Positions 1-64,000 of a DNA stretch of 64,000 nucleotides are shown piece by piece. This DNA comes from Massilia putida (GTDB lineage: Bacteria > Pseudomonadota > Gammaproteobacteria > Burkholderiales > Burkholderiaceae_D): the NCBI RefSeq assembly GCF_001941825.1, contig NZ_CP019038.1, positions 4,216,001-4,280,000 of the forward strand, given 5' to 3'. The translations under genes and the position numbers were made by a program. The notes beneath the pieces were generated by a model, which saw only the letters and a list, made by a program, of their open reading frames with translations, made no database searches and was not told the DNA's origin. The first letter of the stretch is position 1. Each line of letters opens with the position of its first letter.

Positions 1-760
1 GCAGCACGACGAATTCCTCGCCGCCGAAGCGGAATACGCGATCCTGGGCGCGGAACGAGGATTGCAGCAGGTTGGCGATCAGGATCAGCACCTCGTCGCC
101 GTACAGGTGGCCGAATCGGTCGTTGACGGCCTTGAAGTGGTCGACGTCGACGACGGCCAGCCACTGCTTTTCCTCGCCGTGATGCTGGCGCCGCTCGGGC
201 AGCCCCGGCAGACGCGGATCCTGGTCGTGGGAATGCTGCAGCATGCGCGCCAGCTGGTCGTCGAAGGTCTTGCGGTTGAGCAGGCCGGTGAGTGAATCGC
301 GCTCGCTGTAGTCGAGCAGGTTCTGGAAATTCCGGTAGACGCCGACGATGCCGCCGATCACATACACAGTGTCGTGCGAAAAAACCTTGTCGTCGCGGAT
401 TTCCAGGCAGGTCGTGGCCTTGTCGCCGAACCAGATCGGCAGCCACAACACGCGCATGCCGTCGGCGGAGATCGCTTCCGCGCTGGCTTCGTGCTCGGCA
501 AGGCAGCGTTTCAGTTCTGGAAGGGCGGCCACGGGATCGCCGAGGACACCATCATGCGTCTCTTCCAGACGGGCGGCGCCACCTTTCACGATGCTGGCGC
601 GTGCGCGCAGGTACTGCTGTCCGGACACGGTCGTGATGGCCAGTATGCGCGTCTGCGCCGCACCGGCCAGCTCCTGCACTGCCGAGATCACGGAAATATC
701 GAGCATCGCGTGATCGCGGTGGCCGGTCATGTCCACCATGTGTTTCAGAAGCGAATCCAT
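1..760 (-). CDS. Diguanylate cyclase (GGDEF), 3' end outside window
   Basis: Reading down from an ATG at 758-760 gives at least 253 residues, still open at the window edge. The N-terminal 130 or so residues resemble a divergent GAF-like sensor region without a recognised cofactor motif. From about residue 155 a GGDEF domain begins: [10 protein letters not shown], then the substrate-site stretch [16 protein letters not shown] and the signature [11 protein letters not shown] at the edge. The intact GGEEF motif predicts synthesis of cyclic di-GMP from two GTP. The gene is divergent from the Tad pilus locus; c-di-GMP control of surface attachment would fit, but nothing here proves a link. The start is preceded only by a weak purine stretch (GAGAA). 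Confidence 0.88.
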
Positions 761-1149
761 GTCGTTCTCAGCAATGTAATCAACCGACCTGCAGGCTGGG
801 CACAGCCGCCGTCGCGTTCGCAGGTATCAGGCATTTCACAAAGAGCAAGCGAAACAGGATATAGCTTTTTTGCATTCTAAGCAATTATGCAAATGCAATT
901 TTTTTAGCCTCAGTGAACTTTCTCAAACTCATCTGGCATCGTGTTTCCCCAGTCGAGGGGGATTTCGATTCAATAGAACAAAAAATAGTTCCGTGCAGCA
1001 AAGTTGTTGGTGGTCAACTTGCCGTACGGCATCAACTTTTATAGTGAACTCACTGGCCCGGAACGCAGCAAGTCAGCTAGGAAGTGATGACGTGACCCGC
1101 GCCTCCGGCTAGTAGCAGTTCTTATTAACCCACCATATGGGAGTTTGTC
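761..1149. other. Divergent intergenic region upstream of flp
   Basis: About 390 bases separate the diguanylate cyclase from the Flp pilin gene. The stretch 860-1060 is clearly richer in A and T than its surroundings and must hold the promoters of both genes. I see no protein-coding frame worth calling and no hairpin strong enough to name. The ribosome site GGGAG lies at 1139-1143, seven bases before the flp start. Specific promoter hexamers could not be assigned with confidence. Confidence 0.5.
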
Positions 1150-1329
1150 ATGAGCAACTTCATCTCTGCAGTCAAAACCTTCGCCGCTGACGAGAACGGT
1201 GTGACAGCCATCGAGTATGGCCTGATCGCGGCCTTGATCGGCGTGGCGATGGCCGCCTCGGCGACAACTGTGGGCGAGAAGGTGAAGGCGACGTTCACCT
1301 ACATTGCGGGACAGTTGGTTACCCCGTAA
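1150..1329 (+). CDS. flp: Flp-type pilin (class IVb, Tad pilus subunit)
   Basis: A 59-residue reading frame, too short for many ORF callers. The short basic leader ends MSNFISAVKTFAADENG and is followed by VTAIEYGLIAALIGVAM, the Flp signature: cleavage after Gly17, Glu at +5 next to Tyr, then one hydrophobic helix. The mature pilin would be about 42 residues, typical of Flp. The prepilin peptidase encoded at 1391 should process it, and the CpaF/TadB/TadC/CpaC machine downstream should polymerise it into an adhesive pilus. A GGGAG site seven bases upstream supports the ATG. A strong terminator follows at once, which would allow the abundant subunit to be made in excess over the machine. Confidence 0.95.
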   Translation: MSNFISAVKTFAADENGVTAIEYGLIAALIGVAMAASATTVGEKVKATFTYIAGQLVTP

Positions 1330-1346
1330 CCGTAGTGTAGTGGCAG

Positions 1347-1380
1347 CCCTCCGGGTCTCCGGGCCCGGAGGGTTTTTTTT
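1347..1380 (+). terminator. Rho-independent terminator after flp
   Basis: CCCTCCGGG at 1347-1355 pairs perfectly with CCCGGAGGG at 1364-1372, with an 8-base loop, and is followed directly by eight T (1373-1380). It lies between the pilin gene and the peptidase gene. Partial read-through here would set a high ratio of pilin to assembly proteins, a common arrangement in Tad loci. Confidence 0.93.
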
Positions 1381-1390
1381 GGGAGCTGTC

Positions 1391-1915
1391 ATGCAAATCG
1401 AACAATATCGCGATGCGCTGCTGCTGCTCATGGTGGGCATTGCCGCCGTCAACGATCTGGCGACGCGGCGTATCCCGAACCGTCTTCTGCTCGCCGGCCT
1501 GGCCGGTGCGCTGCTGCTGCACGCATTGTCCGCCGAACCGGGCGTCGCGTTGCTGTCCGCATGCGGTGGCATGCTGCTGGGCCTCGCCGTCTTCCTGCCG
1601 TTCTACCTGGTGCGCGGCATGGCAGCCGGCGACGTCAAGATGATGGCCGTGATCGGCTTCTTCACCGGTCCGGCCGAAGCGTTCCAGATTGCCGTCTTCA
1701 CGTGGTGCGCGGGTGGCGTGATGGCGTTGTTCCTCATCCTGCTGCGCAGTCGCGTACGGCTGGCCTTCGTCAACATCGGCCACCTGCTGTCCGGACTCAT
1801 CGTGCCGGGCACGAAATTGTCCGATACGACGCTCCCGCAGAGTGCCGGCTCGATGCCTTACGGGCTGGCCATTGCGTTCGGCACGATCGCCGCGCTGGTC
1901 ACTCATTATGGATGA
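1391..1915 (+). CDS. tadV: Prepilin peptidase TadV/CpaA (A24 family)
   Basis: A 174-residue polytopic membrane protein with about five hydrophobic segments. The two catalytic aspartates of A24 aspartyl peptidases are visible: Asp in AAVNDLATRRIPN near residue 20 and Asp in AAGDVKMMAVIG near residue 80 (family GxGDxK; here the first Gly is Ala). It is the short form lacking the N-methyltransferase domain, as usual in Tad systems. It should cleave the Flp leader at the inner membrane. I chose the ATG at 1391 because upstream in-frame codons overlap flp and the terminator. An ordinary GGGAG lies at 1381. Confidence 0.9.
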   Translation: MQIEQYRDALLLLMVGIAAVNDLATRRIPNRLLLAGLAGALLLHALSAEPGVALLSACGGMLLGLAVFLPFYLVRGMAAGDVKMMAVIGFFTGPAEAFQIAVFTWCAGGVMALFLILLRSRVRLAFVNIGHLLSGLIVPGTKLSDTTLPQSAGSMPYGLAIAFGTIAALVTHYG

Positions 1916-2009
1916 GTCCGCTCTTGGCGAACCTCAAGGGTGGCCAAAAGTCCGGTCGTTAGAATCATTCTGACCTGTTTCGGAAAACAAGCAAGGCAAG
2001 GGGGTTCCG

Positions 2010-3374
2010 ATGTTTGAAACGCTATCGACAGGCAGTACCGCGCCTGGGGCGCGCACCGCGCAACCGACGCCGGCGGGCGGTACGGAGATCGCGCCGGTCA
2101 TGCCGCGTCAGGCCAAGACCGTGCGCGACACCGGTCTCGAACCGCGCTTCGTGACGGACCTGGTACTCAAGGCGATTCAGGCCGGTGGCAAGGCGCCGTT
2201 GACGCATCTGGCCGGCAAGCTGCGACTGTCGATCAGCGTGCTGCGCGAAGTCCTCAATCCGCTGATCGCGGAACAGCAGGTGGAAGTGGCCTGGTGTGGC
2301 GAGTCCGACATCGACATGCAATACCAGCTGACGGCGATTGGCCAGCGCGGCGTCGCCGATGCCCTGGCGCGTTGCCGCTACCTGGGTCCTGCCCCCGTGA
2401 CGCTCGCGTCGTATCGCGCCATGGTCGAACGCCAGGCGCTGCGCGACGCCGACGCCGACCGCATTACGCCCGCGCAGCTGGCTGGCGCGCTCGGCGAGGA
2501 CGCCCTCGCGCCGGCCGCGCGCGACGTGTTGGGTGCGGCCCTGTACGCGCGCCGTTCGCTGCTGCTGTACGGGCCGTCGGGCAGCGGCAAGACCACGCTG
2601 GCGCGCAAGCTCGGGCGCTTGCTGCCGGGCCCCATCGCGGTGCCGTACGCATTGATGGCCGGACGCCAGGTGATCCGCCTGTACGATCCCGCCGTGCACG
2701 TGGCGCCGCCACCGATCGCGCGCCAGCAGGAAGAGCGGCGCAGTTGCGATGCGCGCTGGACCGTGTGCCAGCGTCCGCTCGTCCACGTCGGCGCCGAACT
2801 GGGACGCGACATGCTCGAGCTGCGCTACGACGCTGAGCAGGGCGTGTACCACGCGCCGCCCCACCTGCAGGCGAACAATGGAATGCTGGTGCTCGACGAC
2901 GTCGGACGCCAGCGCATCGCGGCCGCCGAGCTGCTGAACCGCTTCATCGGTCCGCTCGATGCCGGCTGCGACCAGTTGTCGCTGCAGGGTGGCCAGACCG
3001 AACTGGTGCCGTTCGATGCCGCCGTGGTGTTTGCGACCAACCTGGCCCCGGGCGTCGTGTTCGACGATGCCGCGCTGCGCCGCATCGGTTACAAGGCCGA
3101 CATCGGCCCCCTGGAGCCGCACGCCTACCGCGCACTGTTGCGCCGCCAATGCCGTCTGCGCCGCATCGAGTTCGAAGACGCCGCGGTCGACCATCTGATC
3201 GAGCGGCTGCACGCGCAATCCGGGCGCGCGCTGTTGGCCTGCTACCCGGGCGAACTGCTCGACCGGGTCGCCGATTTCGCCGGCTTCGCCGGGACCGAAC
3301 CGCGTCTCACCGTCGCGGCGGTCGAGCAGGCCTGGCGCAGCATGTTCATCGCATGTGCGGAGGCCCAATCATGA
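2010..3374 (+). CDS. Tad-locus AAA ATPase with N-terminal winged-helix region
   Basis: A 454-residue protein. Residues 45-125 read like a winged-helix module. A P-loop GPSGSGKTTLA sits near residue 185, a Walker B-like LVLDDVG near residue 294, and a sensor-type ATN near residue 345, giving a MoxR/AAA-like ATPase. Similar ATPases occur inside Tad loci of Burkholderiales, but I do not know a demonstrated function; a regulatory or chaperone role in pilus assembly is inference. Its stop overlaps the cpaB start (ATGA at 3371), so translation is probably coupled. The upstream gap of 94 bases may hold a second promoter. Confidence 0.75.
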   Translation: MFETLSTGSTAPGARTAQPTPAGGTEIAPVMPRQAKTVRDTGLEPRFVTDLVLKAIQAGGKAPLTHLAGKLRLSISVLREVLNPLIAEQQVEVAWCGESDIDMQYQLTAIGQRGVADALARCRYLGPAPVTLASYRAMVERQALRDADADRITPAQLAGALGEDALAPAARDVLGAALYARRSLLLYGPSGSGKTTLARKLGRLLPGPIAVPYALMAGRQVIRLYDPAVHVAPPPIARQQEERRSCDARWTVCQRPLVHVGAELGRDMLELRYDAEQGVYHAPPHLQANNGMLVLDDVGRQRIAAAELLNRFIGPLDAGCDQLSLQGGQTELVPFDAAVVFATNLAPGVVFDDAALRRIGYKADIGPLEPHAYRALLRRQCRLRRIEFEDAAVDHLIERLHAQSGRALLACYPGELLDRVADFAGFAGTEPRLTVAAVEQAWRSMFIACAEAQS

Positions 3375-4222
3375 AGAACAAGCGTGCCATCCTCGTCATG
3401 GCCGTCGCGATCCTGTTCGGCTTCGCGGCCGTCCTGTTCGCATCGCGCTGGCTGCTGAAGCAGCCGGGCAGCGGCAGCGACCATATCGTCGTGGCCGCGA
3501 CCGACATCAGCCTCGGCCAGCGCCTGACGCCCGAGATGTTCAAGCTGGCCGACTGGCCGGCCGACAGCATGCCGAAAGGCGCCTTCATCGATCCGCAAAA
3601 ACTGGGCGGCCGCGTCCTCAAGACGAATCTGTTGATGGGCGAGCCGGTCAGCGAAGCGAAGCTGGCGCCGGCCGGCACGCTCGGCGGCTTGTCGGCGCTG
3701 ATCACGGAAGGCAAGCGCGCGATCACGGTGCGCGTGAATGACGTGATCGGCGTGGCGGGTTTCGCGCTGCCCGGGAACTACGTCGACATCATCGTCAGCA
3801 CCCAGAAGGAGGTGCCGCCCGGTGCCGATGCCCACCAGCAGAATATCTCGAAGATCGTGCTGGAACGAATCCTCGTGCTGGCCGTTGCCCAGGAAGTCAA
3901 TCGCGACGAGACCAAGCCCAAGGTCGTCAATGCGGTCACGCTGGAAGTCACGCCGGAGCAGGCCGAAAAGCTCGACCTGGCGCGCAGCGTCGGCACGCTG
4001 TCGCTGGCCCTGCGCAACCAGGTCGATCCGCAGTCGGCCAGCACCGAAGGCGCGACCAAGCTGACCCTGCTGCCCGAAGCGCCGCCGGCGCCCCGCAAGC
4101 CGGTACCGAAGCCCGCACCGGTGATGCGGCCGGCACCGGTGGCGGTCAAAGTGGCAGCCCCGGTGCGGCGCGATTGCGTCACCGTGCTCAATGGCCTGCG
4201 CATGTCGCAGGAGTGCTTCTGA
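3371..4222 (+). CDS. cpaB: Flp pilus assembly protein CpaB/RcpC
   Basis: 283 residues. One N-terminal transmembrane helix (residues 5-27) is followed by a SAF/RcpC domain: VVAATDISLGQRLT near residue 40 and AITVRVNDVIGVAGFALPGNYVDII near residues 120-145, the family hallmark. It is a periplasmic, membrane-anchored partner of the outer-membrane secretin. The C-terminal tail is rich in Pro, Lys and Ala and ends with two cysteines. The ATG overlaps the stop of the AAA ATPase, so the start is well supported. It belongs to the same operon as cpaC 20 bases downstream. Confidence 0.93.
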   Translation: MKNKRAILVMAVAILFGFAAVLFASRWLLKQPGSGSDHIVVAATDISLGQRLTPEMFKLADWPADSMPKGAFIDPQKLGGRVLKTNLLMGEPVSEAKLAPAGTLGGLSALITEGKRAITVRVNDVIGVAGFALPGNYVDIIVSTQKEVPPGADAHQQNISKIVLERILVLAVAQEVNRDETKPKVVNAVTLEVTPEQAEKLDLARSVGTLSLALRNQVDPQSASTEGATKLTLLPEAPPAPRKPVPKPAPVMRPAPVAVKVAAPVRRDCVTVLNGLRMSQECF

Positions 4223-4242
4223 ACCTCATCCAGGGTAAAGCC

Positions 4243-5793
4243 ATGAACGGATGCTTGACGCCATCACCGATGCTTCGCTGCCTGTTCGCCGCCGGCCTCG
4301 CGCTGGTGGCCGCCGGACCCGCCGGCGCAGCCGCTAAAACGAAAGCGCAGGCCGCGGACAACCCGGCCGAGGCGCCGCCGCGTGCCGAGGCCGGCCCCAA
4401 CTGCAAGGGCGAGGCCGCGAAGCCGGCCCAACTGGCTCTGCAGGTCGGCAAGTCCAGCCTGATGCGCCTGCCGGAACCGGTCCAGCACCGCAGCGTCGGC
4501 AACCCGCTCGTCGTACAGGCGCTGATGGTGGCACCCGACACGCTGTACATCGCCGGTATCGATGTCGGCACGACCAATATGATCATCCAGGGCCGGAGCG
4601 GCCTGTGCAGCGTGCTCGATATCACCGTGGCGATGGACCCAGCCGCTCTGCAGGCGACGCTGGCCGTCGCCATGCCGGACGAGCACGACATCAAGGTGCT
4701 GGCCGCGTCCGACGCCCTCGTGTTGACGGGCACCGTAAGCGATATCGGCGCGGCCGCGCGCGCCGTCGAACTGGCGACGGCCTATGTGCGGCGGCCGCTG
4801 CGGGGACTGACGGTGCCCGACAAGGAGGACGCCGCCAGCCAGAGCCAGAGAGAAAACCAAAACCAGGCCGGTGCGGCCGCGGCCGCGGCGCGGGTGGTCA
4901 ATATGCTGGCCGTGCGTGCGCCCCAGCAGGTGCAGTTGGAGGTCAAGATCGCCGAAGTGTCGAAGACCCTGCTGGATCGCCTGGAAGGCGGCGCCAGATG
5001 GACCTTCAGTTCCGGAAGTTGGGGCGCCATGCTGTTGTCGAACTTCATCAGCGGCACGGCGCGCGGGTCGCTCACGGCGGGGAAGAGTCTTGACCGCGGC
5101 TTCACCGCCGCGGCCGAGAAACAGGATGGCCTGGTGCGCGTGCTCGCCGAGCCGAACGTGATGGCGATCAGCGGCCAGGAAGGCACGTTCCTCGTCGGCG
5201 GCAAGTTTTATATCCCGGTCGCGCAGGACAACAACCGCGTCACGCTGGAAGAAAAGGAGTTCGGCGTCGGCCTGCGCTTCACGCCGACCGTGCTGGGCGG
5301 TGGACGCATCAATCTGCGCGTCGCGCCCGAGGTGTCGGAATTGTCGCGCGAAGGCATCGGCGTGTCGGCCACCGGATTCAACGGCACCGCTCTCTTGCCG
5401 GTCGTGACGACACGCCGCGCCACCACGACGGTCCAGCTGTACGACGGCCAGAGCTTTGCGATCGGAGGCCTGATCAAGAGCAACCTGGTCGCCAACCTGA
5501 AAGGGTTGCCCGTGCTGGGAGAAGTGCCCGTGCTGGGCGCCCTGTTCCGCAGTGCGGATTATCAACAGGACCGCACGGAACTGGTGTTCGTGATCACCGC
5601 CCACCTCGTCAAGCCCTTGTCCGGCAATGGTTACACGCTCCCGACCGACAAGGTGGGCGAGCCGTCGCGTGCCGGATTGCTATTGGGCGGGCGCCTGGAA
5701 GGCCCGCCACCGGCGGCGGCGACGGCCACCGTGTCGACCCCGGCACCGGCAGCCCCGTCGGCGCAAAGCGCGGGCGGCTTCGAACTGAAATAG
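4243..5793 (+). CDS. cpaC: Tad secretin CpaC/RcpA
   Basis: 516 residues. A signal peptide ends near Ala-Gly-Ala-Ala at residue 27. Next come a pilus-assembly N-terminal domain (MRLPEPVQHRSVGNP to about residue 130), a BON-like segment (LAASDALVLTGTVSD) and a C-terminal secretin domain. The last shows VNMLAVRAPQQVQLEVKIAE near residue 225 and the late block GQSFAIGGLI with LPVLGEVPVLGALFRS near residues 405-435. It should form the multimeric outer-membrane pore for the Flp pilus. Mature length is typical. The tail is low-complexity Ala/Pro. The start at 4243 gives a proper signal peptide; the longer in-frame frame overlaps cpaB. Confidence 0.94.
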   Translation: MNGCLTPSPMLRCLFAAGLALVAAGPAGAAAKTKAQAADNPAEAPPRAEAGPNCKGEAAKPAQLALQVGKSSLMRLPEPVQHRSVGNPLVVQALMVAPDTLYIAGIDVGTTNMIIQGRSGLCSVLDITVAMDPAALQATLAVAMPDEHDIKVLAASDALVLTGTVSDIGAAARAVELATAYVRRPLRGLTVPDKEDAASQSQRENQNQAGAAAAAARVVNMLAVRAPQQVQLEVKIAEVSKTLLDRLEGGARWTFSSGSWGAMLLSNFISGTARGSLTAGKSLDRGFTAAAEKQDGLVRVLAEPNVMAISGQEGTFLVGGKFYIPVAQDNNRVTLEEKEFGVGLRFTPTVLGGGRINLRVAPEVSELSREGIGVSATGFNGTALLPVVTTRRATTTVQLYDGQSFAIGGLIKSNLVANLKGLPVLGEVPVLGALFRSADYQQDRTELVFVITAHLVKPLSGNGYTLPTDKVGEPSRAGLLLGGRLEGPPPAAATATVSTPAPAAPSAQSAGGFELK

Positions 5794-5802
5794 GAGAGAG
5801 CG

Positions 5803-6081
5803 ATGGCGATCAAATACGAGCGCATGGCGTGTGCGGCGCTGTCGGGCATGCTGCTGTGTGGATGCAGCACGGCCCCGCGCTTCGATGAAAACTTCGGCAC
5901 CTCCGTGCGCGCCAACGCGGTGGCACAGGTGCTCGATCCGTCCGCAGCCGCCAACACGAATCCCGCCGCCGGTATGGACGGTTCCGCCGCCGTTATCGCC
6001 CATGGACGCTATCAGGATTCGTTCAAGGCGACGGAGCCGCCCATCAAGTCGCTGATCATCAACGGGATGGGCAGCAAATGA
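5803..6081 (+). CDS. Small CpaD-like lipoprotein of the Tad locus
   Basis: 92 residues. The N-terminus carries a lipoprotein signal with lipobox LLCGC (lipidated Cys near residue 20). The remainder contains FGTSVRANAVAQVLDP and later DGSAAVIAHGRYQDSF, a pattern that resembles the conserved C-terminal part of CpaD pilus lipoproteins, though the protein is only half their usual length. Placement between the secretin and cpaE is where cpaD normally lies. A probable role is assisting secretin insertion in the outer membrane. GGAGAG lies eight bases before the ATG. The CpaD link is inferred from short motif resemblance and position. Confidence 0.72.
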   Translation: MAIKYERMACAALSGMLLCGCSTAPRFDENFGTSVRANAVAQVLDPSAAANTNPAAGMDGSAAVIAHGRYQDSFKATEPPIKSLIINGMGSK

Positions 6082-6155
6082 CGCGCTGCCCCGGCCCGAT
6101 CTGAACATCCTGTGCCTACCCAACCCGATGACCCAAAGCCGTCCCGAGGAGTCCG

Positions 6156-7328
6156 ATGAAAGCCCTGCTGATCAGCCGCGACACCCAGCTTTACGCGGAG
6201 ATCGCCTCCCAAGGCGCGGCGCGCGTACCGCCGTTGAACGTCGCCGCCAGCCGCGCCAGCCTGCGCGACGCGCTCGAGCGTCCGCTGTCTGATGGACCGA
6301 GCCTGATCATCGTCGACATCAGCGACGCCGATGCCGCCGACGGCGACTTGCTGGAGCGCCTGACCCGCCACTACTCGGCAGCGCATTTCATGCTGCTGAC
6401 CGACAATCACCACCCCGACCTTCTGATCCGCGCGATGCGGGCCGGCGTCCGCGAAGTGCTGCCGCTGCCGCTGGTGCACCGGGCGCTGCACGAGGCCATC
6501 GACCGCATCGCGGCCAGCGCCGGCGTGGCCGCGATGCGCGACGGGAAGATACTCGCGTTCATCGCCTGCAAGGGCGGCAGCGGCGCGACCTTCATCTCCA
6601 CCAATTTCGGCTATGCGCTGGCCACGCTGGCGGACAAGAAGGTACTGTTGATCGACCTGCATCGCCAGTTCGGCGACGCCACGTTGTACGTGTCGGACCA
6701 GAAGCCGGCCATGACGCTGTCCGACGTGTGCCAGCAGATCGCCCGCATCGACGGGCCGTTTCTGGAATCGTGCCTCGTGCACGTGGCGCCCGGTTTCGGG
6801 GTACTGGCCGCGGCCGACGACCCGGGCCAGACCACCGAAGCCAAGCCCGAACACATCGACACGATTCTGCGCATCGCGCGCCAGCACTACGATTACATCC
6901 TGCTCGACGTCGGCCGCCAGATCGACGCGGTGTCGCTGCGCGCGCTCGACAGCACCGACGCGATCTACCCGGTGCTGCAACTGGCGCTGCCGGACATCCG
7001 CGACGCGCGCCGCCTGCTCGACATCTTCCGCTCGCTCGGCTATGTGACCGACCACATCCGCCTGATCGTCAACCGCTACGAAAAGGGCGGCAAGCTGCGC
7101 CTGCAGGACCTGCACGCGGCGCTGGGCGCGGAAGTGCTGCACACCGTCCCCAACGATTACATCGCCGTCACCGACTCCGTCAACCAGGGCATTCCGGTAT
7201 TGCAGCTGGCACGCACGAGCGCCGCCGCGCGCAGTCTCGCCGACCTGGTCGAAGTGGTGACCGCGCGCCGCATCCCCGAGGCCAAAGGCCTGCTCGACCG
7301 CCTGTTCGGGCGTGGCGAAGACGATTGA
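6156..7328 (+). CDS. cpaE: CpaE/TadZ-type ParA-like pilus localisation protein
   Basis: 390 residues. An N-terminal receiver-like domain (about 1-120; [36 protein letters not shown]) precedes a MinD/ParA-like domain. The P-loop region reads [15 protein letters not shown] near residue 135: the ParA signature lysine (KGG) is kept but the usual GKT lysine is Ala. The switch region [13 protein letters not shown] is present. In this family a degenerate P-loop is common and the protein marks the pole for pilus assembly. It lies between the lipoprotein gene and cpaF. Confidence 0.9.
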
Positions 7329-7347
7329 TCTTTTCAAGGAGCCGTCC

Positions 7348-8691
<1,344 letters not shown>

Positions 8692-8712
8692 ACCGCTCAG
8701 CGCGAAATCAGC

Positions 8713-9696
8713 ATGGACATCCTCTTCTACGGGTTCATCGTCTTCCTGTTCGCCGCCGTCATCCTCGGCATCGAGGGTGTCTATCTGTGGTGGGTGAACA
8801 CGCACGGTGCCAGCGCCCAACGGATCGCGCGCCGGCTGCAGCTGATGTCGGGAAACCAGGCGCGTCATGCCGAACGCATCTCGATCCTCAAGCTGCGCCG
8901 CTTCGGCCGTAACGACCTGACCGACCGCCTGCTGCAGCGCTGGCGCTTTGCGCACCGCCTCGACCGGCTGCTGCTGCAGTCGGGGATCGCGTGGTCGGTC
9001 GAGCGCTTGCTGTTGTGCTCCGGCGCGGTCGCGCTGATCGCCGTTTATCTGGTGATGCAGTGGTCGCTGCCCCTGCCGCTGCCGGGGCGCGTCGGGATCG
9101 TCCTGCTGTGCGCCTTCCTGCCGCTGCTGCTGGTGCGCCGTACGCGCACGCGCCGCCTCGCGCGCATCGAAGAGCAGCTGCCCGACGCGGCCGACTTCAT
9201 CGCACGCGCGCTGCGCGCCGGCCATTCGTTTTCGAACGTGCTGCAAATCGTCGGCAACGAATTGCCGGAACCGCTCAGCGGCGAATTCCGCATCGCGCGC
9301 GAGGAAATCAACTACGGCGTGCCGCTGGGCGAAGCGCTGCACAATATGGCGGCGCGCATTCCGTTGACCGACCTGCGCTACCTCGTCATCGCCATCCTGA
9401 TCCAGCGCGAGACCGGCGGCAACCTGGCCGAGATCCTCAGCAACATCGGCCACATCATCCGCGGCCGCCTGCGGCTGGCGGCGCAGGTGCGCGTGCTGTC
9501 GGCTGAAGGGCGCATGTCGGCCTGGATCCTCGGACTGCTGCCGTTCGCCGTCGGCGCCATGCTGGTGCTGGTGAATCCCGGTTACGTCATGGTGCTATGG
9601 ACCGATCCGATCGGCATGAAGCTCCTCTGGACCGCGCTGGTGATGATCATCGTCGGCGTGATCTGGCTGAGGAAGGTGATCCGCATCCGCATCTGA
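8713..9696 (+). CDS. tadB: Tad inner-membrane platform protein TadB
   Basis: 327 residues with an N-terminal transmembrane helix, a central pair of helices near residues 95-135 and two C-terminal helices. The T2SSF domain spans about residues 150-280: IEEQLPDAADFIARALRAGHSF, then EINYGVPLGEALHNMAARIP and ILIQRETGGNLAEIL, all family-typical. It forms with TadC the platform on which CpaF acts. It follows cpaF by 21 bases in the same operon. Confidence 0.93.
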   Translation: MDILFYGFIVFLFAAVILGIEGVYLWWVNTHGASAQRIARRLQLMSGNQARHAERISILKLRRFGRNDLTDRLLQRWRFAHRLDRLLLQSGIAWSVERLLLCSGAVALIAVYLVMQWSLPLPLPGRVGIVLLCAFLPLLLVRRTRTRRLARIEEQLPDAADFIARALRAGHSFSNVLQIVGNELPEPLSGEFRIAREEINYGVPLGEALHNMAARIPLTDLRYLVIAILIQRETGGNLAEILSNIGHIIRGRLRLAAQVRVLSAEGRMSAWILGLLPFAVGAMLVLVNPGYVMVLWTDPIGMKLLWTALVMIIVGVIWLRKVIRIRI

Positions 9697-9706
9697 GGAG
9701 ACATCG

Positions 9707-10651
9707 ATGACTCACGCACAGCTGCTGTTCCTGTTGATCCTCTTCGCGGTCGTGTGCTGCCTTGCCTGGCTTGCGGCGGTGCTGTTCGCGCCCGCCGCGC
9801 TGCGTGCCCGGCTGGCGAGCTTCATGGGCCGTGCGGACGAGGCCCAAGCGGAGCGCAACGGCTGGATCGAACGCGTGGCGCGCGCCGCCAAGCCGCTGAC
9901 CAAGCTCTCGGTGCCGGACGAGGGCTGGGAAAAGTCGGCATTGCGTACCCGTTTCATGAACGCCGGCTGGCGCAATCCGGCGGCGCCGACGCTGTACTTC
10001 GCCTCCAAAACGGCCCTGGCGCTGGGCCTGCCCGCGCTGGTCGGCATCGTGCTGGCCTTCGTGCCCGCCACCGTCGCCAATTTGGAAAGAGTGTTCGTGC
10101 TGCTGATTGCGGCAACGTGCGGCTACTACCTTCCGAACGTGATCCTCGAGCGCGTCATCAAGCGGCGCAAGCGCGACATCTTCGAAAACATTCCCGACGC
10201 GCTCGACCTGCTCACGGTGTGCGTGGAGGCCGGCTTGAGCCTGGAGCGCGCATTTGTCAAGGTCGCCGCCGAGATCCACGTCAAGAGCGTGACGCTGGGC
10301 CAGGAATTGCAACTGGTGCTGATGGAGATGCGTGCCGGCTTCAGCAAAGAAAAGGCACTGCGCAATTTCGCGTTGCGCGTCGGTCTGGACGACATCGATT
10401 CGCTCGTCGCGATGCTGATCCAGTCCGAACGCTTCGGCACGAGTATCGGCGACGCCTTGCGGGTGTATTCGGAAACGCTGCGCGGTAAGCGCCGTATCGT
10501 GGCGGAAGAGGCGGCCGCCAAGATCGGCCTGAAGCTGTTGTTCCCCCTCATCTTCTGCATCTTCCCGACCTTGTTGATGGTGTTGCTGGGTCCAGCCGGC
10601 ATCCAGATCACCAAGCTATTCGGTACCGCATTGGGCGGTACCGCTGAATGA
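9707..10651 (+). CDS. tadC: Tad inner-membrane platform protein TadC
   Basis: 314 residues. An N-terminal helix (residues 5-27), a helical pair near 105-150 and a C-terminal helical pair flank a T2SSF domain (residues 155-280: IPDALDLLTVCVEAGLSLERAF, then QSERFGTSIGDALRVYSE). The pattern is that of TadC, the second platform protein. AGGAGA lies 6 bases before the ATG. It is 10 bases downstream of tadB. Confidence 0.93.
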   Translation: MTHAQLLFLLILFAVVCCLAWLAAVLFAPAALRARLASFMGRADEAQAERNGWIERVARAAKPLTKLSVPDEGWEKSALRTRFMNAGWRNPAAPTLYFASKTALALGLPALVGIVLAFVPATVANLERVFVLLIAATCGYYLPNVILERVIKRRKRDIFENIPDALDLLTVCVEAGLSLERAFVKVAAEIHVKSVTLGQELQLVLMEMRAGFSKEKALRNFALRVGLDDIDSLVAMLIQSERFGTSIGDALRVYSETLRGKRRIVAEEAAAKIGLKLLFPLIFCIFPTLLMVLLGPAGIQITKLFGTALGGTAE

Positions 10652-10663
10652 ACGGAGATTGTC

Positions 10664-11758
10664 ATGCGTGCGCGAATCCGCCTCTACACCGTGCCTTTGT
10701 TGTGCAGCGGCGTGCTGCTGCTGGCCTGCAGCAGTCCACCGCCGCGGCTTGAGGCCGGACCGTCTGCGTTTCCGGCGGCGGACGACAGCTATCTGCGTGG
10801 CCGCAACCTGTACCTCGCGCGCCGCTACGACGAAGCGATCGCCGCCTACGAGGCCGCGCTGCGCATCGACGGCACGCACGTCAATGCGCGCAACGGCCTG
10901 GCGATCGCCTACGCCGAGCGGCGCGATTTTACGCATGCGATTCCGATCTGGCGCGAGCTCACCCGCGACGCGACCATGGCGTCCGGCCCGGCGTCGAGCT
11001 TCCTGTTTGCCAATCTGGGATATGCTTACCTGCTCAGCGGCGATGTCGATGCGGCCCAGGTCGCGCTCGAAAAAGCTTGCCTGCTCGACCCGCTCAGCCA
11101 GCGCGCTTGGCAATACCTGGGCGAAACCCTGGTCAAGCTGGGTCAGGAAGAGCGTGGCCGGCAGATGCTGCGCCAGGCCGAGGCCTTGCGCGAACACGAT
11201 TTCCGCGCCGACTACGCGACGGCGAACGGCGGCACGCGGCTGCCGGCCATTGAGGAGGCGGTCAAGACCGATCAGCATCCCGACGCCGCTGAATGGGCCT
11301 CCGTCGAAGTGACCCGCAGGGACGACGGCATGCTCGAGTTGCGGCGCGTGCCGGCGAATGTGGCGGTGCTGCGCAGGGAACCCGTCGGCACGGCGGCCGT
11401 TCAGCCGCAGGAAGAGGAAGCGGTCGCCAGACTGGAGATCAGCAACGGCGACGGCCGCGAGGGCCTGGCGCGCCTTCTGTCGCGCCAGTTGCGCGATCCT
11501 GGGCTCAAGGTCGTGCGGCTGACTAACGAAAAGGGATTCGGCGTGCGTCAGACGCGCGTCGAGTACCAGGCCGCGTTCCGGACGGCGGCGGAACGTCTGG
11601 CCCGGCATGTCGGCAGCGGTGAGCCGGTCGAGGTCGGCATGGCTGGGCACGCCGACGTGCGCCTCGTCATCGGGCACGACCTGCCGCTGCAGCGCATCGC
11701 GGCACGTCCGCCGTCGGGGCCGCTCCTGGCGCAGGCGGGCCGTTCCGGCGCGCCCTGA
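10664..11758 (+). CDS. TPR lipoprotein (TadD-like) with LytR_C-like end
   Basis: 364 residues. The signal peptide ends in a lipobox LLLACSS (Cys near 22). Tetratricopeptide-type repeats span about 45-185: RNLYLARRYDEAIAAYEAAL, ANLGYAYLLSGDVDAAQVAL and QYLGETLVKLGQEERGRQML. The C-terminal part (about 245-345; VARLEISNGDGREGLARLL, FGVRQTRVEYQAAF) looks like the LytR C-terminal (LytR_C) domain. TadD proteins are TPR lipoproteins needed for pilus assembly, and this is the last gene of the operon. No tadE, tadF or tadG follows in this window. Confidence 0.82.
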   Translation: MRARIRLYTVPLLCSGVLLLACSSPPPRLEAGPSAFPAADDSYLRGRNLYLARRYDEAIAAYEAALRIDGTHVNARNGLAIAYAERRDFTHAIPIWRELTRDATMASGPASSFLFANLGYAYLLSGDVDAAQVALEKACLLDPLSQRAWQYLGETLVKLGQEERGRQMLRQAEALREHDFRADYATANGGTRLPAIEEAVKTDQHPDAAEWASVEVTRRDDGMLELRRVPANVAVLRREPVGTAAVQPQEEEAVARLEISNGDGREGLARLLSRQLRDPGLKVVRLTNEKGFGVRQTRVEYQAAFRTAAERLARHVGSGEPVEVGMAGHADVRLVIGHDLPLQRIAARPPSGPLLAQAGRSGAP

Positions 11759-11847
11759 GCCCCAGTGCCGTTTTCACAACAGTAACGGGCGACAGGTTGT
11801 CCCGAAATTCGGAATAATTAAGTTCTTGATCATTCGGGAGAACCGCC

Positions 11848-12171
11848 ATGAAGCTCACTCGTTTCCAGTCCGCTATTGCTCAGTCTGTTCTTGCGACGTC
11901 GCTGCTGGTCTCGCTCGCAGCCTGCGCCCCGACGCCGACCCGCGAAGGCACAGGCGAATACATCGACGACTCCTTGATTACCAGCAAGGTGAAAGCCGCC
12001 TTCGCCGCCGATCCGACGGTCAAGGCGACCCAGGTCAAGGTGGAAACTTTCAAGGGCACGGTGCAACTGAGCGGCTTCGTCGATTCGCGCGAATCCGCCG
12101 AAAAGGCGGTGGAAATCGCGCGTGGCGTGAAAGGCGTGAAGTCCGTCAAGAACGACACCGTCATCCGTTGA
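11848..12171 (+). CDS. BON-domain periplasmic lipoprotein
   Basis: 107 residues. A signal peptide ends with a lipobox-like SLAACAP (Cys near 27). One BON domain occupies the rest: YIDDSLITSKVKAAFAADP, VKVETFKGTVQLSGFVDS and VARGVKGVKSVKND equivalents are all visible. BON proteins such as OsmY bind the envelope and are often stress-induced. GGGAGAACC precedes the ATG. It has its own upstream gap of 89 bases, so it is probably not part of the Tad operon. It converges with the DUF2807 gene, only 3 bases apart. Confidence 0.9.
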   Translation: MKLTRFQSAIAQSVLATSLLVSLAACAPTPTREGTGEYIDDSLITSKVKAAFAADPTVKATQVKVETFKGTVQLSGFVDSRESAEKAVEIARGVKGVKSVKNDTVIR

Positions 12172-12174
12172 TGC

Positions 12175-12942
12175 TTATTGCCAGCTGACCTTGCCGAAGC
12201 CGTTCGTCGTCGCATTGCGCGTGGCCGGCTTGCCGTAGACGGTGGCCGAACCCATGCCGCTCAGATTGACGTTGGCTGCCGTTTTCGCGTACACGCTGGC
12301 GCCGCCGAGGCCGGTCATGTCCAGGTCGACCGTTTCGGCGCGCAATTGTTGAGCGTCCAGACCGCCGACGCCGCCCAGTTGCGCGCGCAGTAACTTCGTC
12401 TGGCCGGCCACGGTGATATGCCCGGCGCCGCCCAGGTGCAGTTCGATACGATCGGCTTGGCCCGGATTCAGCGTGAGACCGCCGACGCCGCCCAGGCGCG
12501 CGTCGACGTCACGATATTGTCCCGTGAAGCGCACGGCGCCCGCGCCGTCCAGCGCGATCTTCAGCTTGTCGCCGCTGAAGCCGGAGACGTCGCTCGAGCC
12601 GACGCCCTGCGACACGAATTCCTGCAGGTTCGGCACGGTCATATCGGCGCGTAACTCGTTCTTGCTATTGCCTTCGAAGCGGGTATTGTTTTCCATGTCG
12701 ATGACGAGCGTGTCGCCGCGCTGCGTCGTCGTCACCTTCGTCACATAGCGGCGGTCGCCGGACACCACGAGCGACGGCGTGGGGCCCTGGCGCAAGTTCA
12801 GGCGGATCACGCCGCCCAGGCGCACCTTCGACACGCCGGCATCCACATTGCGGTTTTCGCGGACGAGTTCGTCGGCCACGGCGGCATGCGCGCCGATTGC
12901 CAGGGTGGCGGCGAGAACGGCGCTCTTGATCAGGTTGTTCAT
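12175..12942 (-). CDS. DUF2807 (head GIN domain) secreted protein
   Basis: 255 residues with a cleavable signal peptide (MNNLIKSAVLAATLAIGAHA). The rest is a repetitive beta-solenoid-like sequence with Gly-rich turns: VVSGDRRYV, ELRADMTVPNLQEF, IALDGAGAVRFTG, LGGVGGLTLN and MTGLGGASVYAKT. These match the putative auto-transporter adhesin head GIN family (DUF2807). Export to the periplasm or surface is likely; function is unknown. GGAGA lies seven bases before the ATG. An inverted repeat sits just upstream at 12957-12980. Confidence 0.88.
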   Translation of the reverse strand: MNNLIKSAVLAATLAIGAHAAVADELVRENRNVDAGVSKVRLGGVIRLNLRQGPTPSLVVSGDRRYVTKVTTTQRGDTLVIDMENNTRFEGNSKNELRADMTVPNLQEFVSQGVGSSDVSGFSGDKLKIALDGAGAVRFTGQYRDVDARLGGVGGLTLNPGQADRIELHLGGAGHITVAGQTKLLRAQLGGVGGLDAQQLRAETVDLDMTGLGGASVYAKTAANVNLSGMGSATVYGKPATRNATTNGFGKVSWQ

Positions 12943-12956
12943 TGTTGGGGTCTCCG

Positions 12957-12980
12957 ATAGTGATCTGATGAAATCACTAT
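12957..12980. promoter_or_regulatory. Perfect inverted repeat, possible operator
   Basis: ATAGTGAT at 12957-12964 and ATCACTAT at 12973-12980 form a perfect 8-bp inverted repeat with an 8-base spacer. It lies 15 bases upstream of the DUF2807 start and 143 bases from rtcB. The spacing of one and a half turns suits a dimeric regulator; no regulator gene is adjacent, so identity is unknown. Confidence 0.45.
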
Positions 12981-13122
12981 AGGCAATCCCCCTGGACGGA
13001 ACCCGTCGATTGTGACGGATTGCAGCATTGGCGGTACAGACCGTGAAATCGCCGTGCCGTCCCGCGTGCCCTTGGATTCCGCACAGACGCCGCCATGTTC
13101 TGCCCGAGCGCACGAGGAGACG

Positions 13123-14361
13123 ATGATGAAAGACGAGCACTACGACGTCCTGGACGTGGAGGGCGGCCGTCCCGTCAAGATGTGGACGCGCGGCGTCCCG
13201 GTGGAAGAGGAAGCCAAGCGCCAGCTGGCCAACACGGCACGCATGCCGTTCATTTATAAGCACATGGCGGCCATGCCGGACGTCCACCTGGGCAAGGGTT
13301 CGACGATCGGCAGCGTGATCCCGACCTTGGGCGCGGTGATTCCGGCCGCGGTCGGCGTCGACATCGGCTGCGGCATGATGGCCGCCAAGACGACCCTGAG
13401 CGCGAACGACCTGCCCGACAACCTGGGCCCGCTGCGCAGCGCCATCGAGCGCGCCGTGCCGCACGGCATGTCGCCGAAGACGCGTGGTTTTAAAGGACGC
13501 GACCAGGGATCGTGGGACAGACCGCCACAAGCCGTCGACCAAGCCTGGACGGCGCTGAAGGATGAATTCGACGTCATCTGCGAAAAGACGCCGAAGCTGA
13601 AGCACACGAACAATTACAAGCACCTGGGTACGCTGGGCAGCGGCAACCACTTCATCGAGATCTGCCTGGACGAGCAAGGCTTCGTATGGTTCATGCTGCA
13701 CTCGGGCTCGCGCGGGGTCGGCAATGCGATCGGCTCGCACTTCATCGAACTGGCCAAGCAGGACATGCGCACGCATCTCGCCAATCTGCCGGATCAGGAC
13801 CTGGCATATCTCAAGGAGGGCACGCGACACTACGACGATTACGTGGAAGCCGTCGGTTGGGCCCAGAAGTTCGCACGGATGAACCGCGAAGTGATGATGC
13901 AGAACCTGATCGCGGCCGTGCGCACGGTCATCAAAAAACCGTTCGAGACGCACGTCGAAGCGGTGAACTGCCACCACAACTACGTGCAGAAGGAACACCA
14001 CTTCGGCAAGGACGTGCTGGTCACGCGCAAGGGCGCCGTGTCGGCGCGCGAGGGCGAGCTGGGTATCATTCCCGGCTCGATGGGCGCCAAAAGCTACATC
14101 GTGCGTGGTAAAGGCAATCCGGAGAGTTTCCACAGCTGCAGCCACGGCGCCGGTCGCACGATGAGCCGCACGGAAGCCAAGCGCCGCTACTCCGTCGAGG
14201 ACCAGGTACGCGCGACCGAGGGCGTCGAATGCCGCAAGGATGCCGCTGTCATCGACGAGATCCCGATGGCCTACAAGGACATCGATGCGGTGATGCAGGC
14301 GCAGAGCGACCTTGTCGAAGTCGTGCATACGTTGAAGCAGATCGTCTGCGTCAAAGGATGA
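13123..14361 (+). CDS. rtcB: RNA-splicing ligase RtcB
   Basis: 412 residues, the usual bacterial RtcB length. The family core is nearly unchanged: VKMWTRGVPVEEEA, MPDVHLGKGSTIGSVIP, GVDIGCGMMA (metal-binding Asp and Cys), GSGNHFIE, NCHHNYV and CSHGAGRTMSR, whose His is the residue guanylylated during catalysis. It joins RNA 3'-phosphate or 2',3'-cyclic phosphate ends to 5'-OH ends using GTP and Mn2+. CGAGGAGACG precedes tandem ATGs at 13123 and 13126. The stop overlaps the rtcA start. No RtcR regulator or sigma-54 promoter is apparent nearby. Confidence 0.97.
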   Translation: MMKDEHYDVLDVEGGRPVKMWTRGVPVEEEAKRQLANTARMPFIYKHMAAMPDVHLGKGSTIGSVIPTLGAVIPAAVGVDIGCGMMAAKTTLSANDLPDNLGPLRSAIERAVPHGMSPKTRGFKGRDQGSWDRPPQAVDQAWTALKDEFDVICEKTPKLKHTNNYKHLGTLGSGNHFIEICLDEQGFVWFMLHSGSRGVGNAIGSHFIELAKQDMRTHLANLPDQDLAYLKEGTRHYDDYVEAVGWAQKFARMNREVMMQNLIAAVRTVIKKPFETHVEAVNCHHNYVQKEHHFGKDVLVTRKGAVSAREGELGIIPGSMGAKSYIVRGKGNPESFHSCSHGAGRTMSRTEAKRRYSVEDQVRATEGVECRKDAAVIDEIPMAYKDIDAVMQAQSDLVEVVHTLKQIVCVKG

Positions 14362-15392
14362 ACGGACAAGGCATGATCGAACTGGACGGCGCCGCCGGCG
14401 AAGGCGGCGGCCAGATCCTGCGCAGCGCGCTGACCCTGGCGATGATCACGGGGCAGCCGTTCCGCATCCGGAACATCCGCGCCAACCGCACGAAGCCAGG
14501 CCTGATGCGCCAGCACCTCGTGGCCGTGGAGGCCGCGCTGCAGGTCTGCGGCGGCGAGGCCGCGGGCGCCGCGCTCGGCAGCCAGGACCTGACGTTCGTG
14601 CCGGGCCCGGTCAAGGGCGGCGACTATGCGTTCGCCATCGGTACGGCCGGCAGTTGCACGCTGGTACTGCAGGCCGTGCTGCCGGTCCTGCTGAAGGCGG
14701 ACAAGCCGTCGACCCTGCGGCTCGCCGGCGGCACGCACAACCCGATGGCCCCTCCGGTGCAATTTCTGCAGCGCGCGTGGTGCCCGCGCCTGGCCGAGAT
14801 GGGCGCGCACATCGACATCCGTCTGGAACGCTTCGGCTTTTATCCGGCCGGCGGTGGCGTCGTCGAAGCCCGCGTCGAGCCGTGCACTGAACTGCGGCCG
14901 CGCACGTGGATGGGGCGCGGTGAACGTCGCGCCGCCTACGCCGAGGCGTTCGTGGCCGGCGTGCCGGAACGGGTCGCGTTGCGCGAACTGGAGTGCGTCG
15001 GCCAGGCCTTGCACTGGCACGAAGACCAGTTGCTCGTGCGTAGCCTGCCGGCCAACCAGGGCCCGGGCAATGCGCTGATGCTGACCCTCGAGTACGACCA
15101 CGCGACCGAGGTGTTCACGGCCTTTGGCGAAAAATCCTTCTCGTCCGAACGTGTGGCGCATCAGGCGGTGCAGCGTACGCGCCAATACCTCGAATCGCGG
15201 GCCGCATTCGCCGAATACCTGGCCGACCAGATGATGCTCCCGCTCGCGCTGGCGGGCGGCGGCGGTTTTACGCTCGATGAGGTGTCGATGCATGCGCGTA
15301 CCAATGCGCAAGTGATCGAGACATTCCTGCCCGTGTGCTTCGCCTTCGACAGGCAGGACGGCATCGACAGTTGCACGGTGGCGGGACGCTGA
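14358..15392 (+). CDS. rtcA: RNA 3'-terminal phosphate cyclase RtcA
   Basis: 344 residues matching RtcA: GEGGGQILRSALTLAMITG near the N-terminus, IRANRTKPGLMRQHL, GGTHNPMAPPVQFL and FGEKSFSSERVA. The histidine that receives AMP in this family lies in the late motif VSMHARTN near residue 313. It converts RNA 3'-phosphates to 2',3'-cyclic phosphates with ATP, the substrate form used by RtcB. The ATGA overlap with rtcB indicates one operon and translational coupling. The frame extends upstream inside rtcB but only the start at 14358 is sensible. Confidence 0.96.
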   Translation: MNGQGMIELDGAAGEGGGQILRSALTLAMITGQPFRIRNIRANRTKPGLMRQHLVAVEAALQVCGGEAAGAALGSQDLTFVPGPVKGGDYAFAIGTAGSCTLVLQAVLPVLLKADKPSTLRLAGGTHNPMAPPVQFLQRAWCPRLAEMGAHIDIRLERFGFYPAGGGVVEARVEPCTELRPRTWMGRGERRAAYAEAFVAGVPERVALRELECVGQALHWHEDQLLVRSLPANQGPGNALMLTLEYDHATEVFTAFGEKSFSSERVAHQAVQRTRQYLESRAAFAEYLADQMMLPLALAGGGGFTLDEVSMHARTNAQVIETFLPVCFAFDRQDGIDSCTVAGR

Positions 15393-15477
15393 CGCGTTAT
15401 CAAACGATGGCGGGCAGGTGATGCCGGCACCCCTGCAACAGCATTGCATTCGAACGTGACTGGATGGCGAATGCAGT

Positions 15478-15924
15478 TTATTTGTATTCGGAGCCTTGGT
15501 AATCGACAAATCCGAGAGGAGCATGGGTGAAGTGGAGCACGGGGAGTATCGGACCATCGCTGCCATTGTTTCCCGTGGTTGGGTAGGCGCGGCTGGCATC
15601 GATGTACTCGCCTTGTACTTCGATTGGCGTACCAGCGTGAAACGGGATCGGGCCATGGTTGGCATCATTGTCGCCGAACCGGCAGGCCAGAAATAAGGTT
15701 TGACCGCTCAGATCCGGTTGATAGGTAGGATTATCGAACGGACCGACGTTTCCTACCAGAGGCAACATGCTTTTCACATAAATCCGCAGATGCTGATGTT
15801 GACCGTCGCCATCATCGGCCCCGGGAGCCAGGACCTCTTGCACAGTACCGGCCAAGTGAACGACGGGGCCGTGTGACGAGTGTTTGTCGGTGTAATGAGG
15901 ATAGTGCCGTGCGAAATTGGACAT
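15478..15924 (-). CDS. Small DUF3465-like protein
   Basis: 148 residues without an obvious signal peptide. Visible blocks are HLAGTVQEVLAPGADDGDGQHQHLRIYV, IPFHAGTPIEVQGEYIDAS and a C-terminal VLHFTHAPLGFVDYQGSEYK. These resemble DUF3465, a small beta-rich family with a conserved His-Gln-His segment and a late TH-A/H motif; I rate that assignment moderate. An AGGGG lies eight bases before the ATG. The gene points back toward rtcA and is separated from it by 85 bases. Function unknown. Confidence 0.6.
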   Translation of the reverse strand: MSNFARHYPHYTDKHSSHGPVVHLAGTVQEVLAPGADDGDGQHQHLRIYVKSMLPLVGNVGPFDNPTYQPDLSGQTLFLACRFGDNDANHGPIPFHAGTPIEVQGEYIDASRAYPTTGNNGSDGPILPVLHFTHAPLGFVDYQGSEYK

Positions 15925-16157
15925 TTGTGACCCCTGAGTTGGAGAAGAGAGCAGCTGTCAAATTCTAATCATGAGAACTGGCACATTAATAACATTGCAA
16001 AAATTTAACAAATCTGAAAGTCACGCTTTCATCGGCGGCGATGTGTTGGAAAATAAATGCCTATTTCTAGCAGCTTTGATGGTTAACTTGTGTGGATGTT
16101 GACCTTGCCACTCCGAATGGACATTTCTGACCTATGATTTGAGCATAGGAGAAATGA

Positions 16158-16536
16158 ATGAGTACATAGCGTTACACGCCAGAATTCAAGGAAGAAGCTG
16201 TCGGGCAAGTAGTCGAGCGCGGCTACCCAGTCCCGGAATTTGCGGCCCGTTTGGGGGGGTCGACTCACGGCTTGTGCAAGTGGGTCAAGGCTGTGATGCC
16301 GACGAAGGACGAGAAACAAAGCGCAGAGCTGGTCGAAGGTCAATAAGATCAAGGCCGTACACGGCTACAAGGCCCCAGAAGGATTGCTGGGCGGCCTTCG
16401 ATCATTGCGCCGAGCCGGCTCAATCGAGAATTCACCGTCGATGCGCCTGACCAGGCTTGGGTCGCCGATATCACCTACCTTCGAACGTGGCAGGGCTGGC
16501 TTTATCTGGCAGCCTGGGCCATGTCAGCCCAGAGGC
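16158..16536 (+). pseudogene. Degraded IS3-family transposase remnant
   Basis: An ATG at 16158 opens MST, then a TAG at codon 4, then RYTPEFKEEAVGQVVERGYPV and a HTH continuing to KWVKAVMPTKDEKQ, the orfA N-terminus of an IS3-family element. This frame ends at 16346. A piece of orfB follows after deletions, first [11 protein letters not shown] and then, in another frame from 16401, [18 protein letters not shown] and [17 protein letters not shown] containing the first catalytic Asp. It breaks off at about 16536 with WAMSAQ joined by an internal deletion. It has a premature stop, frameshifts and deletions, so it is inactive. It lies outside the larger element. Confidence 0.85.
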
Positions 16537-16567
16537 CTTTGAGCGCGCCTCGATGTGAGGCCGGGAT

Positions 16568-16810
16568 TTGTCTACTGAACTAGGGGAAGTCCAGCCGTTC
16601 CCACTACAAGACGGGTATATCGGTAGCAAAGATGAAGACCCATGGAGAGTTGAGCTTCAGCTGTCAAATCTAGATAAGAATCATCGAAGGGCAACCGCCA
16701 AATTGCATCGCTATTATCGACAGTTGGGATTTATGACAATGAAGGGTACGCCTTTTATGTTTCGGATGGGAGACTATGCGTTGCCTTCACCTGATGATCT
16801 GATCAAGTAA
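16568..16810 (+). pseudogene. 3' fragment of an unknown (possibly GNAT-like) gene
   Basis: An 80-codon open frame starting at TTG with no ribosome site, just after an in-frame stop at 16556-16558 and next to the IS3 remnant. The C-terminal half reads RYYRQLGFMTMKGTPFMFRMG, which resembles the end of an acetyltransferase (GNAT) fold; this is a weak match. Lack of a proper start and the position suggest the 5' part was lost when the insertion sequence arrived. Base composition is lower in GC than neighbours. Confidence 0.4.
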
Positions 16811-16851
16811 CTCGATCTTATCAGCGGGTGATAAGCATGGCATCGAAAAGC

Positions 16852-16881
16852 AAAAAGCCCAACCATGAGGCTGGGCTTTTT
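16852..16881 (-). terminator. Rho-independent terminator of the split tRNA-Thr
   Basis: On the minus strand AAAAAGCCCAGCC pairs with GGTTGGGCTTTTT (one G-T position), loop TCAT, ending in five T. It begins 11 bases after the CCA of the tRNA-Thr 3' half, so it is probably the native terminator of the original tRNA-Thr gene. Being symmetric it can also stop plus-strand transcription from the fragment at 16568. Confidence 0.88.
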
Positions 16882-16892
16882 ACTTGAAGCTA

Positions 16893-16934
16893 TGGTGCCG
16901 GCTGCAGGACTCGAACCCGCCACCTGATGATTAC
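16893..16934 (-). pseudogene. 3' half of a split tRNA-Thr(UGU) gene (nt 35-76)
   Basis: On the minus strand, 16934 to 16893 reads as tRNA nucleotides 35-76: GTAA (end of anticodon and loop), 3' anticodon stem TCATC, variable AGGTG, T stem-loop GCGGG-TTCGAGT-CCTGC (stem fully paired), acceptor strand AGCCGGC, then ACCA. The acceptor strand is perfectly complementary to GCCGGCT of the 5' half at 25950-25956, which shows that both halves came from one gene. Rejoined, they give a 76-nt tRNA with anticodon TGT. The anticodon stem then has one T-T mismatch (28-42). The half stops exactly at the element junction. Confidence 0.9.
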
Positions 16935-16940
16935 GAAACA

Positions 16941-16968
16941 GAATGGGCACCTGGCCGCTGTTGCGTTA
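16941..16968 (+). repeat. Element terminal inverted repeat, tRNA 3'-half side
   Basis: Starts GAATGGGCACC and continues through CTGTTGCGTT. About 22 of 28 positions match, in inverted orientation, the other end at 25893-25922, with one 2-base gap. Six bases (GAAACA, 16935-16940) separate it from the tRNA 3' half and have no equivalent at the other end; they may be the crossover or coupling bases left by recombination. The repeat likely binds the element's tyrosine recombinases. Confidence 0.7.
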
Positions 16969-17143
16969 GACATGCCCTTCAGCTTGAGCAGGGTGTTGCT
17001 TTTAAGTGGCCAATGTGTTGCTTTACATTCTTATACGTTAACACAAATGCGTTGGTTTTACGCCACTCTCTGCAAGCCGTTTTTCGGTTTTTAGTTATCC
17101 ACAGGCTGTCGCGCTCAACACGTTTTGAGCGACTGCAAGAACA

Positions 17144-17804
17144 TTACGGATCCATAATTAAGAAAAGTCCGCTTGCCGCAGCCAGCCCAACGCCAACACC
17201 GCCTGAAATCACAGTCGTACCGATGGAGGAGCCGCCTGCCGCAAGATATTTGCAGGATGCGCGGAAAATGGAATACGCAGTGAGAGGAGCATCGATAGGA
17301 TATTTGTTTGGAACATTTACAGCTAAGTGCAGGCTTCGTTCCATTCTTTTTCTTTCCGATTATCAGATAGGGAGCGCCGGCCCGCAGAAACTTGTCAAAA
17401 GTTCTTTTTACTCTGGCCGCGATGTAAGAGTATTCATTCATGAAAACCCATTCCTCCGCAAGTACCTGATAGACGATATCATCGTCTACTTCGTTTCTTA
17501 AGTCGTCAAGAAACTCGGAATGTTTGTCAAAGCGGCTTTTAAACTCTGGCGCCTCCGTTACATCAAGCAATCCGCCCAGATCAATGTTGCGTTGGAAAAA
17601 ACTGAAATCGATATTCGCTTGCCCGGGCAGTTTAAAAAAACGCCCTAGTGTTTCCCGCTCCGTTTTAGTTAGGCTATCCATCCTAAAAAAAATCGAGGGC
17701 AAATAAATTTTGACGATGTCTGCATGTTCTTCAGCAAGTGTTACGAATCTTTCTAGTCTCTGCATATTTGGGATTGCAGAAGGGTCCAGGATTGCATCGA
17801 TCAT
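17144..17804 (-). pseudogene. Unknown cargo gene, interrupted by a frameshift
   Basis: An ATG at 17804 with AAGGAAG seven bases upstream starts MIDAILDPSAIPNMQRLERF and continues about 150 codons through KIYLPSIFFRMDSLTK and LAEEWVFMNEYSYIAARVKR. In an A-rich run near 17345-17358 the good frame shifts by +1. It resumes as MERSLHLAVNVPNKYP and ends GGVGVGLAAASGLFLIMDP, a Gly-rich hydrophobic tail that could enter a membrane. Together about 220 residues. I do not recognise the family. Either the gene is broken by an indel or the run hides an error. An in-frame GTG at 17852 is an alternative start. It is the last cargo gene before the element end. Confidence 0.55.
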
Positions 17805-18021
17805 TACACTTCCTTTGACTAAATATGGGTCGTTAGAAAATTCTGCGTTCACCGAAACTCTTCAAAAACTTTAGATGACCGAGATTTTCTTGCTCACTGG
17901 GTTAAGCGTGGAATTTCCTGCTTTATTGGTAGAAACCGCGTCCAAAAGCGACGCTAAAGTGGCTTACCATGGTGGTTATTGCTCTCTTATACTCAAGCAC
18001 AAGACCACGCGAGTTGCTATT

Positions 18022-18270
18022 CTAGCATCTCCTTTGCTCTGTAGCGACGCATCTAATCACATACCGTGGAGAGAATTCGCTGTCGAGCTGCCGCAGGTTT
18101 TGGCACGCGAAGGCGTGAAAGATCTTACTCCAGACCTGATCGGCTTTTGCGCCGACGATGTAGCCGTCCAGCGTAGCCACCGCGTGACGTGCGTTGTATG
18201 TCCGGCTCATGCACAGCACGTCGTCGATATCCAGAAAAACTAGTGTGTCACTCACTAGAAAGCTCTCCAT
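18022..18270 (-). CDS. Short HAD-like (Swiss Army Knife RNA-repair type) fragment
   Basis: 82 residues from an ATG at 18268-18270. After MESFLVSDT comes LVFLDIDDVLCMSRTYN, the HAD motif I with two nucleophile-type aspartates. Later FHAFACQNLRQLDSEFSPRYVI resembles the LF..A...L....F.P.YVI block of the HAD domain described in Swiss Army Knife RNA-repair proteins. Such proteins normally run on for another 70 or so residues with Ser-rich motif II and a late Asp motif; here the frame ends in RCVATEQRRC. It is therefore probably C-terminally truncated. Cargo of the mobile element; activity uncertain. Confidence 0.55.
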   Translation of the reverse strand: MESFLVSDTLVFLDIDDVLCMSRTYNARHAVATLDGYIVGAKADQVWSKIFHAFACQNLRQLDSEFSPRYVIRCVATEQRRC

Positions 18271-18409
18271 GTATTCCAATCTCTTACCCAACGGCTTATG
18301 TTCTATGAGAGTTCTAACATTTACCTAGAAAGGCTCGTAAATGTGGTCAGTCGTGTACTTTTGCCAGAAATGACGCGCTTCTAACGAGCATTCGACTGCC
18401 ATAACCTCA

Positions 18410-18664
18410 TCACCGGCCAAGATTGCGCTCTTTGAACTCCATCGCTGTGCTCACGATTACGTCAACTTGGTACCGATCGGAGATCGCTGCGATCGGCGTT
18501 TTTCCATGAAGCGAATGCTTTGGCGTCATGAAGAACTGGAACATTACGTCCCCAGTAAGACCTGCAAGCGAGAGGCACACTGTTTCGACATCACCGCAAA
18601 TTGATACATCCGCGAAAAAACTGGGAAACCATCGTTCGCCTCTACTACCGCTCACGTAAAACAT
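18410..18664 (-). pseudogene. Possible antitoxin-like (DUF2384-type) gene cut by IS3
   Basis: The frame runs from inside the IS3 end through LAVLEQAIQDSSMFYVSG to a C-terminal FFMTPKHSLHGKTPIAAI and AMEFKERNLG. The last part resembles the toxin-binding domain of Xre/MbcA/ParS antitoxins (small TP..G.TP..A block, then a helix ending F.ER). The first ATG inside the frame is at 18664, but the frame is open up to the IS3 boundary at 18703, so the true N-terminus has probably been removed by the insertion. The family match is weak, read by eye. Confidence 0.4.
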
Positions 18665-18772
18665 GCTGCTATCTTGGATAGCTTGTTCAAGGACAGCAAG
18701 AGTGAACCGCCCCGGGAATAGTGGAGGCTGGTTGGTTTAAGTTAATGCGGTTTCATCGGCAGCGATCTTGAG

Positions 18773-19588
18773 CTACCGATAGTAGTTTGCCTCAGCTTCC
18801 GCGGGCGGGATATAGCCGATTGGTTCCATCAACCGGTGGTGGTTGAACCAGGCCACCCATTCCAAGGTTGCCAGCTCGACAGATTCCCGAGTTTTCCAGG
18901 TTCGGCGGTGAATCAATTCCGTCTTGTACAAGCCGTTGATCGTCTCAGCCAGTGCGTTGTCGTAGCTGTCTCCCCGATTGCCGACCGACGGTTCGATACC
19001 TGCTTCGGCCAGGCGTTCGCTGTAGCGAATGCTGAGATATTGCGAGCCCCTATCGGAATGATGGATTAAAGTTCCATTTTCACCGGGCTGGCGAGCATAC
19101 AATGCCTGTTCAAGCGCATCCAGAACGAAATCAGTGGTCATCGACGAACTGACCCGCCAGCCGACAATGCGCCGGGCGAAAACGTCCACCACGAAGGCTA
19201 CGTACAGCCAGCCCTGCCACGTCGAAACGTATGTAAAGTCCGACACCCACAGCTGATTTGGACGGTCAGCCCTAAACTGCCGATTCACCCGATCCAGCGG
19301 ACGTGGGGCGGCAGAATCGGGAATCGTTGTCCGGACTCGCTTGCCGCGCACAGCACCTTGCAAACCCAGCCGCTTCATCAAGCGCTCGACCGTGCAGCGA
19401 GCGATGGCGATGCGTTCCCGGTTCATCTGCTTCCAGACCTTGTCGGCTCCGTAGACCTTCATGTTGGCCTGCCAGACCCGGCTGATTTCCGGACACAGAA
19501 TCTCATCGCGCTTCGCCCGCGCGCATCGCTTCGACGAATCACGAAGCTGTGCCGCATGGCGCCGATAACCCGACGGGGCAATCCGCAA
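18773..19588 (-). CDS. IS3 transposase orfB (DDE catalytic part)
   Basis: 271 residues from a TTG at 19588, but the frame is open upstream to about 19666 ([19 protein letters not shown]) and is normally made as a fusion by -1 frameshifting at the end of orfA. The rve integrase core is intact: Asp in LWVSDFTYVSTWQGW, Asp in IHHSDRGSQYLS and Glu in DNALAETINGLYKTE. The HTH_21 region VWKQMNRERIAIARCTVERLMKRLG precedes it. Length and motifs are complete, so the copy could be active. Confidence 0.93.
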   Translation of the reverse strand: MRIAPSGYRRHAAQLRDSSKRCARAKRDEILCPEISRVWQANMKVYGADKVWKQMNRERIAIARCTVERLMKRLGLQGAVRGKRVRTTIPDSAAPRPLDRVNRQFRADRPNQLWVSDFTYVSTWQGWLYVAFVVDVFARRIVGWRVSSSMTTDFVLDALEQALYARQPGENGTLIHHSDRGSQYLSIRYSERLAEAGIEPSVGNRGDSYDNALAETINGLYKTELIHRRTWKTRESVELATLEWVAWFNHHRLMEPIGYIPPAEAEANYYR

Positions 19589-19644
19589 GACCTTGCAGAT
19601 CGGCTCGACCCCGAAGGTGTCGCGATGCTGATCGATAAAGGCCT

Positions 19645-19971
19645 TCAGGACTTCAAACGGCGGTCGAGCTCCGCCTGGGCGAAAAACGCGCTTGCCAGCT
19701 TCAGGATTTCGTTCGCCCGCCGCAGCTCTTTGTTCTCGCGCTCCAGGGCTTTGAGTCGCTCACGCTCCTCTGTTGTCACTCCTGCGCGCTCTCCCTGGTC
19801 AATCTGGTCGCGCTTGACCCATTCATGCAGCGTTTGTGGCGTGCAGCCGATCATCCCTGCAATTGACTCGACCGCCGCCCACAGCGAAGGATGCTCATTA
19901 CGCTGCTCCCGTACCAGACGGACTGCGCGCTCCCGGACTTCCGGCGAAAATTTGCTTGGCTTCTTGTTCAT
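19645..19971 (-). CDS. IS3 transposase orfA (HTH and leucine zipper)
   Basis: 108 residues beginning [19 protein letters not shown], with the HTH ([23 protein letters not shown]) and a coiled coil ([21 protein letters not shown]) ending AELDRRLKS. This is the classic IS3 orfA that binds the element ends and drives oligomerisation. The orfB frame overlaps its last codons in -1 register. The start is close to the right inverted end at 20021. Confidence 0.94.
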
Positions 19972-20152
19972 AGCTCCATTCTCTCAAGAGTTGGAGCCTC
20001 CATCAAATCCGGGGCGGTTCAATCCCAGGTTCCGTGTAGCAAGAATGAACGGCTCAGATAGCCGCCGAACGAAACTCGATCTACTGTTTGGGCGTTCGTT
20101 ACGCCTTGCAAGCTCTGGGCCAATGAAGCACATGCATTGGAATTGAAGAGTA

Positions 20153-20433
20153 TGGTGCCGAGTGTCTGACTCGAACAGACGACCTACCGCTTACCTTACC
20201 ACTACGGCTTTCGCCGCCATATGTTTGTGGTCTGGACTATCCCTTAGCCATAGCAACGCTTTAGGCTCCCCCCGTCTAGTCTCTACACCTTCCTGCGTTA
20301 GCAGGCTTGGCTCGGGATCGGCTTAGCCATGCGGCCTTAGCGTTCCCCGAATTTGAAGGGTTCTACTCCTACCGTTTCCAGTAGGGCACTCGTATGTTCA
20401 AGGCGGTTGCTCTACCAACTGAGCTAACCCGGC
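20153..20433 (-). tRNA. tRNA-Thr(UGU) interrupted by a group I intron
   Basis: On the minus strand the 5' exon is 20433-20400 (nt 1-34) and the 3' exon is 20194-20153 (nt 35-76, CCA encoded). Spliced: acceptor GCCGGGT with ACTCGGC (one G-T pair), D stem GCTC/GAGC, anticodon stem ACCGC/GCGGT fully paired, loop CTTGTAA with anticodon TGT, T stem GTCTG/CAGAC fully paired. That is a regular 76-nt threonine tRNA reading ACA codons. It differs in stems from the split host tRNA-Thr (25923-25956 and 16893-16934), so it is a carried copy, not a duplicate. A TATACT box 11 bases upstream (20444-20449) could be its own promoter. It sits 62 bases after the recombinase operon. Confidence 0.95.
20195..20399 (-). 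ncRNA. Self-splicing group I intron (IC3-like) in tRNA-Thr
   Basis: 205 nt between U34 and G35. Intron numbering from 20399 down: P1 pairs exon CUU (nt 32-34) with GAG at 9-11, giving the required U-G at the splice site. P2 is a 7-bp hairpin (15-21 with 26-32) with loop GAAA. A CCTGC/GCAGG hairpin lies at 95-108. P7 pairs GACTA (119-123) with TAGTC (161-165). P9 is CGGC-GAAA-GCCG at 184-195. The last base is G205. Core strings such as TCAAATTCGG, GAGCCAAGC, GGTGTAGAGACTAGACGG and ATAGTCCA match what I recall of the 205-nt Azoarcus tRNA-Ile intron; the CUU exon and U34 position recall the cyanobacterial tRNA-Leu intron. There is no ORF inside it. Confidence 0.95.
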
Positions 20434-20443
20434 ACTGTCCCTT

Positions 20444-20449
20444 AGTATA
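20444..20449 (-). promoter_or_regulatory. Putative -10 box for the intron-bearing tRNA-Thr
   Basis: TATACT on the minus strand, ending 11 bases before tRNA nucleotide 1, which is the normal distance for a tRNA promoter. No good -35 hexamer was found at 16-18 bases, so read-through from the recombinase operon 47 bases upstream is an alternative or additional source of transcript. Confidence 0.45.
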
Positions 20450-20495
20450 CTCCATTGTGCGGCTGTTCAGGAAGCAATTGCTTGCCCCAACGTGA

Positions 20496-20981
20496 TCAGG
20501 TGCTTTTGGGTCTCGTCGAGCGCCTACTCGGCGTCTTGAGGGGAATCACCTCTGCCCGTTCAGAACTCATACCTGCAGGACGTACAGTCTCGCCGATGGC
20601 CTTGTACTCCTTCCAGAATCGCTCAAGCGCGTTTAGTCCACCGGCCTTCATAACCGCTTGAATGCAAGCAGCATGTGAAGCGATCAGGGCTGCAACCTGA
20701 GTTCCGAGCATGGCGTTAGCATCCTCTGCTTGAGTCAACTTGTCGCTCAGAGACTTTGATTGGACGAAATGAGGGTTCAACGCACTTCGCAATTGTTTCT
20801 GGCGAGCCTGAGCGTTTGATATCATTTCCATACGCTTAGGGTTTCTCGTGAATGCAGACGCATTGTGTAAGGTAGCGTGGTTCCGGGACACTTCTCGAAC
20901 AGTGATGTCAGTATCCGAAGCTAACAACGCGTCCAACACCCTCGACAGTTCGATGTTCAGTGCGTCGAGTTTGGGCTTCAT
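20496..20981 (-). CDS. Small helper of the recombinase operon (TnpC/DUF6262-like)
   Basis: 161 residues, mainly helical. Residues 20-70 (VLDALLASDTDITVREVSRNHATLHNAS, then RNPKRMEMI) look like the small HTH of TnpC-type helpers found with Tn554 recombinases. A coiled coil (QSKSLSDKLTQAEDANAMLGTQVAALI) follows, then a basic tail. The ATG at 20979-20981 overlaps the stop of the third recombinase, so it is the last gene of that operon. In Tn554 the equivalent protein assists recombination; that role is inferred here. The assignment rests on size, position and layout. Confidence 0.6.
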   Translation of the reverse strand: MKPKLDALNIELSRVLDALLASDTDITVREVSRNHATLHNASAFTRNPKRMEMISNAQARQKQLRSALNPHFVQSKSLSDKLTQAEDANAMLGTQVAALIASHAACIQAVMKAGGLNALERFWKEYKAIGETVRPAGMSSERAEVIPLKTPSRRSTRPKST

Positions 20982-22878
20982 CGGAAGAGATCCTCTATAG
21001 GTGTTGAGTGGTCTGTCCCACTTTCAAACAAGGGCTTACTCGGTTGAGCAGCTAATGCGAGGTCAATGCCGATAATTAACTGCTCTGCATGCGCAATTTG
21101 GTTCTTGCGTCCAATAGATTTTATCGGCTTGGCCGCTGCGGTATCCCTCATGACTTTTAAATCGGCACGGAGAGATTCTAAGGAAATGCGATGTTCCTTC
21201 ATGCCACTTGGAAGGAAATGTCGACAATTATCGAAACACTTGAGATGTTTAACACAGGGGTTTACCGCAAAGCTTGTTATACAGAAACCATACGGCGTCG
21301 AGTGAAAGCCATCGCTATTTTGAGATAAGTACAAAAATGCAGCCTCGTCCCCACTTTCTCGCTGAATTTTCTTAAAAGTCATAGCTATAGAACTTCCACC
21401 AAATAGGTCGGATAAGACCATCTTTGCTACCGTTTCCTGAGGTGTTCCAGGTTGAAAGAGATTAGCAGCCTTATCTGGAATATCGACATCTTTCAAGCGT
21501 TCGCCTAAGCTCCGGTGATCGTACACATAGCTTTGAGTTACCGACTCACGACCGAAATGTTGAGTGATGATAGTGTCCGGCACGCCTTGGCGAAATAATT
21601 CTGTATTCATCAAATGGCGTAACGAATGTGGCTTGATCGATAGCTGAGCCTTATTGGGCAGATTGCTATATTGTGTGAATATAGTTCCCTTCTTAGAAGC
21701 CTTTTCGGTACTTAAAAAGCTAAAAAGGAGGATTGGGCGGCAATTTCAATCTTTCTAGTACTATCAATGAACTCTGGTAAATCACCTCTGCAATTGTGAA
21801 GTACTAAGAACAAAAAATCTCCGATGGTCAGCTGTTCTCCTGATGCCGTCGTAAAAGTTCGTTCAACAGAGTTCTGACTTTTGATTGCGTCGCGGAGTGG
21901 TCGCGTGGCCTCTAGTATTTCCAATACTGTCAACTCCACCAGCTTCGCAAACCGCGCCGGCACCCATTGAAAGTCCTCAACAAGTACTTTGTCTCCTTTT
22001 TTTCTTCTCTTTTCTCCAAAGTATTTAATCTTTAGAGACCGGCTAACTCCGCCAATTTCGCCAGCTGGCTTGCCTGTAACGATATCAATATGAGTCTCCC
22101 ATTGGAGGCAATCGGCAGGAAGTAGCACTACTTCATTAAGTCTCAAGCCCGTTAGAGTTAGCATTCGAGCTATTGCGAATCGAATCTTATGCTGGTGTCC
22201 TAACGGCGATTCGTTAAATACAATGCGGACCATTTCATGCAGTGCTTCTGCAGATGGAAGTTTTTTGCTTCCCTTTCTTTCAGATAGCATATTGCTTAAA
22301 ATGGAGTTTAGCTCTTTTTCGCCTTTGTAAACCAAAGGTACATGTAGAGAAAGCAAATTCGAATTTAGAAAGCCTGCAAGAACACCAATGCTTGCCCTGA
22401 CGCTGGTTCTTTTGGGGAATAAATCTAAATATCGGTCAAGGTCTTCAGAGTTTAATTCCCACGGGTATTTATTTGTGCACGAGAAAAAAGACTTCAATAG
22501 AGAAAATTCGTTTCTAACAGATCGTGGCAATATACCTTCTGATGCCCGATGTGCGACTATTGCCTTTAAGAATTCTTGAGTTATTTCGCTGAGAGCCGGC
22601 CCAGATGGAAGCAAAACCTCCGGCCATCCGGCTTGAGACGCGCGCGAACGTACTTCTTCATCAATGGAAAAGCTGGTCAAGCGAGCTGCGTGACGTTCAT
22701 TGTTGGATGAGAATCGGCGAATGTCCCAATCTTCATTGGAACTTATTTTTCCAAGTTCATCACATTGGATATGCCATGAAATTCCTCGCTCCGAAGCCAG
22801 ACCGTATGCTCGCTCAATAAAATGATGGTAGCTGGCTGGGATACGAGTAATCGAAATTTGAGAAAGAGTTTGGCTCAT
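20978..22878 (-). CDS. Third tyrosine recombinase, split by a -1 frameshift
   Basis: The first frame (22878 to 21712, 388 codons) has an N-terminal SAM-like region and the first catalytic Arg in LTLTGLRLNEVVLLP. It stops at TAA just before the rest of the active site. The -1 frame continues without stops: IKPHSLRHLMNTELFRQG (His and second Arg), HFGRESVTQSYVYDH (His/Tyr) and then a Cys cluster (GFCITSFAVNPCVKHLKCFDNC). Joined, about 635 residues, the size of Tn554 TnpB. At the stop the sequence reads T-TTT-TAA, where a Phe tRNA could slip back one base, so programmed frameshifting is possible; a one-base indel is the simpler alternative. An internal ATG at 21613 could make only a fragment lacking the first Arg. 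It overlaps its neighbours by ATGA on both sides. Confidence 0.82.
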
Positions 22879-24356
22879 TTCTGAGATGCGCTTTCGTTCG
22901 ATATGTCGAGGGCTCGCTGAGCACCTGCTATAGCGGTAGTTAGCTGCAAGTACGCTGGGCTCTCTTTACTCCCCCCAGCTTTAAAAAAAGACAGAACTTG
23001 TTCTCGCATTCCAGCAATCGCCTCTTTATGCACAAGGGGATCTAGCACGGGCATATATTTTTTGCAGTTATAACATGACATGACTGGGTCATACATGCAA
23101 TTTCCTTGACCTGCAGCGCACAACCCTATACCTGCAATCAATCTGCTTCCAACAATACCCGCGATTTGGTCGTCCTCATGTGCATCCTCAAGCTCTTTTG
23201 GCGTCACATATTTCCCTGTTGCAATTAACTCGAGCTTAGAATAAAGGGCAGATGTACCTAGAGCTTTATTTAGAAATTCGACTTGCTTTCGGCTTGACTT
23301 AAGATAGGTATTTCCCGAATTGAGCTGGGTTTGTCCAAGAAAATTTTTTATGTCGGTTCGACTATGACCAGCGTCAGCTAAAGTTTGTGCTCCAGTATGT
23401 CGCAACTTGTAATAATTATACTGTATGCTTACGCCAAATTGTTTGGCAACCTTCTTTGTGAGTGCCCAAAGCTTCGTGCTGTCAGCTGTAGAGAAAATAC
23501 GGGTTCTCGCAGCATTATTCGCTGAGTTTAGTAGCTTGATAACAAGCGGGGCCCATTCTGGCTTTATGCTGCGCGAAAGTTCCACGTCACCTCGGCCTCC
23601 CTTCTTTTTGGCTTGATGAAAGGAGACAATACACGCCAATTTTCCGTCGTTTTCTTCTATAAGTTGAATGTGATTTGTTAAAAGGGTCAATATCTGGACT
23701 GGACGGATAGCGTGTTGAAATCCCAAAGCTAAGGCTGTGAGACCTTCGATTTGCCACTCTTCTAAATTTGGTGAGGCCGCCTGCTCGTCAAGTAAACGGA
23801 TAATATCCGCTTGAGAGGAGGTGGAAAGTAATTTCGAGCGGTTTGCGATCCTCTCCTTTCGCACGGCTCGCTTTGAGCTTTCTCTCGTGTTGAGTTTCTT
23901 TATAAACTTCTGATGTGTTGTATCCCAAGGTCCCAAGGAATGTCGCGCAGCGAGTTTCAAAATAGATTTCCCCGCTTTAGCAAGGTCGGGGGTCAATATA
24001 TTTTTATCCCAAAATGATATTATATCGCTAGGTTTCGTTTCAAGTAACTCAAGGAATATGATCCAGTGACGTAGTAGAGTGTACGTAAATTTATAGAATG
24101 ATGATGGCGAAAAATTTGCTTGCGTAAGAAGCACTAAGGTCTGTTGAAAAAGACCTACTTCCCCAGGTAAAAATTCAAATTTTCTTATTATGCCTTGAAT
24201 GGATGGAGACCAAAGGGTTTCGCCCAATACCAAGGTTACCGATTTTCCTGAATATTTGTCATATAATGTAAATGTCTCTGGCACAGCTGGCCACCCCCAA
24301 AACATTGGGTTAGCTTCGTGACCGTCGCTAGGAAAAAGGGTCTGATGTATATTCAT
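22875..24356 (-). CDS. Second tyrosine recombinase with C-terminal Cys cluster
   Basis: 493 residues. The catalytic domain lies in about 200-370: Arg in ALGFQHAIRPVQILTLLTNH, the Lys-containing turn, YYKLRHTGAQTLADAGH (second Arg with His in the spaced position) and FLGQTQLNSGNTYLKSSR with the nucleophile Tyr. After it comes a Cys-rich segment (CAAGQGNCMYDPVMSCYNCKK) that could bind zinc. The family is that of integrases acting in sets of two or three. It starts at an ATG overlapping the stop of the first recombinase gene. Codon use is AT-rich compared with the chromosome. Confidence 0.88.
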   Translation of the reverse strand: MNIHQTLFPSDGHEANPMFWGWPAVPETFTLYDKYSGKSVTLVLGETLWSPSIQGIIRKFEFLPGEVGLFQQTLVLLTQANFSPSSFYKFTYTLLRHWIIFLELLETKPSDIISFWDKNILTPDLAKAGKSILKLAARHSLGPWDTTHQKFIKKLNTRESSKRAVRKERIANRSKLLSTSSQADIIRLLDEQAASPNLEEWQIEGLTALALGFQHAIRPVQILTLLTNHIQLIEENDGKLACIVSFHQAKKKGGRGDVELSRSIKPEWAPLVIKLLNSANNAARTRIFSTADSTKLWALTKKVAKQFGVSIQYNYYKLRHTGAQTLADAGHSRTDIKNFLGQTQLNSGNTYLKSSRKQVEFLNKALGTSALYSKLELIATGKYVTPKELEDAHEDDQIAGIVGSRLIAGIGLCAAGQGNCMYDPVMSCYNCKKYMPVLDPLVHKEAIAGMREQVLSFFKAGGSKESPAYLQLTTAIAGAQRALDISNESASQK

Positions 24357-25540
24357 CTGCTTACTCGGTACGTGTCTAACATCGCATCGAACGTCTTGGC
24401 AACAGAATTTTTGACGTCGTCTTGAATGGCAGCGCGAGCATAAGTATCTGGCATATCAGAATTCTTACTCCAGCCGAAGAACACTCTCATTCTCTCCATA
24501 GCCTTTTCTTTGTCGCCGTCAGATAAAAATGCGACATAGCGAACGCATGCACATGTATGCCTTAGGTCATGGGGAGAAATAAATTTTTTATTAGCTCGTT
24601 GGCGAAAAGCTTTTAATGTGTCAGGTTCCATCGCAAGCGAATACATCCTTAGAGCTTTAGTCACAGATTCAGCGGAAAGTGGCTCACCAGTATCTGAAGT
24701 AAAGAGGAATTGATGTTCGGTACTTTCTGTTCGATATTCTCCAATATATCGCACGATTAGTTCTGCGAAGCTTTCAGAAACGGGTACTTCACGATGCGAC
24801 CATGGGGTTTTAATGCTGGGGCGTGTGGTACGTATATCGACATAAGCTAGGTCTTCTTCGGAAGTATTCGTAACATTTAGCCAGTATCGTACCTCACCCG
24901 ATCGCATATCTAAATCCTGCTTAAGGGAATCAAGCGTTAGAAGTAGAGTTTCACCCCTGCGCAGACCACAGAGCAGCATCAACAAAACTAATAGCCAGTT
25001 TCTTACCTGAATAGCAGGCGTTATGAAAGGATTGTCTGCTGCTCCAGGCTCGGCTACCGCAAGAAGGCCCTTAAGCGCTGTATCGGGTAATGCTCGGATA
25101 AACTTTACCCTGCCTTTATTAGAGGCCCGAAGCGTTCCAGGTTGTGGAACGGCTTTTTGAAGAGAGCGCCATTGTTGGCTGCTTACGGCCCAGTGATTCG
25201 CAAAGTAATGAAAAAATCTGCTGACAGTATCCCAGCAAGAAACGTCTGTGCTACTAAATGAATTTTTCGATGTAAGCGAGATATAAAATGAATCGAATAT
25301 CTCGTGTAGGCGCTCTGCGTTTTTGTCTCCAAAAGCGTTGTCTAGTGCGTGTTGACCAAATTTGCTATCGCAATAGACGTAAAATCTGTCGAGGTAACGG
25401 AGCCGTCCAATTAGAGTGTTCTCAGCCCAACTGCCCCCTTCATAAAGCGTCCACACCGTTGACCAGTATCGTGGTCGAGGAAGCGGAGACGGTTCAGTAA
25501 TGACGTGAGTGGGGAAAGCGCCAGTGCGATAAAGTGGCAT
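24353..25540 (-). CDS. First tyrosine recombinase of the element
   Basis: About 395 residues. An N-terminal SAM-like DNA-binding region precedes the catalytic domain: Arg in LLCGLRRGETLLLTLDS, HDLRHTCACVRYVAF (His and Arg), FFGWSKNSDMPDTYARAAI with Trp in the His/Trp position and the nucleophile Tyr. All catalytic positions are present. It heads the operon of three recombinases and a helper. I prefer the ATG at 25538-25540, which follows a G-rich GGGTGGG; a GTG at 25549 is the longer alternative. The upstream 370 bases to the element end should hold its promoter. Confidence 0.87.
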   Translation of the reverse strand: MPLYRTGAFPTHVITEPSPLPRPRYWSTVWTLYEGGSWAENTLIGRLRYLDRFYVYCDSKFGQHALDNAFGDKNAERLHEIFDSFYISLTSKNSFSSTDVSCWDTVSRFFHYFANHWAVSSQQWRSLQKAVPQPGTLRASNKGRVKFIRALPDTALKGLLAVAEPGAADNPFITPAIQVRNWLLVLLMLLCGLRRGETLLLTLDSLKQDLDMRSGEVRYWLNVTNTSEEDLAYVDIRTTRPSIKTPWSHREVPVSESFAELIVRYIGEYRTESTEHQFLFTSDTGEPLSAESVTKALRMYSLAMEPDTLKAFRQRANKKFISPHDLRHTCACVRYVAFLSDGDKEKAMERMRVFFGWSKNSDMPDTYARAAIQDDVKNSVAKTFDAMLDTYRVSR

Positions 25541-25892
25541 TTGGCCCACCCTATAGGTTTAAAGGGATAGCAAAGGCACCAGAGCGTTGGGGCCGAAAGG
25601 TACGCGGAGTCATCGCCAGGCGAAAGGCGCCTAAGGTTAACCACTTGAAGGAAATGACGAATCTGTGGCGAATTGCCGAAGTAGGGCTACCGACTGCTGA
25701 ACACGCACGCGCAAAAAGCGCTGCGTTGTGGAAAGAAAGGGGATGAAGGGCAATGGCGATCGACTGCAGAGGAGCCGAGTCGACCTCTTGTTTCAGAAAG
25801 CGTTTTGGTAGACCCATGCTCGCATCCTTACAGACGAATCCTACGAAGACTGTCATAGGACAACTGTAGCGATGCTAGCCCAAGCCTGCAGC
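25541..25892. other. Non-coding left end of the mobile element
   Basis: About 350 bases between the first recombinase gene and the terminal inverted repeat. Open frames exist on both strands but none has a ribosome site or a recognisable domain. The region presumably carries the recombinase promoter and accessory binding sites; I cannot pick out specific boxes. Confidence 0.4.
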
Positions 25893-25922
25893 AAACGCAA
25901 CAGGCGGGCAAGGTACACATTC
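25893..25922 (-). repeat. Element terminal inverted repeat, tRNA 5'-half side
   Basis: Read on the minus strand it starts GAATGTGTACC directly after tRNA nucleotide 34 and continues through CTGTTGCGTT. It matches, inverted, the other end at 16941-16968 in about 22 of 28 positions with one 2-base gap. Unlike that end, there are no extra bases between tRNA and repeat. Confidence 0.7.
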
Positions 25923-25956
25923 AAATCAACTGCTCTACCTGATGAGCTAAGCCGGC
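25923..25956 (-). pseudogene. 5' half of the split tRNA-Thr(UGU) gene (nt 1-34)
   Basis: From 25956 down: acceptor GCCGGCT, TA, D stem GCTC, loop ATCAGGTA, GAGC, A26, 5' anticodon stem GTTGA and TTT, ending at position 34, the first anticodon base. The element starts at the next base. The missing nucleotides 35-76 are at 16893-16934. It lies 21 bases downstream of sspB, on the same strand, and would be transcribed into a useless half tRNA. In an uninterrupted relative I expect an intact tRNA-Thr here. Confidence 0.9.
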
Positions 25957-25977
25957 AATGTGGCCAGGATTATACCC

Positions 25978-26448
25978 TTATTTGATCCGGGTCAACGTCG
26001 GGCGGCCACCTTTTTTGGGTGGTTCGTTGTCGTCGTCGGGTGCATGCGACACCTCGGAGGTCTTGGCCGGGACGGCGGCCAGGCCAGGGGCCGGGCTGGC
26101 TGCCGGTTCCGGGGCGGAGGGCAGGTCGGCGGCCGTCGTCGTGACGTCGAAGGCCATGCCCTGGCCGTTTTCGTTGGCGTAGATGGCCAGCACGTTGTGC
26201 ACCGGGATGTACAGCTCGCGCGAGACGCCGTTGAAACGCGCTCGGAACGTGATCGCGTCGTTGTCCATTTTCAGCCCGGAGGTCGCGCCGTAGCTGATGT
26301 TGAGGATGATCTCGCCCTTTTTCACGTATTCCATCGGAACCGTGGTGGCGGCGTCGACCTTGACGGCCAGGTAAGGCGTGTAGCCGCTGTCCGTGCACCA
26401 TTCGTAGATGGCGCGCAGCAGGTACGGCTTGGTGGAGATGTCTGGCAT
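25978..26448 (-). CDS. sspB: ClpXP protease specificity-enhancing factor SspB
   Basis: 156 residues. The folded domain covers about 1-110: TKPYLLRAIYEWCTDSGYTPYLAV, the NISYGATSGLKMDNDAITF block and RELYIPVHNVLAIYANENGQGM, all SspB hallmarks. A flexible Pro/Ala-rich linker leads to a short basic C-terminal peptide (PPKKGGRPTLTRIK) that contacts ClpX. It delivers ssrA-tagged proteins to ClpXP. It is 89 bases downstream of sspA and in the same orientation, the standard pair. Confidence 0.95.
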   Translation of the reverse strand: MPDISTKPYLLRAIYEWCTDSGYTPYLAVKVDAATTVPMEYVKKGEIILNISYGATSGLKMDNDAITFRARFNGVSRELYIPVHNVLAIYANENGQGMAFDVTTTAADLPSAPEPAASPAPGLAAVPAKTSEVSHAPDDDNEPPKKGGRPTLTRIK

Positions 26449-26537
26449 GGTGTGATCGAAATGATGCGAGATGTTACACGCCAGTGTACTTCGATTCGCC
26501 CGCGGCGTCGTAAACTGGCGTGCAACGAAGGCGGCGC

Positions 26538-27149
26538 TCAGCGGCGCATGACCTTTTCGGACGGGGTCAGGGCTTCGATGTAGGCCGGACGCGAGAAGAT
26601 GCGCTCGGCGTACTTCATCAGCGGGGCCGCGGTCTTCGACAGTTCGATGCCGTAGTGGTCAAGACGCCACAGCAGCGGGGCGATGGCCACGTCCAGCATC
26701 GAGAACTCGTCGCCCAGCATGTACTTGTTCTTCAGGAACAGCGGGGCCAGCGTCGTCAGGCGGTCGCGGATTTCGGCTCTAGCCTTGTCGTGGCTCTTGT
26801 CGCCCACCTTGTTGCGCTCGTTTTCGAGCGTGTTGACGTGGACGAACAGTTCCTTCTCGAAATTGAACAGCATCAGGCGGGCACGGGCGCGCATGAGCGG
26901 GTCGGCCGGCATCAGCTGCGGATGCGGGAAGCGCTCGTCGATGTATTCGTTGATGATGTTCGATTCGTACAGAATCAGTTCGCGCTCGACCAGGATCGGC
27001 ACCTGGCCGTACGGATTCATCGTCGAGATGTCCTCGGGCTTGTTAAACAGGTCCACGTCGCGCACTTCGAAGTCCATGCCCTTTTCGAACAGGACCAGGC
27101 GGCAGCGCTGGGAGAACGGGCACGTGGTGCCGGAGTAGAGAACCATCAT
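26538..27149 (-). CDS. sspA: Stringent starvation protein A (GST-fold) SspA
   Basis: 203 residues. Thioredoxin-like N-terminal part begins MMVLYSGTTCPFSQRCRLVLFEKGMDFE; the conserved KPEDISTMNPYGQVPILVERELILYES and IDERFPHPQLMPADP follow, then an all-helical C-terminal domain. SspA is an RNA polymerase-associated factor rather than a detoxifying glutathione transferase. AAGGAAC lies ten bases upstream of the ATG. A possible -10 TATAAT sits at 27220-27225 between petC and this gene. Confidence 0.94.
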   Translation of the reverse strand: MMVLYSGTTCPFSQRCRLVLFEKGMDFEVRDVDLFNKPEDISTMNPYGQVPILVERELILYESNIINEYIDERFPHPQLMPADPLMRARARLMLFNFEKELFVHVNTLENERNKVGDKSHDKARAEIRDRLTTLAPLFLKNKYMLGDEFSMLDVAIAPLLWRLDHYGIELSKTAAPLMKYAERIFSRPAYIEALTPSEKVMRR

Positions 27150-27168
27150 GGTTTATAGTTCCTTCAAG

Positions 27169-27202
27169 AAACAAAGGGGTGAAGCGCCAGGCGGCTCACC
27201 CC
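27169..27202 (-). terminator. Hairpin with T-run after petC
   Basis: On the minus strand GGGGTGA and TCACCCC pair around a GC-rich loop (27176-27202) and are followed by TTTGTTT. It would end petABC transcripts before sspA. A TATAAT at 27220-27225 lies upstream of it, so it could also act as a leader hairpin for sspA. Confidence 0.6.
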
Positions 27203-27239
27203 GAATAGACATTACCCGCATTATAACCGGGCAATCAAC

Positions 27240-28001
27240 TCACTTTACGTCTTTCCAATAAGAAGCATTCAAAGACCAGGCCAGGAAAGCGAAGAAAGCG
27301 AGGAAAATCACGACGATCGCACCCAGGCGCTTGCGAAAGTCGCGCGCCGGTTCGGCCATCCAGTCCATGTATGCGACCAGATCGGCCACCTGCGAATCGA
27401 ACTCCTGCTGGCTTACCGTGCCCGGCGTCACTTGCTCGAAACCAGCGAAGTGGTGCACGGTCTTGCCCGGCTCGTGCGGATCCGGTTCCTCGACCATCTT
27501 GACCGTACGCACGCCCTGCAACTGCCACAACACGTGCGGCATGGCGACGTTCGGCATGACCAGGTTGTTCCAGCCGGTCGGGCGGGTATCGTCCTTATAG
27601 AAAGTGCGCAGGTAAGTGTAGATATAGTCGGGGCCGGAACCGGCGCCCGAGGCGCGCGCACGCGTGATCACCGACAGGTCCGGCGGCACGGCGCCGAACC
27701 AGGCTTTCGCATCCGCGGGACGCATCGCGATCGTCATCATGTCGCCCACCTTCTCGCCCGAGAACAGCAGGTTGTTCTTGATCTGGTCTTCGCTCAATCC
27801 CAGATCACGCAGGCGATTGTAGCGCATCGCCGATGCGGAATGACAGTTCAGGCAGTAGTTGACGAACAGCTTGGCGCCGTTTTGCAGCGAGGAGATATCG
27901 GTGCGTTCGGGCGCGCGGTCGAGCGGGAACGCCCCTTCGTTCGCGAACACGAATCCCGGCAGCAACGCCAGGATCGCGAGCAGTTTTTTCGAGAAAAGCA
28001 T
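27240..28001 (-). CDS. petC: Cytochrome c1 (bc1 complex)
   Basis: 253 residues. A signal peptide (MLFSKKLLAILALLPGFVFA) is followed by the haem motif CLNCHSASAMRYNRL near residue 55, the family strings FSGEKVGDMMTIAMRPADAKAWFG (with the probable Met ligand) and PDYIYTYLRTFY. A C-terminal transmembrane anchor (LGAIVVIFLAFFAFLAWSL) ends the protein. It carries electrons from the Rieske protein to soluble cytochrome c in the periplasm. AAGGA before the ATG. Third gene of petABC. Confidence 0.95.
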   Translation of the reverse strand: MLFSKKLLAILALLPGFVFANEGAFPLDRAPERTDISSLQNGAKLFVNYCLNCHSASAMRYNRLRDLGLSEDQIKNNLLFSGEKVGDMMTIAMRPADAKAWFGAVPPDLSVITRARASGAGSGPDYIYTYLRTFYKDDTRPTGWNNLVMPNVAMPHVLWQLQGVRTVKMVEEPDPHEPGKTVHHFAGFEQVTPGTVSQQEFDSQVADLVAYMDWMAEPARDFRKRLGAIVVIFLAFFAFLAWSLNASYWKDVK

Positions 28002-28053
28002 CTTGATGTCCTTTGGCTTGGGCGGAACACTGCCGGGGGCAGTGTTCCGGAAT

Positions 28054-29469
28054 TCAATGCGGGGTGAATGTGACGCGCTTCGGTACCGGCTTGAACCGGC
28101 CCATCTCGCTCCACCACGGCATCAGCAGGAAGAAGCTAAAGTACAGCAGGGTGCAGGCCTGGGCGACGAGCGTGTAGGCTGGCGTCGGCAACTGGGTGCC
28201 GAGGTAGCCGAGCGTCAGGAACGCCAGGAAGAACACGGCGTACACGGTCTTGTGCCAGCTCGGGCGGTAGCGGATCGACTTCACCGGCGAATGGTCCAGC
28301 CACGGCAGCAGGGCCAGGATCACGACGGCCGAGCCGAACAGCACGACGCCCCAGAATTTCGCGTCCAGCACCTGCGGCAGCATGCCGATCTCGGCCAGGA
28401 TGGCGATCACGGTCACCACGATCTTGGTCTTGTACGACAGGCGCGAACGGAGCCAGATGAACACGACATACGCCGCCACGCCGGCCATCACGACCCACAT
28501 GAAGTCCGAGGTCGTCGCACGCAGCACGGAATAGAACGGCGTGAAGTACCACGTCGGCGCGATGTGCGGCGGGGTCTTGAGCGAGTCGGCCGGCAGGAAG
28601 TTGTTGTATTCCAGGAAGTAGCCGCCCATTTCCGGCGCAAAGAACACGACGCTGCTGAAGATCAGCAGGAACATCGAGACGCCGAACAAGTCCTTGGTCG
28701 TGTAGTACGGGTGCGAGGGGATCGTATCGACGCCGTGGCCGTCCGGCCCCAGGTTTTCCTTGACCTCGATGCCGTCGGGGTTGTTCGAGCCGACTTCGTG
28801 CAGGGCGATCAGGTGCGCGGCGACGAGGCCCAGCAGCACCAGCGGGATCGCGATCACGTGGAAGGCGAAGAAGCGGTTCAGGGTGGCGTCCGACACGACG
28901 TAATCGCCGCGGATCCACAGCGACAGGTCCGGGCCGATGAACGGGATGGCGCTGAACAGGTTCACGATCACCTGGGCGCCCCAGTACGACATCTGGCCCC
29001 ACGGCAGCAGGTAGCCGAAGAAGGCCTCGGCCATCAGGCACAGGAAGATTGCGAAGCCGAACAGCCAGATCAGCTCGCGCGGCTTGCGGTACGAACCGTA
29101 CAGCAGGCCGCGGGTCATGTGCAGGTACACGACGATGAAGAAGGCCGAGGCGCCCGTCGAGTGCATGTAGCGCACGAGCCAGCCCCACGGGACTTCACGC
29201 ATGATGTATTCGACCGAGCCGAACGCGAGGCCGGCGTCCGGCTTGTAGTGCATGGTCAGGAAGATGCCGGTGACGATCTGCATCACCAGGATCAGCATCG
29301 CCAGCGAGCCGAACAGATACCAGATGTTGAAGTTTTTCGGGGCGTAGTAGCGGCCCCACTGGTCGTTCCACAGCTTCGACAGCGGGAAGCGGTCATCGAC
29401 CCAGGCCAGGGCCCGGTGGCTTTTCGGCGCGTCGGCCGGGAGTTTGGTTTCCTTGAACGCTGCGCCCAT
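28054..29469 (-). CDS. petB: Cytochrome b (bc1 complex)
   Basis: 471 residues with about nine transmembrane helices. Haem-binding helices are visible: MHYKPDAG, WLVRYMHSTGASAFFIVVYLHM, then AFHVIAIPLVLLGLVAAHLIALHE. GYLLPWGQMSYWGA is the Qo-site helix. The usual PEWY motif reads PTWYFTPFYSVLRA near residue 298, with Thr in place of Glu. It forms the quinol oxidation and reduction sites of the complex. It starts two bases after the petA stop, so translation is likely coupled. Confidence 0.95.
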   Translation of the reverse strand: MGAAFKETKLPADAPKSHRALAWVDDRFPLSKLWNDQWGRYYAPKNFNIWYLFGSLAMLILVMQIVTGIFLTMHYKPDAGLAFGSVEYIMREVPWGWLVRYMHSTGASAFFIVVYLHMTRGLLYGSYRKPRELIWLFGFAIFLCLMAEAFFGYLLPWGQMSYWGAQVIVNLFSAIPFIGPDLSLWIRGDYVVSDATLNRFFAFHVIAIPLVLLGLVAAHLIALHEVGSNNPDGIEVKENLGPDGHGVDTIPSHPYYTTKDLFGVSMFLLIFSSVVFFAPEMGGYFLEYNNFLPADSLKTPPHIAPTWYFTPFYSVLRATTSDFMWVVMAGVAAYVVFIWLRSRLSYKTKIVVTVIAILAEIGMLPQVLDAKFWGVVLFGSAVVILALLPWLDHSPVKSIRYRPSWHKTVYAVFFLAFLTLGYLGTQLPTPAYTLVAQACTLLYFSFFLLMPWWSEMGRFKPVPKRVTFTPH

Positions 29470-29470
29470 C

Positions 29471-30084
29471 TTATGCCTCGCCTTTCTCGTCTTTGCCGAT
29501 CAAGATCTTGTTGTCGGACAGGTACATGTACGGGGGACGTCAAGGTTGGCCGGGGCCGGCTTGTTCTTGAAGACGCGGCCCGACAGGTCGAACGTCGATC
29601 CGTGGCAGGGGCAGAGGAAGCCGCCGTGCCAGTCGTCCGGCAGGTTCGGCTGGGGACCTTCGGCAAAGCGGGCGGAGGGCGAGCAGCCCAGGTGGGAGCA
29701 GATGCCGACGACGACGAGGACTTCCTTGTGTTTCTCGTACGCGCGGAATTCGTTCTTCGCGTATGCCGGCACCGGCATTTGATAGGGTTTATCGGAATTC
29801 GGATCAGCGACCAGATTGTCGTTCTTCGGCAGACTGGCCAGCATTTCGGGCGTGCGGCGGAGGATCCACACGGGCTTGCCGCGCCACTCCACGACTTTCA
29901 ATTCGCCCGGCTTGACGTCGGAAATATCCGCTTCGACCGGAGCACCGGCCGCCTTCGCTCGTTCGGAGGGCTGCAACGTACTGACCAGCACCCCGGCCGT
30001 TGAAACACCGACAACGCCACCCGCCGCGCATGTAGCCACGAGCAAGCCTCGCCGGCCTGAATCGACCTGCTTCTCATTACTCAT
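29471..30084 (-). CDS. petA: Rieske iron-sulfur protein, with a late one-base frameshift
   Basis: An N-terminal Tat-type leader (GRRGLLVATCAAGGVVGVSTAG) precedes the Rieske fold. The cluster motifs CSHLGCSP and CPCHGSTFDLSGRVF are intact. After PANLDVP the given frame runs into RTCTCPTTRS and stops at 29500. Adding one base to the G5 run at 29532-29536 restores PPYMYLSDNKILIGKDEKGEA with a stop at 29471-29473, just before petB. So only the last 20 or so residues are altered. A homopolymer error in the assembly or a recent mutation both fit. I chose the ATG at 30084, with GGAG seven bases upstream. Confidence 0.88.
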
Positions 30085-30348
30085 ACCAACTCCATTCGTC
30101 AAATGCGAAATGTTGCAATGCAATACGTTGCAATAGGGTATTAACCTTTTATGCAACGGTCGATTATATGTGAACAGTTTTGCAAATTAAAGAAAAAACG
30201 TTTGCATTGTCGCGACGCTTCCCAAATGCTCATTTTTGCGATAGGGGCCCCGACCACATGCTCATCTCGGCCGTCGGGTGCACTGCACGTTTCCTGTATC
30301 ATCGCTGTGAACCTGGCAAGGTTTTTAAAAACACAAAGGAGGTCTGGG

Positions 30349-30789
30349 ATGGCTATGATGGAAGAGTTCAAAAAGTTCGCGATGAAAGGCAACGTCGTCG
30401 ACCTGGCGGTCGGTGTGATCATCGGCGGCGCGTTCGGACGTATTGTCGATTCTCTCGTGCAGGACGTCATCATGCCGCCGATCGGCAAGCTGTTCGGCGG
30501 ACTCGATTTCGCCAGCTACTACGTCCCGCTCAACGGCCAGCCATACGGCCTGCCGCTGGCCGAAGCCAAGAAGGCTGGCGCCGTGCTGGCGTACGGTAAC
30601 TTCTTCACCATCCTGCTGAACTTCCTGATCCTCGCGTTCGTGATCTTCCAGATGGTGCGCCTGATGAATCGCATGCGCGCGCCGTTCACCAAGGCCGAGG
30701 AAGCGCAGCAGGCGGCCGCTGCAGTGGCAACGTCGGAAGAGGTCGTTCTGCTGCGTGAAATCCGCGATGCGCTGACGCTGAAGCGATAG
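30349..30789 (+). CDS. mscL: Large-conductance mechanosensitive channel MscL
   Basis: 146 residues. The family start [45 protein letters not shown] forms TM1, and [22 protein letters not shown] forms TM2. The C-terminal helix ([10 protein letters not shown]) is the bundle that follows in pentameric MscL. It opens under membrane tension to release solutes on osmotic downshock. AAAGGAGG at 30335-30342 fixes the ATG at 30349. It is divergent from petA. Confidence 0.96.
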
Positions 30790-30805
30790 CCGCGGGAGCC
30801 GTCCG

Positions 30806-31957
30806 ATGCGCCGCTACTGGCTGCTGTTCGCCCAGACCGTCACGATCGCCCTCGGCATCTACGTCGTGATCGCGGCGCTGCGGCCAGAGTGGACCGGGCG
30901 TGCGCCCACGCAGGTGGGCATCGGCGGGCCGGGGCCGGCAGTGCCGGTGCTGCAGGCACCCGCCGGAGAACCGGCGCCGGCCAGCTACCGCGACGCGGCC
31001 AGCCGCGCCATGCCGGCCGTCGTCAACATCCTCACCAGCAAGGCGCTGCGCGAGGCCCATCCGCTGCTGAAAGACCCGTTCTTCCGGCGGTTTTTCGGCG
31101 ACAAGATGCCGCCGCAGGAACAGATGGCCAGCCTGGGTTCCGGCGTGATCGTCAGCGGCGACGGCTATATCCTGACCAATTACCATGTCGTCGAAGGCGC
31201 CGACGAGATCGAGGTCGGCCTGGCCGACGGCCGCAAGTCGGCCGCCAGCGTCGTCGGCACCGATCCGGAAACGGACTTGGCCGTCATCCGCATCAAGGCC
31301 GATAAATTGCCCGTGATCGTGCTGGGCGACATCAATCAGGCGCGCGTGGGCGACGTCGTGCTGGCGATCGGCAATCCGTTCGGCGTGGGCCAGACCGTCA
31401 CGCTCGGCATCATTTCCGCGCTGGGCCGCAACAACCTGCACATCAACCATTTCGAGAATTTTATTCAGACGGACGCCGCCATCAACTTCGGCAACTCGGG
31501 CGGAGCGCTCGTCGATGCGCGCGGCAACCTGCTGGGCATCAACTCGGCCATTTATTCGCAGACGGGCGGCTCGGTCGGGATCGGCTTTGCGATTCCCGTG
31601 TCGACGGCGAAGTCCGTGCTCGATTCCATCATCAAGCATGGCCAGGTCGTGCGCGGCTGGATCGGCGTCGAATCGCAGGACATCACGCCCGAAATCGCCG
31701 ACAGCTTCGGCCTCGCGCGCGACCGCGGCGCCATCATCGCGGGCGTCGTGCGCGGCGGCCCGGCCGACCGCGCCGGCATGCGGCCGGGCGACATCCTGTT
31801 GGCCGTGCAAGGCAAAAAAGTGAGCAACACCAACGACATGATGAACCTCATCGCGGACCTGCCGCCCGGCGGCAAGGCCCAGATGACGGTGATGCGCAAG
31901 AACCGCGAGACGACCATCGACGTCACCGTCGGCCGCCGCCCGCGTCAAACCCCTTGA
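30806..31957 (+). CDS. HtrA-type periplasmic serine protease (DegS/DegQ-like)
   Basis: 383 residues. A single N-terminal hydrophobic segment (residues 5-25) anchors or exports it. The trypsin-like domain has all three catalytic residues: His in ILTNYHVVEGA, Asp in ETDLAVIRI, Ser in NFGNSGGALVDA. One PDZ domain covers about 285-375 (IIAGVVRGGPADRAGMRPGDILLAVQGK). With one PDZ and an uncleaved-looking leader it is closer in layout to DegS than to DegP. It follows mscL by 16 bases and may be cotranscribed with it. Confidence 0.92.
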   Translation: MRRYWLLFAQTVTIALGIYVVIAALRPEWTGRAPTQVGIGGPGPAVPVLQAPAGEPAPASYRDAASRAMPAVVNILTSKALREAHPLLKDPFFRRFFGDKMPPQEQMASLGSGVIVSGDGYILTNYHVVEGADEIEVGLADGRKSAASVVGTDPETDLAVIRIKADKLPVIVLGDINQARVGDVVLAIGNPFGVGQTVTLGIISALGRNNLHINHFENFIQTDAAINFGNSGGALVDARGNLLGINSAIYSQTGGSVGIGFAIPVSTAKSVLDSIIKHGQVVRGWIGVESQDITPEIADSFGLARDRGAIIAGVVRGGPADRAGMRPGDILLAVQGKKVSNTNDMMNLIADLPPGGKAQMTVMRKNRETTIDVTVGRRPRQTP

Positions 31958-31972
31958 TTATCCGGACTTTCC

Positions 31973-32659
31973 ATGCACCTGCGCGACCTCACGCAATTTC
32001 TTTCCGAACTCAAAGAGAACAACACCCGGCCCTGGTTCATCATGAACAAGCCCCGCTACGACATCCTGCGGGCCGAATTCATGGAAGTGCTGACGGAACT
32101 CATCAAGGAGGTCGGCAGGTTCGACAAGCAGGTCGTCGCCTGCGACCCCAAGAAGGCGATGTTCCGCTTCCAGCGCGATACCCGCTTTTCGCACGACAAG
32201 ACGCCGTATAAGACGCATTTCTCGGCCGGGATCGCACCCGGCAACAAGCGCCGTCCCAGCGAAGGCGGCGGGCCGACCTATTACTTCCACATCGAATCCG
32301 ACGGCACGCTGCTGTACGGCGCCGGCGAATACCTGCCGCCGGCAGCGCGTCTGAAGGCGATCCGCGAGCACGTCGTCAACGATGCGACAGGTTTCGCCAA
32401 AATGTTGAAGAATAAACATCTGCGCGAGGCGTATGGCGACCTGCAGCCGGAAGACAAATTGCAACGCCCGCCGAAAGGATTCGATCCGAACCATCCGCTG
32501 GTCGAATACCTGAAGCTCAAGAGCTATTTTGTCTGGAACGAAGAGAAGCTGGACATCAACGCCCCGGACAAGCTCGTGCCACAGCTCGCGCAGGGATTCA
32601 AGGACGCCACCGCGCTCGTCACCTGGCTGCGCGGGGTGCCGCAGACATTCGAAGAGTAA
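31973..32659 (+). CDS. DUF2461/TIGR02453 family protein
   Basis: 228 residues. Conserved pieces include FLSELKENNTRPWFIMNKPRY, FRFQRDTRFSHDKTPYKTHFSAGI, YYFHIESDGTLLYGAGEYLP and GFDPNHPLVEYLKLKSYF, which are the hallmarks of this family of uncharacterised cytosolic proteins. No enzymatic activity is established as far as I recall. It is transcribed with the protease and the cupin gene downstream. Confidence 0.9.
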   Translation: MHLRDLTQFLSELKENNTRPWFIMNKPRYDILRAEFMEVLTELIKEVGRFDKQVVACDPKKAMFRFQRDTRFSHDKTPYKTHFSAGIAPGNKRRPSEGGGPTYYFHIESDGTLLYGAGEYLPPAARLKAIREHVVNDATGFAKMLKNKHLREAYGDLQPEDKLQRPPKGFDPNHPLVEYLKLKSYFVWNEEKLDINAPDKLVPQLAQGFKDATALVTWLRGVPQTFEE

Positions 32660-32671
32660 AGGGAGTCACAC

Positions 32672-33043
32672 ATGGCGTTACACCACGCAGTATCGGGTGA
32701 GCGGATCGCACTCCAGCGGGGCGAAGACGACATCGCGAACTTCACGTCGATCGCATTGATCAAGACCGATCACATGGAATTGATCCGGCTCGTGATACCC
32801 AAGGAAAAACCGATGCCGGAGCACTGGGTCGAAGGCGAGATGACGTTGCTGTGCCTGGAGGGCGAGATTGCGTTCCAGGCCCACGGCCGCACGACCATCC
32901 TGCGACCGAACGAGATGGTGTATCTGGCCGGCGGCGAACCGCATGCGATCCAGGCCAACCAGGATGCGGTCGCGCTGCTGACCATCTTGCTGCATCCGGG
33001 CGATAACGCGGGCGGGCCGACGCGGAACGCGCCGGCGGCGTAG
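32672..33043 (+). CDS. Small cupin-fold protein
   Basis: 123 residues. A single cupin barrel: EHWVEGEMTLLCLEGEIAFQAHGR corresponds to cupin motif 1, and LRPNEMVYLAGGEPHAIQANQDAVALLTIL to motif 2 with a conserved His. Motif 1 has one His and a Glu, so metal binding is possible but the set of ligands is incomplete. No pathway is suggested by neighbours. GGGAG lies before the ATG; the gene ends eight bases from gpsA, with which it converges. Confidence 0.8.
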   Translation: MALHHAVSGERIALQRGEDDIANFTSIALIKTDHMELIRLVIPKEKPMPEHWVEGEMTLLCLEGEIAFQAHGRTTILRPNEMVYLAGGEPHAIQANQDAVALLTILLHPGDNAGGPTRNAPAA

Positions 33044-33051
33044 CCCCGGGA

Positions 33052-34104
33052 TCAGGCCAGTTCGTCGCGCGGGTCCCGCGCCAACAGCCTGCCCACCATA
33101 TCGCTGGCGGAATCGCCATCGAACAACACGCCGGCCACCGCATTGGTGATCGGCATGTCGACGCCCAGCCTGGCCGCGAGCTCGCGCACGGCCTTGGCGC
33201 AGGGCACGCCTTCGGCCACATGGCCGAGTTCGCGGACGATGGTGTCGAGCGGCTTGCCCTGGGCCAGTGCCAGGCCCACGCGGCGGTTGCGCGACAGGTC
33301 GCCCGTGCATGTCAGGATCAGGTCGCCCATCCCCGTCAGCCCCATGAAGGTGCCCGCATGGCCGCCCAGCGCCAGGCCGAGGCGGGTGATTTCCGCGAGA
33401 CCGCGCGTGATCAGCGCGGCGCGCGCGTTCAATCCCAGCCCCAGGCCGTCGGCCGTGCCGGTGGCGATGGCGAGGATGTTCTTGACGGCGCCACCCACTT
33501 CCACGCCGACCATGTCATCGCAGGAATACACGCGGATATTGCCGCCATGCACGAGCGCGACGACACGCTCGCGCAGTGCCTTGTCGGTCGACGCCACCGT
33601 CAGCGCGCACGGCAGGCCGCGCGCCACTTCCTGGGCGAACGACGGACCGGACAGTGCAGCGCCCGGCACGGCATCGCCCAGCACCTCGCGCACGACCTGG
33701 TGCGGCAGCAGGCCGGTCTCGTATTCGAAACCCTTGCACAGCCAGACGATGTTCGGAATGGCGCGGCCCTTCAGTTGCTGCAGGAGCGGACGCAGGCCGG
33801 CCACGGGGCAGGCGGCGATCAGCAGCGGTTCGGCACCGGGTTGCGCCGCAGCGTCGCCTACGCGCATGTCGACGACATGGGCGACGGCCGCGTCGAAGTC
33901 GGCCGTGACGTTCAGGCCGTCCGGCAACCGGAAGCCGGGCAGGTAATGGGTGTTTTCGCGCGCGCCGGCGGCTTGCGCCATCTGCGCGGGATTGCGTCCC
34001 CACAGCAGGACGTCGTGGCGCGCGGCGAGCGCGATCGCCACCGCCGTGCCCCAGGCGCCGGCACCGAGGACGGTGATCTTTTGGGGTGGTTTCGGTTCGT
34101 GCAT
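33052..34104 (-). CDS. gpsA: Glycerol-3-phosphate dehydrogenase [NAD(P)+]
   Basis: 350 residues. Rossmann motif [18 protein letters not shown] opens the protein. Family strings [52 protein letters not shown] (catalytic Lys), [23 protein letters not shown] and EGVPCAKAV are all present. It reduces dihydroxyacetone phosphate to sn-glycerol-3-phosphate for phospholipid synthesis. A run of about 20 residues (near 80-105) is somewhat longer than in E. coli. The ATG at 34104 gives the standard N-terminus. It sits in a secB-SH3-gpsA direction group. Confidence 0.95.
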
Positions 34105-34115
34105 GGAAGAACGGG

Positions 34116-34571
34116 CTAGATGCCCCAGATGTCGGACGCTTTGACGTAGCCGCCGATGCCGTCGCGGTGGCGCACGCGCACCCAGTTGCCGGCTTCCGGA
34201 TCGACGAGTTCGAGGAGGACGTTCTTTTCGGCCGTCATCACGACGGGCGCATTGTCGTCGGGCGCCGAGCGCACCTTGGCGGATGCGGCACGCACGATGA
34301 CGTTGCGCCGGGCCGACAGGTTCTTCGCTTCGGTCCAGGCCATGTCGCCGGAAGCGTCGCGCACCTTGACCCAGTCGCCATAGCTGAGGACCACCTCGAC
34401 CGGCATGCCGCTGGGGGCGATGAACAGCTTGCCGCTCCGGCTGGACGGGGCTTCGTACAGGATCACGGCATGCGCGCCGACCGTCTTGAAATCGAACGCG
34501 GCGGCCGCGCACGATGCCAGCAGCAGCAAGGTGCCTGCGATGAGTCGATGGCGGAAACGGATGGGGCGCAT
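34116..34571 (-). CDS. Secreted protein with two bacterial SH3 domains
   Basis: 151 residues with a signal peptide ([18 protein letters not shown]). Two SH3_3-type repeats follow: [23 protein letters not shown] with [26 protein letters not shown], then [22 protein letters not shown] with [24 protein letters not shown]. Such proteins bind peptidoglycan or partners in the periplasm. It ends 12 bases upstream of gpsA and is probably in the same transcript. Confidence 0.87.
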
Positions 34572-34702
34572 GTGGGCCTTTGATTACGGTACACGCAGGA
34601 CCGGGCTGGATCGACCGGCAATGAAGCGTGTCGGCAAAAGCGCGTCAATGAAACGAGGCGTCCGGCCCCGCCCTGGACGGGCGGCGCGGGACGCCCGGGA
34701 TA

Positions 34703-35176
34703 TTACTGGTTACCAGCCGGCGTGCCTGCTGCGGCAGCCTGCTCGGCCAGCGCCTGGCGGCGCTGCTGGTAGAACACTTCGAAGTTGATCTCGGCCAGGT
34801 GGACCGGCGGGAAACCGGCACGGGTGATCACGTCGGCGATGTTTGCACGCAGGTAAGGATAGATGATGTTCGGGCAACCGATGCCCAGCAGAGGATCCAT
34901 CTGCTCGGCGGGGATGTTGCGGGCTTCGAAGATACCTGCCTGCTTGCCTTCGGCCAGGAAAGCGACCTTGTCCTTGACCTTGGCGGTGACGGTGATGGTG
35001 ACGGTCGATTCGTAGATGCCGTCGGCGATGCCTTCGGCGCCGACGTCCAGCGAGACCTCGATCGTCGGGGCTTCCTGCTCCAGGAAGATCGCCGGGGAAT
35101 TCGGTTGTTCCAGCGACAGATCCTTCAGGTAGATACGCTGGATTTGGAATACGGGTTGCAGGTTTTCGTCAGCCAT
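34703..35176 (-). CDS. secB: Protein-export chaperone SecB
   Basis: 157 residues. [19 protein letters not shown] is the family start, followed by LEVSLDVG-like beta strands, [55 protein letters not shown], which is highly characteristic. It holds secretory precursors unfolded for SecA. The frame is open 12 codons further up, but the ATG at 35176 gives the standard MADENLQP start. It follows grxC by 135 bases. Confidence 0.96.
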
Positions 35177-35311
35177 GGAACGCTTTCGTGTAATTTTTAA
35201 GAAGAATGGCAAAGCCTGCCATTCGAGGTGCTTGACTTGTCAAGGCGCCGGCAATTGTATCAAAACCAATTCGGTTTCAGTAGTTGACGGAGCCCTGCTT
35301 GACCTGCTGAT

Positions 35312-35581
35312 TCAGGCTGCGCTGCCGTTGAGCAGCGGGTCCAGGCGGCCGGCCTGGTCGAGGGCGTACAGATCGTCGAAGCCGCCCACGTGGGTGTCGC
35401 CCACGTAGATTTGCGGCACGGTACGGCGGCCGGTACGCTGCATCATGATGGCGCGCTGTTCCGGGTCAAGGTCGACGCGGATGCGTTCGATGTCGGTCAC
35501 GCCCTTGGCTTCCAGCAGGCGCTCGGCGCGTACGCAGTAGGGGCAGCTGGCAGTGTGATAGAGGACAACATGGGCTGTCAT
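35312..35581 (-). CDS. grxC: Glutaredoxin 3
   Basis: 89 residues. VVLYHTASCPYCVRAERLLEAKGV contains the active-site CPYC, and RRTVPQIYVGDTHVGGFDDLYAL contains the TVP cis-proline loop and the GG motif. It is a glutathione-dependent disulfide reductase. AAAGGAT lies before the ATG. It is in the common rhodanese-grxC-secB order of this group of bacteria. Confidence 0.95.
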   Translation of the reverse strand: MTAHVVLYHTASCPYCVRAERLLEAKGVTDIERIRVDLDPEQRAIMMQRTGRRTVPQIYVGDTHVGGFDDLYALDQAGRLDPLLNGSAA

Positions 35582-35598
35582 GGCAGAATCCTTTCAAA

Positions 35599-36003
35599 TT
35601 ATTTGATCAGGGGCAGGCCGGCAGCCATCCAGGCCGCGATACCGCCTTCCAGGCCATAGATATCTTCGAACCCTGCCGCTTTCAACAGGCGCGCCGCTTT
35701 ATCGGCGTGTTTGCCGTCTTGATCGACGACAATGATGGTCTTGACCCTCGACTTGTCCAGCTCGCTGGTACGATTGCCCAAGTCTGCCAGCGGAATGTGT
35801 TTCGCGTCGCGCAGGTGCCCGTTGGCAAATGCGTCGGCGCCGCGCACATCGATCACGGCGGTGGATTTACCGCGGTTGATCATCTGGGTGGCCTGCAGCG
35901 GCGATGCCACACGGCCACGCGGCGCCAGCGATAACCATAGCAGCGCGCCCCCCGACAGGACGGCGATCGCAACAGTGATGAAATGGTCGATGATGAATTT
36001 CAC
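35599..36003 (-). CDS. Membrane-anchored rhodanese-like protein
   Basis: 134 residues from a GTG at 36003. One N-terminal transmembrane helix (residues 9-27) precedes a rhodanese domain: STAVIDVRGADAFANGHLRDAKHIPLADL. The loop where catalytic Cys would be reads VVDQDGKHADKAARLL, so the usual Cys is replaced by Asp and the domain is likely non-catalytic. Function unknown, perhaps sulfur or phosphate signalling. It lies 17 bases upstream of grxC. Confidence 0.85.
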   Translation of the reverse strand: MKFIIDHFITVAIAVLSGGALLWLSLAPRGRVASPLQATQMINRGKSTAVIDVRGADAFANGHLRDAKHIPLADLGNRTSELDKSRVKTIIVVDQDGKHADKAARLLKAAGFEDIYGLEGGIAAWMAAGLPLIK

Positions 36004-36091
36004 GAAGGTTCCGTTGGTTGAACTGAATCATCGCATTATAAAATAGAAGTCGGATCGGTATTTCCTGCTCACTTTTTTCTATAAAGCACCT

Positions 36092-36838
36092 ATGTACAAA
36101 ATCGTATTCATGCGCCACGGCGAGTCCACCTGGAACCTCGAGAACCGTTTCACCGGCTGGACCGATGTCGACCTGACCGAAAAAGGCGTCAACGAAGCCA
36201 AGACGGCCGGCCGCCTGCTGAAGGAAGCCGGCTTCACCTTCGACCTAGCCTACACGTCGGTCCTGAAACGTGCGATCCGCACGCTGTGGCTGGCCATGGA
36301 CGAGATGGACATGATGTGGCTGCCGGTCAAGAACGACTGGCGCCTGAACGAGCGCCATTACGGCGCCCTGCAAGGCCTGGACAAGGGCGAGACCGCCGCC
36401 AAGTTCGGCGACGAGCAGGTGCTCGTATGGCGCCGCAGCTACGACACGCCGCCGCCCGCGCTGGAAGCGAACGATCCGCGCACGTCGTTCAACGATCCGC
36501 GCTACGCCGGCCTCGACAAGGCGCAGATCCCGCTGACCGAATGCCTGAAGGACACCGTCGCCCGCGTGATGCCGGCCTGGGACGAAGAAATCGCCCCGGC
36601 CATCCGTGCCGGCAAGCAGATCCTGATCTCGGCCCACGGCAACAGCCTGCGCGCCGTGATCAAGATGCTGGACAACATCAGCGACACCGACATCGTCGGC
36701 CTGAACATCCCGAACGGCACCCCGCTCGTGTATGAACTGGACGCGGACCTGAAGCCGATCCGTCATTACTACCTGGGCGACCAGGAAGCGATCGCGGCCG
36801 CCATGGCCGCCGTGGCCAACCAAGGGAAGGCGAAGTAA
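36092..36838 (+). CDS. gpmA: 2,3-bisphosphoglycerate-dependent phosphoglycerate mutase
   Basis: 248 residues. The catalytic [27 protein letters not shown] is at the start, [21 protein letters not shown] follows with the acid/base Glu, and [19 protein letters not shown] carries the second His. Length is standard for cofactor-dependent GpmA. It interconverts 3- and 2-phosphoglycerate in glycolysis. It is divergent from the rhodanese gene, 88 bases apart. Confidence 0.96.
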
Positions 36839-36841
36839 GTC

Positions 36842-38317
36842 TTGCTTTCCTTCGTGAAGTCGACGTCCGCGGGCCTGTCCGTCCGCGGCAAGCTGTTGTG
36901 CGGCCTGGTGGCCTGTGCGTTCGCCTTCGGCGGCGCGCAGGCGGCGCCGCGCCAGACCGAGCGCAGCAAGCAAAAAGCCGCCGCCGAGGCGGCGCGCGCC
37001 GGTATCCAGCAAAAACTCAGTGCGCTCAAGAAAGACATCAGCCGCACCGAGAGCGAAAAGGAAGACGCGGCCGACGAGCTGGCCGAGTCGGAAGAAGCGA
37101 TCTCCGACGCCAACCGCTCGCTGCGCGAACTGGCCGACGAGCAGGCTGCCACCAATGCCAAGCTGAAGGATCTCGCGACCGAAGAGGCGCGCCTTGGCGA
37201 GACCATCGCGGTCCAGAAGCGCCAACTGGCCAAGCTGTTGCGCGAACACTATGTTGCCGGCAACGAGGACCGCATCAAGCTGCTGCTGTCGGGCGATAAC
37301 CCGAACCGGATCAACCGCGACCTGCAGATGATGGCCTATGTGTCGCAGGCGCAAGCCAAACTATTGAATTCCCTGCGCGCGAACCTGGCGGCCGTCGAGG
37401 CGAATCACGCCGAGACGCAGAACGCCAAGGACGAGCTGGAAGAAATCGCACAAGAGCAGAAGTCGCAGAAGGCGCTGCTCGAAAAAGAAAAGAGCAAGCG
37501 CGCCACCCTGCTGGCGAATCTGTCGAGCAAGCTGACGGACCAGCGCAAGCAGGCGAGCCGCCTGGAACAGGACGAGCAGCGCATGAGCGGCCTCGTCGAC
37601 CGCCTGACGCGCCTGATCCGCGAACAGGAAATCGCGGCCGCCGCCGAGCGCAAGCGACAACAGGAACTGGCCGCCGCGCGCGCGAAAGCGGCCGCCGAAG
37701 CGAAAGAACGCGCGCTGGCGCGGGCCAAGGCGCAGCGCGAAGAGCGCGAACGCCTGGCGCGCGAAGCGGCCAGGGAAGCGGCCAAGACCGGCAAGCCCGT
37801 TAAACCGTTGCCGCCGCCGAAGCCCGAGCCGGAAGAGACGCGGGTGGCCGAGGAGCCGGCACCGAAACCGGAAGCACCGCAGCGCCGTGCCGACACGGCA
37901 CTGGCCGCCGACCTGCCGAGCGGCGCCTTCGAAAGCCTGCGCGGCCGCCTGCCGGCCCCGATCGCCGGCAAGATCGTTGCCCGTTTCGGCGCCAAGCGCG
38001 GCGACGGCCCGACGTGGCGCGGCATGTTCATCAAGGCGCCGGAAGGCACCGATGTGCGCGCCATCGCGGCCGGCCGTGTCGTGTTCGCCAACTGGATGCG
38101 CGGCTACGGTAATTTGATCATCGTCAACCACGGCGGCGAGTACCTGTCGATCTACGGCAACAACCAGACGCTGATGAAGCAGGCCGGCGACGCCGTCAAG
38201 CCGGGTGACGTCATCGCCAGTGCGGGCAACACCGGCGGTAACGAGGAATCAGGGCTATACTTTGAGCTCAGGCATCTCGGGAAGGCTTTCGATCCGGCGG
38301 GCTGGATCAGGTTCTAA
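36842..38317 (+). CDS. envC: Murein hydrolase activator EnvC-like
   Basis: 491 residues starting at TTG (GTG at 36854 is an alternative). A signal peptide ends near GGAQAAP. A long coiled coil occupies about 40-330. A C-terminal LytM/M23 domain follows, with GTDVRAIAAGRVVFANWMRGYGNLIIVNHGG and SGLYFELRHLGKAFDP. The zinc ligands of active M23 peptidases are not kept (LYFELR where HxH is expected), as in EnvC, which activates septal amidases rather than cutting itself. Its start is three bases after gpmA, so the two are cotranscribed. Near 310-350 there is a Pro/Glu-rich linker. Confidence 0.87.
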   Translation: MLSFVKSTSAGLSVRGKLLCGLVACAFAFGGAQAAPRQTERSKQKAAAEAARAGIQQKLSALKKDISRTESEKEDAADELAESEEAISDANRSLRELADEQAATNAKLKDLATEEARLGETIAVQKRQLAKLLREHYVAGNEDRIKLLLSGDNPNRINRDLQMMAYVSQAQAKLLNSLRANLAAVEANHAETQNAKDELEEIAQEQKSQKALLEKEKSKRATLLANLSSKLTDQRKQASRLEQDEQRMSGLVDRLTRLIREQEIAAAAERKRQQELAAARAKAAAEAKERALARAKAQREERERLAREAAREAAKTGKPVKPLPPPKPEPEETRVAEEPAPKPEAPQRRADTALAADLPSGAFESLRGRLPAPIAGKIVARFGAKRGDGPTWRGMFIKAPEGTDVRAIAAGRVVFANWMRGYGNLIIVNHGGEYLSIYGNNQTLMKQAGDAVKPGDVIASAGNTGGNEESGLYFELRHLGKAFDPAGWIRF

Positions 38318-38345
38318 TTTCCGGAAGCACAATCCAGGAACAAGC

Positions 38346-39842
38346 ATGGGCAAGAAACTCAAGAACCTCGGTCTGATCGGCCTCGGCATGGTGGCCGGGG
38401 TGGCCGCCTCGGTCCAGTACTCGGCACTGGCGCAAAAAGGCGGCGACGCCCCGTTGCCGCTGGACGAACTGCGCCAGCTCGCCGATGTGTACGCCCTCAT
38501 CAAGAGCGATTACGTCGAGAAGGTCGACGACAAGAAGCTGTTGTCGGACGCCATCGCCGGCATGGTGAATTCGCTCGATCCGCACTCGGTCTACCTGGAC
38601 CAGAAGGACTTCGCCGAGATGCGCGAAGAGGTGCAGGGCCGCTTCGTCGGCCTCGGCATCGAGATCGCGATGGAGGACGGCTACGTCAAGATCGTATCGC
38701 CCATCGACGATTCGCCCGCCTACCGCGCCGGCATCAAGGCTGGCGATCTGATCACCCGCATCGACAACGTGCCCGTGAAGGGCCTGTCGCTGGACGACGC
38801 CATCAAACGCATGCGCGGCGAGCCGCACAGCAAGGTGATGCTGACCATCGCCCGCCGCGGCGCCGACGCGCCGTGGGTCGTGCCCGTCGAGCGCGAGGAA
38901 ATCCACGTGGCCAGCGTCAAGGCAAAGATGATCGAGCCCGGCTACGCCTGGCTGCGCATCAACCAGTTCCAGGAAGAGACCGTCGACGAGGTTGCCGACA
39001 AGCTCAAGGATTTATACGCCCGTAACCCGAACATCAAGGGGCTCGTGCTCGATTTGCGCAACGATCCGGGCGGCCTGTTGCCGAGCGCGATCGGCGTGTC
39101 GGCCGCGTTCCTGCCGGCGAACGACGTGATCGTGTCGACGAAGGGCCAGCTGGCCGAATCGAATACGACGTTCTACGGGCGGCGCGAATTCTATGCCGTC
39201 AAGCCGGGCGCCGATCCGCTGGCGAAACTGCCGGCCGCACTGAAAACCGTGCCGATGGTGGTGCTGGTCAACACGGGCTCGGCATCGGCGTCGGAAATCG
39301 TCGCGGGCGCCTTGCAGGATTACAAGCGCGCCATCGTGATGGGCAGCCAGACGTTCGGCAAGGGATCCGTGCAGACCTTGCGCCAGCTGACGCCGGACAC
39401 GGCCGTCAAGCTGACGACGGCACGTTACTTCACGCCGAAAGGCCGCTCGATCCAGGCGCTGGGCATCGTGCCCGATCTCAAGGTCGACGAGACGCCCGAA
39501 GGCGACGGCCTGAACGCCGTGCGCGTGCGCGAAGCCGACCTGGATCACCATCTGAAGAACGAAGCGGCCGACAGCAAGAGCGCCAATGCGAAGTCGCGCC
39601 GCGACGAGCTCGAGGAAGAACAGTTCACCGTCGCCGCGCTGAAGAACGCCAAGCCGGTCGAATTCGGCGGCAAGGACGATTTCCAGCTGGCGCAAGCCCT
39701 CAATCACTTCAAGGGCCTGAAGGTGGAACTGGCCAAGGCCGATCCGGACGCCGATAAGCCGGCGCCGGCCAAGCTGCCGGGCCAGGAGCAGAAGCCGGCC
39801 GAGATCAAGGACGGCGCCAAGCCGCCTGCGCCGAAGCGATGA
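38346..39842 (+). CDS. ctpA: C-terminal processing peptidase (S41) CtpA
   Basis: 498 residues. A signal-anchor is followed by the N-terminal helical region (YALIKSDYVEKVDDKKLLSDAIAGMVNSLDPHSVYL). A PDZ domain lies around 90-170 (VQGRFVGLGIEIAMEDGYVKIVSPIDDSPAYRAGIKAGD). The S41 core has catalytic Ser in VNTGSASASEIVAGAL and Lys in TFGKGSVQTL. It is a periplasmic Ser-Lys protease for specific C-termini, often of peptidoglycan enzymes; the adjacent envC-like gene fits that theme. The tail is Lys/Ala/Pro-rich. Its stop overlaps the next start. Confidence 0.93.
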   Translation: MGKKLKNLGLIGLGMVAGVAASVQYSALAQKGGDAPLPLDELRQLADVYALIKSDYVEKVDDKKLLSDAIAGMVNSLDPHSVYLDQKDFAEMREEVQGRFVGLGIEIAMEDGYVKIVSPIDDSPAYRAGIKAGDLITRIDNVPVKGLSLDDAIKRMRGEPHSKVMLTIARRGADAPWVVPVEREEIHVASVKAKMIEPGYAWLRINQFQEETVDEVADKLKDLYARNPNIKGLVLDLRNDPGGLLPSAIGVSAAFLPANDVIVSTKGQLAESNTTFYGRREFYAVKPGADPLAKLPAALKTVPMVVLVNTGSASASEIVAGALQDYKRAIVMGSQTFGKGSVQTLRQLTPDTAVKLTTARYFTPKGRSIQALGIVPDLKVDETPEGDGLNAVRVREADLDHHLKNEAADSKSANAKSRRDELEEEQFTVAALKNAKPVEFGGKDDFQLAQALNHFKGLKVELAKADPDADKPAPAKLPGQEQKPAEIKDGAKPPAPKR

Positions 39843-40594
39843 ACGACCAGCAACTGCTGCGTTATTCGCGCCATATCCTGCTCGACGAGATCGGCATCGA
39901 AGGCCAGGAACGCCTGCTGCGCGCGCGCGTGCTCGTGATCGGCGCCGGCGGCCTCGGCTCGCCGGCCGCGCTGTATCTGGCGGCGGGGGGCGTCGGGCGC
40001 CTGACCCTCGTCGACGACGATACCGTCGACCTGACGAATCTGCAGCGCCAGGTGATGCACACGACGGCGCGCGTGGGCCAGCCAAAGGTCGAGTCCGGCC
40101 GTGAAGCCCTGCATCAGATCAATCCCGACGTCGAGGTCGTCGCCTTGCGCGAACGCGCCGATTCCGCGCGTCTGGCGGAACTTGTTGGCGCTGCCGATGT
40201 CGTACTTGATTGCAGCGACAACTTCGCCACCCGCCACGCCATCAACCGTGCCTGCGTTGCCGCCGGCGTTCCGCTCGTTGCCGGCGCCGCGATCCGTTTC
40301 GACGGGCAGATCTCGGTCTACGACGTGCGCGACCCGGCATCGCCCTGCTATGCCTGCCTGTTCCCGGAGGATGGCAAGTTCGAGGAAGTGGCGTGCAGCA
40401 CCATGGGCGTGTTCGCACCGCTGGTCGGCATCATCGGTGCCATGCAGGCGGCCGAGGCGCTCAAGCTGCTGGCCAGGAGCGGCCGTTCGCTGGCCGGCCG
40501 GCTGCAGATGCTGGACGGGCGCAACATGGAATGGACGGAAATCGGCGTGGCGCGCAACCCGTGCTGCCCGGTCTGCGCGGGGCGACCGGCGTAG
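39839..40594 (+). CDS. moeB: ThiF/MoeB-family sulfur-carrier adenylyltransferase
   Basis: 251 residues. LLRYSRHILLDEIGIEGQERL is the family start, VLVIGAGGLGSPAALYLAAGGVG binds ATP, VDLTNLQRQVMH with DCSDNFATRHAINRAC follow. Two Cys pairs (PCYACLF and CCPVCAG) bind the structural zinc. The reactive Cys lies in FEEVACSTMGVFAPLVG. It adenylates the C-terminus of a small sulfur carrier (MoaD or ThiS type); which one cannot be told here. ATGA overlap with ctpA indicates coupling. Confidence 0.92.
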   Translation: MNDQQLLRYSRHILLDEIGIEGQERLLRARVLVIGAGGLGSPAALYLAAGGVGRLTLVDDDTVDLTNLQRQVMHTTARVGQPKVESGREALHQINPDVEVVALRERADSARLAELVGAADVVLDCSDNFATRHAINRACVAAGVPLVAGAAIRFDGQISVYDVRDPASPCYACLFPEDGKFEEVACSTMGVFAPLVGIIGAMQAAEALKLLARSGRSLAGRLQMLDGRNMEWTEIGVARNPCCPVCAGRPA

Positions 40595-40664
40595 AATGAA
40601 GCTGCGGTATCCGGCCGCTCACGCCGAAAGTGTCTTTCTGCGCCGTCTATCTTACAATTAGACA

Positions 40665-40734
40665 ATTTTCCGAACGAGTTGGAATATTTTCCAAACGACT
40701 TTTAACGTCACGAGGTCGCGTTCGGCCTTATACT
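40665..40734 (+). promoter_or_regulatory. Paired repeat and -10 box upstream of the T2SS operon
   Basis: ATTTTCCGAACGA at 40665-40677 is repeated as ATTTTCCAAACGA at 40686-40698, 21 bases apart (two helical turns). TTGGAATATTTTCCAA at 40679-40694 is a perfect 16-base palindrome overlapping the second copy. A TATACT at 40729-40734, about 27 bases before gspG, could be the -10; there is no good -35. This looks like a regulator site positioned to activate gspG-C. The regulator is unknown. Confidence 0.5.
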
Positions 40735-40760
40735 GTTTTTTCGACACATTCATCACATCT

Positions 40761-41216
40761 ATGCAGAACTTCAAGCATCGTTTCGCGCGGCAGCGCCGCC
40801 AGGGCGGTTTCACCCTCGTCGAAATCATGGTCGTCGTGGTCATCATCGGCATCCTGGGCGCGCTCGTCGTGCCCAAGCTGCTGGGCCGAACGGGCGAGTC
40901 GCGCGTGACCGCGGCCCGCGTCGACATTGCCACCCTGATGTCCGCGCTCAAGCTGTACAAGCTCGACAACCAGCGCTATCCGACCACCGAACAAGGCCTG
41001 CAAGCCCTCGTCCAGAAGCCGACCAGCGGCCCCCCCGCCAACGGCTGGAAGGAAGGCGGTTACCTCGAGAAGCTGCCGAAAGACCCGTGGGGCAATCCGT
41101 ACCAGTACCTGTCGCCTGGCCTGCACGGCGAGGTCGACGTGTTCTCGCTGGGCGCGGACGGCCAGCCGGGCGGCACCGGCGAGGACGCCGACATCGGCTC
41201 GTGGGACAACAAATAA
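40761..41216 (+). CDS. gspG: Type II secretion major pseudopilin GspG
   Basis: 151 residues. Prepilin leader RQRRQGG with cleavage before FTLVEIMVVVVIIGIL (Glu5 present), then the GspG-typical VDIATLMSALKLYKLDNQRYPTTEQGLQALV and LPKDPWGNPYQYLSPG with a Ca-binding style C-terminus (SLGADGQPGGTGEDADIGSWD). It is the main subunit of the periplasmic pseudopilus. It heads the operon; no strong ribosome site is seen before the ATG. Confidence 0.96.
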   Translation: MQNFKHRFARQRRQGGFTLVEIMVVVVIIGILGALVVPKLLGRTGESRVTAARVDIATLMSALKLYKLDNQRYPTTEQGLQALVQKPTSGPPANGWKEGGYLEKLPKDPWGNPYQYLSPGLHGEVDVFSLGADGQPGGTGEDADIGSWDNK

Positions 41217-41229
41217 CCCCGATACGCCG

Positions 41230-41730
41230 ATGACCAAGCGCGCGCGCGGCGTCCCGCGCCTGCCCGGCTCGCCGGGCCACCGCGGCTTCACCCTGGTGGA
41301 GATCATGGTCGTGATGGTCATCATCGGCGTCACGCTGGGACTGGCGAGCCTCAACGCCATCCCGAGTCCCCACCAGGACCTGCAGAAGGAAGCGCAACGC
41401 CTCGCCCTGCTGCTGCAACTGGCGCGCGACGAGGCCATCGTGCGCAACCGCCTCGTCGCGTTCGAGGCCACGCCCGAGCGCTATCACTTCCTCGTGCGCA
41501 CCGAAACGCGCTGGCAGCCGATCACGAACGACGACCTGCTGCGCGAGCGCGATTTCAAGAATGCCCCGCTGACCCTGCTGCTGGACCCGATCAGCGCGGG
41601 CACCGTCAATCCGCTGCGCATCACGTTCGGCAGCGAACCCGTCGACAAGCCGTTCGTGCTCACCCTGGCCAGCGGCAACGACCGCGTCGCCATCCGCGCC
41701 GACGGGGTCGGGCACTTCACGGTGGAGTGA
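41230..41730 (+). CDS. gspH: Type II secretion minor pseudopilin GspH
   Basis: 166 residues. The leader is longer than usual (about 22 residues) before G-FTLVEIMVVMVIIGVTLG. The body has QKEAQRLALLLQLARDEAIVRNRLVAFEA and ends in a beta-rich region, as in GspH. It forms part of the pseudopilus tip complex with GspI, J and K. It follows gspG by 13 bases. Confidence 0.9.
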   Translation: MTKRARGVPRLPGSPGHRGFTLVEIMVVMVIIGVTLGLASLNAIPSPHQDLQKEAQRLALLLQLARDEAIVRNRLVAFEATPERYHFLVRTETRWQPITNDDLLRERDFKNAPLTLLLDPISAGTVNPLRITFGSEPVDKPFVLTLASGNDRVAIRADGVGHFTVE

Positions 41731-41737
41731 GGAGGCG

Positions 41738-42130
41738 ATGATGAACCGCATCCGATTCCCGCACCGCCAACGCGGCTTCACGCTGCTGGAAGTGCTCGTG
41801 GCGCTCGTCATCGTCGGCACGGCGCTGGGCGCGGGCCTGCGTGCCGTCGGCAGCCTGACGGCCAACAGCACCGGCCTGCGCGCGTCGATGATGGCGACGT
41901 GGTCGGCCGAGAACCGCCTCGTGCAGATCCGCCTCGGCAAGGAATTCCCGGACATCGGCAAGCACAGCTTCGACTGCCCGCAGGGCGACCTGCACCTCGT
42001 GTGCCAGGAAGAAGTCATCGCCAGCCCGAATCCGCGCCTGCGCCGGGTCGAAGTGTCCGTGTTCGACATCGAAAACCCCAACCGGCGTATCGTCAAGCTG
42101 GTACAACTCGTATTGAAACCGTGGCGATGA
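41738..42130 (+). CDS. gspI: Type II secretion minor pseudopilin GspI
   Basis: 130 residues. RQRG-FTLLEVLVALVIVGTALGAGLRAVG is the type IV-like leader and helix, and AENRLVQIRLGKEFPDIG plus CQEEVIASPNPRLRRVEVSVFD is the GspI pattern. GGAGG at 41731-41735 fixes the start. The stop overlaps the gspJ start by ATGA. Confidence 0.92.
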   Translation: MMNRIRFPHRQRGFTLLEVLVALVIVGTALGAGLRAVGSLTANSTGLRASMMATWSAENRLVQIRLGKEFPDIGKHSFDCPQGDLHLVCQEEVIASPNPRLRRVEVSVFDIENPNRRIVKLVQLVLKPWR

Positions 42131-42810
42131 CGACTTACTCGCGGCCCCGCGGCTTCACGTTGGTGGAGCTGCTCGTGGCGATCAGCATCCTGGCCATCGT
42201 GGCCGTGCTCGGCTGGCGCGGGCTGGATAGCATCGTGCGTGCGCGCGTGGCCCTCACGCAGCAGATGGAAACGACGCGCGGCATGCAGCTGGCGTTTGCC
42301 CAGATGCAGAGCGACTGCGAGCACATCGTCCAGCGCGACGTCGTCGACCAGCGGCCCTATCTCCTCATCGGCGCCGACCGTTTTACGCTCGTGCGCGAAG
42401 TGTTTACGGAAAACCAGCCGTCGCGGCTGCAGGTGGTGGCCTACCGCATCGTCAACGGCACGCTGATCCGACGCGAATCGCCGCCGACGCGCGACCTGGT
42501 CCAGCTCGACGCCTTGTGGCAGGCCGTCACCAGCGATGCCGACAGCAACCCGGCCGTGGCCCTGCAGGCCGGCGTGACGGGGATGCAGGTCGCGACCTGG
42601 CTCAATAATGCATGGCGCCAGGGCGGTGTCGATCCCGGCGCGAATGCGGCCGGCACGGCGCAGGCCCCCTCCGCGGCCGCGCCGCCGCAGCAGTCCGATC
42701 AGGCGGCGCCGCCGCAAGCGGCGAACGAACCGACCGGCATGCAGGTGGCGTTGCAGGCCCAGGGCCTGCAGGCGCCGATGGTCAAGTCCTTCCTGCTGGG
42801 GGAGCCATGA
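42127..42810 (+). CDS. gspJ: Type II secretion minor pseudopilin GspJ
   Basis: 227 residues. RG-FTLVELLVAISILAIVAVLGWRGLDSI opens it, followed by LAFAQMQSDCEHIV and VAYRIVNGTLIRRESPPTR typical for GspJ. Between about residues 175 and 205 there is an Ala/Gln/Pro-rich insertion (low complexity) not present in most GspJ proteins. Stop and gspK start overlap. Confidence 0.9.
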   Translation: MTTYSRPRGFTLVELLVAISILAIVAVLGWRGLDSIVRARVALTQQMETTRGMQLAFAQMQSDCEHIVQRDVVDQRPYLLIGADRFTLVREVFTENQPSRLQVVAYRIVNGTLIRRESPPTRDLVQLDALWQAVTSDADSNPAVALQAGVTGMQVATWLNNAWRQGGVDPGANAAGTAQAPSAAAPPQQSDQAAPPQAANEPTGMQVALQAQGLQAPMVKSFLLGEP

Positions 42811-43784
42811 GATTGCGACATACACCCTGGCGCGAACGCGGCGTGGCCGTGATCACGGCGCTGCTGCTGACCACGCTGGCGATTTCCATCGTCGCAAGCC
42901 TGTTCTGGCAGCAGCAGGTGCAAGTGCGCTCGATGGAAAACCAGCGCCTGCACCTGCAGACCAAGTGGATCCTGCGCGGCGCGCTCGACTGGGCGACATT
43001 GGTCCTGTTCCAGGACGGTATCGACCATCGCGACTACACGTCGCTCGACCAGGTATGGGCGACGCCGCTGGCCGAGACGCGCCTCGACCAGTACGTCGAG
43101 CGCCAGCGGGTCGAAGGAGAAAGTTTCGATGCCAGCCTGTCCGGTAACATTGTGGACGCATGCTCGCGTTACAATTTGCGCAACCTGGGGATGGGCAAAG
43201 GGCTGCCGGATCCGCAACAGCTGGAGATTTTCAAACGCCTGCTGAACAACCTGCAGCTGGACCAGGGGCTGGCGCTGCGTGTGGCCAACTTCGTCGCGGC
43301 CGGATTGCCGGCCACGGCGGAGGACATGGCCGATCCGACGCGCCAGCCCGCGCCCGTGATCGGGGCGCCGGTGAAGATCTTGCAAGTGGAGGATTTATTG
43401 ACGGTGCAGGGCGTGACGCCGGCCGTCGTCGAGCGCCTGCGGCCGTTCGTGACCGTGCTGCCGGGAAAGACGCCGGTGAACGTCAACACGGCGCCGGCGG
43501 AAGTGCTGGCGGCCCTGATGGCGAACATGTCGGTATCGGAAGCGAATACGTTGATCGTGCGGCGCAAGCAGGCACCTTGGCGCGAGAAGACGTATTTTGA
43601 CGCGGACATCGGCGAGGGCCGGGATGCGACGCCGGGGGCGGCGAGCGTGAAAAGCGACTGGTTCCTGGTCGACACGCGGATTCGCCTGGACCGCGCCGCG
43701 CTGGATGCGCAGGCGCTGATCCACCGGTCGCCGGCTCTGGTCGCTGGCGGCGGGCCCAAAGTGGTGTGGATACGCCAATATTAA
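42807..43784 (+). CDS. gspK: Type II secretion minor pseudopilin GspK
   Basis: 325 residues. The helix ERGVAVITALLLTTLAISIVASLFW follows a short leader. As usual for GspK, the +5 Glu is absent (Thr here). The large body contains DACSRYNLRNLG and a helix-hairpin-helix region (VEDLLTVQGVTPAVVERLRPFVTVLP and VNVNTAPAEVLAALM). GspK caps the pseudopilus tip. A 79-base gap to gspL follows. Confidence 0.93.
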   Translation: MRLRHTPWRERGVAVITALLLTTLAISIVASLFWQQQVQVRSMENQRLHLQTKWILRGALDWATLVLFQDGIDHRDYTSLDQVWATPLAETRLDQYVERQRVEGESFDASLSGNIVDACSRYNLRNLGMGKGLPDPQQLEIFKRLLNNLQLDQGLALRVANFVAAGLPATAEDMADPTRQPAPVIGAPVKILQVEDLLTVQGVTPAVVERLRPFVTVLPGKTPVNVNTAPAEVLAALMANMSVSEANTLIVRRKQAPWREKTYFDADIGEGRDATPGAASVKSDWFLVDTRIRLDRAALDAQALIHRSPALVAGGGPKVVWIRQY

Positions 43785-43863
43785 AAAAGTTTTAAGTGAG
43801 GTCTCGAGGGATAGCGCAGGGCATGTTAAAACGACCAACAAGAGATCGAGAAAGCGAGACAGT

Positions 43864-45075
43864 TTGAGTACACTTTATATCCGGCATCCTGCGCGTGCCG
43901 AAGGTGAACATGCGTTGTGCCGCTTCGCCCTCGTCACCGATGACGGCGCGATCGACCAGCATGGCGAAGGACCACTGCGCAACCTGGGCGACCTGGTCGG
44001 CACGAGCCGCCGCATCGTGCTGCTGCTGGCCGCGACCGACGTCACCCTGTTGCAGGTGCAGGCGCCGCCGCTGTCCGGCGCGCGCCTGAAAGCGGCGCTG
44101 CCGGCCTTGGTCGAAGAACATATCCTGGGCGATCCGCTCGATGCCGTGCTCGTCGCGGCGCCCGAACAGCCCGACGGCACGCGGCCCATCGCCGTCGTCG
44201 AGCGCGACTGGCTGGAAGTCATCGTGAAAAGCCTGCTGGCCCAGGGCGCGCGCACCATCATGGCCGAGCCCGCGCAACTGTGCTTGCCTTTGCAGCCGGG
44301 CAGCGTCTCGGCTGCAATTTCCGGTGTCGAACTGACGTTGCGCCAGAGCCTGTTCCAGGGCTTCGGCCTCGCGCTCGATGCGACCCCGTCCGTCGTGCTG
44401 CAGACCGCGCGCGCCTTCAGCGGTGACGCCCCGCTCGTGCTGTACGTGCCGCCCGCTCAACTGGGCGAGTACCAGGCGCTGGCGCAGGAAGCCGGCCCCG
44501 GCATCACGCTCGAAGCCGACGACTGGACGCACTGGATCGCCGGTTCCAAGACCACCGCGCTGGACCTCGTGAGCGGCCTGGGCGCGGCAGGCAGCCCGGC
44601 GCGCGACTGGCGCCGCTGGCGCTGGCCGATCGCGCTCGCCGCACTGGTCATCGCCGTCAACCTGATCGGCCTGAACGTCGACTGGCTGCGCCTGCGCCGC
44701 GAAGCCAACACGATCCGCCAGTCGATGACGCAGACCTTCCGCAACGTGTATCCGCGCGAGACGGCGATCCTCGATCCGGTGCTGCAGATGCGCCAGAACG
44801 TCGCCCGCGCGCGCGCCAACACGGGCGAGGTGGCGCCCGACGAATTCACCTACCTCGCATCGGCACTGGGCGAAGCGACGCGCTCGCTCGGACGTCCGAT
44901 TGGAATTACATCAATTGAGTACCGCGAACGCGCGTTGACCGTCAAAGTCAAACCGGAAACGGTCGACCCCGGTTTGACCGGGCAGTTGCGCACGGCCCTG
45001 GCCACGCGTCGGCTCACGCTGGAAGAAGCGGCGCCGGGCAACTGGGTCATCCGCAGCACGGGAGCCAAACCATGA
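43864..45075 (+). CDS. gspL: Type II secretion inner-membrane protein GspL
   Basis: 403 residues from TTG at 43864. A cytoplasmic actin-like domain (about 1-245: LLAATDVTLLQVQAPPLSGARLKAALPALVEEHIL) is followed by one transmembrane helix near 258-278 (WPIALAALVIAVNLIGLNV) and a periplasmic ferredoxin-like domain. It recruits GspE to the membrane through GspM and GspL contacts. AGCGAGACAG serves as a weak ribosome site; no ATG gives the family N-terminus. Confidence 0.9.
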   Translation: MSTLYIRHPARAEGEHALCRFALVTDDGAIDQHGEGPLRNLGDLVGTSRRIVLLLAATDVTLLQVQAPPLSGARLKAALPALVEEHILGDPLDAVLVAAPEQPDGTRPIAVVERDWLEVIVKSLLAQGARTIMAEPAQLCLPLQPGSVSAAISGVELTLRQSLFQGFGLALDATPSVVLQTARAFSGDAPLVLYVPPAQLGEYQALAQEAGPGITLEADDWTHWIAGSKTTALDLVSGLGAAGSPARDWRRWRWPIALAALVIAVNLIGLNVDWLRLRREANTIRQSMTQTFRNVYPRETAILDPVLQMRQNVARARANTGEVAPDEFTYLASALGEATRSLGRPIGITSIEYRERALTVKVKPETVDPGLTGQLRTALATRRLTLEEAAPGNWVIRSTGAKP

Positions 45076-45590
45076 GCATCGCCACCACCATCGCCCAGTA
45101 CCGCGAGCGCGCGACGGCGCTCTGGCTCGCGCGCACCGAGCAGGAGCGCCGTTTCCTGGCGGTCGGCGGCGGCGTCGTGCTGGCCGCGCTGTTGTATCTG
45201 CTGCTGGTCGATCCGGCCATCGAAGGGCGCGCCCAATTGCGCCGCTCGCTGCCGCAACTGCGCCAGCAAGCCGCCGAGCTGCAGTCCATGGCCCAGGAAG
45301 CGACCGCGCTGGCGCAGGCGCCCGAAACGCACGTCGTGCCGCTCACGCGCGAAGCCGTGACCAGCAGCCTGTCCGGGCGCGGCCTGAATCCGCAATCGCT
45401 GTCGATGAACGGCGAGTACATCAAGCTGCAATTGAATAACGTGGCGTTCGCCAACCTGGCCATGTGGCTGGACGAGCAGCGCCGTGCCAACCGCTTGCTC
45501 GTGCAGGACGCCACCGTGACTTCATTGCCCGCCGCCGGCCAGGTCGACGCCAGCCTGACCTTGCGCCAGAACACCGGCAGCGGCCGATGA
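45072..45590 (+). CDS. gspM: Type II secretion inner-membrane protein GspM
   Basis: 172 residues. A short cytoplasmic N-terminus, one transmembrane helix near residues 33-49 (AVGGGVVLAALLYLLLV), a coiled region and a small periplasmic ferredoxin-like domain (SLSGRGLNPQSLSMNGEYIKLQLNNVAFANLAMWL). It overlaps gspL and gspN by ATGA on both sides. It stabilises GspL in the assembly platform. Confidence 0.88.
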   Translation: MSIATTIAQYRERATALWLARTEQERRFLAVGGGVVLAALLYLLLVDPAIEGRAQLRRSLPQLRQQAAELQSMAQEATALAQAPETHVVPLTREAVTSSLSGRGLNPQSLSMNGEYIKLQLNNVAFANLAMWLDEQRRANRLLVQDATVTSLPAAGQVDASLTLRQNTGSGR

Positions 45591-46360
45591 AGCGGACGTT
45601 CGCCTGGATCGCACTGCCGACGCTGGCAGTGATCGTCACCGTGCTGGCGTTCCTGCCGGCCGCCTGGCTGGGCCCGATGGTCGAACGCCAGACCGGGGGA
45701 CGTTTGACTCTGGGGGATGCGCAGGGTACGCTTTGGCGCGGCTCAGCCTTTGTGGGCGGCGCGCCGGGCAGCAGCGGCGCCGTCACGCCGTTGCTGCCCG
45801 GACGCTTTACCTGGCGCCTGTCGCCGCTGGTGCTGTTCGGCGATGTCAGCATGGACCTGGCCAACGACCAGGCGCTGGCGCAGCCGGTGCACGTCAGCGG
45901 CAGCTGGTCGCAATGGCAGATCAGTGCCGGCCAGCTGCTGTTGCCGGCCGAGGGCCTGGTCGGGTTGGGCGCGCCCCTGAACACTCTTGCGCTCACGGGC
46001 ACGATCAAGCTGTCCTGGAATCTGCTGGACATCGCGCGCCAGGGCAATACCGTGGCCGTGAGCGGCCGCACGGTGCTCACGCTGACCGACATGGGATCGC
46101 GCATGAGTCCGATCAAGCCGCTCGGCAGCTACGAGATGGCCATGGACTGGCACGGCCAGCGGGCCGATGTGGTGCTGCGCACGGTGAGCGGTGCGCTCTT
46201 GCTGTCTGGTAATGGAGCATTGGAAAATGGCCGCCTGCACTTCTCGGGGCAGGCGGCAGCGGCCGACAAGTACGAAGACACGCTGGGCAACCTGCTCAAC
46301 CTGCTGGGGCAACGGCGTATGGTGAACGGCAAGAACATAATCGCGTTAGAGTTCAGATGA
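45587..46360 (+). CDS. gspN: Type II secretion protein GspN
   Basis: 257 residues. One N-terminal transmembrane helix (residues 5-24), then the family run GPMVERQTGGRLTLGDAQGTLWRGSAFV and a beta-rich periplasmic body (PGRFTWRLSPLVLFGDVSM) ending RRMVNGKNIIALEFR. GspN occurs only in some T2SS and its exact role is not settled. ATG chosen at 45587, overlapping the gspM stop; the stop overlaps the gspD start. Confidence 0.88.
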   Translation: MKRTFAWIALPTLAVIVTVLAFLPAAWLGPMVERQTGGRLTLGDAQGTLWRGSAFVGGAPGSSGAVTPLLPGRFTWRLSPLVLFGDVSMDLANDQALAQPVHVSGSWSQWQISAGQLLLPAEGLVGLGAPLNTLALTGTIKLSWNLLDIARQGNTVAVSGRTVLTLTDMGSRMSPIKPLGSYEMAMDWHGQRADVVLRTVSGALLLSGNGALENGRLHFSGQAAAADKYEDTLGNLLNLLGQRRMVNGKNIIALEFR

Positions 46361-48720
46361 TGAAAACAAACCTCCGTAGCACCAAGCAACCTCCAGCCCT
46401 GCGCCGCATCGTGGCCGCCGCCATGGTGTGCTGCCTCGTCGGAACAAGCGTGCCGATCGTGCCCGCCTTCGCCCAGGACGGCGGCGGCGCCGCGCTCAAC
46501 TTCGTCAACGCCGACATGGAGTCGGTGATCAAGGCGGTCGGCCATTACACGGGCACGACCTTCATCATCGACCCGCGCGTCAAAGGCACGCTGACCCTCG
46601 TGTCGGAAAAAACGTTGACCAAGGCCCAGGCCTTTGCCCTGCTGACCTCGGCGCTGCGCCTGCAGGGCTATGCGGTCGTCATGGGCGAGGGCTATGCCAA
46701 GGTGGTGCCGGAAGCGGAAGCGAAGCTGCAATCGTCGCCCACGCAGGTCGGCGTCGGCGGCGCGAAGGCCAGGGGCGACCAGATCGCCACGCAGGTCTAT
46801 CGCCTGCAGCATGAATCCGCCGCCAACCTGACGGCCGTGCTGCGTCCGCTGATCTCGCCGAACAACTCGATCATGGCCGATCCGGGCAACAACAGTCTCG
46901 TGATCACGGATTACGCCGATAATCTGCGCCGCCTGTCGAAGATCATCGCCGCGCTCGACGGCCCGGCCGTCGGCGACCTCGACGTGATCCCGATCCGCAA
47001 CGGCATCGCCAGCGACGTCGCCACGCTCGTCACGCGTCTGATGGAACCGGCCGCCGGCGGCGATGCCGGCCGCGTCACCGTGCTGGCCGATCCGCGCACC
47101 AATACCGTCATCGTGCGCGCGCCGTCCCCGGCCCGCGCGAACATGGCGAAGAACCTGATCGCCAAGCTCGACCAGCCGACGACGGAACTCGGCAACATCC
47201 ACGTGGTGTATCTCAAGAACGCCGACGCCAGCAAGGTCGCGCAGACGCTGCGCGCCGTCGTGTCGCAGGATGCGTCGGCCGTGCCGGTGCAGCAGCAGGG
47301 CACGTCGGGCGGCTCGATCCAGTCCACCGGCACCGGCGGCGCGGGTACCGGCGCCGGTTCGCTCGGCGGCCAGCAAGGCCAGCAGAGCAGCGTCGGCATG
47401 GGGGGCACGGGCGGCAGCTTCGCCCAGCAGGGCCAAGCCACGTCCGGCGGTGCCGGCGGCGGCCAGGGTTCGGGCTTCATCCAGGCCGATGCGTCGACCA
47501 ACAGCCTCATCATCACGGCGCCGGATGCCGTGTACCGCAACCTGCGCGCCGTCATCGACCAGCTCGACGTGCGCCGCGCCCAGGTCTACATCGAGGCGCT
47601 GGTGGTCGAGGTCACGTCGACCGATGCCTCCGAATTCGGCGTGCAATGGGTGGGCCTGACCGGCAACAACAACAGCAGCTACCGCGTGGGCGGCCTGCAA
47701 TCGTTCAGCCTCGGCGGCAGCAGCAACAACATCGTCAACCTGGCGCTGGCCGCGGCGACGGGCATCCACGGCTCGTCCAGCACCACCACGGGCAGCTCGA
47801 TCCCGACGCCGACCGGCCTGTCGATCGGTCTCTTCAAGCAGGTCAACGGCGAGCTGGGCCTGGGCGCGATCGCGCATGCCCTTGAAAGTACGGGACACGC
47901 CAACATCTTGTCCACACCGAACATGATCACCCTGGACAACGAGCTGGCGACGATCAAGGTCGGCCAGAATATCCCGATCATCACCGGTTCCTTCACGACG
48001 GGCGCGAGCGGGGCGAGCAATCCGTTCCAGACGGTCGACCGCAAGGACGTGGGCCTGCTGCTGAAAGTGCGCCCGCAGATTTCCGAAGGCGGTACCATCA
48101 AAATGGCGATCTACCATGAGAATTCGGGGATCGACAATTCCGTCAGCACGTCGTCGGGAATCGTGACCACCGTCCGCGCGATCGAGAGCAACGTGTTGGC
48201 CGACAACGGCCAGATCGTCGTGCTGGGCGGCCTGATCTCGGACGACGAATCCGAGAACAACGAGAAGGTGCGCGGACTGGGCGACATTCCGATACTGGGC
48301 AACCTGTTCAAGTACCGGACCCGGAATCGCGCCAAGCGTAATTTGATGGTGTTCCTGCGCCCCGTCGTGGTCCGCAGCAAGGAACAGAACGACAGCCTGT
48401 CGATGGACCGTTACGAATTCATGCGGGCCGCCGGCGAGATGGCGCAGCCGGCCAATGACACCGTGCTGCTGAAGAACCTCGGCGCGCCGGTGTTGCCTAA
48501 CCTGACCAATGGCCAGCCGCCCACGGGCGGCGCGATGGCCACGGTGCCGCCGCCGGCACCGGCCGCCGCGCGTCCGGGCGCCGCCACGGGACCGGGCACG
48601 GTCCAGCCGAAGTCCCAGGGCCAGCCGGTCCAGCCGGCCGCGCCGGAATTCCGTCCGGTGCAACCCGCGCAACCCGCGCAACCCGAGTATCGGCCGGCGC
48701 TACCTCCCCAACAGAACTGA
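46357..48720 (+). CDS. gspD: Type II secretion secretin GspD
   Basis: 787 residues. A signal peptide (cleavage near PAFAQ) is followed by domains N0 (LNFVNADMESVIKAVGHYTGTTFIIDPRVKG), N1, N2 and N3 with a Gly/Gln/Ser-rich insert near 305-375, then the secretin core (VEALVVEVTSTDASEFGVQWVG to VLGGLISDDESENNEKVRGLGDIPILGNLFKY). The C-terminal 120 residues are Pro/Ala/Gln-rich and end with repeated QPAQPAQ. It forms the outer-membrane pore. The secretin gene stands in the middle of the operon here, not first. Confidence 0.96.
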   Translation: MMKTNLRSTKQPPALRRIVAAAMVCCLVGTSVPIVPAFAQDGGGAALNFVNADMESVIKAVGHYTGTTFIIDPRVKGTLTLVSEKTLTKAQAFALLTSALRLQGYAVVMGEGYAKVVPEAEAKLQSSPTQVGVGGAKARGDQIATQVYRLQHESAANLTAVLRPLISPNNSIMADPGNNSLVITDYADNLRRLSKIIAALDGPAVGDLDVIPIRNGIASDVATLVTRLMEPAAGGDAGRVTVLADPRTNTVIVRAPSPARANMAKNLIAKLDQPTTELGNIHVVYLKNADASKVAQTLRAVVSQDASAVPVQQQGTSGGSIQSTGTGGAGTGAGSLGGQQGQQSSVGMGGTGGSFAQQGQATSGGAGGGQGSGFIQADASTNSLIITAPDAVYRNLRAVIDQLDVRRAQVYIEALVVEVTSTDASEFGVQWVGLTGNNNSSYRVGGLQSFSLGGSSNNIVNLALAAATGIHGSSSTTTGSSIPTPTGLSIGLFKQVNGELGLGAIAHALESTGHANILSTPNMITLDNELATIKVGQNIPIITGSFTTGASGASNPFQTVDRKDVGLLLKVRPQISEGGTIKMAIYHENSGIDNSVSTSSGIVTTVRAIESNVLADNGQIVVLGGLISDDESENNEKVRGLGDIPILGNLFKYRTRNRAKRNLMVFLRPVVVRSKEQNDSLSMDRYEFMRAAGEMAQPANDTVLLKNLGAPVLPNLTNGQPPTGGAMATVPPPAPAAARPGAATGPGTVQPKSQGQPVQPAAPEFRPVQPAQPAQPEYRPALPPQQN

Positions 48721-48726
48721 CAGACG

Positions 48727-50151
48727 ATGAATAACTTGTTGCCCTTCGCGTTCGCCCGAGATTATGGCGTGCTGGCGCGTTCCAATGGCGACCCTTCGCA
48801 AGCCGTCGAAGTGCTGGTCTCGAACGCGACCAAGCCGGCGGCGATCGCCGAGGTCTCGCGCCGTTTCGGACGCATCACACTGCGGCGGATGGAACGCGCC
48901 GAATTGGAATCGGCCATCGCGGCCGCGTACCAGTCGGCCGGCGGCGACGCGTCGCAGGTCGCGGACGAGTTCGACGCCGACCTCGACCTGACCAAGCTCT
49001 TGCAGGACGTGCCCGCCATCGAGGACCTGCTGGAATCGTCCGACGATGCTCCGGTCATCCGCATGATCAATGCGCTGCTCACGCAATCGCTGCGCGAAGG
49101 CGCGTCGGACATTCACATCGAGCCGTTCGAGCAGACGTCCGTCGTGCGCTTCCGCATCGACGGAGCGCTGCGCGACATCGTGCGTCCGCGCAAGGCCATC
49201 CATGCGTCGCTGATCTCGCGTATCAAGATCATGTCGCAGCTCGACATCGCGGAAAAGCGCCTGCCGCAGGACGGCCGCATCACGCTGCGCATCGGCGGCA
49301 AGCCCGTCGACGTGCGCGTCTCGACCTTGCCGACCGGCCACGGCGAGCGCGCCGTGCTGCGTCTGCTCGACAAGGAAGCGGGCCGCCTCGATCTCGGCCA
49401 CCTGGGCATGAGCGAGCAGATGCTGCCGCAGTTCGACAAGCTGATCAACCAGCCGCACGGCATCGTGCTCGTCACGGGCCCGACCGGTTCCGGCAAGACG
49501 ACCACCCTGTACGCGTCGCTGTCGCGCCTGAATTCGACGACCACCAACATCATGACGGTGGAAGACCCGATCGAATACGACCTGCCCGGCATCGGCCAGA
49601 CGCAGGTCAACGCCCGCATCGACATGACCTTTGGTAAAGCCCTGCGTGCGATCCTGCGCCAGGACCCGGACGTCATCATGATCGGCGAGATCCGCGACCT
49701 CGAAACGGCCCAGATCGCCGTGCAGGCGTCGCTGACGGGCCACCTCGTGCTGGCGACCTTGCACACGAACGACGCCGCCTCGGCCGTGACCCGTCTGCTG
49801 GACATGGGCATCGAACCGTTCCTGCTGTCGTCGTCGCTGCTGGGCGTGATGGCGCAGCGCCTCGTGCGCAAGCTGTGTCCGTACTGCAAGCGCCAGGAGG
49901 GCGGGCAGTGGGTGGCGGTCGGTTGCGACCGCTGCGGCCACACGGGCTTCCACGGCCGCGTGGGCGTGTACGAACTGCTCGAGACGAACGAGCAGATCCG
50001 TTCGCAAATCCACAACCAGGCCGCCGAGGCCGAGATCCGCGACACCGCGCTGAAAGTCGGCATGAAGACGATGCGCGAGGATGGCGAACGGTGGGTGCGC
50101 GAAGGCGTCACGACGGAAGCCGAACTGGTCCGCGTGACCAAGGCGGACTGA
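48727..50151 (+). CDS. gspE: Type II secretion ATPase GspE
   Basis: 474 residues. The N2 domain and the ATPase core are complete: [20 protein letters not shown], Walker [16 protein letters not shown] near 255, [17 protein letters not shown], Walker B region [39 protein letters not shown]4 zinc site (CPYC and CDRCG) lies near residues 386-402, as in other GspE proteins. The N1 domain is short compared with E. coli. It powers pseudopilus assembly. Six bases after gspD. Confidence 0.96.
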
Positions 50152-50154
50152 TCG

Positions 50155-51375
50155 ATGCCAGCCTTCCGCTACGAAGCCGTCGACGCCGGTGGCGTCACCC
50201 GCAAGGGCGTCCTGAACGCCGACAGCCCCCGTGCCGCGCGCGCCGACCTGCGCCTGCAGGGATTGACACCGCTGGCTGTCGAGGCCATCGCGGCCCAGGT
50301 CGACGAGAGCGGTGCGGCGCGGGCACGCGGCTTCGGCGAGCGCCTGTCCCAGGTCGAGCTCGCGCTGTTCACGCGCCAGCTCGCCAGCCTGCTGGAAGCC
50401 GGCCTGCCGCTCGAGCAGGCCTTCACGGCCCTGCTGGAACAGGCCGAGCGCGCCTACGTGCGCGACCTGATCGCGTCAATCCGGTCGGAAGTGATGGGCG
50501 GCGCCTCGTTCTCCAGCGCACTGGCGCGCCATCCGCGCGACTTCGCCGAGATCTACCGCGCCCTCGTCGCGTCCGGCGAACAGATCGGCCAGCTGTCGCG
50601 CGTGCTGTCGCGCCTGGCCGACTACATCGAACGCCGCAACGCCCTCGTGCAGCGCGTGCGTCTTGCTTTCACTTATCCGGCGATCGTCACCGTCGTCGCG
50701 TTCGCGATCGTGATCTTCCTGCTGACCTATGTCGTGCCGCAGATCGTGTCGGTGTTCGCGAACACCAAGCAGAAGCTGCCGTTCCTGACGGTCCTCATGC
50801 TCGGCGTGTCGAACTTTACGCGTGCTTACGGGATCTATGTCGCATTGATCGTCATCGCGCTGTGGTTCGCGTGGCGCCGCGCACTGCAGAACCCGGCGCT
50901 CAAGCACCGCTGGCATACGTGGCTGCTGAACGCGCCCGTGTACGGTAAGTTCGAGCGCAGCCTGAACACGACCCGCTTCGCCAGCACGCTGGCGATCACG
51001 ACCGGATCCGGCGTGCCCATCCTGCGCGCGCTCGAGACGAGCCGCGACACGTTGTCGAACGTGGCGATGAAGGACCTCGTGGAGCAGGCGACGGCCAGCG
51101 TGCGCGAAGGCGTCAGCCTGGCGCGCGCGTTGTCGGCGCAAAAGCTGTTTCCGCCGATGCTCGTGCACATGATCCGCGCGGGCGAGATCACGGGCGAGCT
51201 GCCGGCCATGCTCGAGCGGGCGTCGAATTCGCAGCAGGTCGAGCTCGAGCGGCGCACGATGACCATCGCCGGCCTGCTGGAACCGGTGCTGATCCTGGCC
51301 ATGGGCCTCGTCGTGCTGTTGATCGTGCTGGCCGTGCTGATGCCGATTATTGAAATCAACCAGTTGGTGCAGTGA
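50155..51375 (+). CDS. gspF: Type II secretion inner-membrane platform protein GspF
   Basis: 406 residues. MPAFRYEAVDAGGVTRKGVLNADSPR is the standard start. Two T2SSF domains follow (LALFTRQLASLLEAGLPLEQAF near 65-190 and TRFASTLAITTGSGVPILRALETS near 270-390), with three transmembrane helices. It connects GspE to the pseudopilus. It follows gspE by three bases. Confidence 0.95.
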   Translation: MPAFRYEAVDAGGVTRKGVLNADSPRAARADLRLQGLTPLAVEAIAAQVDESGAARARGFGERLSQVELALFTRQLASLLEAGLPLEQAFTALLEQAERAYVRDLIASIRSEVMGGASFSSALARHPRDFAEIYRALVASGEQIGQLSRVLSRLADYIERRNALVQRVRLAFTYPAIVTVVAFAIVIFLLTYVVPQIVSVFANTKQKLPFLTVLMLGVSNFTRAYGIYVALIVIALWFAWRRALQNPALKHRWHTWLLNAPVYGKFERSLNTTRFASTLAITTGSGVPILRALETSRDTLSNVAMKDLVEQATASVREGVSLARALSAQKLFPPMLVHMIRAGEITGELPAMLERASNSQQVELERRTMTIAGLLEPVLILAMGLVVLLIVLAVLMPIIEINQLVQ

Positions 51376-51386
51376 CAAGGAAACTG

Positions 51387-52133
51387 ATGAACAAGCGCGT
51401 GCCTTTACTCCTGAGCCTGCTGGGCGTCATCCTGCTGGCGGCGTCACTCGCGTATTGGATCCTGCAGTTGTATCAGCCGCCGCAGCGTCCGCTTGCGGCG
51501 GTACCGCAGGCTGCGCTGCCCGACCCGGCCATCGACGCCGCCGCCACCTTGTTCGGCGGCCAGGTTTCCGTGGCGAGCGCGACCAATTACCAGTTGACGG
51601 GCGTCGTGGCGGACGGGAGCAGCAGCGTGGCGATCATCGTCGCCGAAGGTTCGCCGCCGAAAGCGCTGAGGGTGGGCAAGGAGCTAGCGCCGGGCATCAC
51701 CCTGGCGGAAGTCCATCCCCGTTACGTGATGCTGTCCGACGGCGGCGTGATGAAGCGCGTCGACCTGGCGACGGATGCCAAGGCCGCCGCGCCGATGGGC
51801 GGCCCGGCCGGCGTGCCTGGTGCCCCGGGGGCGCCGCAGCCGAACGCCCAGCCGAATGCCCAGCCGAACTTCCCGCAGCCCCAGCAGATCACGGTCGCAC
51901 CGGCCGTGCAGCCGGTGCAGAACAATGCCGCGGCCGTGCCCGAACCGCCGATGTCGCCGGGCGCCGTGCAGCCGCAACAGCAGCCATCGATGACGAACCC
52001 GGGCGACGTCGGCGCGCACGACAATCCGCCGCCGGCGAATCCGAACCCGATCAATGGGGCGCCGAACCAAGTCCCGATGCCGCCACAGACGCGCGGCAGC
52101 GAGAACCCGGCCGGCCAGACGAACACGCAGTGA
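51387..52133 (+). CDS. gspC: Type II secretion protein GspC (short form)
   Basis: 248 residues. One transmembrane helix (LLLSLLGVILLAASLAYWIL) and an HR domain (FGGQVSVASATNYQLTGVVADGSSSVAIIV and ALRVGKELAPGITLAEVHPRYVML) that contacts the N0 domain of GspD. The PDZ domain found in long GspC proteins is absent; the last 110 residues are Pro/Gln/Asn-rich low complexity. AAGGA before the ATG at 51387 favours it over an in-frame GTG 15 bases upstream. It closes the operon. Confidence 0.88.
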   Translation: MNKRVPLLLSLLGVILLAASLAYWILQLYQPPQRPLAAVPQAALPDPAIDAAATLFGGQVSVASATNYQLTGVVADGSSSVAIIVAEGSPPKALRVGKELAPGITLAEVHPRYVMLSDGGVMKRVDLATDAKAAAPMGGPAGVPGAPGAPQPNAQPNAQPNFPQPQQITVAPAVQPVQNNAAAVPEPPMSPGAVQPQQQPSMTNPGDVGAHDNPPPANPNPINGAPNQVPMPPQTRGSENPAGQTNTQ

Positions 52134-52146
52134 GCGGCACCGCCGT

Positions 52147-52878
52147 TCAACGCCTGAGCGCAGTGAACGCGGAAAATTCCCACGAACGAAATCCCACCAG
52201 CAACGTAAAACCGTCGCGCTCCTGCGGCGGCAGGCGGCGGTCGTTGCGGTGCATGCGCGCCAATTCGCCGGCCAGCTGGTGAATCTTTTCCGCCAGTTCG
52301 GCCGCGCTTGCCAGCGACAGGCGCGCGGGCAGGCACATCAAGGTTTCGCCGGCGCCGTCGAAGCGGCCGGCGAAATAATCCTCGACGACGTTCGTGCGGA
52401 AGAAGCGCTGCACCGGCCCGTCCGGCAGCCAGCGGAAGGCGTTCGACACGCGCAGCGTGTAGCGGTTCAGCGGTTTCAGTTCGATCACGCCGAGCCGGTC
52501 GAGTTCCACGAGCAGCCCGATGCATTCGGGTTCGGTCAAACGATAGGTTTCGACCACTTGCTCCAGGCTCCAGTGACCCAGACAACAGATCGCGACGAGC
52601 AGCAGGCGCGGATTGGCCACGAGAGCCGTTTCCTGCACGAGGGTCAAGGTGTCCGCCTGCGGACGCGCATCGGCCGCGCGCCGCAGCACATCCTCCATCG
52701 CGATGCCCGCCGCCTGGCAGATCTGGGCCAGGCGCGACAGAGTCATGTCCTTCTGGCCGAACATGCGCTTGATACTCGATTCGCTCATGGCGATGCGGTC
52801 GGCCAGCATTTTGTAGGTGATCCCGGCGGCGCGCAATTCGGCGCGCAGGATGTCCAGCAGCATGTCGGGAGAGCTCAT
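52147..52878 (-). CDS. XRE-family HTH transcriptional regulator
   Basis: 243 residues from the ATG at 52878; an in-frame TTG at 52911 is an alternative. The N-terminal HTH is clear (ELRAAGITYKMLADRIAMSESSIKRMFGQKDMTLSRLAQICQAAGI). The C-terminal 160 residues form an uncharacterised effector region (LLVAICCLGHWSLEQVVETYRLTEPECIGLLVEL reads as a second winged-helix-like unit). It converges with gspC, 13 bases apart. Its targets are unknown. Confidence 0.85.
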   Translation of the reverse strand: MSSPDMLLDILRAELRAAGITYKMLADRIAMSESSIKRMFGQKDMTLSRLAQICQAAGIAMEDVLRRAADARPQADTLTLVQETALVANPRLLLVAICCLGHWSLEQVVETYRLTEPECIGLLVELDRLGVIELKPLNRYTLRVSNAFRWLPDGPVQRFFRTNVVEDYFAGRFDGAGETLMCLPARLSLASAAELAEKIHQLAGELARMHRNDRRLPPQERDGFTLLVGFRSWEFSAFTALRR

Positions 52879-53115
52879 GGGTGGTGTCGTTTCCCTGTTT
52901 TCGTTCGTCAACTCGCGCTAACGAATGTACAGAAGAAGGCAAGCCAGTTCAAGAAATGCCGGGTCCAGCCGGCGCCCGGCGCCGTGCGCGCGCGGGACCG
53001 CTTGATGGGCCCGGTTAGCGTCGTGATGCGCATCAAAACATGCCGGCGTCCACGCAGCGCCGCCGTCGTGCTACTGTCTAAGTGCTGGCATCGACGCGTG
53101 AAGACGGAGGTGATC

Positions 53116-53502
53116 ATGAGGATGAAAACGACGCCGGTCATCGTGCTGGCCTTGCTGGGCGCGGCGGCATTGGCGCAGGTCGCGGGCGTGCGGCGCACCG
53201 ATCTGCTGCGGCACGACAGCGTGGTGCCGGGACGCGAAGTCGTCGAGGTGCGTGTCGAGGTCGAGCCTGGCCATGGCGTACCGAGGCATACCCATCCGGG
53301 CGACGAAGTCCTTTATGTTGTCGAAGGCACGCTGGAGTACCTGCCCGACGGCAAGGCGCCAGTGACGCTCAAGGCGGGGCAATCCGTATTCATCCCGGCC
53401 GGCGCCATCCACGCGGCCAGGAATCCCGGCACCGGGAACGGGGTTGGCATCGCCACCTATTTCGTCGACAAGGGCAAGCCGCTGATCACGCTGGCGAAAT
53501 AA
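53116..53502 (+). CDS. Secreted cupin protein
   Basis: 128 residues. A signal peptide (PVIVLALLGAAALAQVAG) precedes a cupin barrel with VEPGHGVPRHTHPGDEVLYVVEGTLEYLPDG (motif 1 with two His and Glu) and AGQSVFIPAGAIHAARNPG (motif 2 with His), so a metal site is complete. CGGAGGTGA precedes the ATG. Small periplasmic cupins of this kind are common and uncharacterised. Confidence 0.87.
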   Translation: MRMKTTPVIVLALLGAAALAQVAGVRRTDLLRHDSVVPGREVVEVRVEVEPGHGVPRHTHPGDEVLYVVEGTLEYLPDGKAPVTLKAGQSVFIPAGAIHAARNPGTGNGVGIATYFVDKGKPLITLAK

Positions 53503-53522
53503 CGGCGCCGGAGCGCCGGCCG

Positions 53523-53720
53523 TCACTCCTCGTCCGGCTCCAGCTTGGTCTTCTTGAGCGCACGCTTGGCGGCCAGCCGTTCGCTGGCCGTCGTCTTGGC
53601 GTGCGAGCCGGCCGCGCGCGCCTTGGCGAAGCCGGCGAACGGGTTGCGGGGTTTGAGCGGCGGCGTCGGCTCGACACGCAGCCGCATCTTCTGCCGGGTT
53701 GCCAGTGCTTTGTTTGCCAT
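53523..53720 (-). CDS. Small basic conserved hypothetical protein
   Basis: 65 residues, rich in Lys, Arg and Ala (ALATRQKMRLRVEPTPPLKPRNPFAG, ending RALKKTKLEPDEE). AAAGGAGG lies seven bases before the ATG, a strong reason to accept it. It follows hslU by 27 bases and may ride on that transcript. No domain recognised. Confidence 0.7.
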   Translation of the reverse strand: MANKALATRQKMRLRVEPTPPLKPRNPFAGFAKARAAGSHAKTTASERLAAKRALKKTKLEPDEE

Positions 53721-53747
53721 CGCCGCCTCCTTTCTTACCGTCGTGGA

Positions 53748-55094
53748 TTACAACACGTAGCGCGACAGGTCTTCGTTGACCGCCAGCGCATCCAGGCGCT
53801 CGTTGACGTAGGCCGCGTCGATGACGAGCGTTTTGCCCGCCTTGTCGGTGGCCGAATACGAGATCTCTTCCAGCAGCTTTTCCATCACCGTGTACAGGCG
53901 GCGCGCGCCGATGTTCTCGGTGCGCTCGTTGACGGAATAGGCGATCTCGGCCAGGCGGTGGATGCCCTCGTCGGCGAATTCCAACTTCACGCCTTCCGTC
54001 GCCAGCAGGGCTTCGTACTGCTTGGTCAGGCTGGCGTCGGTCGACGTCAGGATGCTTTTAAAGTCGTCGATCGACAGCGATTCCAGTTCGACGCGGATCG
54101 GGAAGCGGCCCTGCAGCTCGGGGATCAGGTCCGACGGCTTGGACAGGTGGAACGCGCCCGAGGCGATGAACAGGATGTGGTCGGTCTTGATCATGCCGTA
54201 CTTCGTGTTCACCGTCGTGCCTTCGACGAGCGGCAGCAGGTCGCGCTGCACGCCCGCGCGCGAGACGTCGGCGCCGCCGTGTTCCGAGCGCGAGGCGATC
54301 TTGTCGACCTCGTCCAGGAACACGATGCCGTTCTGCTCGACGTTGGCGATGGCTTTCTGCTTCATCTCGTCTTCGTTGATGAGCTTGGCAGCTTCCTCGT
54401 CGACGAGCAGCTTCATCGCCTCCTTCACCTTCATCTTGCGGGGCTTCTTGCGACCACCGCCGACGCCGGCGAACATCGACTTGATCTGTTCCGTCATCTC
54501 TTCCATGCCCGGCGGCGCCATGATTTCCATCTGGGGCGCGGCATCTAGAACGTCGATCTCGACTTCCTTGTCGTCCAAAGAACCTTCGCGCAGGCGCTTG
54601 CGGAAGGTCTGGCGCGTGGCATCGCCGCCTTCCTTGTTGTCGCCGCTGACGTTGAAGCCGAAGTCGCGCGCCGGCGGCACGAGGATGTCGATGATGCGGT
54701 CCTCGGCCGCGTCCTCGGCGCGCTGGCGCACCTTCTTCATTTCGCTGGCGCGGGTCTGCTTGACGCCGATGTCGATCAGGTCGCGGATGATGGTGTCGAC
54801 GTCGCGGCCGACATAGCCGACTTCGGTGAACTTGGTCGCTTCGACCTTGATGAACGGCGCATCGGCCAGCTTGGCGAGGCGGCGCGCGATCTCGGTCTTG
54901 CCGACGCCGGTCGGGCCGATCATGAGGATGTTTTTCGGGGTGATCTCGTGGCGCAGCGGTTCCTCGACCTGCTGGCGGCGCCAGCGGTTACGCAGCGCGA
55001 TCGACACGGCGCGCTTGGCTTTACCTTGGCCGACGACGTGCTTGTCGAGTTCCGAGACGATTTCGGACGGAGTCATGTTCATATGTGTGCTCAT
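53748..55094 (-). CDS. hslU: HslU, ATPase subunit of the HslVU protease
   Basis: 448 residues. [33 protein letters not shown] opens it; Walker [19 protein letters not shown] near 58-75; the pore loop EVGYVGRD near residue 91; the I-domain insert 110-235; Walker [13 protein letters not shown] near 260; and the C-terminal LSRYVL tail that inserts into HslV. Unfolds substrates for HslV. 25 bases after hslV in the same operon. Confidence 0.97.
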
Positions 55095-55119
55095 GAATGC
55101 TTGCTTGCGGGAGAGCCGG

Positions 55120-55656
55120 TCAGTCCAGCGTCTCGATGATGTGCGACATGTTCGTGTAGATACAAAGTTCGCCTGCGATGGTCAGTGCTTTCTTGACCAC
55201 GTCGGCCGGCGGAAAATCCGTATTTTCCTGCAAGGCCTTGGCGGCCGATTGGGCGTAGACGCCGCCCGAGCCGATCGCGCCGATACCGTCCTCGGGTTCG
55301 AGCACGTCGCCGTTGCCGGTGATGATCAGGGTCTTTTCGCGGTCGGCCACCAGCAGCATGGCCTCCAGGCGGCGCAGCACGCGGTCGGTGCGCCAGTCCT
55401 TGGCCAGTTCGACCGAGGCGCGCAGCAGGTTGCCCTGGTGTTTTTCCAGTTTCGCTTCGAAGCGGTCGAGCAGGGTGAAGGCGTCGGCCGTGCCGCCGGC
55501 AAAGCCGCACAGCACCTTGTTCTGGTAGAGCTTGCGCACCTTGCGCGCGGAGCCCTTCATGACGACGTTGCCGAGGGTGACTTGTCCATCGCCGCCGAGC
55601 GCGACCTGGTTGCCGCGCCGTACGCTGACGATCGTCGTGCCGTGAAATTGTTCCAT
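55120..55656 (-). CDS. hslV: HslV, peptidase subunit of the HslVU protease
   Basis: 178 residues. The short propeptide MEQFHG precedes Thr7, the N-terminal nucleophile ([24 protein letters not shown]). [21 protein letters not shown] and [19 protein letters not shown] are family blocks. Proteasome-like fold; works with HslU on heat-damaged and regulatory proteins. GAGG before the ATG. Confidence 0.97.
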
Positions 55657-55763
55657 ATTTGCCTCGTGGTTGATCTGCTCACCGCAAGTGGGGATGTCAG
55701 ATGAAATTGCAAGACTGGATCATATCCAACGGTCAATTGAAACCTGGCACATACTCCGCGGTA

Positions 55764-57089
55764 TCAGTACTTGTGTGCATACAGGCGCACCTGCTCGCCG
55801 ACGCCAAGCAGGCGCAGCAGGGCGGCGGCGAGATGGTTCAGGTCGCGCAGCACCACCTCGCGCCCGTCCCGGGTCAATGTGCCTAGATGAACGGCAAGGG
55901 CGTTCGCGGCCGCGTAATCGATGCGGGCCAGGCGCGAGCCGTCCAGCACGAGGCTGGGGCCCGTCGCGTGGTCGGCGATGGCGGCCAGCAGCGCGGCGCT
56001 GTCGCCCCGGATCACGGCCGGCAGCAGGAAACGGTCGCCCGCCGTCTCCGGGCCTGCGGCCAGACTCACTGCCGCGTGTTTGGGTTCCTCGAACGACGGC
56101 GGCGATACTTCGAAGGTGACGCAGTAGTCCATCGCGGTCTCCTCGAAATCCTTTTCGCGGTTCGTCAGCAGCAGCAGTTCCAGCAGCAGCAGCCAGGGCG
56201 CTTCCCCGGTGCCGCGGTCGCCGATGGCCAGCATCGGGCGCAGCACGGCGACGAGGTGGTCGGCCGCCGCCAGCACCAGCTCGCGTCCCGCCTTGCGCAA
56301 GGCCTGCAGCGCATCCAGCAGCAGGGCGCAGCCCGGCGGCGTCACTTCCGTAATGGCTTGGAATTCGAACCGGACCAGCGGACTGGGCGAAGCCACCTGC
56401 GCGCGCGCGAGTTGCGTACGGATAGCGTCGCCGTCGTCCAGGCGGCCGGACAGGACCGCGGTCGGGATCGCGCCGGAAAACTGGGTGTCCAGCGCGCGCG
56501 TCATTTCCGCGAACGGATGATATGTGGGCGGCGATGTTTCGAAATGGCTGGCGTAGTCGATCGCGATGCTTTCGAACTCGCGCTCCAGGCCCAGGATCTG
56601 GTACAGGTCGAACAGCATCCACCACGGCAGGCGCTCGCTCGTGCCACCGTTGCCCTCCCGGACACTCGTGCGCAGGAGCAGGGCGGCGGCCTCGAGCTGG
56701 TCGTTGGCATACAGGATCGCCGCTTCCTCGACGACGGGGGCGCTGGACGGCGCGGCGGCCGCGTCCGGCAAGTCTTCCGGGCCCAGCAGGATGTCCGTGT
56801 TCTGGTCGGGCAGCGGCGCGCTGGCGGCGCCGGACACCGCGGCCGGGGGACGCCGGCTGCCGGCCCACGCGTCGTCGTCGAAGATGGCGGAGGTCATCTC
56901 CAGTTCGATTTCGTCGATCTTGGCGGCGGTGGCCCGGGCGATTTCACGCTGGCGCTCGCGCTCCGCTTCCGTATCGAGCGCCAGCCGCGTGACGGCACCG
57001 GCCGCGAGCGGATGATCCGGGCGCGGACGCGTGCCCGCACCCGCAAGCGGTGCGTCGCTTTTTTTCTTCAGGAAATCGAAGAGCCCCAT
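55764..57089 (-). CDS. Duplicated STAS-domain protein
   Basis: 441 residues. After MGLFDFLKKKSD and a low-complexity linker, the protein shows a repeat: a helical unit with EFESIAIDYASHFETSPPTY near 170-200 and again DFEETAMDYCVTFEVSPPSF near 330-350, each followed by a STAS-like segment (AQVASPSPLVRFEFQAITEVTPPG, and TGPSLVLDGSRLARIDYAAANAL). STAS domains usually bind nucleotides or partner proteins; no transporter part is present. It is upstream of hslV with a 107-base gap. Function unknown. Confidence 0.75.
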   Translation of the reverse strand: MGLFDFLKKKSDAPLAGAGTRPRPDHPLAAGAVTRLALDTEAERERQREIARATAAKIDEIELEMTSAIFDDDAWAGSRRPPAAVSGAASAPLPDQNTDILLGPEDLPDAAAAPSSAPVVEEAAILYANDQLEAAALLLRTSVREGNGGTSERLPWWMLFDLYQILGLEREFESIAIDYASHFETSPPTYHPFAEMTRALDTQFSGAIPTAVLSGRLDDGDAIRTQLARAQVASPSPLVRFEFQAITEVTPPGCALLLDALQALRKAGRELVLAAADHLVAVLRPMLAIGDRGTGEAPWLLLLELLLLTNREKDFEETAMDYCVTFEVSPPSFEEPKHAAVSLAAGPETAGDRFLLPAVIRGDSAALLAAIADHATGPSLVLDGSRLARIDYAAANALAVHLGTLTRDGREVVLRDLNHLAAALLRLLGVGEQVRLYAHKY

Positions 57090-57270
57090 CCCGTCCTTGT
57101 CTGCCGCGCAGCGGCGCCCGGTCGTTTGCCGGTCGAGACATTAGCATGGCGGCGCGGATGACACGGTGCGCACGCCTGAGCTGCGTCAAGCCTTTGGCGA
57201 TCCGTTTAGTGTATCCGATAGGCAATAACTCGTGCGCACGAACCCGTGCCCGGCATGGGCTCCAAAAACA

Positions 57271-57299
57271 AAAAAGCATGCGGCGGGCGCATGCTTTTT
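57271..57299 (-). terminator. Rho-independent terminator after dksA
   Basis: AAAAAGCATGCG pairs perfectly with CGCATGCTTTTT around a loop of five bases, with T5 at the end on either strand. It starts 19 bases beyond the dksA stop and can also end transcription coming from the plus side. Confidence 0.93.
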
Positions 57300-57317
57300 C
57301 ATTGGCGCGCACGGCGA

Positions 57318-57770
57318 TCAGTCACCGTACAGTTTCTGCTTCAGCTCGCGGCGCTGCTGGGCTTCCAGCGACAGCGTCGCCGTCGGGCGGGCGATCAGAC
57401 GGGGGATACCGATCGGCTCGCCGGTTTCCTCGCACCAGCCGTACTCGCCGGACTCGATCGCGGCCAGCGATTGCTGGACCTTCTTGAGCAGCTTGCGCTC
57501 GCGGTCGCGGGTACGCAGTTCCAGCGCATGCTCTTCCTCGATGGTGGCGCGGTCGGCCGGATCGGGAACGAGCACGGTTTCGCGCAGGTGTTCCGTCGTT
57601 TCGCCGGCGTTTTTCAGCAGTTCCTTCTCGAGCTCCTGCAGGCGGTTCTTGAAGAACGCCAGCTGGGCCGGGTTCATGTAGTCGTCGTCGCTCATGGCCC
57701 GAATTTCTTCTTCCGTCAGGAGGCGTTCTTCGGGCTGCGCAACGGTATTCGGTTTCGTTGTTTTAGTCAT
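57318..57770 (-). CDS. dksA: RNA polymerase-binding factor DksA (cysteine-poor form)
   Basis: 150 residues. The coiled-coil tip DPADRATIEEE is present, as is the globular part (ESGEYGWCEETGEPIGIPRLIARPTATLSLEAQ). Of the four zinc-finger cysteines of E. coli DksA only the first is kept (CEET in place of CESC, LEAQ in place of CIDC), so zinc is probably not bound. Such forms are common in Burkholderiales. It acts with ppGpp on rRNA and other promoters. It lies downstream of the COG0523 GTPase. Confidence 0.94.
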   Translation of the reverse strand: MTKTTKPNTVAQPEERLLTEEEIRAMSDDDYMNPAQLAFFKNRLQELEKELLKNAGETTEHLRETVLVPDPADRATIEEEHALELRTRDRERKLLKKVQQSLAAIESGEYGWCEETGEPIGIPRLIARPTATLSLEAQQRRELKQKLYGD

Positions 57771-57959
57771 GACTTCACTTACCTTTGATACGACAGAGTT
57801 TCCATTTTATCAGCTTACTCAGCGGCCACCAGTGCTTCGGTGCGCGCGCCGGGCCAGCTGCCGTGACCGTCCCCGGCTGTGCGGGCGGGGCTGTTCAGTC
57901 GTTCAACCACAGGGTGCATGCAGGTCAACAAGCAAGGAGCACCATAGAACCGGAGTAGT

Positions 57960-59003
57960 TTATACCAAACACTGTTCCAATCCGCGAATAAAGACATCTT
58001 TGGGTAAATTTTTACCGATAAACACCATCTTACTCCCGCGCGGCTCGCCATCCGCCCACTTTGCACCGAGGTCGCTGCCCATGATTTGATGCACGCCTTG
58101 GAAGACCACCTTGCGATCCGCGCCAGCCATCGATAGCACGCCTTTATAACGCAGCATGTTCGGGCCGAACACTTGCACCATGCTGCCGAGGAATTGATCC
58201 AGACGTTCGGGGTCGAACGCGCGCTCGCTCTTGAACACGAAGGCCGCGATGTCGTCGCTGTGATGGCCATGATGGTGATCGTGGCTGTGGTCGCAGGCCT
58301 CGGTGTGCACGTGGTCATGGTCGTGACCGTGTTCGTGTGCTTCGTCGGTCGTGAGGAAGGCCGGATCGAGTTCCAGCTTGTCGTTCAGATTGAAACCGCG
58401 CAGGTCGAGCACGTCGCTGATCGGTGCGCGGCCGAAATCCGACGTGCTGATCGGCGCACGCGGATTGATGCGGCGGATACGCGCCTTGAGTTCCTCGACG
58501 GCGGCGGCATCCACGAGGTCGGTCTTGGACAGCAGGATCTTATCGGCGAAACCGACCTGGCGCTGGGCTTCCTCGTGGCGGTCCAGCTGGTCCATGGCGT
58601 GGCGCGCGTCGACGACGGTCACGACGGCATCCAGTAAATAGTGAGCGCCGACTTCTTCGTCGACAAAGAACGTCTGGGCCACCGGGCCAGGATTGGCAAG
58701 GCCCGTCGTTTCGATGACGACGCGGTCGAAGTTGATTTCGCCCGCCTCGCGCTTGCGCGCCAGGTTCGTCAACGCCACGATCAGGTCGCCGCGCACGGTG
58801 CAGCAGATGCAGCCGTTGTTCATCTCGACGATCTGCTCGCTCGGGTCTTGCACGAGGATTTCGTTGTCGATGTTTTCCTGGCCAAATTCGTTTTCGATGA
58901 CGGCGATGCGCAGGCCGTGCTCTTCCTGCAGGATACGATTGAGCAACGTGGTTTTGCCGGCGCCGAGGAAGCCGGTCAGGATAGTGCTGGGAATCAATTC
59001 CAT
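57960..59003 (-). CDS. COG0523 (CobW/YjiA/ZigA-like) metal GTPase
   Basis: 347 residues. P-loop TGFLGAGKTTLLNRIL, the metal motif NNGCICCTVRGDL (CxCC), ETTGLANPGPV and SKTDLV of the G domain are present. A His-rich stretch lies near 227-252 (EHGHDHDHVHTEACDHSHDHHH). The C-terminal CobW_C domain follows (FVFKSERAFDPERLDQFLGSM). It is likely a zinc chaperone or transfer protein. Presence just upstream of a Cys-poor dksA matches a zinc-limitation theme, but no Zur box was identified. Confidence 0.92.
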   Translation of the reverse strand: MELIPSTILTGFLGAGKTTLLNRILQEEHGLRIAVIENEFGQENIDNEILVQDPSEQIVEMNNGCICCTVRGDLIVALTNLARKREAGEINFDRVVIETTGLANPGPVAQTFFVDEEVGAHYLLDAVVTVVDARHAMDQLDRHEEAQRQVGFADKILLSKTDLVDAAAVEELKARIRRINPRAPISTSDFGRAPISDVLDLRGFNLNDKLELDPAFLTTDEAHEHGHDHDHVHTEACDHSHDHHHGHHSDDIAAFVFKSERAFDPERLDQFLGSMVQVFGPNMLRYKGVLSMAGADRKVVFQGVHQIMGSDLGAKWADGEPRGSKMVFIGKNLPKDVFIRGLEQCLV

Positions 59004-59126
59004 ATGTCGCTGTCCAATGGTGTGAGCCGTTCCGGCTGCGAAGAATCGGAAGATTATGCCGGATTTTGCGGATCGTCACCAGCCGCCGTGCCGTGTCTGT
59101 CTGCCGGGGGACAGCTTATTTGCTAT

Positions 59127-60074
59127 TCATTTGCGCTTGGCGCGCGGATGGGCTTGGTCGTAGACGGCGGCCAGGTGCTGGAAGTCGAGCGACGTGTAGA
59201 TCTGGGTCGACGTAATGCTGGCGTGACCCAGCAGTTCCTGCACGGCGCGCAGGTCGCCCGAGGATTGCAGCAGGTGCGAGGCGAACGAGTGGCGCAGCAC
59301 GTGCGGGTGCACGTGGACCGGCATGCCGGCCTTCTGGGCATGGGCTTTCAGGCGGTATTGCACGACGCGCGGGCTGATGCGTGTGTCCCGCGTCGACAGG
59401 AACAGGGCGGCGCTGCCGTCGCGCGCCGGCGGACGCACGGCCAGCCAGGCTTCCAGCGCCGCGCGCGCCGGACCGCCGACGGGCACGCGGCGCATCTTGT
59501 TGCCCTTGCCGGTGACGACCACTTCCTGCGCCTCGAGTTCCAGCCAGCCGAGCGAGGCCGGTACGCCATCCCGGGCCGGGACGTGGTGCACGTCGAGCCC
59601 GGCCAGTTCGGACACCCGCAGGCCGCTCGAGTACAGCAGCTCGAACATGGCGCGATCGCACAGTTCCGGCGGCTCCGCATGGCCGGGTGTCGCTTTTTCC
59701 ATCAGTTGGACGGCATCGTCAACAGCCAGCGCTTTCGGCAGGCGCTTGGCGCGGCGCGGCGCGCGCACACCGTCGACCGGGTTCGCCGCGAGGGACAGCT
59801 GGCGCGACAGCCAGTCGAAAAAGCCGCGCCAGCCGGACAGTTTGCGTGCGATCGAGGCGGCGCTCTGTCCCCCGGCGTGCAGTTTTGCGGCACAGCGCCG
59901 GATATCGAAATGGGTCAGCGTGGGCCAGTCGGCCTGGCCCGCCCGATTTACGAGCCGGGTCAGTTCGGCCAGATCGCGGCCGTAGGCGGCGATCGTGTGT
60001 TCGGACAACTGGCGCTGCGTACGCAGTTCCGCCAGGTAGCGGCCGGTCCAGTCGTCGGCGGCCGGCGTGTCCAT
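59127..60074 (-). CDS. xerC: Tyrosine recombinase XerC
   Basis: 315 residues. N-terminal SAM-like domain (YLAELRTQRQLSEHTIAAYGRDLAEL), catalytic Arg in LLYSSGLRVSELAGLD, Lys in TGKGNKMRRVPV, HVLRHSFASHLLQSSGDLRAVQELLGH and the nucleophile Tyr in STQIYTSLD. It resolves chromosome dimers at dif with XerD. It is one base after DUF484, the standard neighbour. It is unrelated in role to the recombinases at 21-25 kb. Confidence 0.95.
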   Translation of the reverse strand: MDTPAADDWTGRYLAELRTQRQLSEHTIAAYGRDLAELTRLVNRAGQADWPTLTHFDIRRCAAKLHAGGQSAASIARKLSGWRGFFDWLSRQLSLAANPVDGVRAPRRAKRLPKALAVDDAVQLMEKATPGHAEPPELCDRAMFELLYSSGLRVSELAGLDVHHVPARDGVPASLGWLELEAQEVVVTGKGNKMRRVPVGGPARAALEAWLAVRPPARDGSAALFLSTRDTRISPRVVQYRLKAHAQKAGMPVHVHPHVLRHSFASHLLQSSGDLRAVQELLGHASITSTQIYTSLDFQHLAAVYDQAHPRAKRK

Positions 60075-60075
60075 G

Positions 60076-60741
60076 TCAGCCGAGCAGGGGCGCGAGGGCG
60101 TTGCTGGCCGTCTCGCCGATGTGGACGAGGAAATCCGTCGCCATCGTCGCGCCGAAACGATCCGGATCCGGAGAGCCGAGCACGAGCAGGCCGAAGGCGC
60201 TGCCGCCGGCGCGCAGCGGGAGCAGGACGGTGGAGTGCACGGTGTCCCCTTCGCCCAGCCAGCCGACCGCCTCGAATTCCTTGTTCGGACCGCAGTAGGG
60301 GGCCCGCAGGCTGCTGGCGAACAGGCGCACGTCCTCGGACACGCCGTTCGTGTACCAGGCATTCGCATGTTCGGCGGGCAGTTTCCACAGGCGCAGGGTA
60401 GCTTGCGGCACGATGAAATGCTTGACCAGGCCATCGGCCACGGCGCCCGGGATCTCATCGTGTGCGCGGGTGCGCAGCAACTGTTGCGTCCAGCCGTGGA
60501 AACGGTTGGCGATGGTCGCGTTTTCCTCGGCGTGGCGCACCAGTTCGGACATGCGCAGTTCCAGGGCCCGGTATTTGTCGCGCATGACTTCCATCTGGCG
60601 CTCCTGCAGCGATACCGCGCGGCCCGTAAGCGGGCTCGACAGCTTTACTTCGCCCAGCAGGGCGGCGTGTTCGACGAAGAACTGCGGATGGTCGACCAGG
60701 TATTGGGCGATGGCGGTGGAATCCAATGTTGCGGCGGTCAT
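60076..60741 (-). CDS. DUF484 (GAF-like) family protein
   Basis: 221 residues. An N-terminal helical part (IAQYLVDHPQFFVEHAALLGEVKLSSPLTGRAVSLQERQMEVMRDKY) and a GAF-like domain (GSAFGLLVLGSPDPDRFGATMATDFLVHIGE). DUF484 proteins usually lie directly before xerC, as here, but their function is not known. Confidence 0.9.
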   Translation of the reverse strand: MTAATLDSTAIAQYLVDHPQFFVEHAALLGEVKLSSPLTGRAVSLQERQMEVMRDKYRALELRMSELVRHAEENATIANRFHGWTQQLLRTRAHDEIPGAVADGLVKHFIVPQATLRLWKLPAEHANAWYTNGVSEDVRLFASSLRAPYCGPNKEFEAVGWLGEGDTVHSTVLLPLRAGGSAFGLLVLGSPDPDRFGATMATDFLVHIGETASNALAPLLG

Positions 60742-60845
60742 GTGCGGCTTGCGAGATGGGTAGACTGTTCATTTTAACCGACAGCAAAGTCTCGGCACAG
60801 ATTTCCTGCTGGCACTGTACCGCCGCCGCATCAGCCAGAAGCAAC

Positions 60846-60909
60846 AAGGGCGAACCAGGTTGCCCTGGTCCGCCCTTGCTTGTGCGATGCTGCGGGGCTG
60901 CCCCCGCAG
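60846..60909 (-). terminator. Two hairpins downstream of the porin gene
   Basis: A stem-loop at 60890-60909 (CTGCGGGG with CCCCGCAG) and a longer one at 60846-60877 (AAGGGCG-ACCAGG pairing with CCTGGT-CGCCCTT, one mismatch). Neither is followed by a clean T-run, so termination strength is uncertain. Confidence 0.55.
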
Positions 60910-60927
60910 TCTCAACCAATTCGCAGC

Positions 60928-62004
60928 TTAGAACGAGTGGTTCAGGCCCACGTCGTAGTGGTTGACGGTCGGGGTAGCCGAAGCTGCACCGGTCGCCTGG
61001 TTGAAGATGTTCGTCTTGCGCGATGCGTCGACGTACAGGTACGTACGCTTCGACAGGCTGTACTCGTAGCCCAGCGAGTACTGACGGGTGATCAGGTCGT
61101 GCAGACGGACGTTTTCTTCCTGCTTCTTCAGACCGAAACCGGCCAGCAGCTTGCCCGGGCCCACAGCGTAGGTTGCACCGAGTTCCGCGCCCTTGATGGT
61201 CGGACGCTGGGTGTTGGTGTGCTCCATGTTCTGGTGGGAGTAGGTGCCCATCAGTTTCAGTTCCGGGGTCACCGAGAACGAACCTGCGACCGACCAGACT
61301 TTCGATTCGACGGCGTTGCGCTCGTAAGCCAGCATCGCGGCGGCCGGACCGTTGTTATAGGTACCAGCGATCGAGAACGGGTTGGCCGAAGCTTGTGCGC
61401 CTGCGGCGTAGGTGGCAGCGCCGGCGCCGACACCGGTCAGGCCGCCGCCGGTGGCTTCTTTCGAGGCCCACGAAGCGTTCACCTGGAAGCCATTGGCGAC
61501 CGGCGAGTTATAGAAGATCGCGTTCGAGATACGGTTGTTGTTCGGCGAGCCACCAGCGTTGACGTCCAGCGGAGCCGAGTTGAAGCCGGCGACCGAGATG
61601 TCGGTATAGAAACCAGCCGGGGTTGCCAGGCCGTGCCACGGTTCGAACGAACCGACGATTTCCTGGAACGGGGTCAGGCCACGGCCCAGACGGACCATAC
61701 CGAAGTCACCCTGCAGACCGACGCGGGTCTGGCCCTGGAACAGCGGACGGCCGTTGTTCTCGTTGGTGCCGGTGTCCGGCTCGTAACGCATTTCCACCTG
61801 GAACAGCGCTTTCAGGCCGTTGCCCAGGTCTTCGGTGCCCTTGAAGCCCAGGGTGTTCGAGGCGCGCTTGCCGATGTTCAGAGTCTGGTCGGTGCGCTTG
61901 ATGACGCCGACGTCGATGTTGCCGTAGATTTGCACAGCGGTTTGAGCTTGCGCCACGCCGGCGAATGCGCCGAGCAGAGCGGCCGCTACGAGGGTTTTTT
62001 TCAT
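60928..62004 (-). CDS. Outer-membrane porin (Burkholderia type)
   Basis: 358 residues. The signal peptide MKKTLVAAALLGAFAGVAQA is followed by the porin opening SVTLYG-like AVQIYGNIDVGVI and many alternating beta strands. The L3-like region and a C-terminal strand ending in Phe (YDVGLNHSF), needed for assembly by the BAM complex, are present. A 16-stranded trimeric porin for small solutes is expected. TAATAAA-rich leader upstream; a TTGACA (62122-62127) could be its -35. Confidence 0.93.
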   Translation of the reverse strand: MKKTLVAAALLGAFAGVAQAQTAVQIYGNIDVGVIKRTDQTLNIGKRASNTLGFKGTEDLGNGLKALFQVEMRYEPDTGTNENNGRPLFQGQTRVGLQGDFGMVRLGRGLTPFQEIVGSFEPWHGLATPAGFYTDISVAGFNSAPLDVNAGGSPNNNRISNAIFYNSPVANGFQVNASWASKEATGGGLTGVGAGAATYAAGAQASANPFSIAGTYNNGPAAAMLAYERNAVESKVWSVAGSFSVTPELKLMGTYSHQNMEHTNTQRPTIKGAELGATYAVGPGKLLAGFGLKKQEENVRLHDLITRQYSLGYEYSLSKRTYLYVDASRKTNIFNQATGAASATPTVNHYDVGLNHSF

Positions 62005-62471
62005 CTATTTTTATCCTAAAAAGTGAATCGAAGGAATCCAGAGAGCATTGAGATTTTTATTAGTTGCTGAACACTCGGATGTCTGAACCTTAAATGCTTA
62101 ATGCGTCAAGATTGTTTGATTTGTCAATTATGACTGTTGCACTTGGTCGAAAGCCAATAAATCCAATCGTGCTGTTGTATTTTCGAAACGGCCCCGCTGG
62201 GATCGGCCGCGTACTTTAAGCCTCGTTTAAGTTTCCGGGCATCATCATTCCGTCCCCGTACCACGGCAGGGTTTGTGCAGGCTCAAAGGCCTTTGGAATC
62301 GCAGGCGAATCGCGCCGACGCGGCTTTAGACTTTGGCCCATCCGACGTCCATTGCTACCGCAGTGCGCGCCACATGAGCTCATCGGTAGCACATCGTAAG
62401 CGATCTTGCACGCATCTGCGTTCATTGTGTCGTGTACATTTCCTTGGCGTCTCAACATCCAGAAGAGAACG
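62005..62471. other. Divergent intergenic region, porin and Sel1 gene
   Basis: 467 bases without a convincing gene. On the minus strand TTGACA (62122-62127) with an 18-base spacer before CATTAA (62098-62103) is a candidate porin promoter. The plus-strand gene at 62472 has AGAAGAG as its ribosome site. I see no hairpin that looks like a riboswitch. Confidence 0.4.
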
Positions 62472-64000
62472 ATGGCAAATCGTGAAGAACTGGCGGTCAT
62501 CCGCGGCGCCCGCGCGGGACGCGCCGAATCGCAACTGGCCCTGGGTCGGCTCTATCTGTTCGGCAGTGCGGGTCTGCCGAGGAGCCTGCCCACGGCCCTC
62601 CATTGGCTCGATCGTGCCGCACAGCAAGGTTGTGTCGAAGCGTGGCAATTGATCGGTAATCATATTCCGGTCGATCTCGCCCGTGACAATCCGCAGCCGG
62701 TCACCGGCTGGTACGAACGGGCGTATGACGGCGGCCTGGTGCGGGCCGGGCTCGTTTATGCGCAACTGGTGCTGGACGCGGCGCGCGACGGCCAGTGCAC
62801 GCCGGCCCAGCGCACCAAGGCCTTGCGGGCCCTGGAAGACGCGGCCCGGGCCGGCTTCCCGGAAGCGCAGTGGCTGCTCGCGCGCGAACACGGTGCCGCG
62901 CCGCCCGAGACGGACGAGGCGGGCGCCCGTATGCCCGCAGCCCGGGCGCCCGTGGCCAGTCCGGCCGGCCAGCGCTGGCTGCGCCAGGCCGCAGACAGCG
63001 GCGTCGGCGCCGCCCAGTTCGCGCTGCTGGAACAGGACTGGAATGCGGGCCGCTGGGCCGCCTGGCTGGAGCGGGCGCTCCCGCTGGCGCGCACCCTGGC
63101 CGGTTCCGACGCGGCCCAGGACCACACGGCCGCCCGGCTGGCGCCGGACGAGGTGCTGTTGCTGTCGCGCTGCGCCCAGCTGGTCGAGGCGAACGAGGCG
63201 CCGCACGACGTCACCCCGGAGGAATTGCTCAGATTCTGGGAAATCGCCGCGGCCGAACAGGACCGCCATGCGCAGTTCGCGCTCGGCCTGTGGTGCGCCC
63301 GCATGCGGGTCGACGGCAAGCGCATTCCCGGCAGCCACGGCGCGGCCAATTTCAAGAAGTCCGTGCGCTGGCTGACGCAGGCGGGCGAGCAGGGCCTGGC
63401 CGAGGCCTGGTATGCCTTGTCGCGCATATATATAAAGCCGGAATTCTCGCAGCGTAATGTCCTGGAAGCGCAGAAGTACCTGGAGCGCGCGGCGGAGATG
63501 GGCTATCGCGATGCCCAGCTCGAGTGCGGGAACGCGGCATGGCGGGCGCGGCGCGAAAACGAGAACAACGACGTGCGCGCCCTGTTCTGGCTGCAGAAGG
63601 CGGCGGCGCAGGGGTGTCCCAAGGCCGCGGCCGCGTTGCGCAAGCTGGCGCCGCGCCAGCCCGGCGCCTGGACGGACCTGGGGGCGCTGACGGCGGGACG
63701 CGACCTGGCATCCCATCCTCTGCTGGCGGCGCGGCTGGAGCTGGCCGTGGCGTTCGGTCTGAGCCGGGCCGAGGCGCTGTTGCTGGACATCCGCAACGCC
63801 GACCGCGGCCACTGCCTCGTGATCGACATCCGTGCCAGCTATGGGCGCAGCCGGCGTCGCCTTATTTCCGTGGAAACCGCGCAGGAACGCCAGCTGCTCG
63901 ACCGCGTGGCGCTCGTCTTCGAGAACGTCGATTGCGGTCCGGGCGGCCCGGAAGGGAATTACCGCCAGCGCCTGTACCGGCTGCGCAGCCTGTTGCCTGA
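62472..64000 (+). CDS. Sel1-like repeat protein, 3' end outside window
   Basis: At least 509 codons from an ATG at 62472. Sel1/TPR-like repeats are visible along the first 400 residues: ESQLALGRLYLFGSAGLPRS, ALHWLDRAAQQGCVEAWQL, AGEQGLAEAWYALSRIY and YLERAAEMGYRDAQLECG. The last 100 residues (ASHPLLAARLELAVAFGLSRAEALLLDIRNADRGH) form a different, non-repeat part. Sel1 proteins are scaffolds. The product cannot be specified further. It is cut by the window end. Confidence 0.85.
   Translation, partial: MANREELAVIRGARAGRAESQLALGRLYLFGSAGLPRSLPTALHWLDRAAQQGCVEAWQLIGNHIPVDLARDNPQPVTGWYERAYDGGLVRAGLVYAQLVLDAARDGQCTPAQRTKALRALEDAARAGFPEAQWLLAREHGAAPPETDEAGARMPAARAPVASPAGQRWLRQAADSGVGAAQFALLEQDWNAGRWAAWLERALPLARTLAGSDAAQDHTAARLAPDEVLLLSRCAQLVEANEAPHDVTPEELLRFWEIAAAEQDRHAQFALGLWCARMRVDGKRIPGSHGAANFKKSVRWLTQAGEQGLAEAWYALSRIYIKPEFSQRNVLEAQKYLERAAEMGYRDAQLECGNAAWRARRENENNDVRALFWLQKAAAQGCPKAAAALRKLAPRQPGAWTDLGALTAGRDLASHPLLAARLELAVAFGLSRAEALLLDIRNADRGHCLVIDIRASYGRSRRRLISVETAQERQLLDRVALVFENVDCGPGGPEGNYRQRLYRLRSLLP

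Follow-up and report, generated by a model that had tools for sequence, protein, structure and literature searches.

The region analysed here, referred to as the window, is a stretch of 64,000 nucleotides from Massilia putida (contig NZ_CP019038.1, positions 4,216,001 to 4,280,000), and all features to which coordinates are given below lie on its minus strand. It harbours an element of about 9 kb (16935..25922) that carries a trio of tyrosine-recombinase genes together with a fourth, small gene. The element separates the halves of the host tRNA-Thr(UGU) gene, which it cuts at U34|G35, as judged by comparing its junctions with empty sites of the same genus. The 5′ half (25922..25956) and the 3′ half, from G35 (16893..16934), each show 0 mismatches to the corresponding half of the intact gene; base 25922 could belong to either the host or the element. 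Eight of the ten loci compared (L013-L020) are empty sites with one intact tRNA-Thr(UGU) each, the other two being the window itself (L011) and a locus at which a different island ends in a lone 3′ copy (L012). Neither junction of the window element rebuilds tRNA-Thr(UGU), and an island that restores its own tRNA was ruled out on this ground. The right end of the element is formed by a terminal motif read from the sequence, GAATGTGTACC... (25893..25922), a relative of which is present in loci L075 and L078 and in genome G704, and the left terminal motif (16941..16967), also read from the sequence, is inverted relative to it. Next to the left motif lies a 6-bp spacer, TGTTTC (16935..16940), the putative crossover region according to a comparison of the element ends, versus TGATTT in the host. 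Rfam detects 85 tRNA genes in the genome of the window, and a pattern for the intact tRNA-Thr(UGU) gene has exactly one match in 54 of 56 same-genus genomes (counted by eye), the two without a match, G000 (the window's genome) and G003, both being carriers of such an element. The element's own tyrosine recombinases are likely to have placed it in the anticodon loop of the only tRNA-Thr(UGU) gene detected in the host.

Recombinase A (24353..25549, 398 aa) matches the tyrosine recombinase family PF00589 at 46.2 bits (cut-off 27.1), and recombinase B (22875..24356, 493 aa) is tyrosine recombinase-like, scoring 17.2 bits, under the cut-off, in the window and 24 bits in its L075 copy. The gene for recombinase C (20978..22878) is frameshifted between 21613 and 21712, which leaves the pieces 21712-22878 and 20978-21613, and its in-frame 631-aa homolog in L075 reaches 26.7 bits. 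The overlaps between A and B and between B and C are 4 bp each. The recombinase trio reported by the first-pass annotation is thus found at its positions, albeit with a third gene that is broken in the window. Gene D (20496..20981, 161 aa), conserved after C, has no Pfam match, and the genes of an IS3-type insertion sequence within the element (18773..19971) encode rve and HTH_Tnp_1 domains and include an ALIL frameshift element (117 bits). Mobility may have been lost in two copies, that of the window, where C is broken, and that of G704, where A is. PADLOC returned no match for the seven proteins submitted, and a comparison of recombinase A with solved structures gave weak, uninformative matches. 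The Gamma-mobile-trio is likewise a tyrosine recombinase gene set, one that moves cargo, and by the NCBIfam model of GmtY (score 14.1 bits, cut-off 340) the present element is not a member. RIT elements, as described in PMC3414803, are about 3.5 kb long and frequent in betaproteobacteria, and they consist of ritA, ritB and ritC only, tyrosine recombinase genes that adjoin one another and overlap by 4-8 bp. The three adjacent overlapping genes found here, all matching PF00589 with B and C just under the cut-off, are similar in this respect, whereas the length of the minimal copies (about 5.9 kb), the additional gene D, the use of one fixed tRNA target and the tRNA on board set the present elements apart from RIT elements by description.

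The element also carries a second tRNA-Thr(UGU) gene (20153..20433), hereafter the spare, which ARAGORN recognizes when introns are allowed (with default settings it reports 0 tRNAs in the window) and which has homologs in seven elements. Upstream of it lies a −10-like box, TATACT (20444..20449), read upstream of the copies as TATACT or TATAAT in six of seven and as TAGAAT in the seventh. The spare has the same anticodon, UGU, as the broken gene, and it is split between U34 and G35 by a group I intron of 205 nt (20195..20399), recognized by Rfam, folding and covariation. The Rfam Intron_gpI match, at 32.9 bits (E=1.2e-6), is below the gathering score of 50, and in a hand-drawn fold the intron has the features of group I, namely P1 and P3-P9 with the pseudoknot, a U before it and a G at its end. 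Across the seven homologous spares, 97.5% of cells in this fold are paired and 13 pairs have changed on both sides, values of which neither was reached by any of 500 shuffles. The intron has no endonuclease ORF and is predicted to self-splice. Its position is the insertion point of the element, at the edge of the putative 6-bp crossover. The junctions, the empty sites and ARAGORN thus confirm the earlier observation of a broken tRNA-Thr accompanied by an intron-split spare with the same anticodon and the intron at the site of insertion.

Seven such elements were found, two in Massilia and the others in Paraburkholderia, Variovorax, Pelomonas, Hydrogenophaga and one further Burkholderiales genome. 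The host gene is broken and a full-length, intron-split spare is present in all seven. The first-pass annotation had named another intact tRNA-Thr(UGU) in most carriers as a finding that would speak against it: the intact-gene pattern has no exact match in six carriers or in G704, making seven of seven, and the same search as for the first six carriers matches in 9/9 other genomes. Sequence variants can elude this pattern, as the intact gene in G1041 does, and entire genera have no match to it. Besides G704, 18 genomes without a pattern match were searched at the DNA level and yielded no split tRNA-Thr. In two minimal elements (L078 and L089) of about 5.9 kb, A-D and the tRNA are all that lies between the tRNA halves; the scan covered 27 loci (L075-L101) of 79, together with seven viral ones and five others, the weaker L102-L153 (52) lying outside it. 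In a tree of recombinase B, the tRNA-Thr inserters form one side of a branch (support 99/96), with L083, whose flank is too short, labelled through a near-identical protein. The introns stay at least 80% identical while recombinase B identity drops to 42%, and the distance tables of intron and B agree (r=0.59), with 32 of 5040 permutations as high.

The first-pass annotation had asked whether the recombinase trio always lies in a tRNA anticodon loop, which is not the case for the family: relatives are found, without a tRNA, in ligase-like and Y-family-polymerase-like reading frames. Among the eight loci for which target frames were sought (L076, L077, L079, L080, L081, L084, L087 and L092; flanks for 16), L077 and L087 open KFDGYR and L080, L081, L084 and L092 open IDESF, and L076 shares only junction letters with L077 and L087; the target assignments leave out L088, L091, L093-L101, L154-L160 and the relatives at 36-38%. 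Six genomes with related elements sited elsewhere have an intact tRNA-Thr gene and no split one. Homologs of recombinase A are absent from 50,697 phage records, and no plasmid record covers 80% of the spare; 1267 plasmid records match its intron part, and the one that was looked at is a tRNA-Leu.

The arrangement suggests a mechanism in which recombination would proceed through a 6-bp spacer ending at U34|G35 and two flanking arms. In the DNA of the spare, the intron would displace the right arm and so block recombination there, and by removing itself from the RNA it would still allow a working tRNA-Thr(UGU) to be made, the host thereafter depending on the element. As read from sequence, all seven elements combine the broken gene, no other matching intact copy, a replacement and an intron at this position, and the intron likely hides the spare from the element's own recombinases. 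We regard it as probable that a recombinase-trio element breaks tRNA-Thr(UGU) and brings a replacement with a self-splicing intron that conceals it from these enzymes. Over an assumed 29-bp core, the exons of the spare show 0 mismatches to the host target in Pelomonas, 2 in Variovorax and 2 in Hydrogenophaga. In Pelomonas, where the exons equal the target at all 29 assumed core bases, only the intron separates the spare from the target. Stem differences, earlier proposed as an added protection, do not protect the spare in general, and because the exons match at 27-29 of 29 bases in three of the seven carriers, the intron matters more than the first-pass annotation supposed. The other four carriers show nine mismatches each of 29. 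That their exons already differ from the target to this extent is an observation against the mask.

It is possible, though improbable, that the element breaks and replaces the gene without any mask, the spare compensating for the loss and the intron being a harmless passenger from an ancestor with an intron-bearing tRNA-Thr. Group I introns are also found in native genes of this order for tRNA-Leu(UAA), a tRNA-Ile(CAU)-like tRNA and tRNA-Arg(CCU); those of tRNA-Leu(UAA) occupy the same place in the loop, so the position, taken by itself, could have been inherited. The replacement tRNAs of several phages are intronless (PMC10865867) and have 9-11 bp in common with their own attP, which means that those phages have no strict need of a mask. 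A passenger without an endonuclease ORF would nevertheless have persisted in seven of seven lineages, down to 42% identity in B, and would happen to be the sole difference from the target core in Pelomonas; moreover, no split tRNA-Thr occurs outside these elements in the loci of 120 relatives (the best six or fewer candidates per genome). Ten loci with tRNA-Leu or tRNA-Ile-like introns have no credible A-D homolog nearby; one of them adjoins an rpoD-like gene (named by eye). Far less probable is a role in supply, in which conditional splicing would set the amount of replacement tRNA and raise host dependence, with masking secondary. The spare's own −10-like box would suit it, as would the richness of A and B in ACA among threonine codons (7/29 and 10/32, against 27/745 in 43 putative host ORFs), but no regulatory element or protein was identified, the loop position of the intron needs no such role and the ACA use may merely mirror a foreign origin. 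Barely credible is a standard island that targets a tRNA gene and restores it, with a tRNA-like remnant inside by chance: other islands in the genus (L021, L024 and L026, the last two with integrases) do rebuild tRNA-Thr(UGU) at the same site, but the spare is complete, conserved and folded.

Masking by the intron, the reading we prefer, extends what has been described as tRNA-dependent lysogeny. In that 2024 description, temperate phages with a single integrase break a tRNA gene and replace it, anticodon-loop cores are short and the tRNAs are reported as intronless (PMC10865867). The claim that the arrangement had no precedent holds in part only, as break-and-replace was already known, whereas the intron mask of the spare appears to be unreported. 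The window element and the six further ones resemble these phages in that integration breaks the tRNA gene without rebuilding it, and differ in being recombinase-trio elements whose spare has an intron at the target position, and in that the carrier is no temperate phage, L078 and L089 consisting of A-D and the tRNA only. On the whole, the first-pass interpretation is partly supported, through the anticodon, the U34|G35 position and the occurrence in seven of seven; precedent, stem differences and a tRNA-only family are where it gives way. IStrons (PMC4227781) likewise pair a group I intron with a DNA mobile element to lessen insertion harm, with intron and transposase ORFs forming one inserted unit that is spliced from the RNA of the hit gene. 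In the present elements, the gene that was hit remains broken, and the 205-nt intron sits in a separate spare gene. Other group I introns of bacterial tRNA genes share the anticodon-loop site, and the core is related to that of the order's native tRNA-Leu(UAA), whereas the present one lies in tRNA-Thr(UGU), on a mobile element whose insertion destroys the gene of the host.

A mask of this kind would give a concrete selective reason why a bacterial tRNA gene should retain a group I intron that has no endonuclease, and the idea is directly testable through removal of the intron. tRNA-dependent integration, known from actinophages, would then also include small elements with a recombinase trio, in no fewer than five named genera of betaproteobacteria, and since default tRNA finding can overlook such replacement tRNAs (0 in the window, none annotated in the corresponding stretch of Gordonia phage Daredevil), the phenomenon may be undercounted. 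Daredevil is stated to have no replacement tRNA and to form clear plaques (PMC10865867), and it may merit re-examination: an unannotated split tRNA-Lys(UUU) lies near its integrase, and the exon ends of this gene agree with the putative attP over 16 bp. This similar arrangement speaks for the mask; against it, Rfam detects no intron there at E-values up to 1. The clear plaques are a poor fit with a working replacement tRNA and, together with the intronless phage spares, count against masking as a requirement. Among the matches listed, 126 of 160 viral intron loci (157 new ones, 103 + 54, plus three others) have a split tRNA, three of them near an integrase-like frame; because two of these three integrases helped to build the search profile, the count is no enrichment test. 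Whether self-splicing introns are a repeatedly evolved self-immunity of elements that destroy an essential tRNA, the core ribozyme hiding the replacement gene and leaving its RNA intact, seems to us evenly balanced. Candidate cases are the trio elements (seven lineages), Daredevil and two more similar-looking viral contigs, L287 (a virus, with tRNA-Lys(CUU)) and L253 (a provirus, with tRNA-Thr(UGU)); in the three viral cases, 39-234 bp separate the split tRNA from a tyrosine integrase frame.

The host tRNA-Thr(UGU) gene of this 7.5 Mb Massilia putida genome is cut between U34 and G35, leaving a 5′ half (25922-25956, minus strand) and a 3′ half (16893-16934, minus strand), as seen when the window junctions are compared with the intact gene at eight loci of the same genus. 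The intervening DNA carries recombinase genes A, B and C, a small fourth gene, D, and a split tRNA-Thr(UGU), hereafter the spare, together with an IS3-type insertion (18773-19971), containing a strong ALIL frameshift element (19574-19690), and about 1.8 kb of other cargo. Judged by gene coordinates, A/B, B/C and C/D each overlap by 4 bp; gene C is frameshifted in this copy. The spare (20153-20433), with its 205-nt intron, was recognized by ARAGORN with introns allowed.

Searches with recombinase A yielded six more elements in tRNA-Thr(UGU), bringing the total to seven: in M. alkalitolerans, of the same genus (locus L075; genomes G003/G465), Paraburkholderia sp. CNPSo 3272 (L078; G466, again as G754), Variovorax sp. 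679 (L089), Pelomonas sp. V22 (L090), a Hydrogenophaga MAG (L086) and the Burkholderiales genome G704, where gene A is in two pieces. The complete split tRNA-Thr(UGU) is present in all seven, which, with the junctions and the ARAGORN calls, bears out the first-pass claim that the element breaks tRNA-Thr and brings an intron-bearing replacement of the same anticodon. Both ends fall in one locus in Paraburkholderia and Variovorax, where the element is about 5.9 kb and consists of A, B, C, D and the tRNA; in L075, L086 and L090, the ends are on separate contigs and were joined by inference. The recombinase family is rare: at the limits used, any A homologue turned up in 4 of 399 genomes of the order, and in a second family in 17 of 398.

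With 32.9 bits (E=1.2e-6), the intron's match to the Rfam group I model stays below that model's gathering score of 50. On an alignment of the seven homologues, a group I fold could be drawn by hand, comprising P1 with a U-G pair at the 5′ splice site, P10, a P3-P8 core, the P7 pseudoknot, P9 and a terminal G. Across the homologues, 97.5% of cells are paired, a percentage biased in the fold's favour because it was derived from one member, and 13 pairs are changed on both sides; none of 500 shuffles equalled either value, and sliding the partners by one to three columns left pairing at only 31-41%. The intron is predicted to self-splice. It leaves no room for an endonuclease gene, and a TATACT or TATAAT box lies upstream of the spare in six of the seven copies.

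Intact host genes were sought as exact matches to GGTAGAGC-N6-YTTGTAA-N5-AGGT, a pattern that misses variants such as the intact gene with AGGC in genome G1041. Six carriers, one of them a MAG, had no exact match, and all nine other genomes in the same scan had one. The pattern was likewise absent from G704, its two genus mates having one match each; 18 of the 19 non-carriers in that scan matched, the exception being G247, whose genus gave no match in a wider survey. In 54 of 56 genomes from the window's genus the pattern occurs exactly once; the two where it is missing are the carriers (counted by eye). Of the 745 threonine codons in 43 putative ORFs of the host within the window, 27 are ACA, the codon requiring this tRNA; 16 of the 43 ORFs use it.

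The two sides of the element start with related motifs, inverted to each other, and crossover probably occurs within a 6-bp spacer ending at U34|G35. Two host spacers occur, TGATTT (Massilia, Paraburkholderia and G704) and CGCCTT (Variovorax, Pelomonas and Hydrogenophaga); the left spacer differs among the seven elements (TGTTTC, TGATTT, TGACTG, TGATTT, CGCCTT, TCCCTT and CCCCTT), as if brought from a donor site. The expectation that the recombinases always lie in a tRNA failed: of eight relatives with A near 45% identity whose target frames were sought, two (L077 and L087) lie instead in a KFDGYR reading frame, a third having the same junction letters, and four (L080, L081, L084 and L092) in an IDESF frame. 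We take these to resemble motifs from the active sites of DNA ligase and Y-family polymerases, respectively. The sites suggest that every recombinase clade is directed at a strongly conserved motif. Six genomes with such relatives, including G474, whose target site was not assigned, keep an intact tRNA-Thr(UGU), and the split gene is absent from all six. The seven tRNA-Thr inserters form one side of a branch in the B tree (support 99/96), as do six, with G704 left out, in the A tree (84/93). The tRNA-Thr(UGU) position is an integration hot spot: in same-genus genomes it is also occupied by other islands (L021, L024, L026 and L025), which keep an intact gene and a displaced 3′ half, the tyrosine integrases of L024 and L026 being unrelated.

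Why the spare carries an intron can be approached by comparing target and spare exons in each host, treating the two halves separately and assuming a core of 11+6+12 bp. Core mismatches number 0 in Pelomonas, 2 in Variovorax, 2 in Hydrogenophaga and 9 in each of the other four carriers, so that stem divergence, which had been suggested as a possible addition to protection, does not hold generally; in Pelomonas, the intron is the sole difference between the two cores. We favour the reading that the intron in the DNA of the spare masks it from recombination. The main rival is that the intron is a passenger. Distances in B and in the intron are correlated (r=0.59; a value as high came up in 32 of 5040 permutations), and intron identity is at least 80% even where B identity drops to 42%. 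The spare exons are 93-100% identical across the elements, the copies of the window, Pelomonas and Hydrogenophaga having the same sequence, which indicates that they travel with the element rather than being copied from each host. An intron without a homing gene that is nevertheless in every lineage found suggests retention by selection. The central idea stands on better support than the first-pass annotation could know, the ribozyme's role as a DNA-level mask still being inferred.

The claim that the arrangement lacks precedent does not hold for the replacement, as PMC10865867 establishes break-and-replace integration, in which a broken host tRNA is substituted, in actinophages. The arrangement is a variant of such tRNA-dependent integration, the putative use of the ribozyme as a DNA-level mask being the apparently new part. 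The open-access literature, with long listings partly covered and subscription papers mostly outside the search, did not yield any description of a replacement tRNA of this kind with an intron, or of a mobile-element-linked group I intron in tRNA-Thr. PMC11915505 reports group I introns in tmRNA, at its T-loop; islands often enter this gene, and the passages describing the introns propose no protective role.

When phage records were searched for distant DNA matches to one spare, a similar arrangement came up in Gordonia phage Daredevil. There, in a stretch without annotated tRNA, ARAGORN places a split tRNA-Lys(UUU) at L255:2840-3151, with the intron at U34|U35; its distance to the annotated integrase gene (L255:915-2273) is 566 bp. 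The aligned intron core resembles the others; Rfam gave no match in the intron region up to E=1. Between integrase and tRNA, L255:2670-2688 contains CGGACTTTTAATCCGC, matched over 7 and 9 bp by the exon ends. Intronless spares of relatives share, with putative attP, shorter matches of 9 (Mollymur, DatBoi), 10 (OneUp, SpeedDemon) and 11 bp (Cain); the same comparison gave no clear core for Bantam, BrutonGaster and Fionnbharth. According to the text passages of PMC10865867, Daredevil forms clear plaques, has no tRNA of its own and integrates, without rebuilding it, at tRNA-Lys-TTT, for which a figure legend gives tRNA-Ile2; the split tRNA has the isotype that the text requires. Clear plaques may mean that it does not work in the tested host, or that lysogeny fails otherwise.

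Among 160 viral loci, nearly all of them taken from the matches listed in intron-core pattern scans, 126 have a split tRNA, three of them <3 kb from an integrase-like frame: that of Daredevil (234 bp, measured to the stop-to-stop frame), tRNA-Thr(UGU) of provirus L273/L253 (39 bp) and tRNA-Lys(CUU) of virus L287 (115 bp), a count that is no enrichment test because the first two integrases were part of the search profile. A ACTCTTAA stretch upstream of the L287 tRNA fits its anticodon loop and is short enough for chance; the L253 record begins at the integrase, the insertion site lying outside it.

Other intron-bearing tRNAs were also seen. At locus L241 (1435-1718; G910), a group I intron interrupts a tRNA-Ile(CAU)-like gene immediately 3′ of the anticodon, an insertion point unlike the others; L225 (1363-1705), in G247, of the same family as the window's genome, has a tRNA-Arg(CCU) with a group I-like intron; and L257 (868-1654), from a 595-kb uncultured phage (LR756511.1), has a tRNA-Leu(UAA) whose 700-nt intron has room for an ORF. 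Plasmid pCTX-M3 (NC_004464.2; L256, 2458-2756) carries an unannotated tRNA, by eye tRNA-Leu(UAA), that is split by a group I intron and lies about 650 bp from aac(3)-IId; 1267 plasmid records match the intron part of the element's spare, pCTX-M3 being the one examined.
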